From NCBI GenBank assembly GCA_019059635.1, contig JAGVRJ010000011.1, positions 558,001-622,000 of the forward strand: DNA of 64,000 bases, in the 5' to 3' direction. A program made the position numbers and the translations under genes. The DNA is from Proales similis. Taxonomy: Eukaryota > Rotifera > Eurotatoria > Ploima > Proalidae. The notes beneath the pieces are model-generated. The model was not told where the DNA came from. It was given only the letters and a program-made list of their open reading frames with translations, and did not search any database. Positions 1-64,000 of this stretch are shown in pieces. Each line of letters begins with the position of its first letter. Positions within the stretch are counted from its first letter, which is position 1.

Positions 1-889
1 GGAGCTTGACGCGCACGGCGTCCACCTGGTCGCTATTGCTTGCCAGCAACAGCGACTCTTTCTCGTAGACGTCCGATTTGGACACGTACTTGTACGTGGG
101 CCGAAAGTTTATCTCAGCCTCCGAGTAGTTTTCAAACACGCGCAAATCCGCCATCTCGTTGCTCAGCTGATCGTGTTTGAGCAGCGATTTAAACGAGCTC
201 GAATAGATCAGATTTATGGTCTCGCTCAATGTGAGGCCGTCGATTCGGTAATTCAGATCGCCGAACCAGAAGATGAGCTGATGCTGATCTAGATCGATGA
301 TCTTGTTCTCGTCGAACGCAAATCGAAGTCCCTCTCGAGTGCTCCTGTAGTCCGAGTTGCGCTTCTCCACTTTGTCCGTGTCCGCAGCAAAGTGGCTGCA
401 CACAAAGCAAATTCGCGTCTCGTTCAGACGAAACGAGACCGCGATGCTTCCCTTGTTGCCCACAGTCAAGATGCCGGTCGCCACCGACGAGGTCATCACT
501 TCTGTTATTCTGCTCTCAGCGATCGCCTCCTTGACGTAGACGAGCAGGTAGAGGCCGAACATTCTCACTTTGGCCAAATGTCGGTAGTGCTTGCCATTGC
601 CGTTCAGGATCGATTCGATCTGCTCGCTGAGAATGAGCTCTTTCTCGTTCCAGTCGGTTCTCAGAAGAAGACTCGTTGTCGACAAGTCGACCAGCTCTTG
701 AAATCCGATGGCGTAGACGTCAATCTGCTGCTGCTGTTGTGTGCTGGGTCTGAGCCATGCGGCCAAGCTCTCGTCCGGACTTTTGCCATTCAAGTTGAAT
801 GTGCCGCAGAACACGTTCGCTTCGCCGAACTTGGTGTACTGGTCTTCGTAAGCAAGCAGCTGCTGGTCTAGAGCTCGCAAGCTATTCAT
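1..889 (-). CDS. Inositol polyphosphate 5-phosphatase, OCRL/INPP5B type (partial, cut by left edge)
   Basis: One open frame on the minus strand runs from an ATG at 889 (purine at -3) off the left edge, about 296 residues. It contains the type II inositol 5-phosphatase core in order: FCGTFNLNGKSP near residue 30, YAIGFQELVDLS, VGNKGSIAVSF, VCSHFAA, FWFGDLNYRID and FRPTYKYVSKSD. These are Mg- and phosphoinositide-binding motifs of the endonuclease/exonuclease/phosphatase fold; the final PAWCDR block would lie outside the window. The family removes the 5-phosphate from PI(4,5)P2 at endosomal, Golgi or ciliary membranes. IGFQELVDLS and the lysine-rich lead-in favour OCRL/INPP5B over synaptojanin, but ASH and RhoGAP domains cannot be seen. 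A stop lies about 17 codons upstream of this ATG, so an N-terminal PH domain would need upstream exons that I could not find. Confidence 0.85.
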   Translation of the reverse strand, partial: MNSLRALDQQLLAYEDQYTKFGEANVFCGTFNLNGKSPDESLAAWLRPSTQQQQQIDVYAIGFQELVDLSTTSLLLRTDWNEKELILSEQIESILNGNGKHYRHLAKVRMFGLYLLVYVKEAIAESRITEVMTSSVATGILTVGNKGSIAVSFRLNETRICFVCSHFAADTDKVEKRNSDYRSTREGLRFAFDENKIIDLDQHQLIFWFGDLNYRIDGLTLSETINLIYSSSFKSLLKHDQLSNEMADLRVFENYSEAEINFRPTYKYVSKSDVYEKESLLLASNSDQVDAVRVKL

Positions 890-3098
890 CTTTTGCACGT
901 CTTTCTTCGTCAAAAAGCATTCAGGCGCAGTCTTTGTCACTTTATGTCACACGCACACACACACACACGCACATAAATTAAAGCAAATGCTCGATTAAAA
1001 CTTTACATGTGAACGCACGTTGAAGGTGATCGACATCAAACGACACAAAAGTCTTTGGCAGTCCAACCATTTGCCGACGAATAAATGAGCAGCAGGTGCA
1101 CAAAGAACGCCTGGGCGGACCAATTCTACCCAAAAAACAAAATAGGCCAATTCACAATTCCTTCAATAGGCTCGGCAAGAGTCGAGCATCCTTTCAATTC
1201 CGTCATCGCCCCCCCCCTCCCTTTTCTCTCCTTCGAATCTCGTCTACATTGCGAGTCAATGGCTCTCACTCGCTTTCTTCTCTCTCTCTCTCTCTCTCTC
1301 TTTTTGCCATCTCTTTTAATTAAAAGCAGAGCCATTGACTGAGGAAGTAGAAATCAATTGAAGAAAGGACAATCGCTTTGATTTTCGTTGATTTTCCATT
1401 GTCTACCGCCAGCTCAAGGGTTGAAATTATTTAAGGTGCAGTAAACCGACGGCGACACTGACGCCAACGCCGACGCCCGACTGAGATGTTGCGAATTAAG
1501 CTAATAAGCCAATTGACGTTGTGCCTCTCTCTGCCGCCCGCTCTTTCTTTGTCGCTAATTTTTTTTCGGCTGACGTACCGGTGCCCATTCATTCAGTAGG
1601 CAAGAATTAAACGAACCAGGGCAAATAGAAAGTAGAGGAATTCTTCTCCAAGAGGGAATTTTCTGTCGCCAGTCTGGCTTCGGATCTAGACGAAGGGCGC
1701 ATTTTAAGTGAAACAAAGGCTACAGAGAGCGAGGAGCGAAGAAACCAGACTGCGGCCAATACGGAAAAGTGCGCGCCTAATTGAAACGAATGCGTGTTTG
1801 CTTGTTGTGCAAGTGCAGATCGTCAAACTACTACAGCCCCGCATACACAAACCGAGCAGATGTGAAGAAAGAGCTCGAATGTTTACTTTTGCCGTCTTGG
1901 AGCTGCTCCACTCTAAAATCTATTATTTTAAGCAATATTCATTTCTCTAATTGCCACCCGATCGAGAGCATTTACTTAAAGCAGCGCTGCGTTCGAATCA
2001 TTATGTCAAGTTTACGATCTTGCCAATCTTGCCTAACGAGCGCTCGTTCTTGGCCACCTTCAGCGCTCTATTCTTGCGACTCTTTTCTTTTGACGACTTA
2101 ATCGCGCTTATCACTGCGGCTTATTTAAGAGACAGAGAGAGAGAGCAATTAAGATACCCAAAGTCAAGATTTTCAACACGCGCATACAACACCGAGTGCA
2201 AGCAGGTCGAGCACAAGCCGAGTAAATCGGCTCGAAACGGCTTTGACGGGCAACGCACGAGCCGGCTCCTCTCTCTCTATTTAATTCCTTTCGTTCGTTT
2301 GCCTTTCTCTATTCTTCTTCTGTTTGCCTCGCTGTTGCCCTCCTGCGCTCTCGCAAGCTTGTATTGGCAAACGTCGGCAAATGTTTTCTTTCCGTGTTTG
2401 GCCATCCAGCTTCAAGAAGTGGCGTAAACTTAATTAGTAATTGTTTGCTCATCGTCATCATCATCCTCGCGCGTAACAAAATATAACCAGCAAAAAAAAA
2501 ATACAAACTCTCGAATGCTAATTTATGATATTCGTTTTCATTGCTCTTTTGTTTGGTCTACTTTTGTATTTTCAAACAGAGGCGAAAAAAAAAGAAGAAA
2601 AGTGAAAGAAAGCGAAAGTTCGAGTTACAATACTTGGACTTGCCTATTAGCGGTCTATTGCATAACCGGGCGGTTGCGGCTCGAAATGTGTGCTTGTGTT
2701 GCCAGGTCTTGTTGATTGCGCCCTGGTGAACGGGAAAACTAAAATATTCATCAAGTGCCAATAAAATTTCTCTGTTTGCACTTGAGCGTGTTGGCATCGA
2801 TTAGGTAAACAGCAGTTGGCGGTGTTTCAGAATGTGCGCAAACACTATCGATATCAACTGTGAGTCGTACGTCAAACAATATCGCCAGCGACAGAGAGAG
2901 AGAGAGAGAAAGGAGAGGTTTTAGAAGAAATTTCATTTCTCAAGTTTGTGCTTAACGATATCGAAGAGCAATTCTGCATTTTCGTGTGCCTCTGTGTGTG
3001 TGTGTGTAGGCGCTGGCAAGGAGCGAAGAACGCGGCCAAGAGATGCACTCACTGAATGTGTCAACACACAAAGAGCTTTAGATGAATTGGATCAGGCA
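890..3098. other. Non-coding region between divergent genes
   Basis: Upstream region between the minus-strand 5-phosphatase and the plus-strand ankyrin gene. It has a CA tract at 951-974, a CT tract at 1281-1300, GA at 2891-2909 and GT at 2991-3008. The GT tract ends in a TAG that could act as a splice acceptor for the next gene. Open frames here are short or encoded by the repeats, and I see no convincing exon. Confidence 0.6.
1281..1300. repeat. CT microsatellite
   Basis: Uninterrupted (TC)10 tract. Similar CT/GA tracts recur throughout the non-coding parts of the window and inside several introns. Confidence 0.95.
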
Positions 3099-4593
3099 AT
3101 GTCGCACAAAGTGCTCGATGCGGTCCGAAACAACCAGTACTCGCAGCTGATGCTGTTCCTGCGTCACAATTACAATTTCCAAGTTAAACAGATGCCCGAG
3201 CGTCGCAATGCCCTGATGGTCGCGCTGCAAATCGGCGACCAGAAGCGTCGTCTTCAGATGCTCAAGTTTTTGATTAATTTGAATCTGATCGACGTGAAAG
3301 AGTGCGACATAAACGGCCACGATGTGTTCTTTCTCTGCGTCTTGTCTAATCTCAAAGCGGAGCTCGACTTGTTCATGCACCACTTCTACTCTGAGCTCGA
3401 CTGGCAAAAGGTGGACAATCGCGGCAAAACAGTTCTGCACTACGCCGTCGAAATAAACAATCTCGACATTCTAAACAGTCTCCTTGGCTACTGCGCCAGA
3501 TACAAGGTCTGCACCGACATACCGGACAGAGTCGACGGCCTAACGTAATCACCGCTCGCTGGTCATTAGAAATTCGCGACCACTTCAATTTTCTCTTTCA
3601 AGGCCCTACTTGCTCGCATGTCGCCTAAATCATGTGCAGGCGGCAGATCTGCTGGTCGAAAAGGGCTCGGCCAGTCCGAATCAGGCCGACAGACGCGTGT
3701 TCTTCAACGCAGACAAGTGGAGGCACGAGGGACAGCTGGAGAGAGTAAAGACCTACATAAAGACCAAAGAGGACGAAATGAACGTGGCCAAGCTAGTCGG
3801 CAACGTAAAAGTCTACAACGAGCTGAACCACCTGTCAAAGTCACTGGACAGTGAGATCTGCGAGAACCCGCACATTCTGCCCATTCTGGCCAAAGTTATC
3901 ATAAACCACGGCATCGAGCAACGATCGCCGGGCAGTTCGAGTCAATTTTCCATCATGCCGCTTAAGAACACACCTCGCACTCTGTCCTGGACACGCTCCA
4001 ACTCGGGCAGCGTTCACTTCAATCGCGCTCACTTGAACGCGTCCAACTTCTCGTCTCACTCTTCATCGACTCAGTCGTCGAGCTCGTCTATTCAGTCGTT
4101 TGGTCGCAAGCAAGAGCTCAAGCCCGAGCGCATTTCACTCACAAACATAAACAATGCGGTGAAGCAGACCATGCAGGACATAAAAAAGGCCAACTCGTCA
4201 GTGCGTCCGAAAGTAAACTCGCTGCTAGAGATGAGCGGAAACTGCCAATTGGCCGACAATTTTGTCGGCAGCAAATCAGAGCCGGAGACGATGAGCAACA
4301 AAGCAGAGCATGCTGGCCACAATGCGGCGGCCAGTACGAGCGCAGTGCTCACGGACATGCTCTACGCTGCGTCAGTGCAAGAGACGAGCAGCTTTAGAAA
4401 GAGCGTGAAAAACTCCGAGCCGATCAAGTTCTTCGAGGCGCCCAAGCCCAAATTGCCGGTGAAAACAGGCCTCTCCTCGCTGGCGATCATACGCGAAGAG
4501 TCGAAACTTCGCGCCAGACGCAACAAGGGCCGTATTAACAAGAAGGCGTCTCTCGTTGCAAAGTCAACCGACTCGTCAATTAAGACCAATTGA
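3099..4593 (+). CDS. Ankyrin-repeat protein, two exons
   Basis: Exons 3099-3544 and 3603-4593 flank a 58-nt GT-AG intron; joining them restores GLTPYLLACR, a typical ankyrin helix start. The product is 478 residues. The N-terminal ~200 residues are degenerate ankyrin repeats (for example DNRGKTVLHYAVEINNLDILNSL), followed by a charged helical segment. The C-terminal half is serine-rich, basic and low in complexity, ending in a lysine/arginine-rich tail. I do not recognise the subfamily, so the role is limited to probable protein-protein binding. The start at 3099 is the ATG closest to clear coding sequence. The frame stays open upstream to about 2946, but that part reads through a GT repeat ending in TAG at 3009, which may be a splice acceptor. 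The gene converges on MUL1. Confidence 0.75.
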
Positions 4594-4690
4594 AGCAATT
4601 GCCCACTTGAGTCGGGGCCACATGCCAAGCGGCACCTGCTTTTCTTTTCCCCTCGTTGCTTGCTTGGGCTTGTTTTTATTGCAAAATCAA

Positions 4691-4696
4691 AATAAA
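4691..4696 (+). terminator. Polyadenylation signal of the ankyrin gene
   Basis: AATAAA about 100 nt after the stop codon at 4593. A TTTATT (AATAAA on the minus strand) at 4675-4680 could serve the convergent MUL1 gene, so the two 3'UTRs probably overlap. Confidence 0.55.
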
Positions 4697-4820
4697 TATT
4701 TAGAAAATTAATCAACAACAACGATGAGAAAGAGGCCTGTGGCTACAAAAGTCAATTTTTAGTCTTTGACTGGAACTGAGCAGGCGAGTGGCGGCATCGG
4801 CCAGAGGTCGTGCGCTGCCA

Positions 4821-6004
4821 CTACGGAATGTAACAAGGTACAAATGATCGATATTTTTGTCTACAAATTGGACATACAGGCTCCTGCAGGCGCTCAAGAC
4901 ATTCCATACAAATGCACACATGGCCGCAGTCAATTAAAACGAGCTCGCGTGGATTCACCAAGCAGATTACGCACATTGGCTGTTGTTCGCCGTTTTGCTC
5001 GCCCGTGAGTGTGGCAGCAGCAGCAGCAGTAGCCTCGTCGGTGTTTGATCGCAGACGAGCACTCATGCTCTTGAGTCGGCGCTCTCTAGCCTCAGCAATC
5101 TCGCTCAGGCGTTTCTTGTTTCTCAAGTAATTGCGCATTATTCTGAATAAGCAGTAGAAGCCTAGAGCAGCGCCTAATGAGCCGAACACGATCAGGCCCA
5201 GTCTCAAGAGTCGTGAGGTCGACTCGAACCTTTCGACTAGCGCCGATCGGCTCAGTGTCGTGACAATGTACGCACCGTGTTTGGGCGCAGATAATCTAAA
5301 CGCGGGCGCGCTACTTCTAATTCCTAGCACGCCGGACCAATTGTTGGCGGCAATCTTCTCAAGTTTGCCGAAAGCGTTCAAACTCGTTCCGTTCATCAAC
5401 ATGTACTCTGAGGTCTCCACGCCGCGTACGAGCTCGCTTGACATTAGCGAGGTGTAGATTTTGGAAATAACCGACAGCTTGCTGGGCTCAAAGCTTTGGT
5501 GCGCCAACTGAAAGCTCTCGGCAATAAAGTCCGCTTGCAAGGGCTCAGACAGTCGGATTTGATAATTGGTGCCGAATTTACGGTTCACTAGACTGAACGG
5601 CACGTGGTTCACCACCTTGGACACGATTCGTCTGGTGTCTGAGGTTATGTTGTAGCGCCACGATGTGCCGTGCTCTTTTATCTCCAGCACTCGTATGACG
5701 CCTCGATGGCCCATGTTAAAATGGCTGATTAGGTCGTTGTTGTCCGGCTTGACGAGGCCAGTGACCATGCAATAGTCGAACTGCGCCGCATCCTCACTTC
5801 GACTCAGATTCACCTCTGGCGCGTTCTTTTGTTCGTTTTTTTGTGTGTTTGTCGTGGTTTCGACCAGAATGAAAAGAGACGGCCAATATGGAGATAGATC
5901 AGACGGCTTACCTTTATGTGCTCGAGTGCTAGAGCGTTCTTGCGATAGAAGTAGTAGAGAATGGAGATGAAAACGGAATCGAGACCGAGGAGAACGAACT
6001 CCAT
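4821..6004 (-). CDS. MUL1: Mitochondrial E3 ubiquitin/SUMO ligase MUL1, two exons
   Basis: Exon 1 is 6004-5912 (31 codons) and exon 2 is 5813-4821, with a 98-nt intron; the total is 361 residues against 352 in human. The N-terminus carries a membrane segment (FVLLGLDSVFISILYYFYR, residues 3-21). The middle is the BAM/GIDE domain facing the intermembrane space. A second membrane segment lies near residues 250-275. The C-terminus is a C3HC4 RING (CVICLVNP, CGHVCICMEC, CPICRQ) ending FVPCYIP, as expected for this family. MUL1 sits in the mitochondrial outer membrane and ubiquitinates or SUMOylates mitofusin, DRP1 and other targets. Exon 2 begins with GTG (Val) directly after the acceptor, so it is an internal exon and not a start. 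Confidence 0.93.
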
Positions 6005-7312
6005 CTATGCCCTGCGGAAGCCACTGAACGATGATAATTCAGCCATGCAATGCAGGACTACGACTGAACCGGCAGAGGTCACACACAGTCACGCAGTTCT
6101 CCTCCCCAAAGCGTATGCATGCAAAGCATTTCACTCTCCTCAGCTATTTCGGTATGTAATTAACGATTCAGTGGCAGTGGCAAATAAATGTTTTCATTCG
6201 TCGCCCATCCAATTTCGGGCTCGAGTAGATCTAATGCGAGTGTTTTATTTTTGACTTTTCTTTTTATTTTAAAGTTTCCCTTTTTTTTTCTCTTTTTTTT
6301 TCGTCTTCCCTCGACCCTGTGAGCAGACACAGGGAGAACAAGTTCTAGCCATCAACTTGAAGCAAAAACCACAAAAGCCGATTAAGGTTATTTTTTTTTG
6401 GAAGGCAGCGACGTGTTGGGGCACAGGTTGGGACTGATTTGCATTCGTAGAGTGCACCACATCATCAACTTATTCAACCACCAGACCTGGATGAAGGAGC
6501 GCTCATGCAATCGACGCAGCAAGCAAAGGTTACTGCCGCCTCTTTTAAACCATCATCATGATCATCATCATCATCGTTATACTTAGTATTACTATTATAC
6601 AATTAATCGGCTAATTGGAACACGTTAATAAAAACAAGTGCAAATTGCGGACTCGGACTATTTACAACGCGCGTTAGAGGTTAGGTCAAAATTTGGTTTG
6701 TAGATATTGACGGATTAAATACGAATGGAAGCCGGACAAGCAAGGCAACCCTGACGCTTCAATCTCTTTATCCCCTTGCAACCAGCTAATCTTGATTAAT
6801 GATTTATCTATCTATTCTGGGCCACTCCCCCCCTCGCTACTCAACAGATTGATTCGTTTACTCATCGGCCGCTTTTTAGCATCATGACTATCACGATGAT
6901 CTTCATCTACGCCGCCGCCATCATCATCAATATCACTCGAGTCTTCATCATCAACATCATCATTGCAATGATTGTCGTCGTGAATGCGAATGCCTCTTCA
7001 TCAATTATCACTGTCGTCCTCGCTCGAGCCGCTTTAATCGGGCGAAATTGGCAGACACACGGTCTATTTATATGATTCTCTCTGTTTTCTTTTCGCCTCT
7101 GTTGCCAAACTAATCAATGACTGAGTCTATCAAATGCGCTCCTTCCTCTTCTATTGGCGCCCTTCGCTCGCTATTTACTGCTTTCATTTGCCTGGCCAAT
7201 TACGAGCGCAAATTTCAACTCGCTTGCTCCGAGTCTTGTTTTGACGCGTCACACATTTGTATATAATTGCTCTACAAGAGAATTAGTTTAGAATTTCCAT
7301 TCTATATATATT

Positions 7313-7335
7313 AATGATGATGATGATGATGATGG
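7313..7335. repeat. GAT microsatellite
   Basis: Seven-fold GAT/ATG trinucleotide repeat. A complementary-orientation CAT repeat of similar length lies at 7651-7671. Confidence 0.95.
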
Positions 7336-7650
7336 TTTACTCGATGCCCATATGGTGACGGAGTTGTTGAGTTTATCAATTTGCAATGCGTAGAGGCCGC
7401 TAGCTGCCCTTAATGAGGCCGCGATCGTTTTCAACCGTTTCCTTCCCTTTCGCTCCAGCCTGTCTCACTCTCTCTCTTTCTGCCTCTCTCTCTCTCTCTC
7501 TCAAGTCGGTTGTGATGAGTCGCATCTTATCGCTCCTGCCCGTCTGTGCGGTGATGCTTTTCTGATGCTGCTTCAAGGTTGAGCTCTTACCAGCTGCTCA
7601 AGTTTATGCTTGGGGTAAATAGTTTTCATAGACATCGGCAAAGGGATCGC

Positions 7651-7671
7651 ATCATCATCATCATCATCATC
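7651..7671. repeat. CAT microsatellite
   Basis: Tandem ATC/CAT repeat of about seven units in non-coding DNA. Confidence 0.95.
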
Positions 7672-8477
7672 TTGTTCTTTTCTTTTCTCTCGCCTGAGTG
7701 TACTCTATTCAATCTTGGCTCTAAATCGACAGAAGGTGAGCCGCTGCTGATTGCATAAGAACTCTTCTTCGGCTCTATCTTCTAAACATTCCATCAAACC
7801 ATCTTCAGACCGTTGTGTGTATGTGTACGTGTGCGAGTGTATAAGAGCGTGCCATTTAGACTACGATTACCAGTATTTTTGCTTTGTAACTTGCGTTCGT
7901 ATATAACATTAATTTGAATCGAGCCAAACTCGTCCCAGGAAACAAACAAGATAGAAAGGGAGAGAAAAAGAGAGAGAAAGCGAATTAGAAGGAACGAGGA
8001 GAAGCAGAGAGAGAGAGAGCGGCGAGAGGCAATGAGCATTAGAGCGAGCAGTTGCGTTCTCAAAGAATCGAGTGAATAGAAAACTTGAAACGGAATCAAG
8101 TTTCTAATTCATCGAGTGGGGTAGCTAAATAGAGCATCAAATGACCATTTGCTTGAGAGCCGCTCTTCTCTATTTAATTTATTTGATGCCCATTATTTGG
8201 ATTTGTTGGTCGCCATCTCTTGCGTAACGTTTTGTATCTTTGCACGATTAAAAGAGAATATGCGCAGCTCTCTCTCTCTCTAAACATTATCATCATCATC
8301 GTCGTCATTATCTTTGCACTGCAATCATCTCCTTCAATCATCTCTTCAATCATCTCCTTTTGGTTTATTCATACAAAACTGGTCGTCATGCTCATTCGTC
8401 TCTTTCTCGCTTCTTCTCGCTCTCGAGTTGCCGACCCGTAGTGCATACTCAAGCGCGCGGGTCTAGTCTTCCGTCTT

Positions 8478-8504
8478 GGTAAACAATTCCTTCGTTTGTT
8501 TACC
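8478..8504. promoter_or_regulatory. Inverted repeat made of two forkhead-like motifs
   Basis: GGTAAACAA at 8478-8486 and its exact reverse complement TTGTTTACC at 8496-8504 are separated by 9 nt. Each arm contains GTAAACA/TGTTTAC, the core bound by FOX proteins. This is a sequence match only; function is unknown. Confidence 0.3.
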
Positions 8505-11500
8505 TAGGCCCGCACTCTTCTTACTCGCCCATCATCAACTCAAGTGAGTGAGTAAGAAATTGATTGGCCCTTTGGGTGCTCTTCTCGTTTGACGGTTCGC
8601 TGGACGCAAATATGGACAAGCGTCTTCAAGCCGAAAATATCTTCTGCTCCTCTGTTTCTATTTCTCTTGATTTCACAAAATTAATTCATCATCATCGTCT
8701 TCTTCTTCTTCAGACGATGACGAGATGGCCTATTGAACTCAGTTGCCTTCTTGACACAATGTTAGCTGAGATACTTCTCTACTAGTTGGCTTCTGCGCTA
8801 TTCGTCCTCGAGCTCAAAGCAATCAACTTAAATGCGCCTGGTCTGCCTGCCTAATGTCAATCCGTTCATTATGGCCTAATATTAAGTCGCCTCAAACTGA
8901 GCTGCTCACAACAAGCGTTCGCACTGCCACCGCCACTACCCTCACCACCACAGCTAGCCGAAACCGACACCGTGCTCGCTATCGATTTAATCCGCCCTTT
9001 CGGCTCTTCATGCAGCTCGCTCTCTCTCTCTCTCTCTCCATCTTAAATCTATAACTGCCCGATTTCAAGTGCCATTAGGTTAATTGGCGTTTCTCGTTGT
9101 CTACAGCTTAGCTCGATACATTTCATTCGATTGCTCATAAATATGAGCGCGCCCTAAAATAGGTGCGCACCGTTTCTGAATAGGAGAAGGCCTGAACCAC
9201 ACTAGAGGCCTTTGAAGGGATGATTCGCATCCAGCCAGCGATTCAGCCTGCTACTGAGTGAGCAAAGCAATGAGCGTGTTCGCGTCATTGTGGCTCTCAT
9301 GCGCCATATGATGATCGATCGAAATCAGTTTGAGAGCCGCGTGTCAGCATTTGGTCGACATCAGACAACAAAGCTCATTGCTCTCAAATTCCAATTATCC
9401 AAATGGCCTCCCACGAACATGCGTGCTACTGCTGCTGCTTGTTGTTGTTTGATCAGCGGCCGCTCGACGGGCTGGTCGGCCAGTCAGGCTGCAAATTATC
9501 AGACAAGTAAGATTGATGCCCGTTGGAGCAGAGCTAATTGAGGCGACCTCCATTATTTATGGACGATAGGCCTGCGCTACAACTATTCTCGCTTATTGCA
9601 TGCATTAGCAAAAGTGTGATCGACGCCATTTTAAATCACGTTCGAGTGACACTGAGGCCCGAGGCGGCACGAACCCATTTGACTGCGTCTTCTACCGTAT
9701 CGCGTTCTGCCGCATTCACTTGGCATACTTCTGTCCGGGGCAAATCCGTACGACAAACGACCAGATGCGGATCGAAATACGAGTCCTACTTGTGGAAGAT
9801 TCGTCAGAAACTCAACAAAAGCTTAAACACGCCAAAGTTAGACGAGTGCTCGCTCCGAACCTCCATTTCTGTTTAATTCACGTGTGCTCTCAATTGCCCT
9901 CGACCAGCGTTTCGAGTCAATTGGCCAAGTTCGCCCGAGGCCTACTGCGCTTTATCGACCGTAGCCGGTCACTCAACCAGACAGCTCGCCTCCAAAGTCG
10001 TCGACTTGCTCTCAACCTTCCAATTACAGTCTATTTGCTTTACACATCATCGCCTAGAGTGTAAGAGCTCTGAGAGTGAAAAAGAGAGAGAGAGCCGGAG
10101 AAAGTGCGAGTAAAAAAAAAGTTGAGTTTGAACGATTTGAAGGGTATGGGAGACTAAGCCATTGAGAGGCAAGATTAGCCGAGAGAGAGAGAAAGAGAAA
10201 ATGTTTGCACTGTGAGCACTTTAAGCCGATCGACAGGCAAGATAAGAGGCTGGGGCCCGGAGCGAACTGACGCCCTAGCGATCTAACCGTGCGAATGGAA
10301 TGTGTTTGCTGAACGGGGCAGTAATTTCAGAGGCGCCCGAACGTCTGGCCGCATCTGCCCTAGTTGTGCTCCGGCCCCGATCGCGCACAGAATGGGCGAG
10401 TAGATCGCAGAGGCTGGGGTCAGTAAACGGCGCCGACGGTTTAGTTCCGCTGCGCAAATATTGATTCGAACACGAAAGGATATTACGGAGCGGAGAGCGG
10501 GAGGCGCATGAGTGGCGAGAGTAAGCAAGCAAGCGAGGGCAGTAAGCGCATTCGATGATTGAGCGCTCGTCGGCTGATAGGTAGCTGCGAGTTGGACGGC
10601 TCTAACGGCAAAAGGAAATTGCTGCTTGGGCGAATGCGCTTTGGCCGGAACGCTAATGATCATCGATTAGGTCTGGCCTGAACTTGCACGAATTATGATT
10701 GCTCGCAATCGATTCGAATGGCTCTCTACGCTCTATTGTATTATGAGGCGAGCGGCGGCGGCTAATTCATTATTATCAAGGCAGTGCAAAAAGAAGATTA
10801 AATTCTTTATATATTGATTAAATTGACGGTATAAACAGACATGAGGCCTACAGGAGCAGGCGGGCGAGAGTCTATTGAAAGTCTATTGGAGGCAACTGAA
10901 GCGCGCAATCAGCGATTTTCATTCAGCAAAGCAGAGAGTCGGCACTAGAGAGCAACTTGAACAAATAAGAAAATAGAGTTTCTCGCTTTTAAAGAGCAGC
11001 TTGAAATGACGAGCTAGCCAGCCAGCTGCTCACACGACCCTCTTGAGCTCTAGTTTTTGACGCGGCCAAAATCAATGCTCTCAAGTTTTCTTAAGCTCTT
11101 TTCTCCAACAATAACAACAAGAGCAGCGCATTCTTCTCTCGCTCACTTGGTCCTTTCTCTCTCTCTCTCTCTCGGTCTTTCTCTTCTTTTTGTTGCATGC
11201 GTGCATGATCGCAATTGAATACGAAATTCCGAGTGAAAAATGAGAAAGTAGGTCTGACACTATTGTATGAATTGGGGCCGACTTGCTCCGATCGGTCGAC
11301 GACGTTCTGAACAAGAGCCGAAGAAGAAAGAAAATTCACGCATTTCTTCATATTAATGCGACTGGCTCTTAGAAATGCAACGGCGCACGGTGCGATCGCC
11401 CCTGCGACCGCGGCTGCTTTTTTTTTTCCCCATTAATTGTGAAAATGCGTATTATGTTCGGCGTCTAATCCGAATTTTGTGCAGCTTCACTGAACTCGGA

Positions 11501-11620
11501 CACTCGGCCTTATTCGCGCGTCTCATTCGCTTTATTCTAGATCTGTATTGGCCCGCCGCATTGTTTACAGAGGCCGCTCTATTCTCAGCGATCGGTTGAA
11601 TGTGCTGACCGCGCTCAAAC

Positions 11621-14600
11621 ATGGCATCAGATCGTGTCGCTCCGGCCGCTGCAACAATCAAGCCCTGTCCGCTCATAGTAGCCACTGGCAGTGTCTCAAT
11701 CAGCACGGAACCACCACGGACAATGGGCAAAATCGATAAATGCAAAGGACGCAGCATTGAAATCAATGATAATGAGTTACTCACCACAGACGAAGAGTTT
11801 AGCATGTAAGTGGCGTCCGGTTCGCATTCCCATCATCTCCTTCACTCTAACTCTCATTCTCCTCCTTCTCCTGCCCGTCTTCTATCATCCTTTTGCTCGT
11901 CTCAACCATCGACTATTGATTTTATTTATTCAATTATCATTATTATTATTATTCAGAATGGAAAGTGCGGTAACCGACTTGGTTCGGTCAAGAAAAAGAA
12001 TCGAGGCGCTGGAGAGAGAGCGCGATTCTCTGATGCGAATATACCAAGTAAAGATTTATTGTTTATTTTGGATGTTGGCGAGACCTACTTAAACTTGCCG
12101 AAAGATAAAGATTGATGAGCTAAACGAGCAAGTGCGATATTTGCAAGAAGAGAACGAAATGTTGCAGAAGAATCAACACCAGCAGCAGCAGCAGACGCCA
12201 CTGCTGAAGAAGAAGCAAGAGGAATCGGCTCAATCACCACCTGACCAGCTGATAAGGTCAAGTGGCCACAGCCAAGTGGAGCCAGTTCACTATCACGAGT
12301 TCATTGAGCGTCTAGCACAGCAGTTGGACAGCTCGTTTGAAATCCAGGAAAGTATTCGCAGCGAAGTACTGCGCCTTAGTGAGCAGCTAGCTCAGCCAGC
12401 TTCTGGGTCACGCGCATCATCGAGGTCTTACCAGTCAGGCGCTCGGGCCCCTAATCGCATTCTAGAGCTGCTCGAACAGCAGCACGATCAGCAGCATCGC
12501 ATGATGGATCAGATAAACGCACTGATACGAAATGCTCATGGGCAAAGACAAGAGCCGCGGCCGACACCGACTCATAAAAGCCGGCCTATTGACGAGACAG
12601 GATCGTGCAGCAGTGGCAGTAGTAACAAGCCGAGCAGGATCCCTAAATTTAAGCCTAATCAGCCGACTTGTTCGAGCAGCTCGATCGGCTCGAGAAACAT
12701 GGAGACAAGAGAGCGGCCTGTTTTGCAAAAAGGCCGTTCGTGTTCGTCCAGAATTCCACAGCTTAATTCGCCTCGGCTAAATCGAAAGCAGGCCGGCTCG
12801 TCTAATCCGATATCTTCCATTCGAACGAACTATGCCACTTACACAAAGAGGAAGAGTCAAGAAGCGAGTGTCAAGCAGAAGCAGGCTCACTCACAGGGCC
12901 AATCAGATCAGTTGCCGCCTCAGCAGCAGCAGCAGCATCAAAAGCGCTCGATAATCAACTCGAATACATTTAGCAAGACAGTAAATAATGAGACGAGCAG
13001 AGTGAAGAGAGGCGAAGCGAACAAACCCGGTCAAGAAGAGAGTCGAAGTCGCGAGGACGAGGGCTATTCGACCATGTCGAGCGAGCTGGCGCCACAGCTA
13101 CTAAATCCGACGACGGCGAGCAGCGTGAGCTCCGAGCACACAACCGACAGCGGCATCCGAATGAGCCGAGTGAGTCGTGATTCGCGAGAGGACGCCTCGA
13201 GTGCGGCCAGCGGTGACGAGACGCCTCTTGTGCTCGACACGCGCACGAGACGATGCAAGAAGCGCTTCTGCTTTCCGACGCTCGGCTCGTTCAGCTACTA
13301 CTACTACAACCGCTATTATAGTCAGTACCATCGGAGCGCGTCGAGCGACTCTCTTGACTCGATGCCTGCGCGTCTTTGTTGTAAATATTTGTCCGACACC
13401 GATATTGCCGCGCTGGTCAATCAGCTGACGGGCATAGACAAAGACGTCAACTACAACGTCTATCACCTTGACACGCTCTACAACAACGTCGACCACATCT
13501 TGTTCAACAGCTACGCGTCCGACACCGAGATTGTCTACAATCAAAATCGACACAACGTCAAGAACAAGCATTATTTGAACTCAAACTACAAGTTGTATAT
13601 AAACGACTATTTCAATCAGCCGTACGATGACGATGAGGACGACGACGAGGATGACGATGACGACGAGCAAAGAGACAAAGAAATTGAGGCGACCAGTGAA
13701 TTTGAGGTGAAAAGTGAACTGGACCAGACGGACAGTGATGACGCGGCCAGTCAGAGTTTGACGAGCGGCCGAAGTTACTCGGCTAACGGAGAGGACGAAC
13801 TGGACGTCTATCGTCAATTTGAGTTCGACGATCCGTACAACTTCGACGAGTTCGAAACCGACATGATCGAGCTGAGTGTGGACGGAGAGAAATTCGACTT
13901 TCATATGAAAAGCCCAAACTCCTATTTCATGTGCGAACGAGACGAGCCACTGGCACAAGAGGCCGAAAACGAAGGCCTTTTGCTGCACGAAGACGATGAC
14001 ATCAACTTGATTCTGCTGATGAAACAGCAGAAGCAGCCCGAGCGATTTGCCAATCTGTCCGCTTACATCCAATTCGGCTCGTCGATATTCTCCTCAGTGC
14101 ACACGTCCCTCAAGTCTTCCTCGACCTCTGACTCGTTCAGCCATTACTTGGCACAAGGCAAAGCAGACCAGACCGACGCGCACCAATTTAACTTTTTAAT
14201 CGATGACGACGACGATGACTATCTCAACTTTAACGAGTTTGTTTACTACAACGGAGCAGACAAACACGGCTACCGGCCGATTGCGAACGAAAACGGCAAC
14301 GATTACGACGACGATGATGAACAACAGGTTCTCGAGCTCAACGAGTTCATACGCCAGCTGAATGTAAACATTTAATCGATTCCATCCTCTGTTCTCGTCT
14401 CCCTAAAATTGTTTACCAACAGACCAAATGCAGCGAGGATCACGCTCTTCTGGAATCGCAGCGCACTTCGAAGCATCTGCAAGAGTTGAATAAGAAAGCA
14501 GCTCAGCGTCTGGCTCAGCAGACTCAAATGAACAATGAACGCCTGTGTCTGGCCCGACGCCACACAATCACCTGCATGCCATCCAGCTTGAGTCGAACTG

Positions 14601-15016
14601 ATCGGCTCAAGCAGCCAGTGCAAGTCGACTCGATGGTCTCTTCGCCGACCAAGCCGCTCGACAGCAAGCAGTTCGTCGGCTCGTTTAATCGTTCGAAAAC
14701 GTCCGCTTCGAACGAGCTCGATCCTGAGTCTAGAAATTCAATCGAACAAGCTGTGCTATGCAGAGGACTGCAGCAGTCACCGGAGACAGCTGCGTCTATT
14801 CTGCACCAAGCCGATCTGACCAACAACGATTTCAACGACGACTTTTACAAACTGTGCTCGATGCCGGCCAATTTCGAGTCTGAGACGAACTTGAGCGCCG
14901 CATCGGACACCAAGCTCGACGATATTCCGGTTCGAATCGGTTCTTATCAGCCCGATTTGACCTCGCACGTAAACACTCTGTTCGACCAGTGGCTGAGTGG
15001 CAACGCACACAAATAA
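11621..15016 (+). CDS. Unrecognised large coiled-coil and low-complexity protein, four exons
   Basis: Exons 11621-11805, 11957-12047, 12111-14363 and 14423-15016, joined by GT-AG introns of 151, 63 and 59 nt, give an uninterrupted 1040-residue protein. A heptad-like segment across exons 2-3 (ALERERDSLMRIYQ joined to IDELNEQVRYLQEENEML) is a clear short coiled coil. Then come poly-Gln, Ser/Arg-rich stretches, the motif DEGYSTMSSE, a Cys/Phe/Tyr-rich patch (SYYYYNRYYS), several Asp/Glu tracts and a second helical region at the start of exon 4 (HLQELNKKAAQRLAQQ). The layout suggests a cytoskeletal or centrosomal scaffold, but I recognise no family and assign no function. Splice phases agree at all three junctions, which strongly supports the model. 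The start could alternatively be the in-frame ATG at 11726. Confidence 0.75.
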
Positions 15017-15056
15017 CTCGCCGCCATCCGTTCGATTGTGCCTGCACACGATCATC

Positions 15057-15062
15057 AATAAA
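15057..15062 (+). terminator. Polyadenylation signal of the 11621-15016 gene
   Basis: AATAAA 41 nt after the stop at 15016. TTTATT at 15097-15102 is the matching signal for TK1 on the other strand, so the two convergent transcripts end within a few tens of bases of each other. Confidence 0.6.
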
Positions 15063-15199
15063 GCAATGATCATTTTGAATCGCAACAAAACGAGTTTTTA
15101 TTCTTATTCAATCAGAAAAATAATTCAGTTGCTTGTCTGTGCTGCCCACACGCTGCGGCTGTTTGCGTCCATTCGATGCAAGAGACGAAACGAGACGGA

Positions 15200-16114
15200 T
15201 CAGAACAGAGGCGGCACTTTGGGCATCAGTCGACTCTGACTTGCGCTGATTACTATTTGCTGATTGGTCACGTCGTTCAGCTCAGTGCCGGCGTTCGATT
15301 CTTTTTTGCCGAGGAAACACGATCTACAAACGGACATGTAGGTCTCTTTGCCGCCGATCAGCTCGACCTATCAAAGTGGCGCGGTTCTCACTGCTCAGAG
15401 CGATGCCATTCAAGTTGATAACAACAACGCTCACTTGAGTCTGGGCTACGCGGCGCTTGGTGAATGGCGCGTCCTTGAAGCATTGCATGCAAACCGCGTT
15501 TAGTTTTACAATGCTCTCCGACAGCGGAATGAGCTCGAGGAAATTTCCGAACGCCTTTCGCTGGTATGTGCCGTCTAAAGCGGCCACAATCACAATCTTG
15601 CCGCAGTTGGCCATCTCCTCGCAGAACTCAACCACGTCGACGAACTTTATGAACAGAACGAGGATGAGACAACATTGGACAGAGATGGAGAGAACGCGAT
15701 CAGCTCACAAACTGGCCCTCGTCGATGCCGATCACAGAGAACTCGTTGACCTTGTGGCGCACCTGGCCCAGACGGGTGATGTTAACTGTGGCCTCCAACG
15801 AACTCCTGCAAGATTATTCACGTTGAAATGCTTGTTTCAGGCCAGTCGGGGCCGGCTTATGTCTGCGCTCACCTGTCGTGGGTGGATATCAGATCGCCCG
15901 CTTCGTATCTGTTGTCTCGGGCGTACTTAACCACCATGCAGCGGTGGTTGGCCTTTTCGTAGCGCCTCAGACGTCGAATGAGCTCCGTGCTAGATCAGTT
16001 GAGTCAGCTCGAGTGAGTGTCGACTAGCACCGAGTGAACCTACGTCTTTCCGCTAAACATGGGCCCCAGAATCAGCTGGATTTGTCCAGTTGCCATTCGA
16101 TTTTCGTTCTCCAT
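15200..16114 (-). CDS. TK1: Cytosolic thymidine kinase, five exons
   Basis: Exons 16114-16044, 15989-15873, 15805-15709, 15644-15435 and 15367-15200 join in phase to 220 residues (human TK1 234). The P-loop GPMFSGKT is at residues 17-24, the catalytic DEGQF at 91-95, and the substrate-site block [13 protein letters not shown] follows. Two Cys pairs (CMQC, CRSC) form the structural zinc site. The enzyme phosphorylates thymidine to dTMP with ATP in the cytosolic salvage pathway. The C-terminal tail after the zinc site is short and I see no KEN degron there, unlike human TK1. The introns are 54-67 nt. It lies downstream of REXO2 on the same strand and converges on the 11621 gene. Confidence 0.96.
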
Positions 16115-16407
16115 GTTTGTCGGGTTGAGCAAAGGAAAGAAAAGAGAGAGAGAAACCGAACGAAGCAGAGAAAGTAAGAGCGGGAGACAAACGTGAGCGT
16201 GCAGCACTTTATTTCTATTTTTTATTAACCGGTCAGTTTATTTGTCTGGCTGGTCGATGTTCTTAATTCGCCGAGACGGCCGGACATTCACAATTACTCA
16301 GACTGTGTTCACTCTTCGGCCAACATTCAAGTCTGAGCTTCAAATTAAACTAATTGTCGTTAATTACTGTTCATTTCTGACCGATCCAATTAAACATAAT
16401 AAAAGCT

Positions 16408-17103
16408 TCAATCTTTGAAGATGAGCGCTCGATAGCTCTTTAGCTCTTCGATGCTCTCTTTTATGTCGTCCAGGGCGCGATGGGTATTCTTCTTGGCGTA
16501 AGGACGAATGCTCGGGTACCAGCGGAAGGCGAGCTCCTTCAGGCTGCTCACGTCTATGATCCGGTAGTGGAGATGAGCCAAGAACTCTTTCATGTATCGG
16601 TCGAGAAACATTCTGTCCACGTGAATTGAATTGCCGGCAAGCGCACAGGCGCCCTTGGGAACATGCTGCCGCACGAAATCGAGCATTATCGCCTCGGCCT
16701 TGGCGGTGTCTATTTGGCTGTCGCGCACCGCCTGGGTCAAACCCGACTCGCCGTGGGTGCGCCTGCACCATTCGTTCATGCTATCGAGCACCTCGTCTGG
16801 CTGCTTTATGACGAGGTTAGGACCCTCGGCGACCACATTCAAATCCTTGTCCGTAATGAGACAGGCCATCTCAATGATCTTGTCGCACTCCACGTCCAGT
16901 CCGGTCATCTCCAGGTCGACCCAGACAATGTGCTGCCGGTTCGCTTCAACTTGACCCATTTTTTTCAATTTGCCTAACTCAAATGTTGAATAGTCTCGAA
17001 AAGGGCGGCTGCTGAATGGTACGAGGCTTCGACAAGTAGATAACTGGACGAAGAACGATTGCCGAGTGGTTCGAGTGAGAAAGCTGCAAACTTTTAAACT
17101 CAT
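16408..17103 (-). CDS. REXO2: Oligoribonuclease, mitochondrial/cytosolic 3'-5' exoribonuclease
   Basis: Single-exon 231-residue protein of the DEDDh exonuclease family. Visible motifs are VDLEMTG (D63, E65), [12 protein letters not shown], and [11 protein letters not shown] with the catalytic His and last Asp. REXO2 degrades two- to five-nucleotide RNA remnants and is needed for mitochondrial RNA turnover. Residues 1-48 are rich in Arg, Ser and Phe with almost no acidic residues, as in a mitochondrial targeting peptide. The second methionine (M49) lies just before the catalytic domain and would give a cytosolic form, the arrangement known for human REXO2. It is the middle member of the same-strand run ASPP-REXO2-TK1. 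Confidence 0.96.
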
Positions 17104-17501
17104 TCTTCACAGCCCGTGCTTTCACTTGCCGACCGAGCTCGTCGACCAAATTTAAGTTGGTTTGATGTCGAGCTATTTTGGAGAGCTCGGTCAAATCAAG
17201 CTTGTTCTAACTTGATTGTTTTATTTATTTTTTATTTTTTTGTTGTTCTTGGTTGCTTTACTATATTTAGACGATAAATCAATGACTCGTTAACTTTGCT
17301 TGCTATTAATTGTCGAATTAAATAAATAGAGAAGTGAATGGGAGGGGATTTAAAGTTGACTGGGTATCGCGTCTAAACAGTGAGAGATTGCGGCGTTTGT
17401 GAGCAAGTTGCGCTCCGTTTTGTGGTCAAGATTGAAAATGGAAGAGATTCTCTCGACTAATATAATGTAATAAATTTTAAAAATAATTTTAATGAGGCGT
17501 T
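17104..17501. other. Spacer between ASPP and REXO2
   Basis: About 400 nt of AT-rich sequence upstream of REXO2 and downstream of ASPP. It contains several T/A-rich runs suitable for ASPP 3' end formation, and no coding signal. Confidence 0.6.
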
Positions 17502-19418
17502 TTAACAATTTGTGGACTCTTCATGAGGCCGAGGTTTAACACGCGGATAGAGGCCGAGATAGTTGCGCGGGACAAGGCCTTGTCTGACTGGAGCGGCGTC
17601 CAAGAGGCTGCATGTCCACCAGCCGTCGCCGCCCGTCTCGTCGTCCTCGTGCTTGTCGATTACTTTGAGACGATCGAAACACTTGAATGAGAGCTCGTCC
17701 TCGTTCTCGGCCTCGTACGAGTACAGAGCGAACACAACTCGGTCGTTGGCCACGCCCAGACTCTGCTGAGCAGACGACAGATATTCGTAGCAAATATCGA
17801 AGCCCGGCTCGTCACGCTCGCATTTGTCGATGGGCGTCTCGTCGTCGCCTGGAGTGCTGGCGAACACACTGGCGCCGTTCTCGATCAAGAACTTGGCCAT
17901 TTGAAGATTGTTGCATGACGCAGCGCAGTGAAGCGCTGTCCAGCCGTCGTTGTCCGCAAAGTTCACGTCGCAGCCATTTTCAACCAAATATCTAACAATG
18001 TGAAAGTGGCCGGCGCACGCCGAATTGTGCAGGGCTGTGATGCCCTCGTCGTTCGGCCGGCTCAAGTCTTTAATCTCTTGCGCACATCTGACCACCAGAT
18101 CAAGCTCGCCCTCGACGGCCGCGTCCAGCAAGAGCGCATGCGGGTCGAAATTTACTCGTCGCGAGCTCATCATCCGGCTCTGACCGCTCGCCGACGACAG
18201 TTTGATTATCGACTTTGTCGTTTTCAGTGTAGTCTCAGTCTCGTTGTTCTGCTCTGCTATGCTCTCCAGACGACTGTTCTCATCTGTTGGCTTGATCTGT
18301 TGGCCAGCTGCGGCCGCCGCTTGACACTTGTCGAGCAGCTTTTGAAATATGTGCGGCGGCGCGCTGCCTTCCATTTCACTGATCGAGTGGCGCTTCTTGA
18401 CCGTCTTGACAACGTCCGGCAAATACTTTATCTTGTCGAACTCGTATTTCAGATGTGAAGGCAACGTGGATGACTTGGCCGTCTCTTTGGCGTTCAACTC
18501 GTCCGTCTGTCGGGGCGAGAGCGACGAAGAGGACGAAGATGACGAAGGCACATTGGACGAGTTGGACACCTCCTCGCCGCCTTCAGCTGTTGCGCTGACC
18601 GTGACCAGCGGCAAGAGTCTGTTGGTTTGATGGTACTTGTGGTTCATGTATGTGTTGGCAATCTCTTGTTTGGTGGCAAACTTGGCGCCAATCTTAGACG
18701 GACTCGAGTTGACCGGCGAGCTGATCACCGCGGCCTTTGCTTGCGCGACTGCCTCGTTGGCTGCGGTCGGCGTTCTGACCATTGCTCCGCGTCTGGCCGC
18801 GATTCTGCTCTTCAGCTCGTCGATTCGTTCGTCGAGACTGCGCAGCTCGCTCTGCTTTTTATCGAATATGTCCTGCTGTTGGATGATCTTTTTCTCTTGC
18901 TGCTCGTTGAGCTTGTTGCGAATGGCCAGCTCTTGCTTGAGCTTGTCCAGCTCGCTCAGGTTCGCTGCTCGTTCGTTGGGCTTGCTGCTCAAGCGCATTC
19001 GCTTCAACTGTTCTATTTGCTTGCTCAGCTCGCTCGCCTTGCTCACTGCCCTCATGAGCTCCTTCTCTTTCTCGGCGAACAGATTCTTTATGAGCTCGAG
19101 CTCAGAGCACATGTTGGCGTTCGATAGCTTGTACTCGAGTATGTGATTGCGTAGCTGCTTGAGACGAGCGATCTTCACCTCGTGACTCAGCACGTTGCGT
19201 TTGAGAGTGTCAAGTCGATCGGCTCCGTCGCCGGTGCCCATGGCCAGCTGGGCCAAGTTGGCGCTGCGGCTCTCTTCGTTGCGCAGCACCTTCAGTCGCT
19301 TCTCCTTGGCGCTCAGGAGCTGCTGGTTAATCTCGATCTGCTGCTGTTGTCGCATGGCGATCTCTTGCAGCTCGGCGACACTCATCTCGCGCAAGCTGGT
19401 CGAGTTGTAAGCCTTCAT
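17502..19418 (-). CDS. ASPP-family p53/PP1-binding protein (coiled coil, ankyrin, SH3)
   Basis: Single open frame of 638 residues. The N-terminal 210 residues are a coiled coil beginning with a block very like vertebrate ASPP2 (ELQEIAMRQQQQIE, QQLLSAKEKRLK). A serine-rich linker follows. The C-terminus holds four ankyrin repeats (about 422-545; GITALHNSACAGH, GWTALHCAASCNN) and an SH3 domain (about 560-625; ALYSYEAENEDELSF, GLVPRNYLGLYP). This ankyrin-SH3 pair is diagnostic of ASPP1/ASPP2/iASPP, which bind p53-family proteins and protein phosphatase 1. The Ras-association domain found at the N-terminus of vertebrate ASPP1/2 is not in this frame. TTTTAG directly precedes the ATG, so an upstream exon or leader may be spliced there. 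Confidence 0.93.
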   Translation of the reverse strand: MKAYNSTSLREMSVAELQEIAMRQQQQIEINQQLLSAKEKRLKVLRNEESRSANLAQLAMGTGDGADRLDTLKRNVLSHEVKIARLKQLRNHILEYKLSNANMCSELELIKNLFAEKEKELMRAVSKASELSKQIEQLKRMRLSSKPNERAANLSELDKLKQELAIRNKLNEQQEKKIIQQQDIFDKKQSELRSLDERIDELKSRIAARRGAMVRTPTAANEAVAQAKAAVISSPVNSSPSKIGAKFATKQEIANTYMNHKYHQTNRLLPLVTVSATAEGGEEVSNSSNVPSSSSSSSSLSPRQTDELNAKETAKSSTLPSHLKYEFDKIKYLPDVVKTVKKRHSISEMEGSAPPHIFQKLLDKCQAAAAAGQQIKPTDENSRLESIAEQNNETETTLKTTKSIIKLSSASGQSRMMSSRRVNFDPHALLLDAAVEGELDLVVRCAQEIKDLSRPNDEGITALHNSACAGHFHIVRYLVENGCDVNFADNDGWTALHCAASCNNLQMAKFLIENGASVFASTPGDDETPIDKCERDEPGFDICYEYLSSAQQSLGVANDRVVFALYSYEAENEDELSFKCFDRLKVIDKHEDDETGGDGWWTCSLLDAAPVRQGLVPRNYLGLYPRVKPRPHEESTNC

Positions 19419-20412
19419 CTAAAACTGCGCTTCTTTTAGACAATGTGAACTCAAGCTATGCATCGAGTTACACAATCAACGAGCAATCGAGTCAGTGAGA
19501 GAGCGACCGGTCGATTGATTCATCGATCCATCGACCAAGCCGTTCAGTTCGTGTTTGTATGAGTTGGTTCGCGTTTGTGTGTGTGTGTGTTGCGAGTGAG
19601 AGAGCAAACCAAAAGATATGAATTGTTGCCTTACTAGGCCACTCCAGCACCACCACGTCGACCCCATTCGCTCTGCACGGTGGCCAGCTTTAGAAGAGTT
19701 AAATTCGTCGGCTATGTGGCTAAATCCATGCGCTCTGCTCGCGAGATTATGCTCTGCTCAACATTCGCCCTTAATTGCACGCCTCATAATTATCGTCTAT
19801 CGTCAAATCTAATCATCGCCATATCAATCCCCACCCGTGGCCATCGCTCAGCACACACAAACAAACAGTCCCACAAACACACAGAGGCACGCACGTAGGG
19901 CTTGAGCGGTGTCAAGAGCCACAAGCATGAATAACATGACATCAACGGTTCGCTGGACCATTGCAAAGCAAGTCACATTGGACTTAACATTTTGGCCCTT
20001 TTGGTTCATATGGCGCCGCCCCACTTATTTGGGCACAAATCCATGACAAGATTTCGCCGACCAATCGAATCGGGCCGGGCTCGAATAAATTAAAATAAAA
20101 ATGCCGCCCAGCTCGCATAAATTATACGAATTGATGAAAAAAATTTGATCGGTGCTTTGCCAAGACAAAAGAGCGCACAGCTTAAAGCCCGAAGCTCTCT
20201 CTCTACGGTACAAGCGTTGCGTTGCATAAAAAGCGCCCTGAACACACATTATCGCTGCTGTCTGGGTTGAGGCAGAGTTGGACGTAAGCGGCCGCATCCA
20301 AGGCTGTTCTAATCTTGCAAGTCAATCTAATCGGCGCCGTACGCGTTTAGCACCGATCATTTGCATCCCCCGAGTCAAATAACTTCCAGGCCCAAAGTCG
20401 AGAGGGCTAAAC
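19419..20412. other. Divergent intergenic region between ASPP and KANSL2
   Basis: About 1 kb of head-to-head spacer with a short GT run near 19578-19590 and CA-rich sequence near 19850. I found no exon encoding a Ras-association domain for ASPP and no other gene. Confidence 0.5.
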
Positions 20413-20590
20413 ATGAACGCAGCTCTGAGACGCTTGCTAGCTGTAAAGTCGAGCCAGTCGGCTCCTCCTGATCAGTGCCAGTTCGAGTCGTGCAATTTGA
20501 AAAGGTGAATTCCAGCTCGTCAACATTGCTTGCCTTCAGCTTAGTCAACGTTTTTAAAAAAGTCTTGACGGATACGATTTTTGTTTTCAG

Positions 20591-21886
20591 CACATCGACG
20601 CAGTGTTCGACTCAAGAAAACGCCTCTGCTCGGGTATGAACGGCCCCTGCATACAGCTGGTCGACAGAACCAACAAACTCTGTGTGTACCATTCGAGCAA
20701 ACGACCAGTGTCCTTGAATAGCAAATTGATCAAAAACACGAGTCGCAAGAAGGAGTCGGCACGTGGCGCTCTGAGTTTGAGGGCCCGCGATCTGAGATTT
20801 ATCGATCCGAACGACTCAAACGATTGCTCACTGATTTCATTCCTGCAATCGAGTCGAGACGACGCCGACAGACAAGAGCTGGCCGACGCCTATCGGCTCA
20901 AGCTGAGCACTCTTAAGCTCCTCTATCGCAAGAAGCTGTCTCTTCTCGCCGATCAGTTCCTATTCAAACGCAAACGCCATCTGAGTCTGAACTCGAACAG
21001 CAAGAAGCCGCTGCCAGCATCCATCAGCAGCTGCTCGAGCAGCAGCCGCATTTACAACGCGTCAGACAGTCGAACGGTATCTAATCTCCTCTCACTCTCA
21101 CTGAACGCTCGTAACGCTAGTCGCTTGTTCAAGGACGGCTTCCTGCGCGAGAAATACGACCCTGGCTACGCCGGTTCAGTGCATTCCATATTTCGATCGG
21201 ACAAGCATTCCGCTCCGAGCTGTGCTCACTCGGCCTGTTCCAACGACGTCTTGCCATTCAGCAAATATTGCCGCGAACGTAATGATCTCTCTACTCCCCT
21301 CTCTAGCTCTCCCTTGCTCTCTCTCTCTCTCTCATCTGTCTCTCTCTCTCTCTACGTGTCTCTCTCCCTGCGTGTCTCTGTATCTTTCGATTTCTTGTTT
21401 ATCTCTTTCGACCACAGCTGATTCATTCTAATTCGTTTAGATATTCTCGACGACTCGAACCAAGTGCTATTTCAGCGCTGCTCGAGTTCTAAATGCACCA
21501 GGCCAGTGGTCGAAGCGTTGAATCAGGGCTGTTCAAATCACTTGGGAATAGAGAGCCTGAGCGAACAGGAGCTGGCCAGGTGGCGAGACAGCGCAGAAGA
21601 GGGAATAAGCGAGAGCGCATTGAAGCGACGAGCTCATCAACTAGCCGCTCACTTGCAACGTCCATTCGAGTCGAGCGTCTGGCCTCAGCTGAGCAAAAAG
21701 CATAAACGCAATGAGCCTGATCCGAGCAAAATCGTGCGCATTAAAGACGAGCTGATCGAGTTGGCCGACTTGCCCAAAATCGAACCATTCGATCCGACCG
21801 TCGCAACTCGAGACGCGAAAAAAGAGCCATTCGACTGGACCGTTGTAGTTGAGAATGATCAAACTGCACTCGACTCGGCCTCTTAA
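20591..21886 (+). CDS. KANSL2: KAT8 regulatory NSL complex subunit 2 (5' exon uncertain)
   Basis: Exons 20591-21278 and 21441-21886 join across a 162-nt, CT-rich intron to restore CREHILDDSNQVLFQRC. This matches the KANSL2 Cys/His cluster in which a C-x3-H is followed by QVLF and another Cys pair. The upstream cluster (RLCSGMNGPC, then KLCVYHSS) corresponds to the first KANSL2 zinc modules. 377 residues are visible. KANSL2 is a subunit of the chromatin NSL complex with the acetyltransferase MOF/KAT8. The first exon is unsettled. An ATG at 20413 opens a Cys-containing frame (QCQFESCNLK) with a good donor at 20495, but it does not join in phase to the acceptor at 20590. TMEM245 follows 236 nt downstream on the same strand. 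Confidence 0.8.
21319..21371. repeat. CT-rich microsatellite in a KANSL2 intron
   Basis: Interrupted (CT)n inside the 162-nt intron 21279-21440. It also forms an extended pyrimidine tract ahead of the acceptor. Confidence 0.85.
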
Positions 21887-22122
21887 TTCTTCTCGTCGCG
21901 GTCGTCGCCGTCTTTGTTCTCTCTTTTTTTTTATTTTACTTCATTTGGTCTGAAACAGAGCTCTTCTTTGTTTTTATTAAAAAAAATCAACTTGGACCGT
22001 TGTTGATCTCTCCTCCAATGACCGGTGTTAATTTTCTGGTCATTTTTGAATCGGCCATTTGGCTCTGACCAACGCTGAGTGTTTGCGTTCAATGATTTAG
22101 ATGCACCAGAAGCAGTGAAGAA

Positions 22123-24876
22123 ATGAACCTGAGCCATTCGTTCGAAGGCCTCTTGAACAGTTTGCCTCGGCAGATAAACGAAAGCTTCAACTTGGACGCT
22201 CGGGGCCTCGGTCGCAGCCTAAGCAACAAAGGAGCGAGTGGCGGTGACGGCGGCGGCGAGTTCCATGACGCCAGACAAAGCCTGGGTGAACTGAGCGATG
22301 CCAAGAGCTGCTCGAGTCAATTCGACGAGCACAAGATGCGCACACAGGCGTTCATATCGGCCGTCTACAATATGATCGCATTCACGCTTTTGGTCGTCTG
22401 CCTGGCGCTCACCGGTTTGCTTATGATCGTCCTGCAGGCGTTCTTCAAGCCCATTCTGTGGGCAATTTTAACATCGGCGTTTTTGTTCTCGTCGAAAAAA
22501 TATCTCACGCAACGAACCCGGGCCAGTCTGAGCAGAATAGAAAACGACGGAGAGATGCTCTCACTTCACTTGCTGCTGCTCCCGTTGCGCACAGTCGACT
22601 CTCTCATCGACCTTGTGTGGTCGTTTGTGACAAGCAAAGCTCGTCAGCTGATCTGCTTGTTTTTCGTGCTCATCGCCTGGCACATGACGCCCATGATTCG
22701 CGAGCCGTTCGCCCGGATCGCGCTTCTCCTCTTGTCTGTGCTGGGCAAGCTGCTCGGCTGGATCGGCTCAGGCTCTGAGGTGAGCTGTGGCACCACTGCC
22801 GGTCTGCTCGTGGTCTATCTGGCGGCAGTTGCCATCTACTGGAGAGAGGAGAACACAATGCTGTTCCAGCTGCTCTCGTTGCCCGTCTGGCTGCTGCTCT
22901 GCTTCACTGCGTCCAACCTGATGGGCTCATATCGCGATTTCTTCACTCTAATCAGCCTCTCGCTGATCGGAGTCGGCCTCTACTCGTTCCTGCACGAGTT
23001 TGTTCAGCGAGTCAAACAGCGTGACGAAAAGCGTTCGAGCGATCAGTCCAAAATCGAGCCGAGCGTCATCACTGAAACCGAGACTCTTACAAGCACATTG
23101 GACGAAGCTGCTCTCCTCTCCAACTCGACTGACAACGCCCTCAGCTCATCGCTGTCCTCAAACGCTTCGTCTGACTCTATGCTTCGATCTACACTTTACA
23201 ATCTCTATCAAACCGGTGTGTTCTACTTTTCCAGTCAACAGAACGACAGCGAGGAGAGCGACCAGGCAGGGAGCGATTCGAAAAGCGCGCCCAAGCAAAA
23301 CAGCCGCAGCGACAAATACTTTTTATTCTTATTCTGGTTCTTTCTGATTATCAAATTTAGAGTCGACGTCTACTTGGCCATACCGCTTGTGGTCATGGTC
23401 TGGAAGTTGATCAAGGTGTTGCTCGTCTACACAGTGAACGCGATTTACACGCGAAACCAAGCCACGCAGGAGAGATTGAGTTCGCTCAAACTCTGGCTCG
23501 AGCAGAGAAAAGCAGCGCTCGTGCCGCGTCCGTTCGTGTTCCTGTTCAAACTGTTCGCCAAAGGCGATCACAAAGTAAACGAGCTCTTCCAGACGGGCAT
23601 GGACAATTTGACCAGCGCGCTGATGATTGTGGCCTTGATGGTGGCCGTGGTCACTTCGCTTGTCTTCCTCGGCATGCAAGTGCACACTGAGAGCATCGAG
23701 TTGATTTCGCTCATCAGCAATATATTCAACGAGAACTTGTACTCCAAACCGGAGCTGGCCCACTGGCTGCCCGAAAAAGAAAAACTGGACAAATTCTATG
23801 CGTCGACAATGAACAGCTTTTACTTGTACGGACGCGATTGGCTCAGCAGACACCTGCGCTCGAGTCTGTTCGACGAGAAGGCCAACAACACGGACTACAT
23901 GCTCCTTGAAGCTCAGCTGCTCGACCAGTGGGACAATTTGTACGCGTTTGTGAGCCACCGGACAAACGAGCTGCCGTACAGGTCGCCGAACAAAACGTTC
24001 GACGCTCTGCCGCCGCTGGCTGTGCCTCCCAGGGCTCTGAAGAACATTAGCGAGAACAAGTCAAATCTGATCCAGCTTCTGACCGACGGCAGCAGACTCG
24101 ACTACCAGCACTTGGCCATAATACTCAAGGACAACCTGGGCATACTCGTCTCGGTGCTCGACTCTGTTTACATGATCGTGAAGGGAAACTTGAACCTCCT
24201 GGTCACCGTTCTGTTCTCCCTTCTTTCGATCGTGTTCAGCTCTGGCTTCGCGCTCATGAACTTTTTCCTGTCGCTGATTGTCTATTTGACAGTTCTGTTT
24301 TACCTGCTGTCGACCAGCGACGCCCGCTACAAACCGTTTCAGCTCTTGAGCCAGATCGAGTTCTTTTCGCAGTTCACTCAAAACGGACACACAAGAGACC
24401 AGCTGCTGATCAGAGCCATCGAAGACAGCATACGCAGCGTGTTTTTGGTCAACTTGAAAATGGCCGCCTTCTACGGCCTCTACACTTATCTGATAAACTG
24501 CCTGTTCGGCGTGAGTGTTGTCTACCTGTCGGCCATAATGGCCGCCCTGCTCGCATTTCTGCCTCTTCTGGGCACCTATTGGGTGTGTGTGCCGGGCATA
24601 CTTGAAATTTGGCTAATCAAGGACAGTGGCCTCTATGCGCTCCTGTTCTTGTTCATGCACTTTCTGCCATACCTGCTCGCCGTGGACCACTCGATTTACA
24701 GCGAGATCAAAGTCGGCCATCCCTACTTGTCGTCGCTTGCGTTCGCCGGCGGCGTCTACTGTCTCGGCCTAGAGGGAGTGGTCATCGGTCCGGTTGTGCT
24801 CTGCTTACTCATCGTCATATCTCGAATGATCGCCCCTCCTGGCGAGCCTCAAGAGCCCCAGCATTCAAACCAGTGA
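22123..24876 (+). CDS. TMEM245: Transmembrane protein 245, AI-2E transporter-like superfamily
   Basis: A single exon encodes 917 residues, close to the usual vertebrate length. A soluble N-terminus of about 70 residues is followed by many hydrophobic segments, for example around 80-125, 150-260, 400-440, 490-520, 680-740 and 780-900. The last 250 residues (KMAAFYGLYTYLINCLFGV, FLPLLGTYWVCVPG, EGVVIGPVVLCLLIV) have the AI-2E transporter/PerM-type signature that defines TMEM245. The protein is a polytopic membrane protein; its substrate is unknown to me. Two serine/acidic loops interrupt the membrane regions. ATTTAG lies 23 nt before the ATG. The gene is unusual here in having almost 2.8 kb of coding sequence with no intron. 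Confidence 0.92.
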   Translation: MNLSHSFEGLLNSLPRQINESFNLDARGLGRSLSNKGASGGDGGGEFHDARQSLGELSDAKSCSSQFDEHKMRTQAFISAVYNMIAFTLLVVCLALTGLLMIVLQAFFKPILWAILTSAFLFSSKKYLTQRTRASLSRIENDGEMLSLHLLLLPLRTVDSLIDLVWSFVTSKARQLICLFFVLIAWHMTPMIREPFARIALLLLSVLGKLLGWIGSGSEVSCGTTAGLLVVYLAAVAIYWREENTMLFQLLSLPVWLLLCFTASNLMGSYRDFFTLISLSLIGVGLYSFLHEFVQRVKQRDEKRSSDQSKIEPSVITETETLTSTLDEAALLSNSTDNALSSSLSSNASSDSMLRSTLYNLYQTGVFYFSSQQNDSEESDQAGSDSKSAPKQNSRSDKYFLFLFWFFLIIKFRVDVYLAIPLVVMVWKLIKVLLVYTVNAIYTRNQATQERLSSLKLWLEQRKAALVPRPFVFLFKLFAKGDHKVNELFQTGMDNLTSALMIVALMVAVVTSLVFLGMQVHTESIELISLISNIFNENLYSKPELAHWLPEKEKLDKFYASTMNSFYLYGRDWLSRHLRSSLFDEKANNTDYMLLEAQLLDQWDNLYAFVSHRTNELPYRSPNKTFDALPPLAVPPRALKNISENKSNLIQLLTDGSRLDYQHLAIILKDNLGILVSVLDSVYMIVKGNLNLLVTVLFSLLSIVFSSGFALMNFFLSLIVYLTVLFYLLSTSDARYKPFQLLSQIEFFSQFTQNGHTRDQLLIRAIEDSIRSVFLVNLKMAAFYGLYTYLINCLFGVSVVYLSAIMAALLAFLPLLGTYWVCVPGILEIWLIKDSGLYALLFLFMHFLPYLLAVDHSIYSEIKVGHPYLSSLAFAGGVYCLGLEGVVIGPVVLCLLIVISRMIAPPGEPQEPQHSNQ

Positions 24877-25032
24877 ACAGCCACAAAATCAACAGTGTGT
24901 GCAGTGCGAGAGTTTAATTGTCTTGAATTGTATTTTTAAACAAAATTTTCCCGCCTTTCTCCCTTTGGCCCTATTTCGCTTACTCTCGATTAGTCGCCTA
25001 GTCAGATAGAAATCATAAGCGAATAAAAGCGT

Positions 25033-27109
25033 CTAAAAGAACCAAACTATGGTTTTGATCGAGTGCGACGGAGACCGGGCGTTGATGAATTTGTTGATTT
25101 GCGCATCGAATACTGAATAGTCAAAGTCGTTCTCGCTCCTGAACATCGCCAATAACGGCAATAAACCGTTCAAATCGAATGAGATCTACTTGAGGCGTTT
25201 ACTTACTCGTTCATGAGCACCAGAATCATTTGACGAGTGGCGTCGTTTTTGAATGCCACTTGATAGACATTGTCCAGTTTGCTCGACGTGTCCAATTCAA
25301 CTCGCACACTTCCCTCAGGTATGAACTTGCTTTTTAAATCGATTTGAATCCAGAAGAGCAGAAAGAGAGAGAAAATAGAGGGTGAAAGCAACCTAAAGTG
25401 GCCCATCGCATAGAACATCGGCTGCTTGTAAAACTCGCCCGACGTGCTGTTCACAATGACCGGGGCGTCGACGAAATTGTTCGACCAGTTGGGTCCGCCG
25501 GTGGGATCCAGAGCCAGATTCCAGTCGGTCCAGCCGGTCACCCAGTGATTCAAGTCCTGGATTATGTATTTGGCGTATTTCTCTCCGCGAACAAACGAGC
25601 CCAGAGTGACGTGTGGGAACAACGGGTCGATAGTGACGTCGATACAAGCCTCAGTGCCAAGGATGAACTTGTCCGGAAAGGCCTCATGCGTTCGATCAAG
25701 CTGTTCGGCCGGCACAAATGGATCAACGTACCAGTGAACTGCAATGCCCGACACGTATTTACTCGCCTTGGGCGAATAGTCGAAAACCTGCTCGTCAAGC
25801 ATGAACTGAACTGAGAGCCCAAAAATGCGGTCCAAAAGTGGAGTTACCCTCTGAGGCCAGTTGGGCAGCAGCATTCTCTGATCGTCCATTATCATTATTT
25901 TCACAGAGCCGAAGCCATTTCGCTCAAGAGCAGGACCAAGATTGGACACTACAAACTCACTCTGTGTTTCCGGAGTGAAGCCCATGCAGTTGAACGGAAA
26001 ATTGTACAAATAGCCATCAGTCGGCTCGTTTTGGGTGGTCACGCCCCAGAAGCTTAGGTTGAACTTGGCGTACTCTTGGAAGAATCGCACGTAATAGTTG
26101 GCCCATGTCTCATAGTATTTGCCTCCAGCTGGTCCGATGAGTGTTCCTGAGCAAAAGAAATTAGTCGAAAACGAACGCGACTTGTTTGGCAATCACAGAG
26201 AGAGAGAGAGAGAGCTACCGTTTCCTTTAAAGTCGTTGCTGGTCTTCATCCAGGTCGGTGCACTCCATGCACTTGCGAACAGTTTAACTACTTTGTTGCT
26301 TACGGCCTTGGCAGCCTGAATGAGAGGAATCTTCCATTCAAGGTCTTCAGAAGTCAGAGCGAACATGGTCAAATTGAAATCGCCGGCCTGCTCATCGTAA
26401 GAGTAAGTTCGTGTCGAAAAGTCAACGCCCGCCAACGGCACTCTGATGAGTCCGTACTCAATGCCTGCATTCAATTGTCAATTTAAGACTGCTGAAGATG
26501 AAGCCGAATAGCCAGGACAGACCGTTTGATCCAAAGTAACTTTCAACAAACTTCTGAATGGCCTCTTTGGGCAGCTTGAACACATTGAATCCGGCTGCAT
26601 CGGTCATTGCGCCTTTTCAAATGCTCGTCGTTTGAATGAAGAAAATCGAGCAGGCGGACGCAAGAGAAAAACACCTCCGAATCCGATTATGCTTTGGAAA
26701 GTCTTGCTTGCATTAAGAGTTATTCTGTAGGCGCCTTTGGCCACACAAAGGAGAAAGTTTGTTGCAGAGGCGGCGGCGAGAACCCTGCCTACCAGCAGAA
26801 GGCTGCGATGAGAAATTGCCCTTGAATTTGTGCAGACGGTATTGGCCTGAAGAAGTGACATATTCCTGATAGGTCTGCGACGAGTGATCAAAGTCTACGG
26901 GATCTACTGTATCGCAGTAGGTCGAATTGCAAACACAAACAAACGAATTGCTTTGTGGCCCTTGGTAGTAGCGCTTGGCGCACTCCAGCCTTGCTCTGGC
27001 TACTCTCAGTCAATGTCGATTAGCTCTTTCGAAAGCGAACAGCGACCGCCAGAAACTCACCCGAGCTAGAAAAGACGAGTAAACAAAGAGCAAGAATGTT
27101 GATTCTCAT
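25033..27109 (-). CDS. GBA1: Lysosomal glucosylceramidase (GH30), nine exons
   Basis: Exons 27109-27061, 26999-26793, 26734-26675, 26612-26523, 26464-26219, 26146-25848, 25787-25393, 25329-25207 and 25138-25033 join in phase to 524 residues (human 536). Residues 1-16 form a signal peptide. Conserved blocks follow: FVCVCNSTYCD, IIGFGGAMTDAA, YGLIRVPLAGVDFSTR, the acid/base glutamate in TQNEPT (E258), SGIAVHWYVD, the nucleophile glutamate in GTEACID (E363) and GWTDWNLALDPTGGPNW. The enzyme hydrolyses glucosylceramide in the lysosome. The 60-nt intron at 25788-25847 has no stop and is a multiple of three, so it looks like coding sequence; removing it restores the family alignment (NWPQR-VFDYSPKASKYV). 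The donor at 25392 (GTTGCT) is weak. Confidence 0.95.
26201..26216. repeat. GA/CT microsatellite in a GBA intron
   Basis: (AG)8 tract within the intron between exons 5 and 6 of the glucosylceramidase gene, close to the donor site. Confidence 0.9.
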
Positions 27110-27521
27110 GGCTTATTATTAAATTGAAAGAGAAAATCAAAATGTCATTTGGAAGACGGTTGTGTTCGAATCATGTGATGGTTCGATTATGAAGCGCAAT
27201 GCGAGAAATTTATCAGCTGAGTGATCCTACAGGGGCCGGTGGAAAGCTTTCAGGTCAACACTCATCGAATAGATTCTGATCGCTAATAAGACTTTGAGTT
27301 TATCAGAATTTACCAGAATTGGACCAAATCATGATGGAACATTCCAAGCAGGTTTTCTCAATAAAAATTTAAGTTTCATTTGAAAACCACTTGACGCAAA
27401 ACAAACTCGACAAGTGTCCAGCAAAACGCTCAGTCAATTCTATTCAGACGATCACACTTTTTAATGAATTTTCAATTTTATTTGAGAAATTTCATTCCAA
27501 GCTTTTCGTAAAATCGATTGT
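27110..27521. other. Spacer between LRRC49 and GBA
   Basis: 412 nt containing the GBA promoter region and the LRRC49 3'UTR, both on the minus strand. TCATGTGA at 27171-27178, about 62 nt upstream of the GBA ATG, matches the E-box variant bound by MITF/TFE factors. No coding signal. Confidence 0.5.
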
Positions 27522-30500
27522 TCAGATGAAAATTTTGTGCCGGCGACATACCGAGGCAATGTGCTGATCGACATGAGCAGCCGACTTGGGCGAATCTCGC
27601 ATTAGCTTTGTCCAAATGGAAATCTTTTGCTCAATAATGCGATCGCGCTTGAGTTCGTCGTAGGCAAGCTGAGAGACGAGCTCTTTAACAACACTGGCCG
27701 GCATGTTGTCACTGTCACTTTGTTTATCTCTGGGCCGACGATTGCTATTCAAGACACTCCTCATAGCAGCTTGTCTGAATTCCTCTGGCTCCAGGCCGAT
27801 ACTGACGCGGCTCGATCTGATTGCTTTGATTCTAATGGCAGATAGAGGCATTTTATTGCTAAACAAATTATTCTGCCGCAATGCTGGCGTGTTGCTTACT
27901 TGTCGGCTCCGATCACAGATTCAAGTTTGAAAGACGGCATTTTGAAGGCCAAATCAGCCCAATTAGAGAATGCAGACTCGGACTGACGACAGAGATCAAG
28001 CGATGGGCATTCGTCGTTCACTCGCTTTAGGCCCAGATGTTTCAGTCTGAATAAGGCAAATGACTTCCACGAAAGCAAGTCGCAAATCGGATTGTCCTCG
28101 TCGTTTATTGTCAACGACTCAAGGCCCTTCCATTCGCTCAGGTACTCGAGTTGACTTAGAAGTTCAATGTTGCAATTTGTAAAGGCCAACGACTTGATTC
28201 GAGCAGAGAGACATGTCTTTAGACGGGCGAGTATTCCGCAAGTTTTCTTCACCAGGCACTTACCACAACGTTCGGAAATTTGCTCCTCAGCCGAGCCAAG
28301 TGGGGTTTTAGACTTTTCTCAAAGTCGATGAAATGAAACGAGACCGCATTGATTTGATTTACAAGCGCCGAGTCTATTTTCGAGTCGAGTATGCTCAGAG
28401 ATCTGAGTCCGTAGAAGTAGATTGTGTTGTTCTCGTGAATATTGGACCCGTTGTTCAGAACGCTGACACCTTTGCCCGAAGGTGCAGCCTGATTGACGCG
28501 AGTCTGCGTTCGATTCGAAGCTCTTGTAGTCTCCATTGAGCTCGCAGCTCGCAGACCTTGGCGACTAGGCGGCGCCTGAGGGGGCAGGGCAGCAACAACA
28601 GCAGACTCGTTGTCTACCAGAGTCGAGCGAGGCTCATTTTCCGACGACGAGTGAATTGAAGAAGACGATGAGCTGGTTATGGACGATGCCATGTTTGAAA
28701 CGATTTTCAACCGGCTCTCGGGCCGTTGTGGCACTTCGCCGGCCTCCAGCAGGTTATTGCGCATTAGGCGTTGATAGATGAGAGGAGCCCGCTCGACCAG
28801 GTCTACTGGCTCAGACAGTTCGTTTCGACGATCTGATTCGCTGAAGCCACTGTCAATGTTGAGCAATGCGTCGGATGAAACAGTTGACGCTGTTGTTGTT
28901 GTGGACCTTTCTTCGCCGCTTCTCAACTGTTTCCAGTTCATGCGCTGTCTTAACCACTCGTGTTCGGCGTCTCTGATTATGATCTGCTTCTTTTCTTCGA
29001 CCATGGCCGAATTCAACAAGTCGAGCTTCTTCTGCTCGTCTTTAACTATCATTCGCTCGGCCTGTCGTCGTTCTTCTTCCTGTTTTCTCAAGTTTTACAA
29101 GCAAAATTACTTCAAAATTTGCCGAATCTTTCACTTACGCTCACTCGTTTGCCGTCCAGCTTTTTCACAAACGAACCAAAGCCGAGCACAATGCGTCTGT
29201 AGTACCTCTCGGTGCAAACGGGGTTGCAGTCCAATGCCAGCTCTTGCAAGCTCTTCAGCGACTTGAGACACTCGAGCTGCGAAAATGAGCGTATTTCGTT
29301 GAAGCTAAGAAACAGCCGCTGAAGAGACGCACAGCATTCGACCTCGTCCTTATAATGCCAAACTAGTCTTGGTCTGTTCAATCAAGAGGCGAGCTGTGAG
29401 CCACTTACCAGCTGAGAGATTTGATTTTTGCGCAGATTGAGTTCGATCAGCGAGCTGAGACCGGACAGGTTTTTCACTTGTTTTAGGAAATTGGCCGCCA
29501 AATTGAGGACGCGCAAGTCGGTCAAGTTGTTCAAATTTTCAATGCATTCGATCTGAGCCGAGGTGAGGTGAGCGTCAACCACGATAAGAAGCGAAGATCA
29601 GGTGCGCACTGCTTACCTGATTGCTGTGCAGGTCCAGGATGTCGAGGTGAGGCAGCGAGTTGAGATTCTCGATTCGTCTTATTCTGTTCTTGCCGAGCAT
29701 GAGCACGCGTAGGCTGTAGAGCGTGTCGAGGCCTTCGATTCGTTCGATCTGATTGTCGTAGAGGTCGAGGAAGATTAGGTGACGCATGTTGACCAAGTTC
29801 TCGATGCGTCTGATCCGATTGTGCTGGTAGTTGATGAGCTTGAGATAGGGCTCGTGGTCCAGAACCGGGCACGCGTTCAAGTTTTTCTTTTCCATGATCA
29901 GCTTGTCTGCGTGCTGGACTCGATCCTCGTCGGCACGCTCGACCACGAATTGCTGATTGGTGGAGGCGAGCGGCTGCGGGCCGCATCGCGACGCAGACGA
30001 CGATCTCGACGGAGCGAACATGTTGAATCTGTTTCGGTCGTCGCTCGGCTGGCTTATTCGAATCGCAGAAATCTGAGGCGAGACAGCCGACAGCTGACGT
30101 TTGGCTTGCATGCGTCCGTGCATGAACTGTGGCAATTGCTGCTGTTGTTTACCGCTCGTTATTGCTGTTCTTTGACTCGGCGTTAGTAGGCCATTGCCGT
30201 TTGTTGTCGTCGTCGTCGTCGTTGTTTTGGTCGGACGAATTGCCTGAGTGCTAAGGAGTGCATTGAATGTTGAATTATTATTTCTATAATGTTCGTTGCT
30301 AGCCGATCTGACACGAGCACGTTTGCTCGTTGCCGGCGTTTCCAAGTTGAGCGAATTGACATGCAGACTAGCGCGTGTCTGATTTTCCTTCAGATGCTCG
30401 TTACGTTGCTGAAGTTCGGACGACTTGAGAACGAAATTGAGTTTAGTAGATTAAATGCGAAGCATGAACGCGAAATATTCAAGATCAAGTGCAGCGCTCA

Positions 30501-30725
30501 CGAACAAACAAACATGCGACTGTATTGGATGAATAAACACGAGATTGAGTCGAGCAAGTGCCATTACTCAACGATTACCTGAGAGGGACTAAAGAATATC
30601 TGCTTGCCATGTATGGTGCCTAAAAGAGAGCTGTCGGCCTCGTCCCAGACAACACTTGACGACCTAAAGCGAGTGGACAGCCAGCTCGAATAAGAGTGGC
30701 CCGGCTGCGAGATCCAAGCCTTCAT
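27522..30725 (-). CDS. LRRC49: Leucine-rich repeat protein LRRC49 (tubulin polyglutamylase complex subunit)
   Basis: Seven exons: 30725-30579, 30408-29617 (or from 30423), 29552-29409, 29348-29139, 29079-28264, 28192-27900 and 27858-27522, about 912 residues, all in phase. Residues about 220-400 form SDS22-like leucine-rich repeats (FLDLYDNQIERIEGL, VLMLGKNRIRRIENL, ILDLHSNQ, LNLRKNQI, RLFLSFNEI) capped by LDGKRVS. A charged EEERRQAER helix and a Ser-rich linker follow. A C-terminal domain (IYFYGLRSLSILD, FHFIDFEKSL, ALFRLKHLGLKRVND) matches the vertebrate LRRC49 C-terminus. LRRC49 belongs to the TTLL1-containing tubulin polyglutamylase complex of cilia and neurons. The start codon at 30725 lies in a 49-codon first exon that ends in phase 0; the acceptor of exon 2 has two in-frame options. 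Confidence 0.9.
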
Positions 30726-31358
30726 TATTCTGACCGACCCATCTAAAACGCAGCTTCACAGTCACTTTTCCTTCTTCGCCTTTGACTCGCTCAATTGCGG
30801 CGCTACATTCTCGCTCTCTCACCCACTCTTCACTGATTTCATGTTTTTTCTTCCAACAAAAAAAAAGAGCTCAAATTAGGGGGTAGAGAGAAAAGCGCAG
30901 CTCTTTTCATTTAAGCAATAAAAAGGAAACTGCACCGCACAGAGGAGCAACAATAAAAAGCAAATGAAAGATGAAATTGTTGCATGTTATTCGCCCTGAG
31001 TGGAGTTCTATTTCATTGGAACAATCAGCGCAGCTCGCCTTCAAGCCAACTTTTAATTAAAGCATTCGATTGGGCTTTTCGTCAACCGTGCTCTCTCTCT
31101 CTCACACAGACACAGGCACGAGCACATGCATCGACACACAAGCACACGAACAGAGCAGGTGAGGGGATGTCGTGTCGACGACGAGAGCAGCTCTTGGCGA
31201 AAAGCCAAAAAGTCAATGCGAACAATCTAACTGTTTCTGCTGATTATTTCCGTCGTTTGTTGAGAAATTTAACCGGCCCGACCAAAGCCGACGGCGTTGT
31301 TCGATTAAACTGCACCGCTGAGACTGCTCCAGCTGGCAGGCAGCAGCCAATAAACGCC
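30726..31358. other. Spacer upstream of LRRC49
   Basis: About 630 nt between the LRRC49 start and the 3' end of the next minus-strand gene. A short CT/CA-rich run lies near 31090-31145. No convincing exon. Confidence 0.5.
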
Positions 31359-33240
31359 CTATTCAACTCGAGAACTTACAAATGCATTTGAAAAGCTGTT
31401 GGCTGCAGGAACAGTGGCGGCAAGTCGATAGTTTGTAGGCGCCCGGTTGAATTGTTTGCTTGCTTGCTCTCGCTGGTTGTCAAGAGGTGGCCGCGAGCGC
31501 TCTAATCTTTTGGACGCCGATTTAAAGCGTTTCAACAGGTCGATTGAATCGATGGGCGTGAGTTGTGATCGAGTGCTCGAGGCAGGTGGCTCTTGCCAGC
31601 TGAGCAGCTTGAGTCGGTCCGCTTCTGTTTGCTCGCGTCGCGCTTGGACACGATCGCGGATGAATCGCTTTTGCCTCTCCAGCCTTCGGTTGTCGGCGCC
31701 GAGCCAGCCGCTCGTGCTGGCCAATGTCGGGAAAAAGTTCATTTGTCTGCTTTGTTTGTTTTGATTCTCAGTTACAGACGGCGTCCTCTTGAACACGCTC
31801 ATGTTCGTGCCTTCGACACGACGCCTTTCTCTAATGAACTTTTCGCTCAGGGCCACGGAGCGCTCAATTCAATTGCTTTCCTCTAGCATTCACCAGATGG
31901 TCGCGTCGAGCCGCTCCTTCTCTTTCTTCTTGTTCACCTTTGCTTGCTTCTAATTTTTCAGCTCACACTTTCACTCAATCTGTTTAATTGTTTTCTTTTG
32001 CTCTGCCGAATTCAATTTCAGTTCTCTCTATCGCACTCTCTCTCCTTTTCTCTCTCTCTCTCTTTCTACCTCTCTCGCTCTCTCTCTCTCTCTCTGGCTC
32101 TCTATTCGGCTATTTTTACTTTACATTCGACGAGGCCCTAAAATAATAAACAAAGCACTTGCTAATTCGCTTCAGCAGAAAGAGAAGAAGAAAATTTTGT
32201 TCTGGCAAGCCGAAAGAAACGACGAATTGAAGAAAAACCAAGACTCGACGAGCGCAAACTGAGCCGCACTTGAATGACAACAATAAAAATAAAATCAGGC
32301 AGATTTGCAATCCGTTCTGGCCTTTTTTCTCTCCAAGTCCGAAAGCGGCAATCAAGACTAGCGCTCGTTTTGCTTCCTTCGCAGTTGTCGACTTAGACAC
32401 AAGAAAGCGCGAAACAAAACTTTAAGCCCAACAGCATCAGGCAGCACTTTGCCTAAAGACGGCTTCTTCTTCTGAGCTGTTTGCTCGATTAGTTAATTTC
32501 TGTTTCCATTTGAGTAAATATGTGTTTTCCCCGCTTTTTTTTTTAATGCACGAATTAAACGGTACGGCTGAATGTTTAAGACACGAAGAAAAGGCCAAGT
32601 AATGGCGAAGAGGACTGCTGCTGCTGCTTACGATGACGCAACCAAATGATGCAAAGTTGCTGAGTTGTTGTTCACTAAGAAAACGACAAACTTGAATGAA
32701 TGTCCAACTCTGTTGGCTTTAATCAAAAGACGACGACGACGACACGACGTGCTCTCGTTAATTAGTCATCGTTGCAGGGTAAAAACATTTTGGAAAAATA
32801 TTTGCCCATGAGTCGGTGCGGCAGGAAACAAATAATCGCAAACATGCACTCAGACCCCAACACACACACACAGTGAGGCACACAGATGGCAGACAGGCGA
32901 GAATGGCAATGAGGCCATTGGTGAAAAGGAAAAGAAGGAGCAGAGAAGAGTTGGCAAATACCGGTCGCTTGATGAGCGGAATGTAGTCGCGGTCAAAGTT
33001 GAGATAGAGCAAGTTCTGTCGGTACTGAGGGTCGTTGTTTTGAACTTTGAGGGCGTAACGCGCCACTTCGACAGAACGCGAGCGAGCAGACGGCCTTCTA
33101 GCAAATAAAAGGCAATTAGAACTTGTCGCTGTCAAATGGCCATGAAAAAGACGGCGAAGGAGTGGCAGGCGCAGTTACCTGTGAGGAAGCGGATGAATGG
33201 CCAGATTGGGACTGTTGGCTGCTTGCCTTTGGCGGAACAT
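31359..33240 (-). CDS. Unrecognised gene, tentative three-exon model
   Basis: Exon 1 (33240-33179, starting MFRQRQAANSPN) and exon 2 (33097-32962) join in phase across an 81-nt GT-AG intron. Exon 2 reads SVEVARYALKVQNNDPQYRQ and then LNFDRDYIPLIKRP, a well-formed basic/hydrophobic pattern. Exon 3 (31862-31359) is a 168-codon basic, helical frame (ERQKRFIRDRVQARREQTEADR) with an acceptable acceptor in phase. The 1.1-kb intron between exons 2 and 3 is far longer than any other here and full of CT repeats, so exons 1-2 and exon 3 could belong to two different genes. I recognise no family; composition suggests a cytoplasmic or cytoskeletal protein. Confidence 0.45.
32041..32103. repeat. CT-rich low-complexity tract
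   Basis: About 60 nt of interrupted (CT)n on the plus strand, inside the presumed long intron of the 31359-33240 gene. Confidence 0.9.
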
Positions 33241-34521
33241 TTGAACGCGTGCTCTTGAAAAGTCGGCCTCTTCAATTTCGCTTGCTCCAATTCATTGCGC
33301 CGATTCGATCAAATCTAATCGAACGCTGTCAAATGTATAATTTTGTTGGCAATCAAACGCGCAAAAACACAGAGAATGTGCGACCTTCGATGAAAATGTT
33401 TGACGAATAGAGGCAACGAACAAATGCAAATAGACGCAACTTAAAGCAACACGACTCCAAAGGCTTCGCACGGCGAAACCTCGTCTAATTAATTATTATT
33501 GCCAGCGTGAAGGCATTCGACGGCAGCACGAGCAGTCGATACTGGCATGTTTTCCGATACTACGACCGATCCTCTTAGTGCCTTACTTACACTTGCTCGC
33601 ATGACAACAAAAACAACATTTGTGACAAGCGGCCAGCTCTATCGGCGCGCTGCCGAGCTGAGAGGAACTTTTCCTCGCGCTTAATTCGTCATCAAACCAA
33701 TCGGCAGTCTTGCACCTAAATGAACTAGGCGACTACGATTCTAATTACGTAATTTACACTCACTCGCAAGAACAGAGATTTGCTTGCGTTCAATAACTGG
33801 CCCCCTTTCCTTCTGCTTCTCCTCTTTTTTTTTCAGTACTTTTCTTTGTTTTTTTACGCACAATTGTAAGCGGGCGAGCCCTCTCTAAATGCAGTTGGTG
33901 ATTGCGTTTTGTAATTTCTTTTTCTTTTTTGACAGCAGAGCACGCAAGCGAGGCCTTGTTGTCGCTATTACTCTCGTTTCATTCTCAAGCCTTTTGAGTA
34001 AACGTAATTCGCTCGAATAAAGCCACAACAACAAAGACCACGTGCGGTGACGGTCATCATCGTTGTGACGGCATTCACTTACTATTTTGAGGCCAACTTA
34101 AACGCAACTTGAGGCCACTAGAAACACTCGTTGACTTTGCCAGTCCGCTCTATTCGGCTCTTCTCGCTTCTCCTTTTCCTATTCCTCTTCTTCTTTCTCC
34201 TTTTCATCGTATGGGCGTGGTAGAATGCATCGTGCCATAGGAACAAGCATCGCAGGAAAAAGAACAATAAAATTTTATTTATTCTTCAACATATCGCTCC
34301 GCTAAATAGGTTTTAAATAAAAATCAATAGTTAAAGCCAGCGTGGAGCTCGCTTGCTGCTTGACTGGGCGTCATATGACCGCGTCTAACTTGCTCGCTAA
34401 TTGGTTCGCTTTTGTTGGTGCTAAGCGGAATTATTCTTGCTTGTCTAAATTGCTGTTGTTGTTTTGGTTTAGTTTTTTGGTTCTTTGTGATTTGGTTGTT
34501 GGTGTTTGCTTCACCGATCGA
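33241..34521. other. Non-coding spacer with OSBPL9 3' end signals
   Basis: About 1.3 kb. Overlapping TTTATT motifs at 34275-34284 (AATAAA on the minus strand) lie about 240 nt past the OSBPL9 stop and probably mark its 3' end. The rest is the upstream region of the 31359-33240 gene, with no other gene visible. Confidence 0.5.
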
Positions 34522-37204
34522 TCAATTCATCAAACTGCCTCGTTTATTCAGCGGCTTTAAGTAAACCCAATGCTCTCCTTGCTTTTCAAAATGCTTTGGT
34601 CTCCATTCAAGATTGTTCTCTCGTCTAACTCGGTCTTCGTGGCGTTGCTTTTGCTCGATTTTCTGCTTGGCACTGGTGGCCGAGTCGATGTTCTTGGTGC
34701 GCAGGCCATAAGTCACATGTCTCCACAGCCTGGACGGTGTTTAAAGGTGATTATTTGATTATCGACAGCCAAATGGTGAGGAGCTCACCTTCTTGACTCG
34801 TGGTCGTTCTGCTCCCTCAACGGCCTGACCAACTTCTTGAACATTGGCGAATTCTGACTGCTCAAGAAGAGCGTCTAAATTTCAGCGGTGGGGGGACCAA
34901 TTTAGAAGCGTTTTGACGTCTATCGACTGTAAATAGGCCAACTCACCGTTTTGCCTTGTCCTTTGAGGAAAACGTTGCCGTTCCATTCTCCTTCTAGCGT
35001 GTACAGGGCGCGTCTGTCTGGCCCGTAGATTGTTCCGGTGATCTGATGCTTCTTGCCGCCGTAGAATGGCTTTGTCAAGAATTCAATGTTGCAGTTGTAG
35101 CCGGATTTGTTGCAGGTCAAAGTGACAGGACCGCCGAGTTCGAACCAGGGAACGGTGAGAATCGATCGGCCGTACGCAGACGGAAATGTGGCCGTGTACT
35201 CTTCGCCGAAATTGAGCAGACGCAGCCTGGCACTGCCGATCATGTTCACTCCGATTGAAAGGCCCAAGAACTTTGACTTGGACCAGGTGAAGCCCTCCAA
35301 TTCCACATTGTGCTTGACGTGCTCGGCGTAAAAGGCCGACACCGGAGGGTGATGTGAAACTTGTTCGGCAATAAATGCGAGCTGATTCTTTTTGATCCAG
35401 GGCACCGGTCCGTCAGAGCTCAGCTTGGCGTCTTCTGGCTCGTCCGCTCCGCCATCTAGCGAATCGTACCAGCATTGGAATATCTCGCCCAGAACGGGAT
35501 TGTAGGGCTTCTTGGCCACTGCGCTCTTCCTGCCCGCGTGGAATGTCGACAAATACCTTTTTGGCGCAACACAGTCAGCCAGAGTGAGTGGATCTTGAGG
35601 CGAGTGGAGGCCAAGCTTACCACTTGATCACTTGGAGCATCCGATCGAGCGGCGTGCTCTGCTCAGGTATTTGAAGGAACAAGTCGAGATGAGCGAAAAA
35701 GTCGGCGTACATTTCCAAAAGTGAACGAGGCTCGAGAATGAACGTAGGCAGAGTGATTTTGGTCAAGTCCATGCCGATTCGCACTTGAGTTAGCAGATGC
35801 GTGATTACGTTCTGTTGGTTATTTACATCGACTTTGAATACAACAATGTTGATTTGTCTGCGAGGGATCTTGTTGCTGTGAGGCACTTACGATCTTCGAT
35901 TGGAGCGTCGTCGTCAAATTCGTACTTGTCGAATTCGTCCTGCTCCTGGCTCAGTCGACTGACCTCATGAGACTCGTTGTTCGAATCAACCTCTTCGACT
36001 TGGGTCTCTTCTCCACCGCTGGTCGCCTTTTCCAAGTTTTCATTACTTTCGGAGCGGGCGTCCATCGCAAAACTTTGTCAAAGAGATAAGTCGACTGAGA
36101 TGATAAAAAGCCGCGAATTGAGCTCACCTGTTGAGTGATGACTGTTCGTTGGCGTCGTAGAAGCTATCAGTGTCGTTGTCATCGTGACTGAGTCGCCGAG
36201 CGACGTGGCGATGATGTGAATGTTGATGAGCGCCCTGGTCGCTTGAATTGTCACCCATCAACTCGTTTGGGCGCAGAAGACTTCCTCGTCGTGAGCGCTT
36301 CTTCTCTTCGTCATCGCTGCTCGAGTAGGACGCGCCCGGCAGCTCGCTGCTGTCGGCTGTGATCTTCTGCGCTCCGTTGCTGACACTGCTTTGGCCAGAT
36401 TTCTCGCTCGCCGTTCTCGTAAAGACCATCGATGTACCAGCCAGCTTGCTCTGCGCCTCGCCTGTGCTCGTCTGATTCACGCTGAGCTCCTCAAAATGCG
36501 ACAGGACTTGACGCAGCTTCTCTGTTTTGTCTATTTGATACTGCGGATTGCAGTTGGCTTTTGCTATTTGAAGGCAAACAATCGAGTGCTTAATTGTTTC
36601 CACCAGCGCCTTGCGGAAATGCTTGTAACTAACAAGCAGGAATTGAAACGTGAATCGAGAGCTCGCTCACCTGTGCAGTGGATATGACAGAATTGAATGA
36701 GCTCTCGGCAACCTCTAGACCGGATCGGCTGTCATGACTGGAGTCGAGCTCTTCGGATTGATAGTTGGCTAGATATTGGTCCCTTCTCGTCTCCATTGAT
36801 TTTATTTGCTGAATTAATAGCTGAAGGTAGGCATCCGACTCGGCTAGTGTAGCTGCGAATTTGACAGAGTCAATTTTACGATGCGAAGACGACGACGAAG
36901 CCGATGGAAGAGAGTGGTGACGAATGGCGCGCTCTATCTGGCTAACCCATCTCTCTCTCTCGGCCAGACTGCTCGCCTGCAAGTGAAAGGTCTTGTCGTC
37001 GCCGGTAATTGTGAACGTGATGTCGTCCTCCTTGTCGTAGCCAACAAAAGCATTCCTCAGGCGAACGCAGCCTCGCGGCTCTCCTTTGCTTATGTTCTCC
37101 TTTGAGGTGTAGTACGCCAGCACCCCGTTCGTCTGGTCGAGCACAAACCAGCGGAACTGCCAGCCCTGAATCACATTGGTCCATTTACTCAGCGGGCCTT
37201 CCAT
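34522..37204 (-). CDS. OSBPL9: Oxysterol-binding protein-related protein 9, seven exons
   Basis: Exons 37204-36671, 36621-36128 (or from 36609), 36072-35891, 35831-35621, 35556-34947, 34874-34789 and 34729-34522 join in phase to about 774 residues. A PH domain starts at residue 1 ([20 protein letters not shown]), followed by a helical segment ([14 protein letters not shown]) and a Ser-rich linker with a FFAT-like VAP-binding motif (SFYDANE). The lipid-transfer domain carries the signature EQVSHHPP near residue 538 plus [22 protein letters not shown] and [12 protein letters not shown]. The C-terminus ([27 protein letters not shown]) matches ORP9 rather than OSBP itself. ORP9 exchanges phosphatidylserine/sterol and PI4P at ER-trans-Golgi contacts. 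Confidence 0.95.
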
Positions 37205-38667
37205 GCCGTCTGCCGTGCTTTATTCTTGCTGCTGCTGCTGCTACTGCTGCTACTGCTTAATGTGGCCCGACTGTTGACACAAAAAAAAGAGAAACTAGAG
37301 ACGCCTGTTTGCAGCTCTAGCACATCTACGTAATGATAAACTATGAACTAAAAATACATTTCAGATGATTTATAATACACGAATTATGAACATAGAGCGG
37401 CGTGGCGAATGCATTCGGGCCATCGACAATAGCTCGCTCTTCACTGAGTGTGTCAAGCGATTTCAAAGCTAACTAAGTGCTCACTCGAACGCCCAACTCG
37501 AACGCCAAAGTGACTTTGGGCGTTCGGCAAATAGATCAATCAGAGGCTCTGGCTATGGTACAAACAGATTTGGCGCCCAATGGCTGGTTTAGAATGCGAT
37601 GTCGCTCGAGCAGCTTGACAACCATCAAGTCAGCACACCCACATACAACCGCATATATTGGTCTCAGTAGCAAATTATGATGCCTAACTTTGCGTTATGC
37701 GGGCCTTTCACCGGCGCTCGCACAGTTTGAAAATTTGCGTCGAGCCGACGATGATCGGGTTTCGCGTTTCGCGTTTTAATTTCGCTTCCGACGACCGGCT
37801 AGACTTGGGTGTTGATTCGTCTATTTACGTCATGATAACACTTTGCCAGTTAAAACTGGGGAGGGAGCTCGGGACGGGTCGAGGAGAAAAGGAGCTAGAG
37901 AGAAGCAGGGCTTTATCTTAAAGCTCCTCACTTTGGGTTCACTTGCTGGGAGGCAATTATTCACTCGGCTGGTATTCTGGTTTTCTAATGCTATCGGCCT
38001 GGCTTGACAGCCTTGACAAGTCTTCTCGTGTCCAAATGAAAACGAAAAGGTGACATTGACGAAGGGAGTGGAAGAAAGGATCGTATACAAAATTATTCAT
38101 AAAATAATGGCCGCCTGTGAATGTGTGCTGCCGGGGGCTGCGATTTTTCCTGACCTCTCCTGAATATTCTATTCGCATCATCTGCCAGCACTAGACGAGC
38201 TCAGGCAATTATAATAAGGCCGAATTGCGCATTTCAATGAGCCAGAACTGGCCGACTCGCCTTTGAGCTCTTTCTGGTCTCTTTGAAGGCAGATTGAGCA
38301 AAGCAAGTCAAAAGCTCGACAACCCGGACTCGGAAATTCTACTCATAATGATGCAATTTTGCAAATGAAGTATTATGCGGTTCAGCCTAAACGTAGTATC
38401 AGCGAGTAGATGTTCACCGTCGTCGTTCAACTCTTCACAATTGCTCAACAAGAGAGCTGAGTACTATTGTTGAAGCCAAACAGCCATTTATCAATCTACC
38501 GCGTGTACTCATTGCAGTCGAATCTTGGCAAATATTCATTGAATGCAAACGAATCGAATGGCAAACGCCCAGTCCATTTTGTCTTTTTTTCCGAGCAATT
38601 TCTTAAAATCGTTTCCCGCTTTATTTAGAGGCTGCTGTTTGCATTTGGCCATCAATTTGGCAGTAAA
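37205..38667. other. Divergent intergenic region
   Basis: About 1.5 kb between OSBPL9 and a plus-strand small gene. A GCT/GCA trinucleotide run lies near 37227-37255 just upstream of the OSBPL9 ATG, in its 5'UTR or promoter. I see no gene. Confidence 0.5.
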
Positions 38668-39302
38668 ATGAGCTTATTAAGCACCAACCAGAACGATCTA
38701 GGACACTCAAATGCAAATCACAGCATAGGATTTCTATTCACAAATCAAAGACGCAGCCAGGTTAGACTCTTTTGCTCTAGCGGGCGTTGTTCAAGGCCAT
38801 TTAGAAATTCTCGATTGACTAGACGCTCATTGACCGATCAATAGCGACTAGGCCCGACTCGAACAAGTTAAAGTCTGAAATCGATCAGCTCTACGGTGAA
38901 ATAGAAAAAATGCAAATAATTAATAGCGAACGACGCAAGCCAATAAAAAGCTCAGATCACATCTACGAGACACAGCCGGGTCGAAATGCAAACAGACCAC
39001 AAACACTGCGAGAATTAAACGTCAACTATGACAGCCTGAACAATTTAAAGAGCGTGCGAGCAGTGCTCTTCAACTACGACCCGAGAGAGTGGCTGGCCCC
39101 CAACAACTTTCAATCAAACCTAGACGATACGCATGAGTTCGAAATGATCGAGGTGCCCAAGCAAAGACGATGCTCGTTCGAATTTGTCGACTTTAACAAA
39201 GGTAATGCAAATGAGAGGTGCTCATTCGAGGCTTGCTTCATGTTCGCTTTAGAATTGGATTCAATTGATGTGATCACAGACTTTGAACTCGGTGAAGACT
39301 GA
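38668..39302 (+). CDS. Unrecognised small protein, three exons
   Basis: Exons 38668-38785, 38845-39201 and 39253-39302 join in phase to 174 residues; the introns are 59 and 51 nt. The second intron is a multiple of three with no in-frame stop, so exon 2 can also read through it. Both flanking frames look coding: KLKSEIDQLYGEIEKM is a short amphipathic helix, followed by a conserved-looking block (SVRAVLFNYDPREWLAPNNF) and an acidic tail (SIDVITDFELGED). The first donor (GTTGTT) is weak, and an alternative donor at 38761 would break the frame. I do not recognise the family. It lies tail-to-tail with HEXD. Confidence 0.5.
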
Positions 39303-39659
39303 ATTTGCCTCACACGCCTCAAAGAGTTTAGAACCCAAAATCGCTCTCGTCATCCAATTAAGCTCAGCATCAGGGCCTTTGTCGACCAGTTTTCGACCAA
39401 TTTCTTTTTTTTAATTTTCAAATTTTTCCACTGATGATGCGATTCGGGCCCAGAAGGTCCAATTCCATTGTCGTATTCAGTATATTCTGTTATTTTTTAA
39501 AAAATGCCTATTTTTTCTTGCGAAATTTCAAGAATTCAAGCTAAACAACAAGCAAAATCAGCATTTTGATTACAGAAATGACTAAAAAATCATTTGAACC
39601 ATCAGGCCGTGGCCGAGGTGCCTGGGTGTGCTAAAATTTATTCTCTTCTCGGATGAAGA
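39303..39659. other. Tail-to-tail spacer
   Basis: About 360 nt, AT-rich with T and A runs, between the 38668-39302 gene and HEXD. It presumably holds both 3'UTRs; no exon. Confidence 0.5.
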
Positions 39660-41771
39660 TCAAAACAAGGGCGGATACTGTTTTAGCTGAATGGGCAGCG
39701 GTCGTGCTTTCCACTCGTTAGTTTGAATGTTCTTTTCAAAATATTTAAACTTTTCGTAAAGCCTGTCGAAGAGAGGCTCGAAATAAACAGTCAGCCACTC
39801 GACGGCTGTGTCGTTGTTGTAAATCTTTTCGCACTCGATCATAAAACTCTGCTTGAACGATTTCATTTGATAGTAGCTGTTCCTCAAGTTGTTTATGCTC
39901 TCGATGGACCGCTGCCTGTGCATGTAATCGTAGTGCAGATTAACCGGCGTCATGAACCTGTCGGCCACCTCCAGATTGGCTTCAAGCTCTTTTTCAACTG
40001 TTCTATACGAGACGAGCAGCTCATAGACTTGATGGCCCGGAAATTCACACGAGGGCATTGAGTAGACCTGCTCGCCTTGCCACGGTATTCGTCCCATGCA
40101 GCCGATCTGCGAGAACACTTTTTGCTTGTCGTTCTCCTCCAATCGTCCTCGCTTCATTGTCTCCATGCAGATCGCCAACGTCGGAATGGCTTGAGGCAGC
40201 AGTTCGCAAAGCGTCAGAAAGTGGTCGTACCTGCGATCAGTTCGGTTTTAAATTTCTGCTCAACTTGTACTCGGCAGGCAGATCGCACTTACCTTGACCA
40301 GCCGGTGAACGCAATGCCCTTGAACTTTAATATGTTTTGGCTCTCTTTCTCATGCATCAGATGGATCCAAGACAAATGATTCAAGTAGTGATGCTGGATA
40401 CTGGTCAAATAGGCCAGCTCGCCACTGGCCCCCTTGTACGCGCTAGCGATCCAGATTTCCTTGAAGAGGCGGCCGTACTTTTCGTAGATGGCCGGCCGAA
40501 AGTAGCCGACCACATCTTCCATATAGCCCCACATCATTGGCTGCAGTTCGAGCTTCCTCATCTCCGGCAGCTAAATCGCGAGTTCGAGAGTCGGTCTTGT
40601 CTCCATACGAATGAGACAACTTACAAACTGAGAAATTCGAACCTCGTCCATGTTCTGCATCATGTCGTCCCAGAATAAGATCTTGGCCTGAGGAAGCTTC
40701 TTTTTCACATAGCCGGCCACTCTAGTTAAATGCCTGTTCGTTTGGTCCGTTTGGTCAATTCGACTCGCTTCAATTTAATAGATTGTTGCAGTAGTACTCA
40801 CGTTAGAAAAGCGACAGAAAAGTCGTTTTTGAACTCCGTTTTTGTGCAGTTCGGATGTTCGAGTTTATAATAAACTTCGTCAAATCCGATATGAAAGTGC
40901 TGAGATTCAGGATGAAGCTCGATCACTTGATCAAGCAGTTCTGGGAGGTTCAAAGTTCATTATTGACCGGTGAACTGAAGAGAGGACGAAAAATGCAGTT
41001 ACCGAATATGAGCTGATAGCTCTCTGGGAGGCATGGACTGATCACCTGCGGAAACTGAGCTGATTCTCTTAGATGTGCAAACTCCTTCAGCTTGAGCAGC
41101 CATTCCATGTGGCCGTAGGTCTGTACCAGCGGAATGATGTACAGGCCGTTTTCATTTGCCAAACTCTTTATTCTGTCGACGTCTTGCGCCGAGTAGGCGA
41201 AACCGTGCTTGGACGGCTCCAGAATGCCTTTGTACGGAAACGTGTCCTCGTACTCGAGCAGAATGCCGGTCGCGCCCAGCTTCTTTAAAAACGGAATGAA
41301 CTCTTCCAAGTAGGAGATTTTCGGCGGCGCTCCTTTCAAATCTATGTGAACTATTCTCTCCAGTTTTTCGAGCATTTTTCTGGTCTCGTTTTGAACCCTT
41401 TGATATTCGATTTGTTCGGGAAAGGCAGCAATCTGTTCGACTTTCAACTCGTTGATTATGGGCACCTCTTGATCAAGCTGGCCCGGAACGGCTATTTCGA
41501 TCGCTTGCTGATTTTGCTTGTCGATCATCTCGTTCAACTCTTGTTGGGCATTTTTATCAAACAGATTACGTTCATCCTTAGGAGTCCAATTAGGCCCTAA
41601 TCTGTTGTTCTGCTGTTCATCTCTGCCTATCTTCCATTCGCTTATCAAAAAGTCAGCTTCGTTCAGTTTGGACACTTTGTCTTGGCTGTATTTGTAGATG
41701 AACAGAAATCCGACGATTGCAATGCTCACGTAAAACAAGAATATCCACCGTCGATGCACTCGTAAGATCAT
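39660..41771 (-). CDS. HEXD: Hexosaminidase D-like GH20 enzyme with N-terminal membrane anchor, five exons
   Basis: Exons 41771-41003, 40940-40802, 40721-40625, 40570-40293 and 40230-39660 join in phase to 617 residues. The catalytic part matches HEXD: VHIDLKGAPPKISYL, ATGILLEYEDTFPY, YIIPLVQTYGHMEW, the GH20 Asp-Glu pair in FHIGFDEVYY (D277-E278), LFWDDMM, MMWGYMEDV, WIASAYKGASG and FTGWSRYDH. HEX D removes terminal beta-linked N-acetylhexosamine, preferring GalNAc. Unlike human HEXD, which starts almost at the catalytic domain, this protein has about 140 extra residues. These include a hydrophobic anchor at residues 10-26 (IFLFYVSIAIVGFLFIY) after a basic N-terminus, the layout of a type II membrane protein with a Gln/Glu-rich stem. 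Confidence 0.93.
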
Positions 41772-43684
41772 GACAGCCGGCGACTTAAATATTCGTTCAA
41801 AGCATCGAAATCCTTAATCTAGATTCAATGAAAGTATAATCAATAACTCGTTTTGTCATTGGTTGCGGTCGCGTTAGAGACGCTGCGTCTCTCTTCCTAA
41901 ATATTCGTCCGCATTATTATTAGTCTTCAATATTTATATAATTTCCTTCTTAGTTTACATAAAAAAATCCGCGTTGTTGAGCAAAAATATGAAGTGAACG
42001 CGGTGGAGACGTTGGACGGGGTCTGGCAAGATGCATGAGTTGGAGTTTGGATGAATAAAAATGAATCAATAAGCAAAGCAATCGGAAATGAGATAAAACG
42101 TATCGAGTTGCAAACGGCGAACCGAGACAGCATACAAGAACAGATCTGATACACGAGAGATTTGGTTTGATTTGCTGACGAGTTCATTTGCGTCGTTTGG
42201 TTTATGAATCTTTGACTTGAGCCAGGATGTAGCTGCTCCACCCAGGCTCGCGTTAGTAAGAGACTACTAACTTCTCACTCTTGTTAGTGCTAATAAAAGA
42301 AAAGAGAGAAATAGATCAGTCGATTGAAAGAGAGAGAGACCAGGCGGTTAGATTTGCATGAAGCGATGACATTTCATAAAGAGCCGAGCCAGATGACCAA
42401 TATTTAAGGTTATGAAAAGACACGCCAAATAAACAATAGGATACCGTTCGTCGATGACACCTATTCAAAGAGGAGTGATATGTCAGTGGCGGCGTCTCGG
42501 CGCTAAATTATCATCTATTAAGAAAGAGAGCGAAATGATCGGATGAATTTGAACGTCGACATTGCTTCTAGTGGCGAGCCAACGGTAGCCAAGAGCGTAT
42601 TATGGTTGCTTTAAGCCAAAGTCAGATTAGAGTACCGAGTTGATTGAGAGCGCCAATTGTAAGTCTCTCGCGCACTGGCAGGGTGTTTAGAATGGCGGGT
42701 CGCGGACAATTAGGCTTGCAATGGCCCATCCCGTCGAGAGTAGGCGCTCCAGTTCACTCTAATCTGTATACTTTCTTGAGAGCTTCCAATCAGACCGCAA
42801 TTAGGCCGAAATGATGAAAGCTTTATTCGATGATGAGAGAGAGAGAGTATCGAGTGTCAATTGAGGTCGAGGCAGACATATTAAAGACTAGAAATTAGAA
42901 TAAGACGCGAGCAAGCGTGGATGCGCCTGACGGATGGTTCTGGGAAGTGGCCGCTCTGAGCCGCTGCGCTAATTTATGTGCCTTAATAACTGCATCGTTG
43001 TTTAATTGAACCGATACAAATCGATAATTGTTTGTGGCGAGCAATCCCATTCTCATGAATTATTCGACCGGCGGCAGCAGCAGCAGCAGATCTTGCCTCA
43101 TGATCACTCGGCTGCATTCTTACGAGGCAGCGACTCCCAACGCTTTACTTAATTAAAATACAAGTTTCTCTCAGCCATGTAATAAAAGGCGTCAGATTAA
43201 TGAGTTTTTGCTACTTGCTCAGGTTTATTTGATTTTACATCATGATGGCTTAAAAGTTCAGTTTTCACGTAGCGCTATAAAAACTTTTCAGTAAAGCCAC
43301 TTCGAAATTCTACCTAAGTACACACGCGCACGCGAACTAAAAAGTTTTTTCTCTTGGCTAATCGAACTCTACATTCTCGATGCATTTAAACCGCAATATT
43401 TTACTTGACTTGAAATCAAATCGAACTCTCCCTCCCAAATGAAATTATTTATTTATGTTATGTTATTTAAATTATGAGGCTCAAAAAAACAAACAAACAA
43501 AGAGCAAAAATGACATTGAACAATTTCTTATTTATTATGTTTGGCAACACTTAGAAACGTTTTAAATGGGTTTTAGTAAACAACAACGATTGTAGACGAA
43601 TTAAGACTTAATCATTCTGCATTGACTCCAAGTCACAAAATTGGTGCAAAAGAACGCATGGGCTGGTTTTTTCTCAAATGGCTT
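41772..43684. other. Non-coding region between HEXD and XBP1
   Basis: About 1.9 kb. TTTATT at 43531-43536 is AATAAA on the minus strand, about 150 nt past the XBP1 stop, and is the likely XBP1 polyadenylation signal. The region also has GA-rich tracts (42330-42345, 42836-42848) and a GCA run near 43073-43089. No exon found. Confidence 0.5.
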
Positions 43685-44937
43685 CTAAAATATACAAGCT
43701 GCCATGTTTGGCTTAGAATTGAAATGATCGAAGGCTTGAAAAGCGCCAAATACAGGGTCTCCCAAGAGCAAATCACAGTGGCTGTTTGAATCAATCGACT
43801 CGGGCTCTGTTGCAGGCGATCGGATCTCAAAATCTTGGCCCAGTTGAACGAGCTCATCGACCAGATTGTTCAAGCTTTGTAAATCGTTCTCTCTCAAGTC
43901 ACACAAAACCAATGGCCCTTCCTCACCGGTGGCAGCTTGTTTATATGATGGAATATTGTCGTTGCCCAACTGGCTCAAATCTTCCATGTTGGCTGCGGGA
44001 GAGCTACTCACGCAATCTTGAAGGATCTCTTCCAAACTGATTGGCAGCTCATGCTCGGCTGATAAATCGAGATCAAGAGCAAGAGGCGGAAAATCAACGC
44101 ATTGTTCTTCGGCTTCATAAAAGACGCTCGTCGCGTCAAGGCCATACTGGACTTGATTGCCAACGAGCTGTGCCGACTCAGGATCGGCTGCAACTTGTTG
44201 AGCATCTTTTGAAGCTTCTGATGAGCTTCGACTGCGTTCAGGCGACTGATTCCAAGAGAAGCCAGATGAACTCGCTTCTTGAAGGTCGCATGATCCGGTT
44301 GAACTTGCTTCGTCAAGCTCATGCAGAATATTGTCAGAACCAAGAGTAATTGTCTCAATCTCTGAATCGCTAACGGCTGCTTCTTCTGCTGAGAAACATT
44401 AGAGAATGCTGCTGATTCGTCGACCATTAGCAATGCAGAGTTTTGACAGTTGACACTTGATTTCGACAGTCTGCTCGTCGCTCGACTGCTTTCGTGATTT
44501 TTCTTAAACTCAAGGAGTTTGCGATTTTCTCTAAGCAGGACGTGTGCTTTTTCCTTTAACAGCTGGTTTTCCTTGGCAAGTCGTTCATTTCTTTCTCTCA
44601 AACTTTCGACCATTTCTTCCAGCTCCTCCATTTTGGCCTTTTTGCGGTCTCGGGCCGATTGAGCCGCGATTCTGTTTTTCAACTTGCGCCTCATAAGCTT
44701 CTCTTCAGACGAGAGGTGTGTAAGTCTTTGACGCTTGCGCTTTGGCTGTTCCAGTTCGTCCCCTTTAGTCGCATGCTTTTGACTGGTAGCAATGAACTCG
44801 CACGAGCTCTCTGCTTCACTGTCACTCATGTTTGACGATTGACTGAAATCGAAATCCATTTGAGAATGAGGTGGCGAGCCAGACGCCTGCGAGCCCAGCT
44901 TGATGGTTTCTCCGTTTTTCAAATTGACCAGAATCAT
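43685..44937 (-). CDS. XBP1: XBP1, unfolded-protein-response bZIP factor with IRE1-spliced mRNA
   Basis: Read as genomic, the frame from the ATG at 44937 ends at 44008, giving XBP1u of 309 residues. Removing the 23-nt IRE1 intron (44411-44389) shifts to a second frame ending at 43685, giving XBP1s of 409 residues. The bZIP spans residues about 82-146, with basic region MRRKLKNRIAAQSARDRKKA and leucines in heptads. The XBP1s-only part is long and acidic (LALDLDLSAEHELP, ISLEEILQDC, NNLVDELVQLG), as expected for a transactivation domain. The XBP1u-only part has a hydrophobic stretch (LRQLLLVLTIFCMSL) and a tail containing YQPSMSCQSVW. XBP1s activates ER chaperone, ERAD and lipid genes. No conventional intron is needed. 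An ERSE and a TATA box lie just upstream. Confidence 0.95.
44389..44411 (-). other. XBP1: IRE1-type unconventional intron of XBP1, 23 nt
   Basis: The 5' site is a 7-nt loop CAGCAGC (44414-44408) closed by GAAT/ATTC (4 bp). The 3' site is a 7-nt loop CAGCAGA (44391-44385) closed by a 7-bp stem with one G-U pair (44398-44392 with 44384-44378). Both loops fit CNG|CNG with cleavage after the third base. Excision removes 23 nt, a length of 3n+2, which moves the ribosome into the long downstream frame. There are no GT-AG ends, as expected for IRE1 cleavage and RtcB ligation. Drosophila and C. elegans xbp1 introns are also 23 nt; vertebrate ones are 26. Confidence 0.92.
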
Positions 44938-45032
44938 GTCAGACAACAATTAGGCCATTTGCTTGCTCTTGGTTACTTTCGAATATTTTGAGTGATCTAC
45001 TGCGATCAGTTCACAACTGGGCGGCTGTTTGG

Positions 45033-45040
45033 AATTTATA
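45033..45040 (-). promoter_or_regulatory. XBP1: TATA box of XBP1
   Basis: TATAAATT on the minus strand, 96 nt upstream of the XBP1 ATG and 18 nt downstream of the ERSE. Initiation about 25-30 nt further would leave a 5' leader of roughly 70 nt. Confidence 0.6.
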
Positions 45041-45058
45041 TTCCACTCAGTAGAGGTA

Positions 45059-45077
45059 CGTGGGCAAATTTGATTGG
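45059..45077 (-). promoter_or_regulatory. XBP1: ER stress response element (ERSE) of XBP1
   Basis: On the minus strand CCAAT (45077-45073), exactly nine bases, then CCACG (45063-45059): a perfect match to the ERSE consensus bound by NF-Y plus ATF6 or XBP1. It sits 122 nt upstream of the XBP1 ATG in coding orientation, consistent with the known stress autoinduction of XBP1. Confidence 0.8.
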
Positions 45078-45431
45078 GCAGTGTAATATTACTCATTCGC
45101 ATAATTTGAAGCTACTTATGACCAGGAATGCGCATATTGCGTTGAATATGTAAAAATACGACTCAAGGCGCGTGCATCTAGTCCTCAAGCATTAAGTTTC
45201 AAGGGAAGCTGAGTCGCTTTCGCTGCCTTCAACTCGGGATTTTGTGATTTAATAAAGTCCAAACGAACCGAGAACTTTTGAGCAAAGATATCACTGCTCA
45301 GCTTATCATAAGCTTATCATATTTACTATGTTTAACCAAAAATCGACACAGATGGGTTAGAACAAGGGCGATATTTCAAAGGTTCATCTAGATCTCACTG
45401 CACTGAATGACTGCCATGACATGAGCAGGAT

Positions 45432-45438
45432 AAAAAAA
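45432..45438 (-). terminator. RNA polymerase III terminator of tRNA-Asn
   Basis: Run of seven T on the minus strand, starting 3 nt after the tRNA 3' end. Confidence 0.85.
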
Positions 45439-45441
45439 GTT

Positions 45442-45458
45442 CGTCCCTAGGTGGATTC

Positions 45459-45508
<50 letters not shown>

Positions 45509-45515
45509 TAGAGAC
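45442..45515 (-). tRNA. tRNA-Asn (anticodon GTT)
   Basis: 74-nt cloverleaf on the minus strand without an intron. The acceptor stem pairs GTCTCTA with TAGGGAC (one G-T pair), followed by discriminator G. The A box is TGGCGCAATCGG, the anticodon loop CTGTTAA reads GTT (plus-strand 45479-45481), and the B box is GGTTCGAATCC. No CCA is encoded, as is normal for a nuclear eukaryotic gene. It lies about 500 nt upstream of XBP1. Confidence 0.98.
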
Positions 45516-46986
45516 CGTTGATGTTGACGTAGAGTCAACCGATCAAATCAGTTTGAATGCTGTTTGAATTCAAGCGCGCTGATGTGGCTCGGCGACGGAC
45601 AGGGTATTAAAATTGAAATTAATATCAAGCTAAATGAGCGATTGATTTGACGCCAAGAGTCAAAGGGCGAATAAGAAGTAGAGCTAGTCGACGGAAAGAA
45701 GCTAAAAAGCTGTGGCATTGACGCGCATATGCTTGTGACTCGTTCGCTTTGGCCGCGACTGAGAAGTGGCAACAGATTGGCAAGCGAAAATGTTGCAGAA
45801 ATTTGAATTTCAAATCCATGTGTTTGCCTTCGAATATAAATATTCATAAATAAATCAAATGAATATTATTAATTGTAACGGACTCTGATCTTTAATGAGT
45901 TCTTTATTCTAATCAAGTCGTTACATTTGGATTTTCTTTCGAGATATAAGTTCTTGACTCGCCTGGCAGCAACGAGCAGTTCACTCTGCCTAAACATGTT
46001 TGCTGAGAGAAGGCAAATGCCTCTGCTTTCTTTTCACAACATCATCGTCATCCATGATCGCGATCATCAACATCACATCGCCACCATCCTTTTGCTCGTT
46101 TTCCTCTCTTGTACTGGATTTAAATTTTAGATATATGCAAATCCAAACTCTGAGCGCTAGACAGAGAAGGAGAGAGAAGAATTTTTTGTTATGGAAATCA
46201 TTGAGTGAATATTCCGACTAGTTATTGGTTATTCGTATCGGACTGGACAAGCTTGTGGCTTGATTTATCTGAGGATGGATCGCTGATGCCCACCAAGGGC
46301 CAACAAGTGCACCGCCAACCACGCTATCAGTCTAAAGCCTCTCACATCAATCTGCATCCATCATCATTATCATCATCGCCAGCGTGGCCGTCTACTGCGT
46401 GTGCTGCTTGGCATCGGCGTGATTATCATTTACATCAAGTTAGTCTTCAACGCTGCTTAATTTTAAATTTAAATCAAGAATATACAATTAAAATGAAGGA
46501 AAAATAAGAAAGACGAAAGCGTCTATAATGGAAAGAATAACAAACAGCAATTAACATAAAGGCCCGCTGAATATAAATACGGCCCTGCTGTCTATCATAT
46601 CAGTTGCATGCCAAGTTACTCGCTCGGAGGCAACAGCGCCCGACGAATGGACCAGAGAACTCAAATGCACACAAGGCGGACTCGCAGAGATGGCTCGGTC
46701 CGTTCGCGTGCGCGTCATCCGCCGCATGTTATCCAACCTGAGAAGAGAAGTTCTCTGAAACTGGCACAATTGTGTTACGCAATACAGCTGCTCGCGGACT
46801 GCGGATGAATATGAACGGTAAGTGAATTTATTCTTGTGATCACACGCCGATGAAGCATGAAGCGGCAACAAACGAATATAAAAAACAACTTGGCTCGTAA
46901 AAAACGGATACGGTGGAGAAGGGCAGTAGAAAAGTGGGCGCCGGTAGTAACTTTCGGTTGAGTCATAAAATACTGGCCATGTCTAA
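45516..46986. other. Spacer between tRNA-Asn and the 98-residue gene
   Basis: About 1.5 kb with ATC/CAT-rich patches (46040-46080, 46360-46380). Several short frames on both strands, including a plus-strand one at 46608-46808, are not convincing. No recognisable gene. Confidence 0.4.
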
Positions 46987-47438
46987 TTAATTAGCCGCTT
47001 GGGCACGGTCCAAGTCGAGCGGCATCATCATAGCTGTGATATGTCCTACCGCCGACACCAGCTCGTTGCCGTGCACTTTGACTGGCCGGTTTGCAGACAA
47101 CGCATAAACCTGTTAGGACATTTGATAGGCTGCGGATTTCAGAGCGGCTTCCGAGTAATCCTCGGCACACAGTTATGATTTATTACGAATCGGAGCTGAC
47201 TTGAGCCCGACCACGGGCATTAGTGGCTGTTGCTATTCTATTTTGCTAGAATTGACATTCATACCCGGCGCCAAAATTTCTGGCCGTCAATCGAAGCATC
47301 AACAAGTTCACTGTTTGCTTTGGCTTCAATTTCGCCCATGCGCGCTTCCTCTTTTAAATTCATCAGTCGATCGTACGTCATTTGAGCACCATCCACAACT
47401 CTAGTGCTCATGACAAGCCTCCACAGGCGAGTAAACAT
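46987..47438 (-). CDS. Unrecognised 98-residue protein, two exons
   Basis: Exon 1 (47438-47265, 58 codons) begins MFTRLWRLVMSTRV and ends DGQKFWRR at a GTATGA donor. Exon 2 (47109-46987, 40 codons plus TAA) begins after CCTAACAG and reads VYALSANRPVKVHGNEL onward to AQAAN. Both exons are phase 0 and the intron is 153 nt. The protein has an amphipathic helix rich in Glu, Lys and Ala, then a short hydrophobic patch (SAVGHITAMMMPLDL). Codon choice with G/C third positions resembles the confirmed genes and unlike the flanking DNA. I recognise no family. The 5' end abuts a CT repeat at 47446-47461. An extra exon inside the intron cannot be excluded. Confidence 0.45.
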
Positions 47439-50400
47439 GTACGATCTCTCTCTCTCTCTCTGGTCTGTGTGAGCGAGTGTGTGCTTGGGCACAAAGCTGC
47501 GTTCTCTTTATTTCTCATTTATGAGTCGAGTGAGCCGGAATAGAGTCAGAAATGCCGCTTGTGCTTGAGTTTAGGGGCCATCATGCGCTCACATATGTCA
47601 CTTGGCTCGTTCTCGTCTTCTTTGATAAAAATCTGATCCCCTTCGCTAAACTTTCGATTTATTTGTTCATTTGCTCTCCCTCCTCTCTTTCTCTCTCTCT
47701 CTCAGTCTCTCTCCCAGTCTCTCAAAGCCACATTCATGTGCTTCATCTCTCAGTTGCTCAACTCTTCTGTTTTTCTTTCATCCTTTCCTTCAAGCACGAG
47801 TGCTGAGCGAGCTCTCCAATTCAAATGCAAATTTTCTTCTCCTTCTTTTTTTTGAGTTTCTTTATTTTGTTCAACTTCAGTTCTGTCAGTTAGCCTTCTA
47901 TTCGGCATTCGTTTATATCACAGACTTATATCGTGGCTCTGTTTTTTAATTCTTACTTTTTGGTTTGTTTGCAGTGCGTATCGCCATCTTTGTTTTGTTC
48001 GCATATCTCAATGTTTTCTCCAGACTCAGTTGTCGCGTCAACAAACGAAGCGGATCCCGATCAGCAAAATAAATGAAAGAGAGCGAAAGAGGCGCAGAGA
48101 GAGTGAAAGCTAATTGCTTGTTTGCGTTTTTGTCTTATTATTAGCTTCATGGCCGACCGATTTTTTCCTATTAGCCGCCTGTCGTACAAATGTCCTCTCA
48201 AATCACAACAACAAGTCCTGCTGTTCATGCCAAGGGAATATCCATCTCAGAGTGCCATCAATCTGAGTGTCTTGGCCGTAATTAATGAGATAGCAGCGAG
48301 CCAAGATTTGAATCAGAGCACTTTCCTTGTTCTCTTCTATTTGTTCGAGTGTATGCGTTTGGTGACTGCGTTTAAATTTGAAGCCTAAATGACCAGCATT
48401 TCAAGTAGCCATTCTCTTGTCGCGATTTCAACCAATGAACACTAGGCTCCGTTCTATTTAAGTTTGTCATTAATTTGATCAAGACGAGAAGAACGACGAT
48501 GACGGCGATGATAAGCAAATGTCATCGAAGACTTGAATAGAATTTAATTAAGCTCGGCTGGCGTACTGCTCGTTGAGTAGTGTGGCCCACTGAGAGAGCG
48601 GTCGGCCACGACGACGACGACGACAATGTGGTCCACGTCTACGCTTCTTTCAGACAAACGGGTATTTTTTCTTTCTGTTTTTAGAAGGCAAACTAGCGCC
48701 TATTTGATTTCTCTCAGTTTTCTCTGCGTTTAAATATGCGCTCGCAGCTGAGCTGAATCATTTCATGTGCTCGCTCTGATTAAATAAGAACGTTTGATAG
48801 CCGTAAAGCCCAGTCCGCATATAAATCTCGCGGCTCTAGCGCGGCGTTGATGCCGGTCGACGCCGCAGTGTGAGATTTAATTAAATAAGTAAAGCTAGCA
48901 GGAGCCTGTTAGAAGTGGCGCGCGCGCCTCCATCATCAATTTGATAGAATTTTTATTTTGGTGGCTTTTCTCAGTGAGCCCAGGCGAGGAGACAATAATT
49001 GATGATAAATGCGAGCACGCCAACGCCCGACAGACTGCTATCGAACGTCAGGGTGTGAACCCAGGCGGGTAACAAATAAGAGGCAGCTCGTCGTTCCCTA
49101 AAAATTCCATTTTGCTCGCTTCTTCTGCGCCGTCGTCGTCGTCGTCTATCATTGACGACTTGGCCTTTTAGCACTCCATAGATGTCAGCGTTGAAGATCG
49201 GTCGCACTCGGCCTGCCTCTCAACACTATTACTGCTTGGCTGAGTTTCTTTATTCGCATTCGATTGCCTTTTATTTTTCAACTCGAGCGTAAGAGCGTTA
49301 GACGCCCGCCCGCAGGAAGGCCGCCGAAAATTCGAGTGCGATTCGTCGTCTTTTTATTTCTTTTTCTTTCGAGTGTCAGTCGCTATTGTGTCGGTGGAAA
49401 GAGCTGCGAATAATTTAATTAAAAGCAACATTTACGAGACTTGCCAACACGCTGGCACTCGACAATGCCTGGTCTGTATTCTTGCAACTGGGCCAGTGCG
49501 AACACTTGAGCCGTTACCGCCCATTTCTAATCTGAGGCCAAATAAACAAGCAGCCAGCGTGTGCTCTTAACTTCTTTATCTTGCATTAATCCGCTTGAGC
49601 TTTCCTCGTTTCTTTTTTTTCTCAAATAATATCCGTGCCGGGTTGCCGCCCGTATCAATGCGGACATGGCCTCTCGCGCTTGACTCGAATTAGGAGCATC
49701 TTTCTCGGCATCGAGCCTTCCCGCCCCTCCACATGTCTCTCGCATCCCTTTTGTTTCTCTCTATTTTTATGAGTCTGTGTATGTGCGTGGATCGTTAAAT
49801 AACTGCTAATGACAATCGGTCGCATTTGCTCGTGGGAAGAGCAGACTTGGCGAGCATCAAGCAGAGACAGTCGCGCATTTGAATTCTCTTGACAATGTTC
49901 TAATTGAGTTGGCGAAGATTTGCCCGCATCAACCTGGGGTCGGAATCGAGTCGAAATGTCAAAGACAATCGGACTCATGAGTTTGTCTGTATGACTGTGT
50001 CTGTTGGCTTGTGCGTGTGTGTGTGTGTGCGTATTTGCTGGTACCCGACGGATCGGAGCGCACGGCTTCATTTAATTGGCCAACCCAATGCACAGAAACT
50101 AACCAATCAGACTGGATGGTTGAAGGTAATCCGGGCGCGCCTATTGGCTGCTTAGTGCGAGGCGCGCGTCGACGAATGGCGCGGCCCTAGAGCCAACAAG
50201 CTCGTACGCACAACGAGCGAGCGAGAGTGAATATGGGTGACGTCAAATATAGAACGAAATTAGTATTAAATTGAATTATTATTATCATGGACGAGATCAT
50301 CAAGAATGATTATTATTATATACTGGCAACAAGAAGGAGAAGAAGACGAAGCATGGCCGCCATCATCTAACGCCATCGCAACGTCGACGAACGCTATTAT

Positions 50401-50690
50401 ACGCCTAATTAGGATAGTAAAAGAGCCGAAGAGCTTGCTCTGGTGTGCGTGGTTTGCGATGGCCAGGACAGAGGCGCGCTGATTGCTTCGCTCTCTTATT
50501 TTATGGCTCGCAATTCAAATCGGCCCTAAATGAAGCTTGCCGCTTGCATCAATATTTGACTAGATCGCCGTGTTTTATTTTGTTCGAGCCAAGTCTTTTT
50601 GTTTTTGCCTCTTCCTCACTCGTCTTCATCTAGTTCTAATCAAACATTTAACGAATTTATTGCGAATTCTTTTTAGGCGAAACGCGAGTA
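47439..50690. other. Upstream non-coding flank of POU3F
   Basis: About 3.3 kb without a supported gene. It has CT tracts (47446-47461, about 47688-47720), ACG/GTC trinucleotide runs (48609-48625, about 49133-49148) and a GT run near 50016-50028. TTTTTAG ends at 50676, 14 nt before the POU3F ATG, and probably ends a 5'UTR intron or receives a spliced leader. Confidence 0.5.
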
Positions 50691-52667
50691 ATGGCAAGCA
50701 GCAGCAGCAGCACGCACTCGAATAACAGATTACAGTCACAGCAGGCAGCCATCTACACGGGCAGTCGCGCCTCGTCGCCTTCAGCTCGTCTCTCTCCGTC
50801 AAACATCAAGCGGGAGGCAGCCACCGACGGCTCGCCCGCTTCCTCCACCTCTTCTCACTCCTCGATCGGAAATTTGCATCAATTGGCCAGCTTTGGCTCT
50901 GACGAGTCAGAAGCGAAAAACATGTCGAGCAGCATGAATCACAAGTCACTAGAGATGGAGCACAAGGCTCTTGATTCAGACACATACGAGAACATGGGCT
51001 ACAAGCCCATGCGCGACTTTTATCCGGCCGAAATGGCCGTTCAATCGTACGGCATGGGCCATCAGGTCAATCAAGGATACCAATCCAACTTGCCGTTTTT
51101 GCATCAGCACCAGTCGCATCAAATGGCTCACCACCTTCCTCTGGCTGCTCCGTTCCATCCAAGTCACAGCACGAATTCGTTCGGCAAGCCCATGGGACAG
51201 TGCATGGTCGAGCCGAGCATGCCGCACTGGTCAAACAGCTCCGGAATGTATCTAAACAATTCGTACATGCCACAACAGCTAATCATTCCGGCTCCAAGTC
51301 CGCAAGCCGCATCCACGCCAAACTCAAACCTTCACGCAATGACTACGTGCAGCTCAGCGATGAAAAGCAACTCGTCGAGCTCTTCCTCAAGCTCTAGCTC
51401 TCCCTCCTTGAACCAATGGCATTTTATGAACCCGACCTCAATGCCCCATCAGCAACTCCAACAGCCCCAACAGCCGCAGCAGCAGCAGCAGCTCATTCCT
51501 CCTTCAAGTCATCTACAGTCACAGACGACTCATGTCGGCCAAGGCCACTATACGCAGCAGCAACAGCAGTATCACTTTAACGCAATCATGGAGCATCCGA
51601 TGGCTCCTCACGGCAGCATGTTAAACGCGTCCGGATTCAAGAACGTAAACGACTCGTCTTCGTCCACGTCTTCTTCGTCGTCCATTTCTTCGATGCCTGC
51701 GCACAAAGAATTGGCCAACATGAAAAGCTACTCGACACACGAGAGCGCTGTTGTCGAAGGCGGCTTCGGCTCAGGCGACTACTCGCACGAGTCGGAGGAA
51801 GACGAATCGTCGATAAACACCGACGATCTGGAGAATTTCGCCAAACAATTCAAACAGCGCAGAATCAAGCTTGGATTCACACAAGCAGACGTTGGCCTCG
51901 CGCTTGGCACCCTTTATGGCAATGTGTTCAGTCAAACGACCATTTGCAGATTCGAGGCGCTGCAGCTAAGCTTCAAGAACATGTGCAAACTGAAACCGCT
52001 ATTGTCAAAATGGCTGGAAGAGGCCGACTCGACCAACGGTTCTCCGGCCAACATGGACAAGATCGCCGCGCAAGGACGAAAACGAAAGAAGAGAACGAGC
52101 ATCGAGCAAACAGTCAAAGGCGCACTGGAGACTCATTTTCAAAAGAATTCAAAACCAAGCGCGCAGGAGATCAGCAACTTGGCCGACTATTTGCAGCTAG
52201 AGAAAGAAGTGGTCCGAGTTTGGTTTTGCAATCGACGCCAAAAGGAGAAGAGAATGACGCCGAACGGCGAGTTTATGCCCAACGACGAGTCGCTGAACGG
52301 CGAAGACTCGTTCGACTCGGCCGATCAGACCAACAAGGACTATTATGGCTCGAGCAGATACAACCCTAATCAGCACATGGCCGGCTCGCAGCAATCAGCG
52401 CCAAACTCATCAGGCCAGGCGGGAATGTTTGATAGCAGCGCAGCTTACGGAATCATGCCCTCGGGCCAATCGACAATGCTCCAGTCCCAAATGCATTCGC
52501 AGCCGGCTCATCAAATCGCACAGCACGCACCTCAAATGCTTGTGGGCCATCATCAGACTTTGGGCTCCAATTTGAATGATGCCAACAAATATATGCAGAT
52601 GAGGCGGCAAGTCTCGCCCAACCCGATCATGAGCCATGAGAGACATTCGCCGCTGTACGCGAGATAA
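50691..52667 (+). CDS. POU3F: POU class 3 homeobox transcription factor, intronless coding region
   Basis: Single-exon frame of 658 residues. The POU-specific domain (about 376-450: [51 protein letters not shown]) and the POU homeodomain (about 462-520: [30 protein letters not shown]) are nearly identical to vertebrate Brn-1/2/4 and Drosophila Vvl. The short linker and the homeodomain sequence identify class III. The long N-terminus is low in complexity, with Ser, His/Met and Gln (poly-Gln near residue 260) stretches. Class III POU factors bind octamer DNA and control neural, epidermal and tracheal fates. Vertebrate POU3F genes are also intronless. A splice-acceptor-like TTTTTAG lies just upstream of the ATG. 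Confidence 0.97.
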
Positions 52668-55600
52668 GCTGCCGATAACAGTTGCCGCCGACTTGAGACC
52701 GACCATTCAAAGATACGGAGAGACGCATTAAACAAAAAAAAAAGTTGAATTTGTGAAAAGCAAAGCAATTTGTTAGACCGGATGGATACAGTGAACGGCC
52801 AATAAGGGCCCCTTCACCGTCACTTCTATATTTAAACGCGCGATCGCTTGTTCGTCTCGCTCGTCATATTCTATTTGTCCTTATTCATTGCTTACTAATC
52901 ATCGTTCGTTTATTTAGTCGCACACAAATGGCATGTAAAAGCTCTCGCTCTACTCGTTTCGTTTTTAGTTTGCTATCTCTTCGTTTCCTTTCTTGTGTTT
53001 TGAATGTATTGTTCTCTTTAAAATTTTCTCGTCGCTTTCTTTATTAATACTAAACTCGTCTTGTTTTAAAATCGATTTTTTCGCGCTGACGGCAGCGAGC
53101 CCTCTCGAAACTTAATAAATTATTTGTTCTCGTCTATTGAATGAAATTTGAACACTTGACGGTTGTGTTGCGCATTAGATGCGGCCAAAACGATTAAGAG
53201 AGATTGAGAGCAATCTACACGAACGGATATTTACTCAGGCCGACTGCAAATTTAGAATCACACGTGCAGCACATGATATCGCATTGGCCCTGCATCCGCG
53301 CCTGTGTGTCCGGCTCAGATGCGATTTAGGCTCGTTTTAGAGACGATTGGTCACAGCGCTCTCATTAAAGAGCGTCTATTTGCTCAATCGATCGAGGCCA
53401 GCCAATCGCGTTTTAATAAAGCGAGCATCGTTTAATAAAGCCCGATTTCGTCCTCATTTAAGCAAACACAGTCAAGTTGCCTAAATCGTTCATGATTAAG
53501 TTTAAATACAAACACGCATTGTTCTAGTTTGGGGCGTTGGATCTAGGCACCAGAATTGAAAATTTTGTCACATCGCTATGCGAGAGCACTATTGTTGTTA
53601 ATTTATTCCAAATCACGAGCCGAATGAAGCGCCGCATTCATTCGAGGCGACTAGGAAGAGACGCGCCCGCCAAGCGAGTTAGGGAAGAGAGGGGCTCCGG
53701 GCCGGATGCAGTCGCAGAAGCCAGACCGCCCTCTAACCGCCACCCCGTTTCTCTCCTACTTTGAATTTAATTTAGACCAGAAGCCCTGAATAGAATAGAG
53801 AGCGTTAAATTCCGCAATTGAGTCGGTTTGAGTCTCCAGCGAATTGACTTTAAACGGCACTCGACCAATAAACCGTGCGCGTATTGAGCCAGAGTATAAT
53901 AGAAAAGTAAAACGCGATCACAATAAGCCCGCCGCATTACGGTTTCTATTTTACGATCATCGCTTTTAAAAAAGCAAAGCGACACAATAAAGCAGTGAGT
54001 TGAGTGTGCTGGTGAAATATCAATTAGAAAGTGGTCTCCTCTGAGCGCCATAGTCGAAAGAGCAGCCACAAACTTTATTTTCCTGGCGCATTTCACTTCT
54101 CTTGAAACGGACCGCGGCAGATCGTTTAGGGAAAAACTAGGTAGCCAATGAGCGCGGCCTAAAACGGGCGAGCAATAAATGCCGCGTTTATGGCCGTTCT
54201 CGGTTGTGGCTTTTTCGATTCGTAAAGGCGTGTGAAGGAGCCTACAAAAGAGCGTAAAGGTTAAATCTACCATTCAGCAAAAAAAACAAATTTGCATTCG
54301 CTCAAGTGGCGCTCCCTCGCACGGCAAAAGAAAGCCAAACGCGCTCCAATATTTTGTTTCAATATAACTTTGTTATTTTATTGAGGCCGCAATTGAGGGA
54401 GGCTTAATGGGATGCGACGGCGATGATCTCGATCGAATCAATTTCACTCGGCTTATCCTGATCGAAGGCATTAGGGCCAGTCAGCGAACGAGCGAGTGAC
54501 AGCGCACAGTCACTCGGTTTTTGTGAACTAAAGCGGCTCACTGACCATGAAAAGTTTATTGGACTTTTGCTCGTCTCAATGAAAGGAAGCATTCAAGCAA
54601 GCATGAGTTGTCAAGTGTTTGTGACCGATCGGCAAGCTCTTGTTTGTTTATTCTGCCGCGCGCTCGAGATTCATTTAACATCGACGCAGAGTGGAGCGGC
54701 CAGGCAGGACAGGGCGAGAGATCGAGCTTGTCAAGCAAAACAAAGCAGCGCCTCGCCGCCAATCTAATTTTCATGATCCTCCATTTGGTCGTTTGTCTTA
54801 GCGCTACTGCTGCGAACGGCCCCCCTGCCTCCGCTTGATTAGCCCGATCGATCATCATCTCCAATGACAATTAGCTCTCATGTCCATTAATTAGCCTGAT
54901 ATGTTCAAAAAAGAGCTCGCGTCCGGCAACTTTTAACGATCAAATGAACTGGGAGGACTGATAGGCTCATGCAAACGCCGAATTAACAGACTAGACTATT
55001 GACTGGAGTTCGGACGGCTAGAGTTTGAATGGAATGATAACGAATGACATTAGTCATATTTCACTGAACACAAGACCAAGTGTCCGCGCCTACTCGCAAT
55101 GAGTACGTGAAATATGAGAAGCAGTTGGGCTCGCTCGAGTGGCGCTTCAAACTTGAAACCTCATTAATTGGTTCCATTTTTCTCCCTAGCGCATGATTGA
55201 TTCGATAAGAGCGGCGAGAGTGTCTAGCTCAAAAGCCGCGGGTGTAAAGCCCTCGTCCAGGCGCGGCTTTCTCCGCTCTTCGCCTTCTCTAGCCGATCTC
55301 ATGGCAGTAAGCCCCATGAGTCTCTATTGTTTATTTGTCGCCCAACGGAACTTTGTTCAACAGCATTCAAAGGCCTGTGGGTGGCGAAAATGACGCCTTC
55401 GCGGCTCATGGCCTCATCAGTGTCTCGGGCAAATCGCGTTCCGCTTTTGAAGTGATAATTTCGACGCCTAAAATAGCGCATCGACTATTGAGTAAATGTT
55501 ACTCGTGCTCTGATAGGCGACAAAGTCAAATGACTAGGTGAGCATAGTCAAGTCAGACTAGCGGCATCAATCGAATCGGCCCTGGGAAAGAAGAACTTAG

Positions 55601-56469
55601 AGCAGCTCAACAAAGAGAGCTGCGTCCGATTGATCGCTTGAGCGCTTTTAATCGAACAAACAAAAGGAACAAGTTTTAATGAACGCAAATATTTGAGCTT
55701 TTACTTTTGATCGAAATCTGAATGAGCGGACACTCGAATCTGATACAGCTTGTTCAGACCAAGCCCTTTACTCAAACTCAATCTCGCTAGTTCTCTCTGC
55801 CCTCCTTCTCAATTGTCCAGGTCCGACGAGCGGGATCATCAAGCTTAAGATAGACAGAGCAAACAATGTTTCGGGGCGTATTAAATCAAGAATAAGACTT
55901 GAGGCACTATTTACTCGGCAAACAATGCCGATCCAGTCGCAAGCGAGCTGGCGTTCGAGTGAGCTGAGCCTGCCGCTCGTTTCAGTCGACGTCAGGTGTG
56001 CGCTCTCTAAATTGCGATCTGACATCTACAATCAACACTCTTCATCGCGTGGCCTCATTTCCATAATAAAAACAAAACAACGCCTAGAAATGAACGCGAA
56101 ATAAAAGAAACACAATCAACAAGCAGGAACGCATACCTCTTATCAGCTCCAGTTGTCTTGTTTCACTCATCACTTTCGATTGCGCGCTAAACACCCTGAC
56201 GCACTCGGCCGCCCGTTTTTCCTTCGCTCGATCGTGTCGAATTCCTAACTCAATCCGCCGGGGAGTGGGACGTTCCCGCTCAAAGCCAAGCAGACGCGCA
56301 TGCGAATTTGTTTAAAAATAGAAACAATTCGTCTTGTTTTATTCAACAACAAAAAACTCCTATTAACAATTTAATGTCAGACATTGCATTGGAATGAGAA
56401 ATTAGATTTTAGTCTTTTTGTCTGTCTGTGTGTGTGTGCGGTCACTTGAAGGAAAATATGCGGCTCAGT
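52668..56469. other. Downstream non-coding flank of POU3F
   Basis: About 3.8 kb with no recognisable exon. The longest open frame is 53767-54273 on the minus strand (168 codons, no domain, unconvincing composition). Several AATAAA motifs occur, for example in 53112-53117 and 53415-53422, and could end the POU3F transcript. A GT run lies near 56427-56438 next to the BRI3 3' end. Confidence 0.5.
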
Positions 56470-56913
56470 TTAACCGTAGACTGCGCCACAGTTCGAGCAT
56501 CTTCTTTGTTTTGTGGCCAAACAGCACAAGACGCCAATGGGAAAGCAGAATATGGCGCAACAAATTCCACAACACGTAAAGTCGTCTTCCAGAATCCCGA
56601 CCCTTGATCGAAAAATTGAAAAGCGGTCGAGTGAGTCGAGTAGGGCTAATCGAGAGCTAACCTGCAGGCAGGGCATCCGCCCACCAGAATCACCTGTGTA
56701 TGTACCGGAATGGGCTGGTAAACCGGCTGGGGCACGTATTGGATGTGCGGGCGTTCTAGAAAATGAATAAAAGACATGGAACTGGGAAAATATCTGGGAA
56801 AACAAGCTACCGATAGGAGGGGCACGGGGTTCGACACTGTGATATGGTGGCGGTGAGGCATTGTAGTGGTGCTCGGCCAAGAGCCGTTCTCTTTCTTCGT
56901 CGCCTTGTCCCAT
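56470..56913 (-). CDS. BRI3: Brain protein I3 homolog, three exons
   Basis: Exons 56913-56811, 56755-56662 and 56602-56470 join in phase to 109 residues (human BRI3 125). The N-terminus is charged, then Pro/Tyr-rich ([21 protein letters not shown]). The family signature follows: [16 protein letters not shown], a Cys-rich hydrophobic segment ([19 protein letters not shown]), and the C-terminal [12 protein letters not shown]3 is a small membrane protein of lysosomes/endosomes. The ATG is directly preceded by a pyrimidine-rich stretch ending in GTGCAG, as at a splice acceptor. The stop codon of the upstream same-strand gene is only 165 nt away, with an AATAAA between them (57030-57025). Confidence 0.92.
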
Positions 56914-57024
56914 CTGCACAACGAACGACGATTAACAAAACAAAAGCGTGCAAACAAATGACAAACGTGGTAAAACGTTTGCGCTGCTGAGAGCTGGACG
57001 AAGCCAAAACAACTTGAAAATGAG

Positions 57025-57030
57025 TTTATT
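57025..57030 (-). terminator. Polyadenylation signal of the 57079-60108 gene
   Basis: AATAAA on the minus strand 49 nt past the stop at 57079 and about 110 nt before the BRI3 start, within the short FIRRM-like/BRI3 spacer. Confidence 0.6.
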
Positions 57031-57078
57031 TTAAATTGGAATGCAAAATGTGCGATTATTTGCTGGACGAATTTTCGA

Positions 57079-60000
57079 CTAGATGATGATAGACGTTGAG
57101 ATTCTCTTTGAGAGCCGCTCGAGCTGGGTTCGAAGCCAGTCGGGCTGACGCTCGTACAAATTGAGCAAAGTGTCCAGATCAGACTGAAGCCGTGCGAGAA
57201 TCTCTTTGGCTTCGGCTTGAAGCTCTTGATCACTTTTGGTCGGAATCGAGTCAAAATTTGAAATGGTCGTGTCCATTGCTCCCATGAGCGCATTCATGGT
57301 CTCATCCAAATTGTTCTTGTCAAACTCGTACTGCACGTCCCTATCGTCCAAGTTCTGCTCGTTCGAGTCTGGATCGCCGCAGCTCAGCTGGCCGAACTTT
57401 TTGAAAAGTTGATGCGCCCGCTCGTTGAACAGAACAGTCTGGTTGGCTTCAGTCGAGAACGGCTCTTTCTGTATGAAATTTCCTATCAGCTGCTTGATGG
57501 GCTCACTTGAATTCTTAACTAGATCGATAGCTATCTTGCTATTTTGGCCATTCACGAGCGCTTCGTTCACACTCTCGAGTGCCAAGTATTTCACGCAGCA
57601 GTTCTCCTCGCCGATCAGGACAGTAAGGAGCTGCACGATCCTCTCGAACGCAAGCCGGTTGCTCACGTTCTCACCCAACAAGATCCTTAAGAACTGAGCG
57701 GCCGAAAGTTTCAAGTGAACCAGATTGCGACGAGCTTTACACTGTTCGATAAGAAACGCCAAAGCTGCTTCAGTCACGGCGCTGCTGTCTGAAAGCGAGC
57801 GGAATGCGCCCAACAGTCGAATCGATTGACAGATGAACAAATAAAGCGGCGACTTGGCACTGCTTCTCTTCGAGCCTTGTCCAAGTGAGTCGAAATAGCC
57901 GAGCAGTCGCTTTGTCTCTTCTGAGCTTAACAGCTTCTGCATGCTTAGCATGAGCTTTCGGCTCTCCTCACACTCGGGCAAATGGGCATCCTGCTCGAGC
58001 ATGTTGAGCAACACGTGACTCAGTTGGCACATGCATTTACTCTCCATAAACACGACCAGCTTTTTCATCCAGAGCTGTTGATTAGGCGGCCGATTGCGGC
58101 TCGATTCTTCTACTTTGCCAATCAGCTCTGCGTAGGAATTGGCCAACTGAGCCAGAACGTTCTGCCTCAGACTTTGGCCGGCGCTCATTTTCTTGTACAA
58201 TAGCGAATAGCTGGCGTAGAACTTTGCCCTTTTCAACTGATCGTCGAGTCGTCGTAGCTGCTCGCGAGTGAGCTTGCTCGTCAGCTCGATAATTAAAGAT
58301 CGAAGGAAGCTCGACTCGGTTTCCGGTCGACTGACATTCATTTCATAAACTTGACACAGGAATTCGAGCGTGGCCGTGTTCTGCTCTGCCGTGCCGAGTA
58401 GATAACTACAAACGAGACGTGAAAAGTGACTTGACATTAAGCAAGACCGCTCGTTTGACTTGAACAGCATTTGCGTAAGACACCAGTAGACAAGCTGCTG
58501 GCTATTTGACTCGCGCTTGGCAAGTCTGAGCAGACAGAACCAAATGAGCTCGTAGAACTCGACTAGTCTCGCTGAATCTGCGCCCACTGTCAATGCCGTG
58601 TAGTCCAACGAGGCGAGGAAGTTGTCACTGACTTGATAGTAGTGGGGCACACTCAGCGCCGTCTGGCTCAGCTCGGTGAGCTGCATCAACCACTTGAAAC
58701 AGTCAATCTGACAGGCGGTTGTCTCTTTGGCCCGGTTGAAATAGAAAGCCAAGTAAATGGCAAAGTATTCGCTGTTCAGTTTAGCATCGTCAACGTCGTC
58801 GATCGCCTCTTCCAGAAGCTCCTCACTTCCAACACAAAAACTGTCCAAAGAGGTCAGCGGCCTCGACCACAAGAAATTCGAATATTCACGGCTGGATTGG
58901 AGACACTGCAGAATGGATTCGAAATATGGCACAAGCCCTTTGTTAAGTTCGCTTCGAGCCATTTGATAGTTCTTTCTTGGCGCCTGTTCGTCCATGATCA
59001 GACTCGGACTGAACGAGGCGTCGTACAGAATGGCATGATGCACCAGAGCCATTGTGCTGGTTATGAGACCAAAGAACGAGCTCAGCTCGAGCAGCTGTTC
59101 AAAATAAGTAGTGACCACCGAGCGCAGAATCTTGAACAAGAACGAGACCACTTTAATGCGTTTTATCGAGTCCTGCAGGGCGTTTCGACTGCTCGTTATC
59201 TGCGTGTTGCACATGCTCACACTCAAATCGTCCGGAATGTCGCGATTGAGCGCAACCCGATTCAGCAAACACTTTATTAGGCAAGCGTCCGAGTAGATGC
59301 TTCGAGTTAATATCTCCAAGGTCCACTTGAGTATACTCTGTTTTGTCTGGGCGTTTAGCTGACTGCTCTTGTCGACGAGAAGAATTTTATTTTTTATCAA
59401 GAGCTTCACCAATATTTTCCAGAGCATTAGCACGCTCTTGGCCTCTTTGAGTTTATTGAGCAGCGCGAGCAGAAATTTGGCCGCCTGAGTCAAGTGTCTG
59501 CCGTCGGAGTCTGGGTTAAATGTGAGTTTGCTCTCGAAGAGAGAGAGCAGTTTACTCAGAATCGAGTTTGACTTGGCAATGAGCTCGGCCAGCAGTGGAT
59601 TGGCTGCTGATTGAGAAAGACTAGTCGGATGATTGCCTGAGCCTGCCACACCAAATGTGTCTGTCAAACAGTTGAGAACGCTCAGAATGAGTTGAGCGAC
59701 GTCGTCAAACTCGATGGGCTGCTCTGTTGAATTGAGATGCCCGATGATTGCATCGATTGCCGACAGTGTATTAGTTAATTGGCTTTCAAGCTCATTTCGA
59801 TTGTCGATGTCGGCCCGATGCTTCTGTAGAAGACATTTCAAGTTCGAATATATGAAGTAATGAACATTAGCGAAGAAGGCGGCAGTCTTGAGCTGCTCAT
59901 AAGAGAATTTGACCAAATATCGAGCGCAGAAATTGCCCAAGTGATTTAGATTGCTGTCTACTTGTGAATTATGCGTTTCGATGTCAAAATGCTCGCTGCG

Positions 60001-60108
60001 GTCGTTATCGTCCAGGTCGTAGTCGTCGTAGTTCACGTGATTCTCTTTCAAAAGCTCAAAGAACTCATGGACGTGCGATGCAACTTGCTGCGACGACGAC
60101 GACGACAT
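57079..60108 (-). CDS. Large helical protein, probably FIRRM (C1orf112)-like
   Basis: Single-exon frame of 1009 residues from the ATG at 60108. An earlier in-frame GTG exists, but ATG is preferred. The protein is almost entirely alpha-helical with leucine-rich, ARM/HEAT-like stretches and no membrane segment. A Ser-rich, acidic N-terminus precedes it, and the C-terminus is a helix (EAKEILARLQSDLDTLLNLYE). The segment LMLWKILVKLLIKNKILL, and FLFKILRSVVTTYFEQLLEL later, resemble my recollection of human FIRRM/C1orf112, the FIGNL1 partner in RAD51 recombination control. The match is by eye, so the family is tentative. BRI3 follows 165 nt downstream on the same strand, and WDFY3 is divergent on the other side. 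Confidence 0.6.
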   Translation of the reverse strand: MSSSSSQQVASHVHEFFELLKENHVNYDDYDLDDNDRSEHFDIETHNSQVDSNLNHLGNFCARYLVKFSYEQLKTAAFFANVHYFIYSNLKCLLQKHRADIDNRNELESQLTNTLSAIDAIIGHLNSTEQPIEFDDVAQLILSVLNCLTDTFGVAGSGNHPTSLSQSAANPLLAELIAKSNSILSKLLSLFESKLTFNPDSDGRHLTQAAKFLLALLNKLKEAKSVLMLWKILVKLLIKNKILLVDKSSQLNAQTKQSILKWTLEILTRSIYSDACLIKCLLNRVALNRDIPDDLSVSMCNTQITSSRNALQDSIKRIKVVSFLFKILRSVVTTYFEQLLELSSFFGLITSTMALVHHAILYDASFSPSLIMDEQAPRKNYQMARSELNKGLVPYFESILQCLQSSREYSNFLWSRPLTSLDSFCVGSEELLEEAIDDVDDAKLNSEYFAIYLAFYFNRAKETTACQIDCFKWLMQLTELSQTALSVPHYYQVSDNFLASLDYTALTVGADSARLVEFYELIWFCLLRLAKRESNSQQLVYWCLTQMLFKSNERSCLMSSHFSRLVCSYLLGTAEQNTATLEFLCQVYEMNVSRPETESSFLRSLIIELTSKLTREQLRRLDDQLKRAKFYASYSLLYKKMSAGQSLRQNVLAQLANSYAELIGKVEESSRNRPPNQQLWMKKLVVFMESKCMCQLSHVLLNMLEQDAHLPECEESRKLMLSMQKLLSSEETKRLLGYFDSLGQGSKRSSAKSPLYLFICQSIRLLGAFRSLSDSSAVTEAALAFLIEQCKARRNLVHLKLSAAQFLRILLGENVSNRLAFERIVQLLTVLIGEENCCVKYLALESVNEALVNGQNSKIAIDLVKNSSEPIKQLIGNFIQKEPFSTEANQTVLFNERAHQLFKKFGQLSCGDPDSNEQNLDDRDVQYEFDKNNLDETMNALMGAMDTTISNFDSIPTKSDQELQAEAKEILARLQSDLDTLLNLYERQPDWLRTQLERLSKRISTSIII

Positions 60109-61040
60109 GTTCCAACACACAAGCGGCTGAGATTCTCCTTTTTTATAATTAATTTATTACGAGCCTCATAAATGAACGAGCGCATATTTAACGAGCTCTC
60201 CAAACAACAACAACAACTAAGTTCAATTTTGGTCTCGAATGCGCTTTAAAAAGCTGTCAATTGCTGCAGTTTAAAATTAATATTCTTGCGCAAATAGCTG
60301 ATTGATGAAACCTCACGGTCAACGCTGGCAACCGCCGGGATGAGGAAAAATCGATCTCGATCACTCTCGATTATTCAATCTGTTGGGCACATGAAATAAT
60401 TTTATTGATTTTATGATAATCGAGTGAGCAAAGCCCACTTACGATCCACAATTCACACACACACACACACACGAGCAGTGGTAGTCGTCTTGAACTGTTT
60501 GTCCTAAACGTCAGTTCTCGCCAGCCTGGCCAGGTGGACTTGCTTTGCCGCTTTACAGCAAGGTGCCCATCACAAGACTGGCACACTGCAATTGTTTTCT
60601 TAGATTTGAAATGGGCATCTGCCATTTGACATGAGCTTTAATTCGAGATGCGTCGGCTAATTATTTTCAAAAGGCTATCAGGTTTCACTATATCTACCAC
60701 TCTCAGCTGTGATAAACTGCGTCCGCCGAGTTCGACGCTGACTTGCGAGTTGACTTACATTTGAGTGATAAGCAAACGGCTCTTACCTCTTGGTCCGGGC
60801 CTTGGCCAAAGCAGGAAACTTGGCCAACTTTGATTTTTATTAGCATAATTGATGCCGAACAGCTTTTAAGTGCAAGTAAGAGATTTTAAAAAAGTTGTCG
60901 CCGAATGCAAACTCGGACGATTAGAACTCAGAGCTATTGTGGTCAAATGCAGTTGAAAATAGAACTCGTTTGCGGCTTTGCTTTCGCCTGATTTGTTTGC
61001 CGAATTTGCTTTAGAAACGAATGCGGAAGAGATCGAAAAC
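60109..61040. other. Divergent promoter region, FIRRM-like / WDFY3
   Basis: About 930 nt between two head-to-head genes. A CA tract lies at 60455-60472. CTTTAG ending at 61014, 26 nt before the WDFY3 ATG, is a candidate splice acceptor, so a non-coding WDFY3 leader exon may lie here. No coding exon identified. Confidence 0.5.
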
Positions 61041-64000
61041 ATGAGCGGCTTCTTTGGCAAAACGCTTGGAAAGATTGTGGGGGCCGCTTCAGGCAACACA
61101 TCGCCGAATAAAATCCCACCAGCCTCGCCGACCAGCCCCTCGGCCATCAAGAGCATCGCCAGTCTCGCGGGCTCAAACGGCCGTTCAAAGCAAAGAGAGG
61201 GACCGACTCAAAGTGCCACAAATCTTGACGCTCAGCTGACGCTCACACACTTGCGCAAGCTGTTCTACCAATACTTGAACCCCAAGAACCAAGAGCTGAG
61301 TCAGAGCACAATGGACGAGCGGCTGTACAGCATGCTGCCGCTGTTTATCAAGGCGTTCAGTCACTCGTCGCTGAATGACATCGAAACCAGATTCGATCAT
61401 GTGGCCGAGTTTTGCTACGCTTGCACTAAACTGCTGGCCAGCGAGATAAGCAAACGAGTCGACGACGATTTGATTCTGGCCAAGTTCTTTGAAATAAAAA
61501 CGAGCGAGGACGCGACCGACGGCTCCGGTCTGCTCACAGTGGTCAGCCTGCTTGCGGCCGGACCGCCTCGTCTGGTCGAAATCATGTCCAAATGTGCCCT
61601 TCCCTCGCGACTGGTCATGTGTGTCTACTTGTTCATTTGTTTGCCTGAGGCCAAAGAGTCCATTCTCGACCACAGCGAGTTCAATGCCCGAGAAAGACGT
61701 ATTCTATTTCAGCGCTGCTTTCAACAGGTAGAACCGCGTTCCCCATTCAGACACTGAAGCAAACAAATTGACACTTTTTTTACAGCTCTTGATCAAACTG
61801 TGCCAGCACACATGCACTTGCGAGGAACTGGTCGAAACAGACTCGTTGCGTCTCTTGTTCAGAGTCATATCGAGCACGTGCGAACAGCACAACGTTGCCT
61901 GGCGTCAGACAGCAGCAGACGCACTTTTAACAATCACCAAATGCATCAACATGAAAGCGATCGAGTACATTCACGCCGGCCAGTGTATCCAAGGCTGCTT
62001 GAAATGTCTCGAACCCGACGAGATTTGCCCGGCCAACATGGTCGAAAGGGCCCAATTGTTAATTGTTGTCATCACATTTCTCAAAGAGACAAGTCATTTG
62101 AGCTCGTTATTGCTCGACGATTTCCGTCTTGCCAGTGGCTACAAAATCATATTTGAACTGCTGCTTCGGTAAATCGCCAACTCTTCCATTCTTGCTTGAT
62201 ATTTCCAACTAAACGAGCGCTTTGCCAAAAATAGGCTGGAAAAAGAAAAGAATGAAGAGGCCAAGCTGATGCTCAGGCAACTAATGTACGCCGTCGAAGA
62301 GTTCGTTTCGGCCGGCCATCAAGAGCTCAAGATATCAACAGTCAACTTGAGCATAAATATGTTCAAGCCAGACGGATTCCAGCTGCCAAAGGCGACCAAC
62401 AAAGGCCAGACTGTTCGAAATGTGCACGCATTTCAAACCCTGATGGGCGTATTCAACAAGGTCAGTTGCGAGCCTTCACTCGTTCAAATCATTTTTAAAT
62501 TTCGAATTGAGTAAAGGCCCAAACCTACGAGTTGTGCCTCTTGGTCCTGGACGCGATCAGAAACATCTATGTGAAGGACGAGTGCAATTACTTCATTCTG
62601 GAGTCGCAGAATTTACTTCTCTACAGTCTCGACGACTCAAGCATTAAAATACAAAGCAAACCGCTCGAGATTCAGGTACTCATTCGGCTGATTGCTGTAA
62701 ATCGAGACAAAGCTCAAGCGAATGTTCAATAGACGAAATTTGTCGAGCTGCTCGAGTTCATTGTGTTCAATCTAAAGTTTGTGCCCTGCAAAGAGTTGAT
62801 AAGCATCGGCTTGTCGATTCAGACGTTCGCGTAAGAGACTCCTGATTACTGCTCAAGCCTTCACTTTGTCTCATCCGCTCGCTAATCGAATAGCTGCAAC
62901 AAATGGAGCATAAATTGCGGTCAATTCTTACTCAAACTAAGCCGGTCTGATCCAATTTACAAAGACGCAATAAGAGAGCTCGGCATCTTGGAGATGATCC
63001 TCTCCTGTCTGCAGAAGTTCGCCTCGTTGCTGAAAGAAAAGCACGTCAACTCTGAAGGTAAGTTGAAGAGCAACCATGAAAACGAGCCACTGAACCAGGG
63101 CATCGTTCTCCGACTCAGATGAGATTGCCGTCGAGCCGCACAAGAAAGACATGGGCTTTCTGGCCATGGAGCTATCATCCTCGCTTCTCACTCAGAACGC
63201 AGCCAATGCGAGTAAGTCAGCCTCGATTGAGCATCAGTTGAAAAATGGCTCAGTCATGAGCATTCGTGTTCTCAGAGCTGTTCAGGGAGCTCGGTGGTGC
63301 CCGACTCGCCCACAACATGGTACCATACAAAGTCTGTCGCTCGCAGGCGCTCAGCATCGTTTGCACTCTGCTGCTGACAACTGCGGGCGAAGACGACATG
63401 TCCACTCTTCTCGGGCTCATGCAAACGGCTCAGCTGAGTGATCTTGATTTGAAAAACGCCGTTCTCAAGGTAAGCGGCTTATCCCGAGAACCATTCAAGC
63501 TGTCGTCGACCAACTCTCTTCCTTGCCCAGAGTCTTTTGTTTACGCTCAAGGAGAGCCATCGGACGCGTAATGTGTTCAGAAAGGCCGGTGGCTTTGTCT
63601 ATGTGATATCGGTGGTCATTTCAATGGAAGGCTGTTTGAACAACCCTGCCACCGAGCCGTGGAATCGTGTGGACAGGTCGCAGATATTCGAAACATTCCG
63701 CATAGTGCTCATGATTTTGGCCGTCTCAATGAGGTACGAGCCGGCGAACGCAAGCTACTTTGAGAGCGAAGTGAGATGGAAAAGTCTCTACACTGCCCTC
63801 AAGCTCGTCGGATGCTTCAACGCGTCCTCGCTAGAATTCCAACTCCAGTGCAATACAGACCATATCAAACGCAACTTTGACGTGTTCGAGACCTTCTTCT
63901 CCAGCCTAGATTCAAATCTCAACGCGTCAGGCAAAGAGAGCACCGAGAGTGACAATGCACCGCAGATTGACGAGAGGCTCACATGCGCTTGTCTCATAAT
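61041..64000 (+). CDS. WDFY3: WDFY3/ALFY (blue cheese) N-terminal region, nine exons, cut by right edge
   Basis: Exons 61041-61727, 61786-62168, 62235-62460, 62517-62675, 62733-62830, 62894-63057, 63119-63211, 63276-63469 and 63531 to the edge join in phase to about 824 residues with no stop. Every junction falls in sequence matching the WDFY3 N-terminal helical repeats, for example LTHLRKLFYQYLNP, YFILESQNLLLYSLDD, PCKELISIGLSI, LFRELGGARLAHNMV, GEDDMSTLLGLMQTA, TRNVFRKAGGFVYVIS and SMRYEPANASYF. WDFY3 is a very large BEACH-WD40-FYVE scaffold that brings ubiquitinated aggregates and damaged mitochondria to autophagosomes; the BEACH, WD40 and FYVE parts lie beyond the window. The introns are only 56-66 nt. 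The ATG at 61041 precedes SGFFGKTLGKIVG. Confidence 0.95.

Follow-up and report, generated by a model that had tools for sequence, protein, structure and literature searches.

Within the window, which is the whole stretch of 64,000 nt of Proales similis DNA that was analysed, a bZIP gene on the minus strand can be read in two overlapping frames. The predicted RNA module that connects these frames lies inside the coding region, and the features of the locus are given below.

44008..44937, minus strand: XBP1u frame (unspliced), 309 aa, from the ATG at 44937 to the stop at 44008, with the bZIP at residues about 77-138
44412..44937, minus strand: exon 1, 526 nt, coding for the bZIP
44404..44418, minus strand: 5' hairpin with the 4-bp stem GAAT/ATTC and the loop CAGCAGC; predicted cut between 44412 and 44411, directly after loop base 3
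44389..44411, minus strand: predicted unconventional intron of 23 nt, CAGCATTCTCTAATGTTTCTCAG
44378..44398, minus strand: 3' hairpin with a 7-bp stem and the loop CAGCAGA; predicted cut between 44389 and 44388
44330..44470, minus strand: extended closing stem enclosing both hairpins, from folding; the match to RF04247 spans 44440-44360
43685..44388, minus strand: exon 2 in the spliced frame, coding for the acidic XBP1s C-terminus, with the stop TAG at 43687-43685
44011..44388, minus strand: the 126 codons of the overlap in the unspliced frame, including the HR2-like segment LRQLLLVLTIFCMSL and the C-terminal hydrophobic block ALIFRLLLLISI

The XBP1u frame is uninterrupted and needs no spliceosomal intron, and the twin loops come after residue 175. 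Pfam assigns the bZIP through PF07716 and PF00170, both above the cut-off. Among the matches listed (120 of 400), the homologues that bear species names are XBP1, while many others are nameless and several are called 'hypothetical protein'; the best species-named one is from the rotifer Brachionus calyciflorus. One match, P0037, is labelled maleate cis-trans isomerase, yet it has both the bZIP and the XBP1 junction. A DNA search of the genome assembly (32,716,893 bases in 15 contigs) returned no second copy of the gene. A search for the marker COX1 gave no hit.

Some further elements surround the gene. An upstream ORF of two codons (ATG GCC TAA) at 44958-44950 on the minus strand precedes the XBP1 start by 21 nt; a second upstream ORF, of 48 codons, begins at 45096 in frame with it. 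A tRNA-Asn (GTT) at 45515-45442, on the same strand, precedes the XBP1 start codon by about 500 nt. On the plus strand, a POU-homeodomain gene occupies 50691-52667 of the window as one uninterrupted frame of 658 aa.

The earlier note on this DNA had described two hairpins with 7-nt loops, closed by stems of 4 bp and 7 bp and placed 23 nt apart, and this description is exact on the minus strand. The loops CAGCAGC (44414-44408) and CAGCAGA (44391-44385) are offset by 23 nt. Stem 1 pairs 44415-44418 with 44407-44404 (T-A, A-T, A-T, G-C; 4 bp), and stem 2 pairs 44392-44398 with 44384-44378 (T-A, C-G, T-A, T-A, T-G, G-C, T-A; 7 bp). A CNGNNGN heptaloop on a stem of about five pairs is the IRE1 consensus (PMC3149027, excerpt), and the cuts were predicted with the position rule for IRE1 given in the excerpt of PMC4891664. 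As the note had stated, cuts after the third loop base delete 44411-44389, which is 23 nt, and join the bZIP frame to a second open frame; its figure of 234 codons for that frame is correct when the junction codon is counted. The removal turns the 309-aa bZIP frame into one of 409 aa (XBP1s). Apart from the two loops of the module, no CNGNNGN loop in the 1252-nt ORF has a stem of 4 bp or more, and excision between the two yields the correct frame. Across both strands of the window, only one pair of CNGCNGN loops spaced 20-30 nt apart has stems of 4 bp or more, and 200 first-order Markov strands of 64 kb gave a mean of 0.005 such pairs per strand.

The predicted fold depends on the length of the context. 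In the 45-nt excerpt 44420-44376, where the note had expected the two hairpins, they are absent from the best structure, and they were not obtained in a 56-nt excerpt either (z 0.16); excerpts of 45-56 nt have folding energies no better than those of shuffles. With at least 81 nt, RNAfold predicts one closing stem that carries both hairpins (five contexts, 81-1252 nt). In all five, stem 1 pairs with probabilities of 0.82-0.86 and stem 2 with 0.55-0.92, and the hairpin probabilities stay constant across contexts because the closing stem pairs at 0.93-1.0 at the five positions checked. The 141-nt element 44470-44330, the boundaries of which were picked by hand, folds at -47.1 kcal/mol with z -4.22, and 0 of 200 shuffles were as good. 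When the ORF was scanned evenly (56 windows of 141 nt, 30 shuffles each), the best z was -2.94, at 44477-44337, and six downstream windows were nearly as good with z from -2.7 to -2.1.

The Rfam family of the Hac1/Xbp1 intron, RF04247, aligns over all of its positions (1-72 of 72) to 44440-44360 with 29.4 bits. This score is under the gathering threshold of 41, which is a curator's cut-off rather than a biological defining feature, and corresponds to an E-value of 0.003 for 1 kb or 0.19 for the 64-kb window. A genome-wide Rfam search returned no match, and no control match either, which makes it uninformative. The structures of Hac1/Xbp1 introns were reportedly the subject of a study by Hooks and Griffiths-Jones in 2011.

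We also examined the junction in the homologues. Of the 120 listed, 49 have the vertebrate junction, 62 fit our spacing pattern and 9 were left unparsed. The pattern admitted 23 or 26 nt only, and the lengths it gives are inferred from proteins rather than DNA; on this basis, and among the matches listed, the implied spacing is 26 nt in 56 of the 62 and 23 nt in the remaining 6.

The genome also encodes the enzymes for such a reaction. The IRE1 nuclease domain has a single match in the genome (PF06479, 4.3e-42), the cytoplasmic kinase/RNase part matches chains named IRE1 in the PDB with 501 bits, and the stretch RNKKHHYRELP, which we take to hold the catalytic residues, is identical to that of the human protein P0197. 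In the IRE1 gene at L012:1211-3637 (minus strand), the cytoplasmic part shares one frame, open for 949 codons, with a portion of the luminal side. In a tree of 26 sequences based on the C-terminal 470 residues (25 picked from the 120 matches listed, plus the IRE1 from the Proales genome), the Proales IRE1 groups with five relatives (100/100), apart from the 20 others; 14 of these 20 are named, and the tree includes no named rotifer. RtcB, on contig C1, matches chains in the PDB named RNA-splicing ligase RtcB homolog with 835.8 bits over 425 aa, and an archease gene is present. The genome also has a second, divergent RtcB-family protein of 398 aa in one frame at L011:1432-2628 (C13:473777-474808), with 160 bits to PF01139. 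It gives only a weak match among solved structures, and a narrow pattern scan of prokaryote genomes turned up one relative, in a Clostridia MAG, at 29% identity. Taken with the bZIP and the XBP1 homologues, the junction motif and the end-to-end though sub-threshold RF04247 alignment, the genes for IRE1, RtcB and archease bear out the note's assignment of the gene as an XBP1 with an IRE1-type architecture.

The two frames were compared along exon 2. In the 126-codon overlap, neither the unspliced nor the spliced frame contains a stop, whereas the third frame contains 12. Codon usage, measured against six window ORFs that were assumed to be genes (of five scanned with Pfam, three are supported), scores +0.174 for the unspliced frame and -0.028 for the spliced frame in the overlap. 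Past the stop of the unspliced frame, the spliced frame remains open for 106 codons with a score of +0.152, while the other two frames have 3 and 9 stops. Among the 120 matches listed, none spans more than 41% of the spliced protein. The tail of XBP1s shows no detectable similarity to the Brachionus protein (448 of 1000 shuffles reach the score) and no clear similarity to vertebrate XBP1 C-termini, for which the score was reached by 35/500 and 33/500 shuffles with turtles, 82/500 with Xenopus and 223/500 with Latimeria. The predicted Brachionus calyciflorus protein, P0003, retains the unspliced junction and still ends in a long, acidic tail, possibly because its gene model contains an invented intron that skips the IRE1 site.

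Three other explanations of these data were weighed. The bZIP frame could be linked to the long second frame by a spliceosomal intron rather than by IRE1, and indeed, when donors are taken from 44500 to 44381, the XBP1s stop can be reached through 63 GT..AG joins of 30-299 nt. However, none of the 63 has any of the donors checked (GTAAG, GTGAG, GTAAA, GTATG), and the twin hairpins and the conserved junction motif would go unused, which makes this origin extremely improbable. We give equally little credence to the idea that the module is a chance arrangement within a bZIP gene. Local folds of 45-56 nt that do no better than shuffles would fit that idea, but it is contradicted by the homologues and has to contend with the expectation of 0.005 per 64-kb strand and with the agreement of XBP1 homology, position and frame.

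The hairpins could also be present while splicing has been lost or become constitutive, so that the animal works with one product only, either XBP1u or XBP1s. An XBP1s tail without detectable conservation is what such a history might leave behind, yet IRE1 keeps an intact nuclease stretch, RtcB and archease are likewise intact, both frames are open in the overlap where the third is broken 12 times, and the spliced frame is open and codon-biased past the unspliced stop. We therefore regard this alternative as very unlikely, if slightly less so than the other two. Against a switch by IRE1 we counted the sub-threshold Rfam score, the empty genome-wide Rfam search and the folds of short excerpts, and further the negative codon score of the spliced frame in the overlap, the lack of clear similarity between the XBP1s tail and other XBP1 C-termini, and the 4-bp 5' stem. 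With these points included, we are highly confident that the locus is a monogonont rotifer's XBP1 gene, in which XBP1u would be switched to XBP1s through cuts by IRE1 and joining by RtcB at the 23-nt intron. The module is a canonical XBP1 intron of the IRE1/RtcB type, that is, a known control system in a little-studied animal.

How far the unspliced frame is constrained was measured with 5000 synonymous recodings of the S protein, which followed the codon usage of the six window ORFs. The unspliced frame remained open in 537 of the 5000 recodings, and because of this an open frame of 126 codons is little evidence when taken alone. The hydrophobic features of its product are far rarer. The HR2-like segment, with a 15-aa mean hydropathy of 1.95, was matched in 2 of 5000 recodings, and the hydropathy of 2.73 in the C-terminal block was reached by 1 of 5000. 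Against a profile of the tails of 45 relatives the Proales tail scores a low 10.1 bits, which 1 of the 4989 scored recodings reached. The HR2-like hydrophobic segment is thus kept in the unspliced frame beyond what the spliced frame imposes.

The 45 tails are the non-redundant set from the 62 parsed among the 120 homologues listed; P0003 is the only one with a species name, and the others presumably belong to rotifers as well. By hydropathy cut-offs, and among the matches listed, the HR2-like segment is found in 30 of the 45 and the hydrophobic C-terminal block in 38 of the 45. A KLK-TL-KL block is also common to the relatives' tails.

The Proales tail resembles the human arrest peptide (YQP...CQ..W), with a raw alignment score of 32 that was reached by 0 of 5000 recodings, although this resemblance had been spotted before it was tested. 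With the arrest peptides of turtle and bird the score is 19, which 1274/5000 and 1520/5000 recodings reached, and YQP occurs in 0 of the 45 relatives' tails. Because the likeness is absent for turtle and bird, YQP is not found among the relatives and the motif was seen before the test, we judge that the likeness to the human peptide is probably due to chance. A different reading is that XBP1u of the rotifer type carries a conserved module of three parts, namely HR2, a KLK-TL-KL block of amphipathic character and, just ahead of the stop, a hydrophobic block. The last of the three might serve as a distinct element for pausing or membrane contact, encoded over the activation domain of XBP1s. We offer this tentatively and consider it somewhat doubtful. 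As part of the same three-part reading, the pre-stop element could conceivably occupy the position that the arrest peptide has in vertebrates while being unlike it in sequence, a suggestion that we hold with no greater assurance.

The sequence, the frames, the predicted fold, the enzyme genes and the constraint on the unspliced frame are established here. From these we infer cutting, ligation, stress dependence, membrane targeting and activation in Proales similis, and the switch would most likely run as it does in vertebrates and fly. In unstressed cells, the unspliced mRNA would be translated into XBP1u (309 aa), whose HR2-like segment would draw the translating mRNA to the ER membrane. Under ER stress, activated IRE1 would cut both hairpins after the third loop base, and RtcB would ligate the exon ends with the loss of 23 nt. 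The shifted frame would then give XBP1s (409 aa) and supply the acidic activation domain.

These results place the IRE1-XBP1 switch, together with dual-frame coding, in a compact rotifer genome in which XBP1 and most of IRE1 are single uninterrupted frames. A literature search of titles and abstract openings found no study of XBP1 splicing in rotifers. Specialists would expect the switch itself, and the comparative value lies in the unspliced frame. The hydrophobic C-terminus of XBP1u, common to many relatives, is less familiar and offers an alternative to the arrest peptide of vertebrates that can be tested.

The note had compared the intron with those of fly and worm at 23 nt and of vertebrates at 26 nt. 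The worm XBP1 intron is 23 nt long. The excerpt of PMC4528330 agrees on 23 nt for Drosophila Xbp1, and that of PMC5435141 on 26 nt for mammalian XBP1. HR2 and its role are known for vertebrates and conserved in Drosophila, and loss of HR2 together with the C-terminus lowers splicing but does not abolish it, according to the excerpt of PMC4138184; the arrest peptide in vertebrate XBP1 is described in PMC6624018. The two hairpins and the outer stem align with RF04247 over its full length, with a score below 41. As in yeast HAC1 and plant bZIP60, a bZIP mRNA carries twin hairpins of the kind cleaved by IRE1 (PMC4891664, excerpt), whereas yeast HAC1 differs in its ligase, Trl1 (same excerpt), and in being targeted by a 3' UTR element (PMC4138184, excerpt). 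The rotifer gene shares with Drosophila Xbp1 a 23-nt intron, a frame shift, overlapping unspliced and spliced frames and HR2 in the unspliced product (excerpts of PMC4528330 and PMC4138184). Compared by description, it departs from the fly gene in having about 100 residues between its HR2-like segment and the stop, and a hydrophobic block near the C-terminus. With vertebrate XBP1 it shares the bZIP, the ...ESA junction, an HR2-like segment after the intron and a long spliced frame, whereas its intron has 23 nt instead of 26 nt and an arrest peptide of the vertebrate kind is not convincingly recognizable in it.
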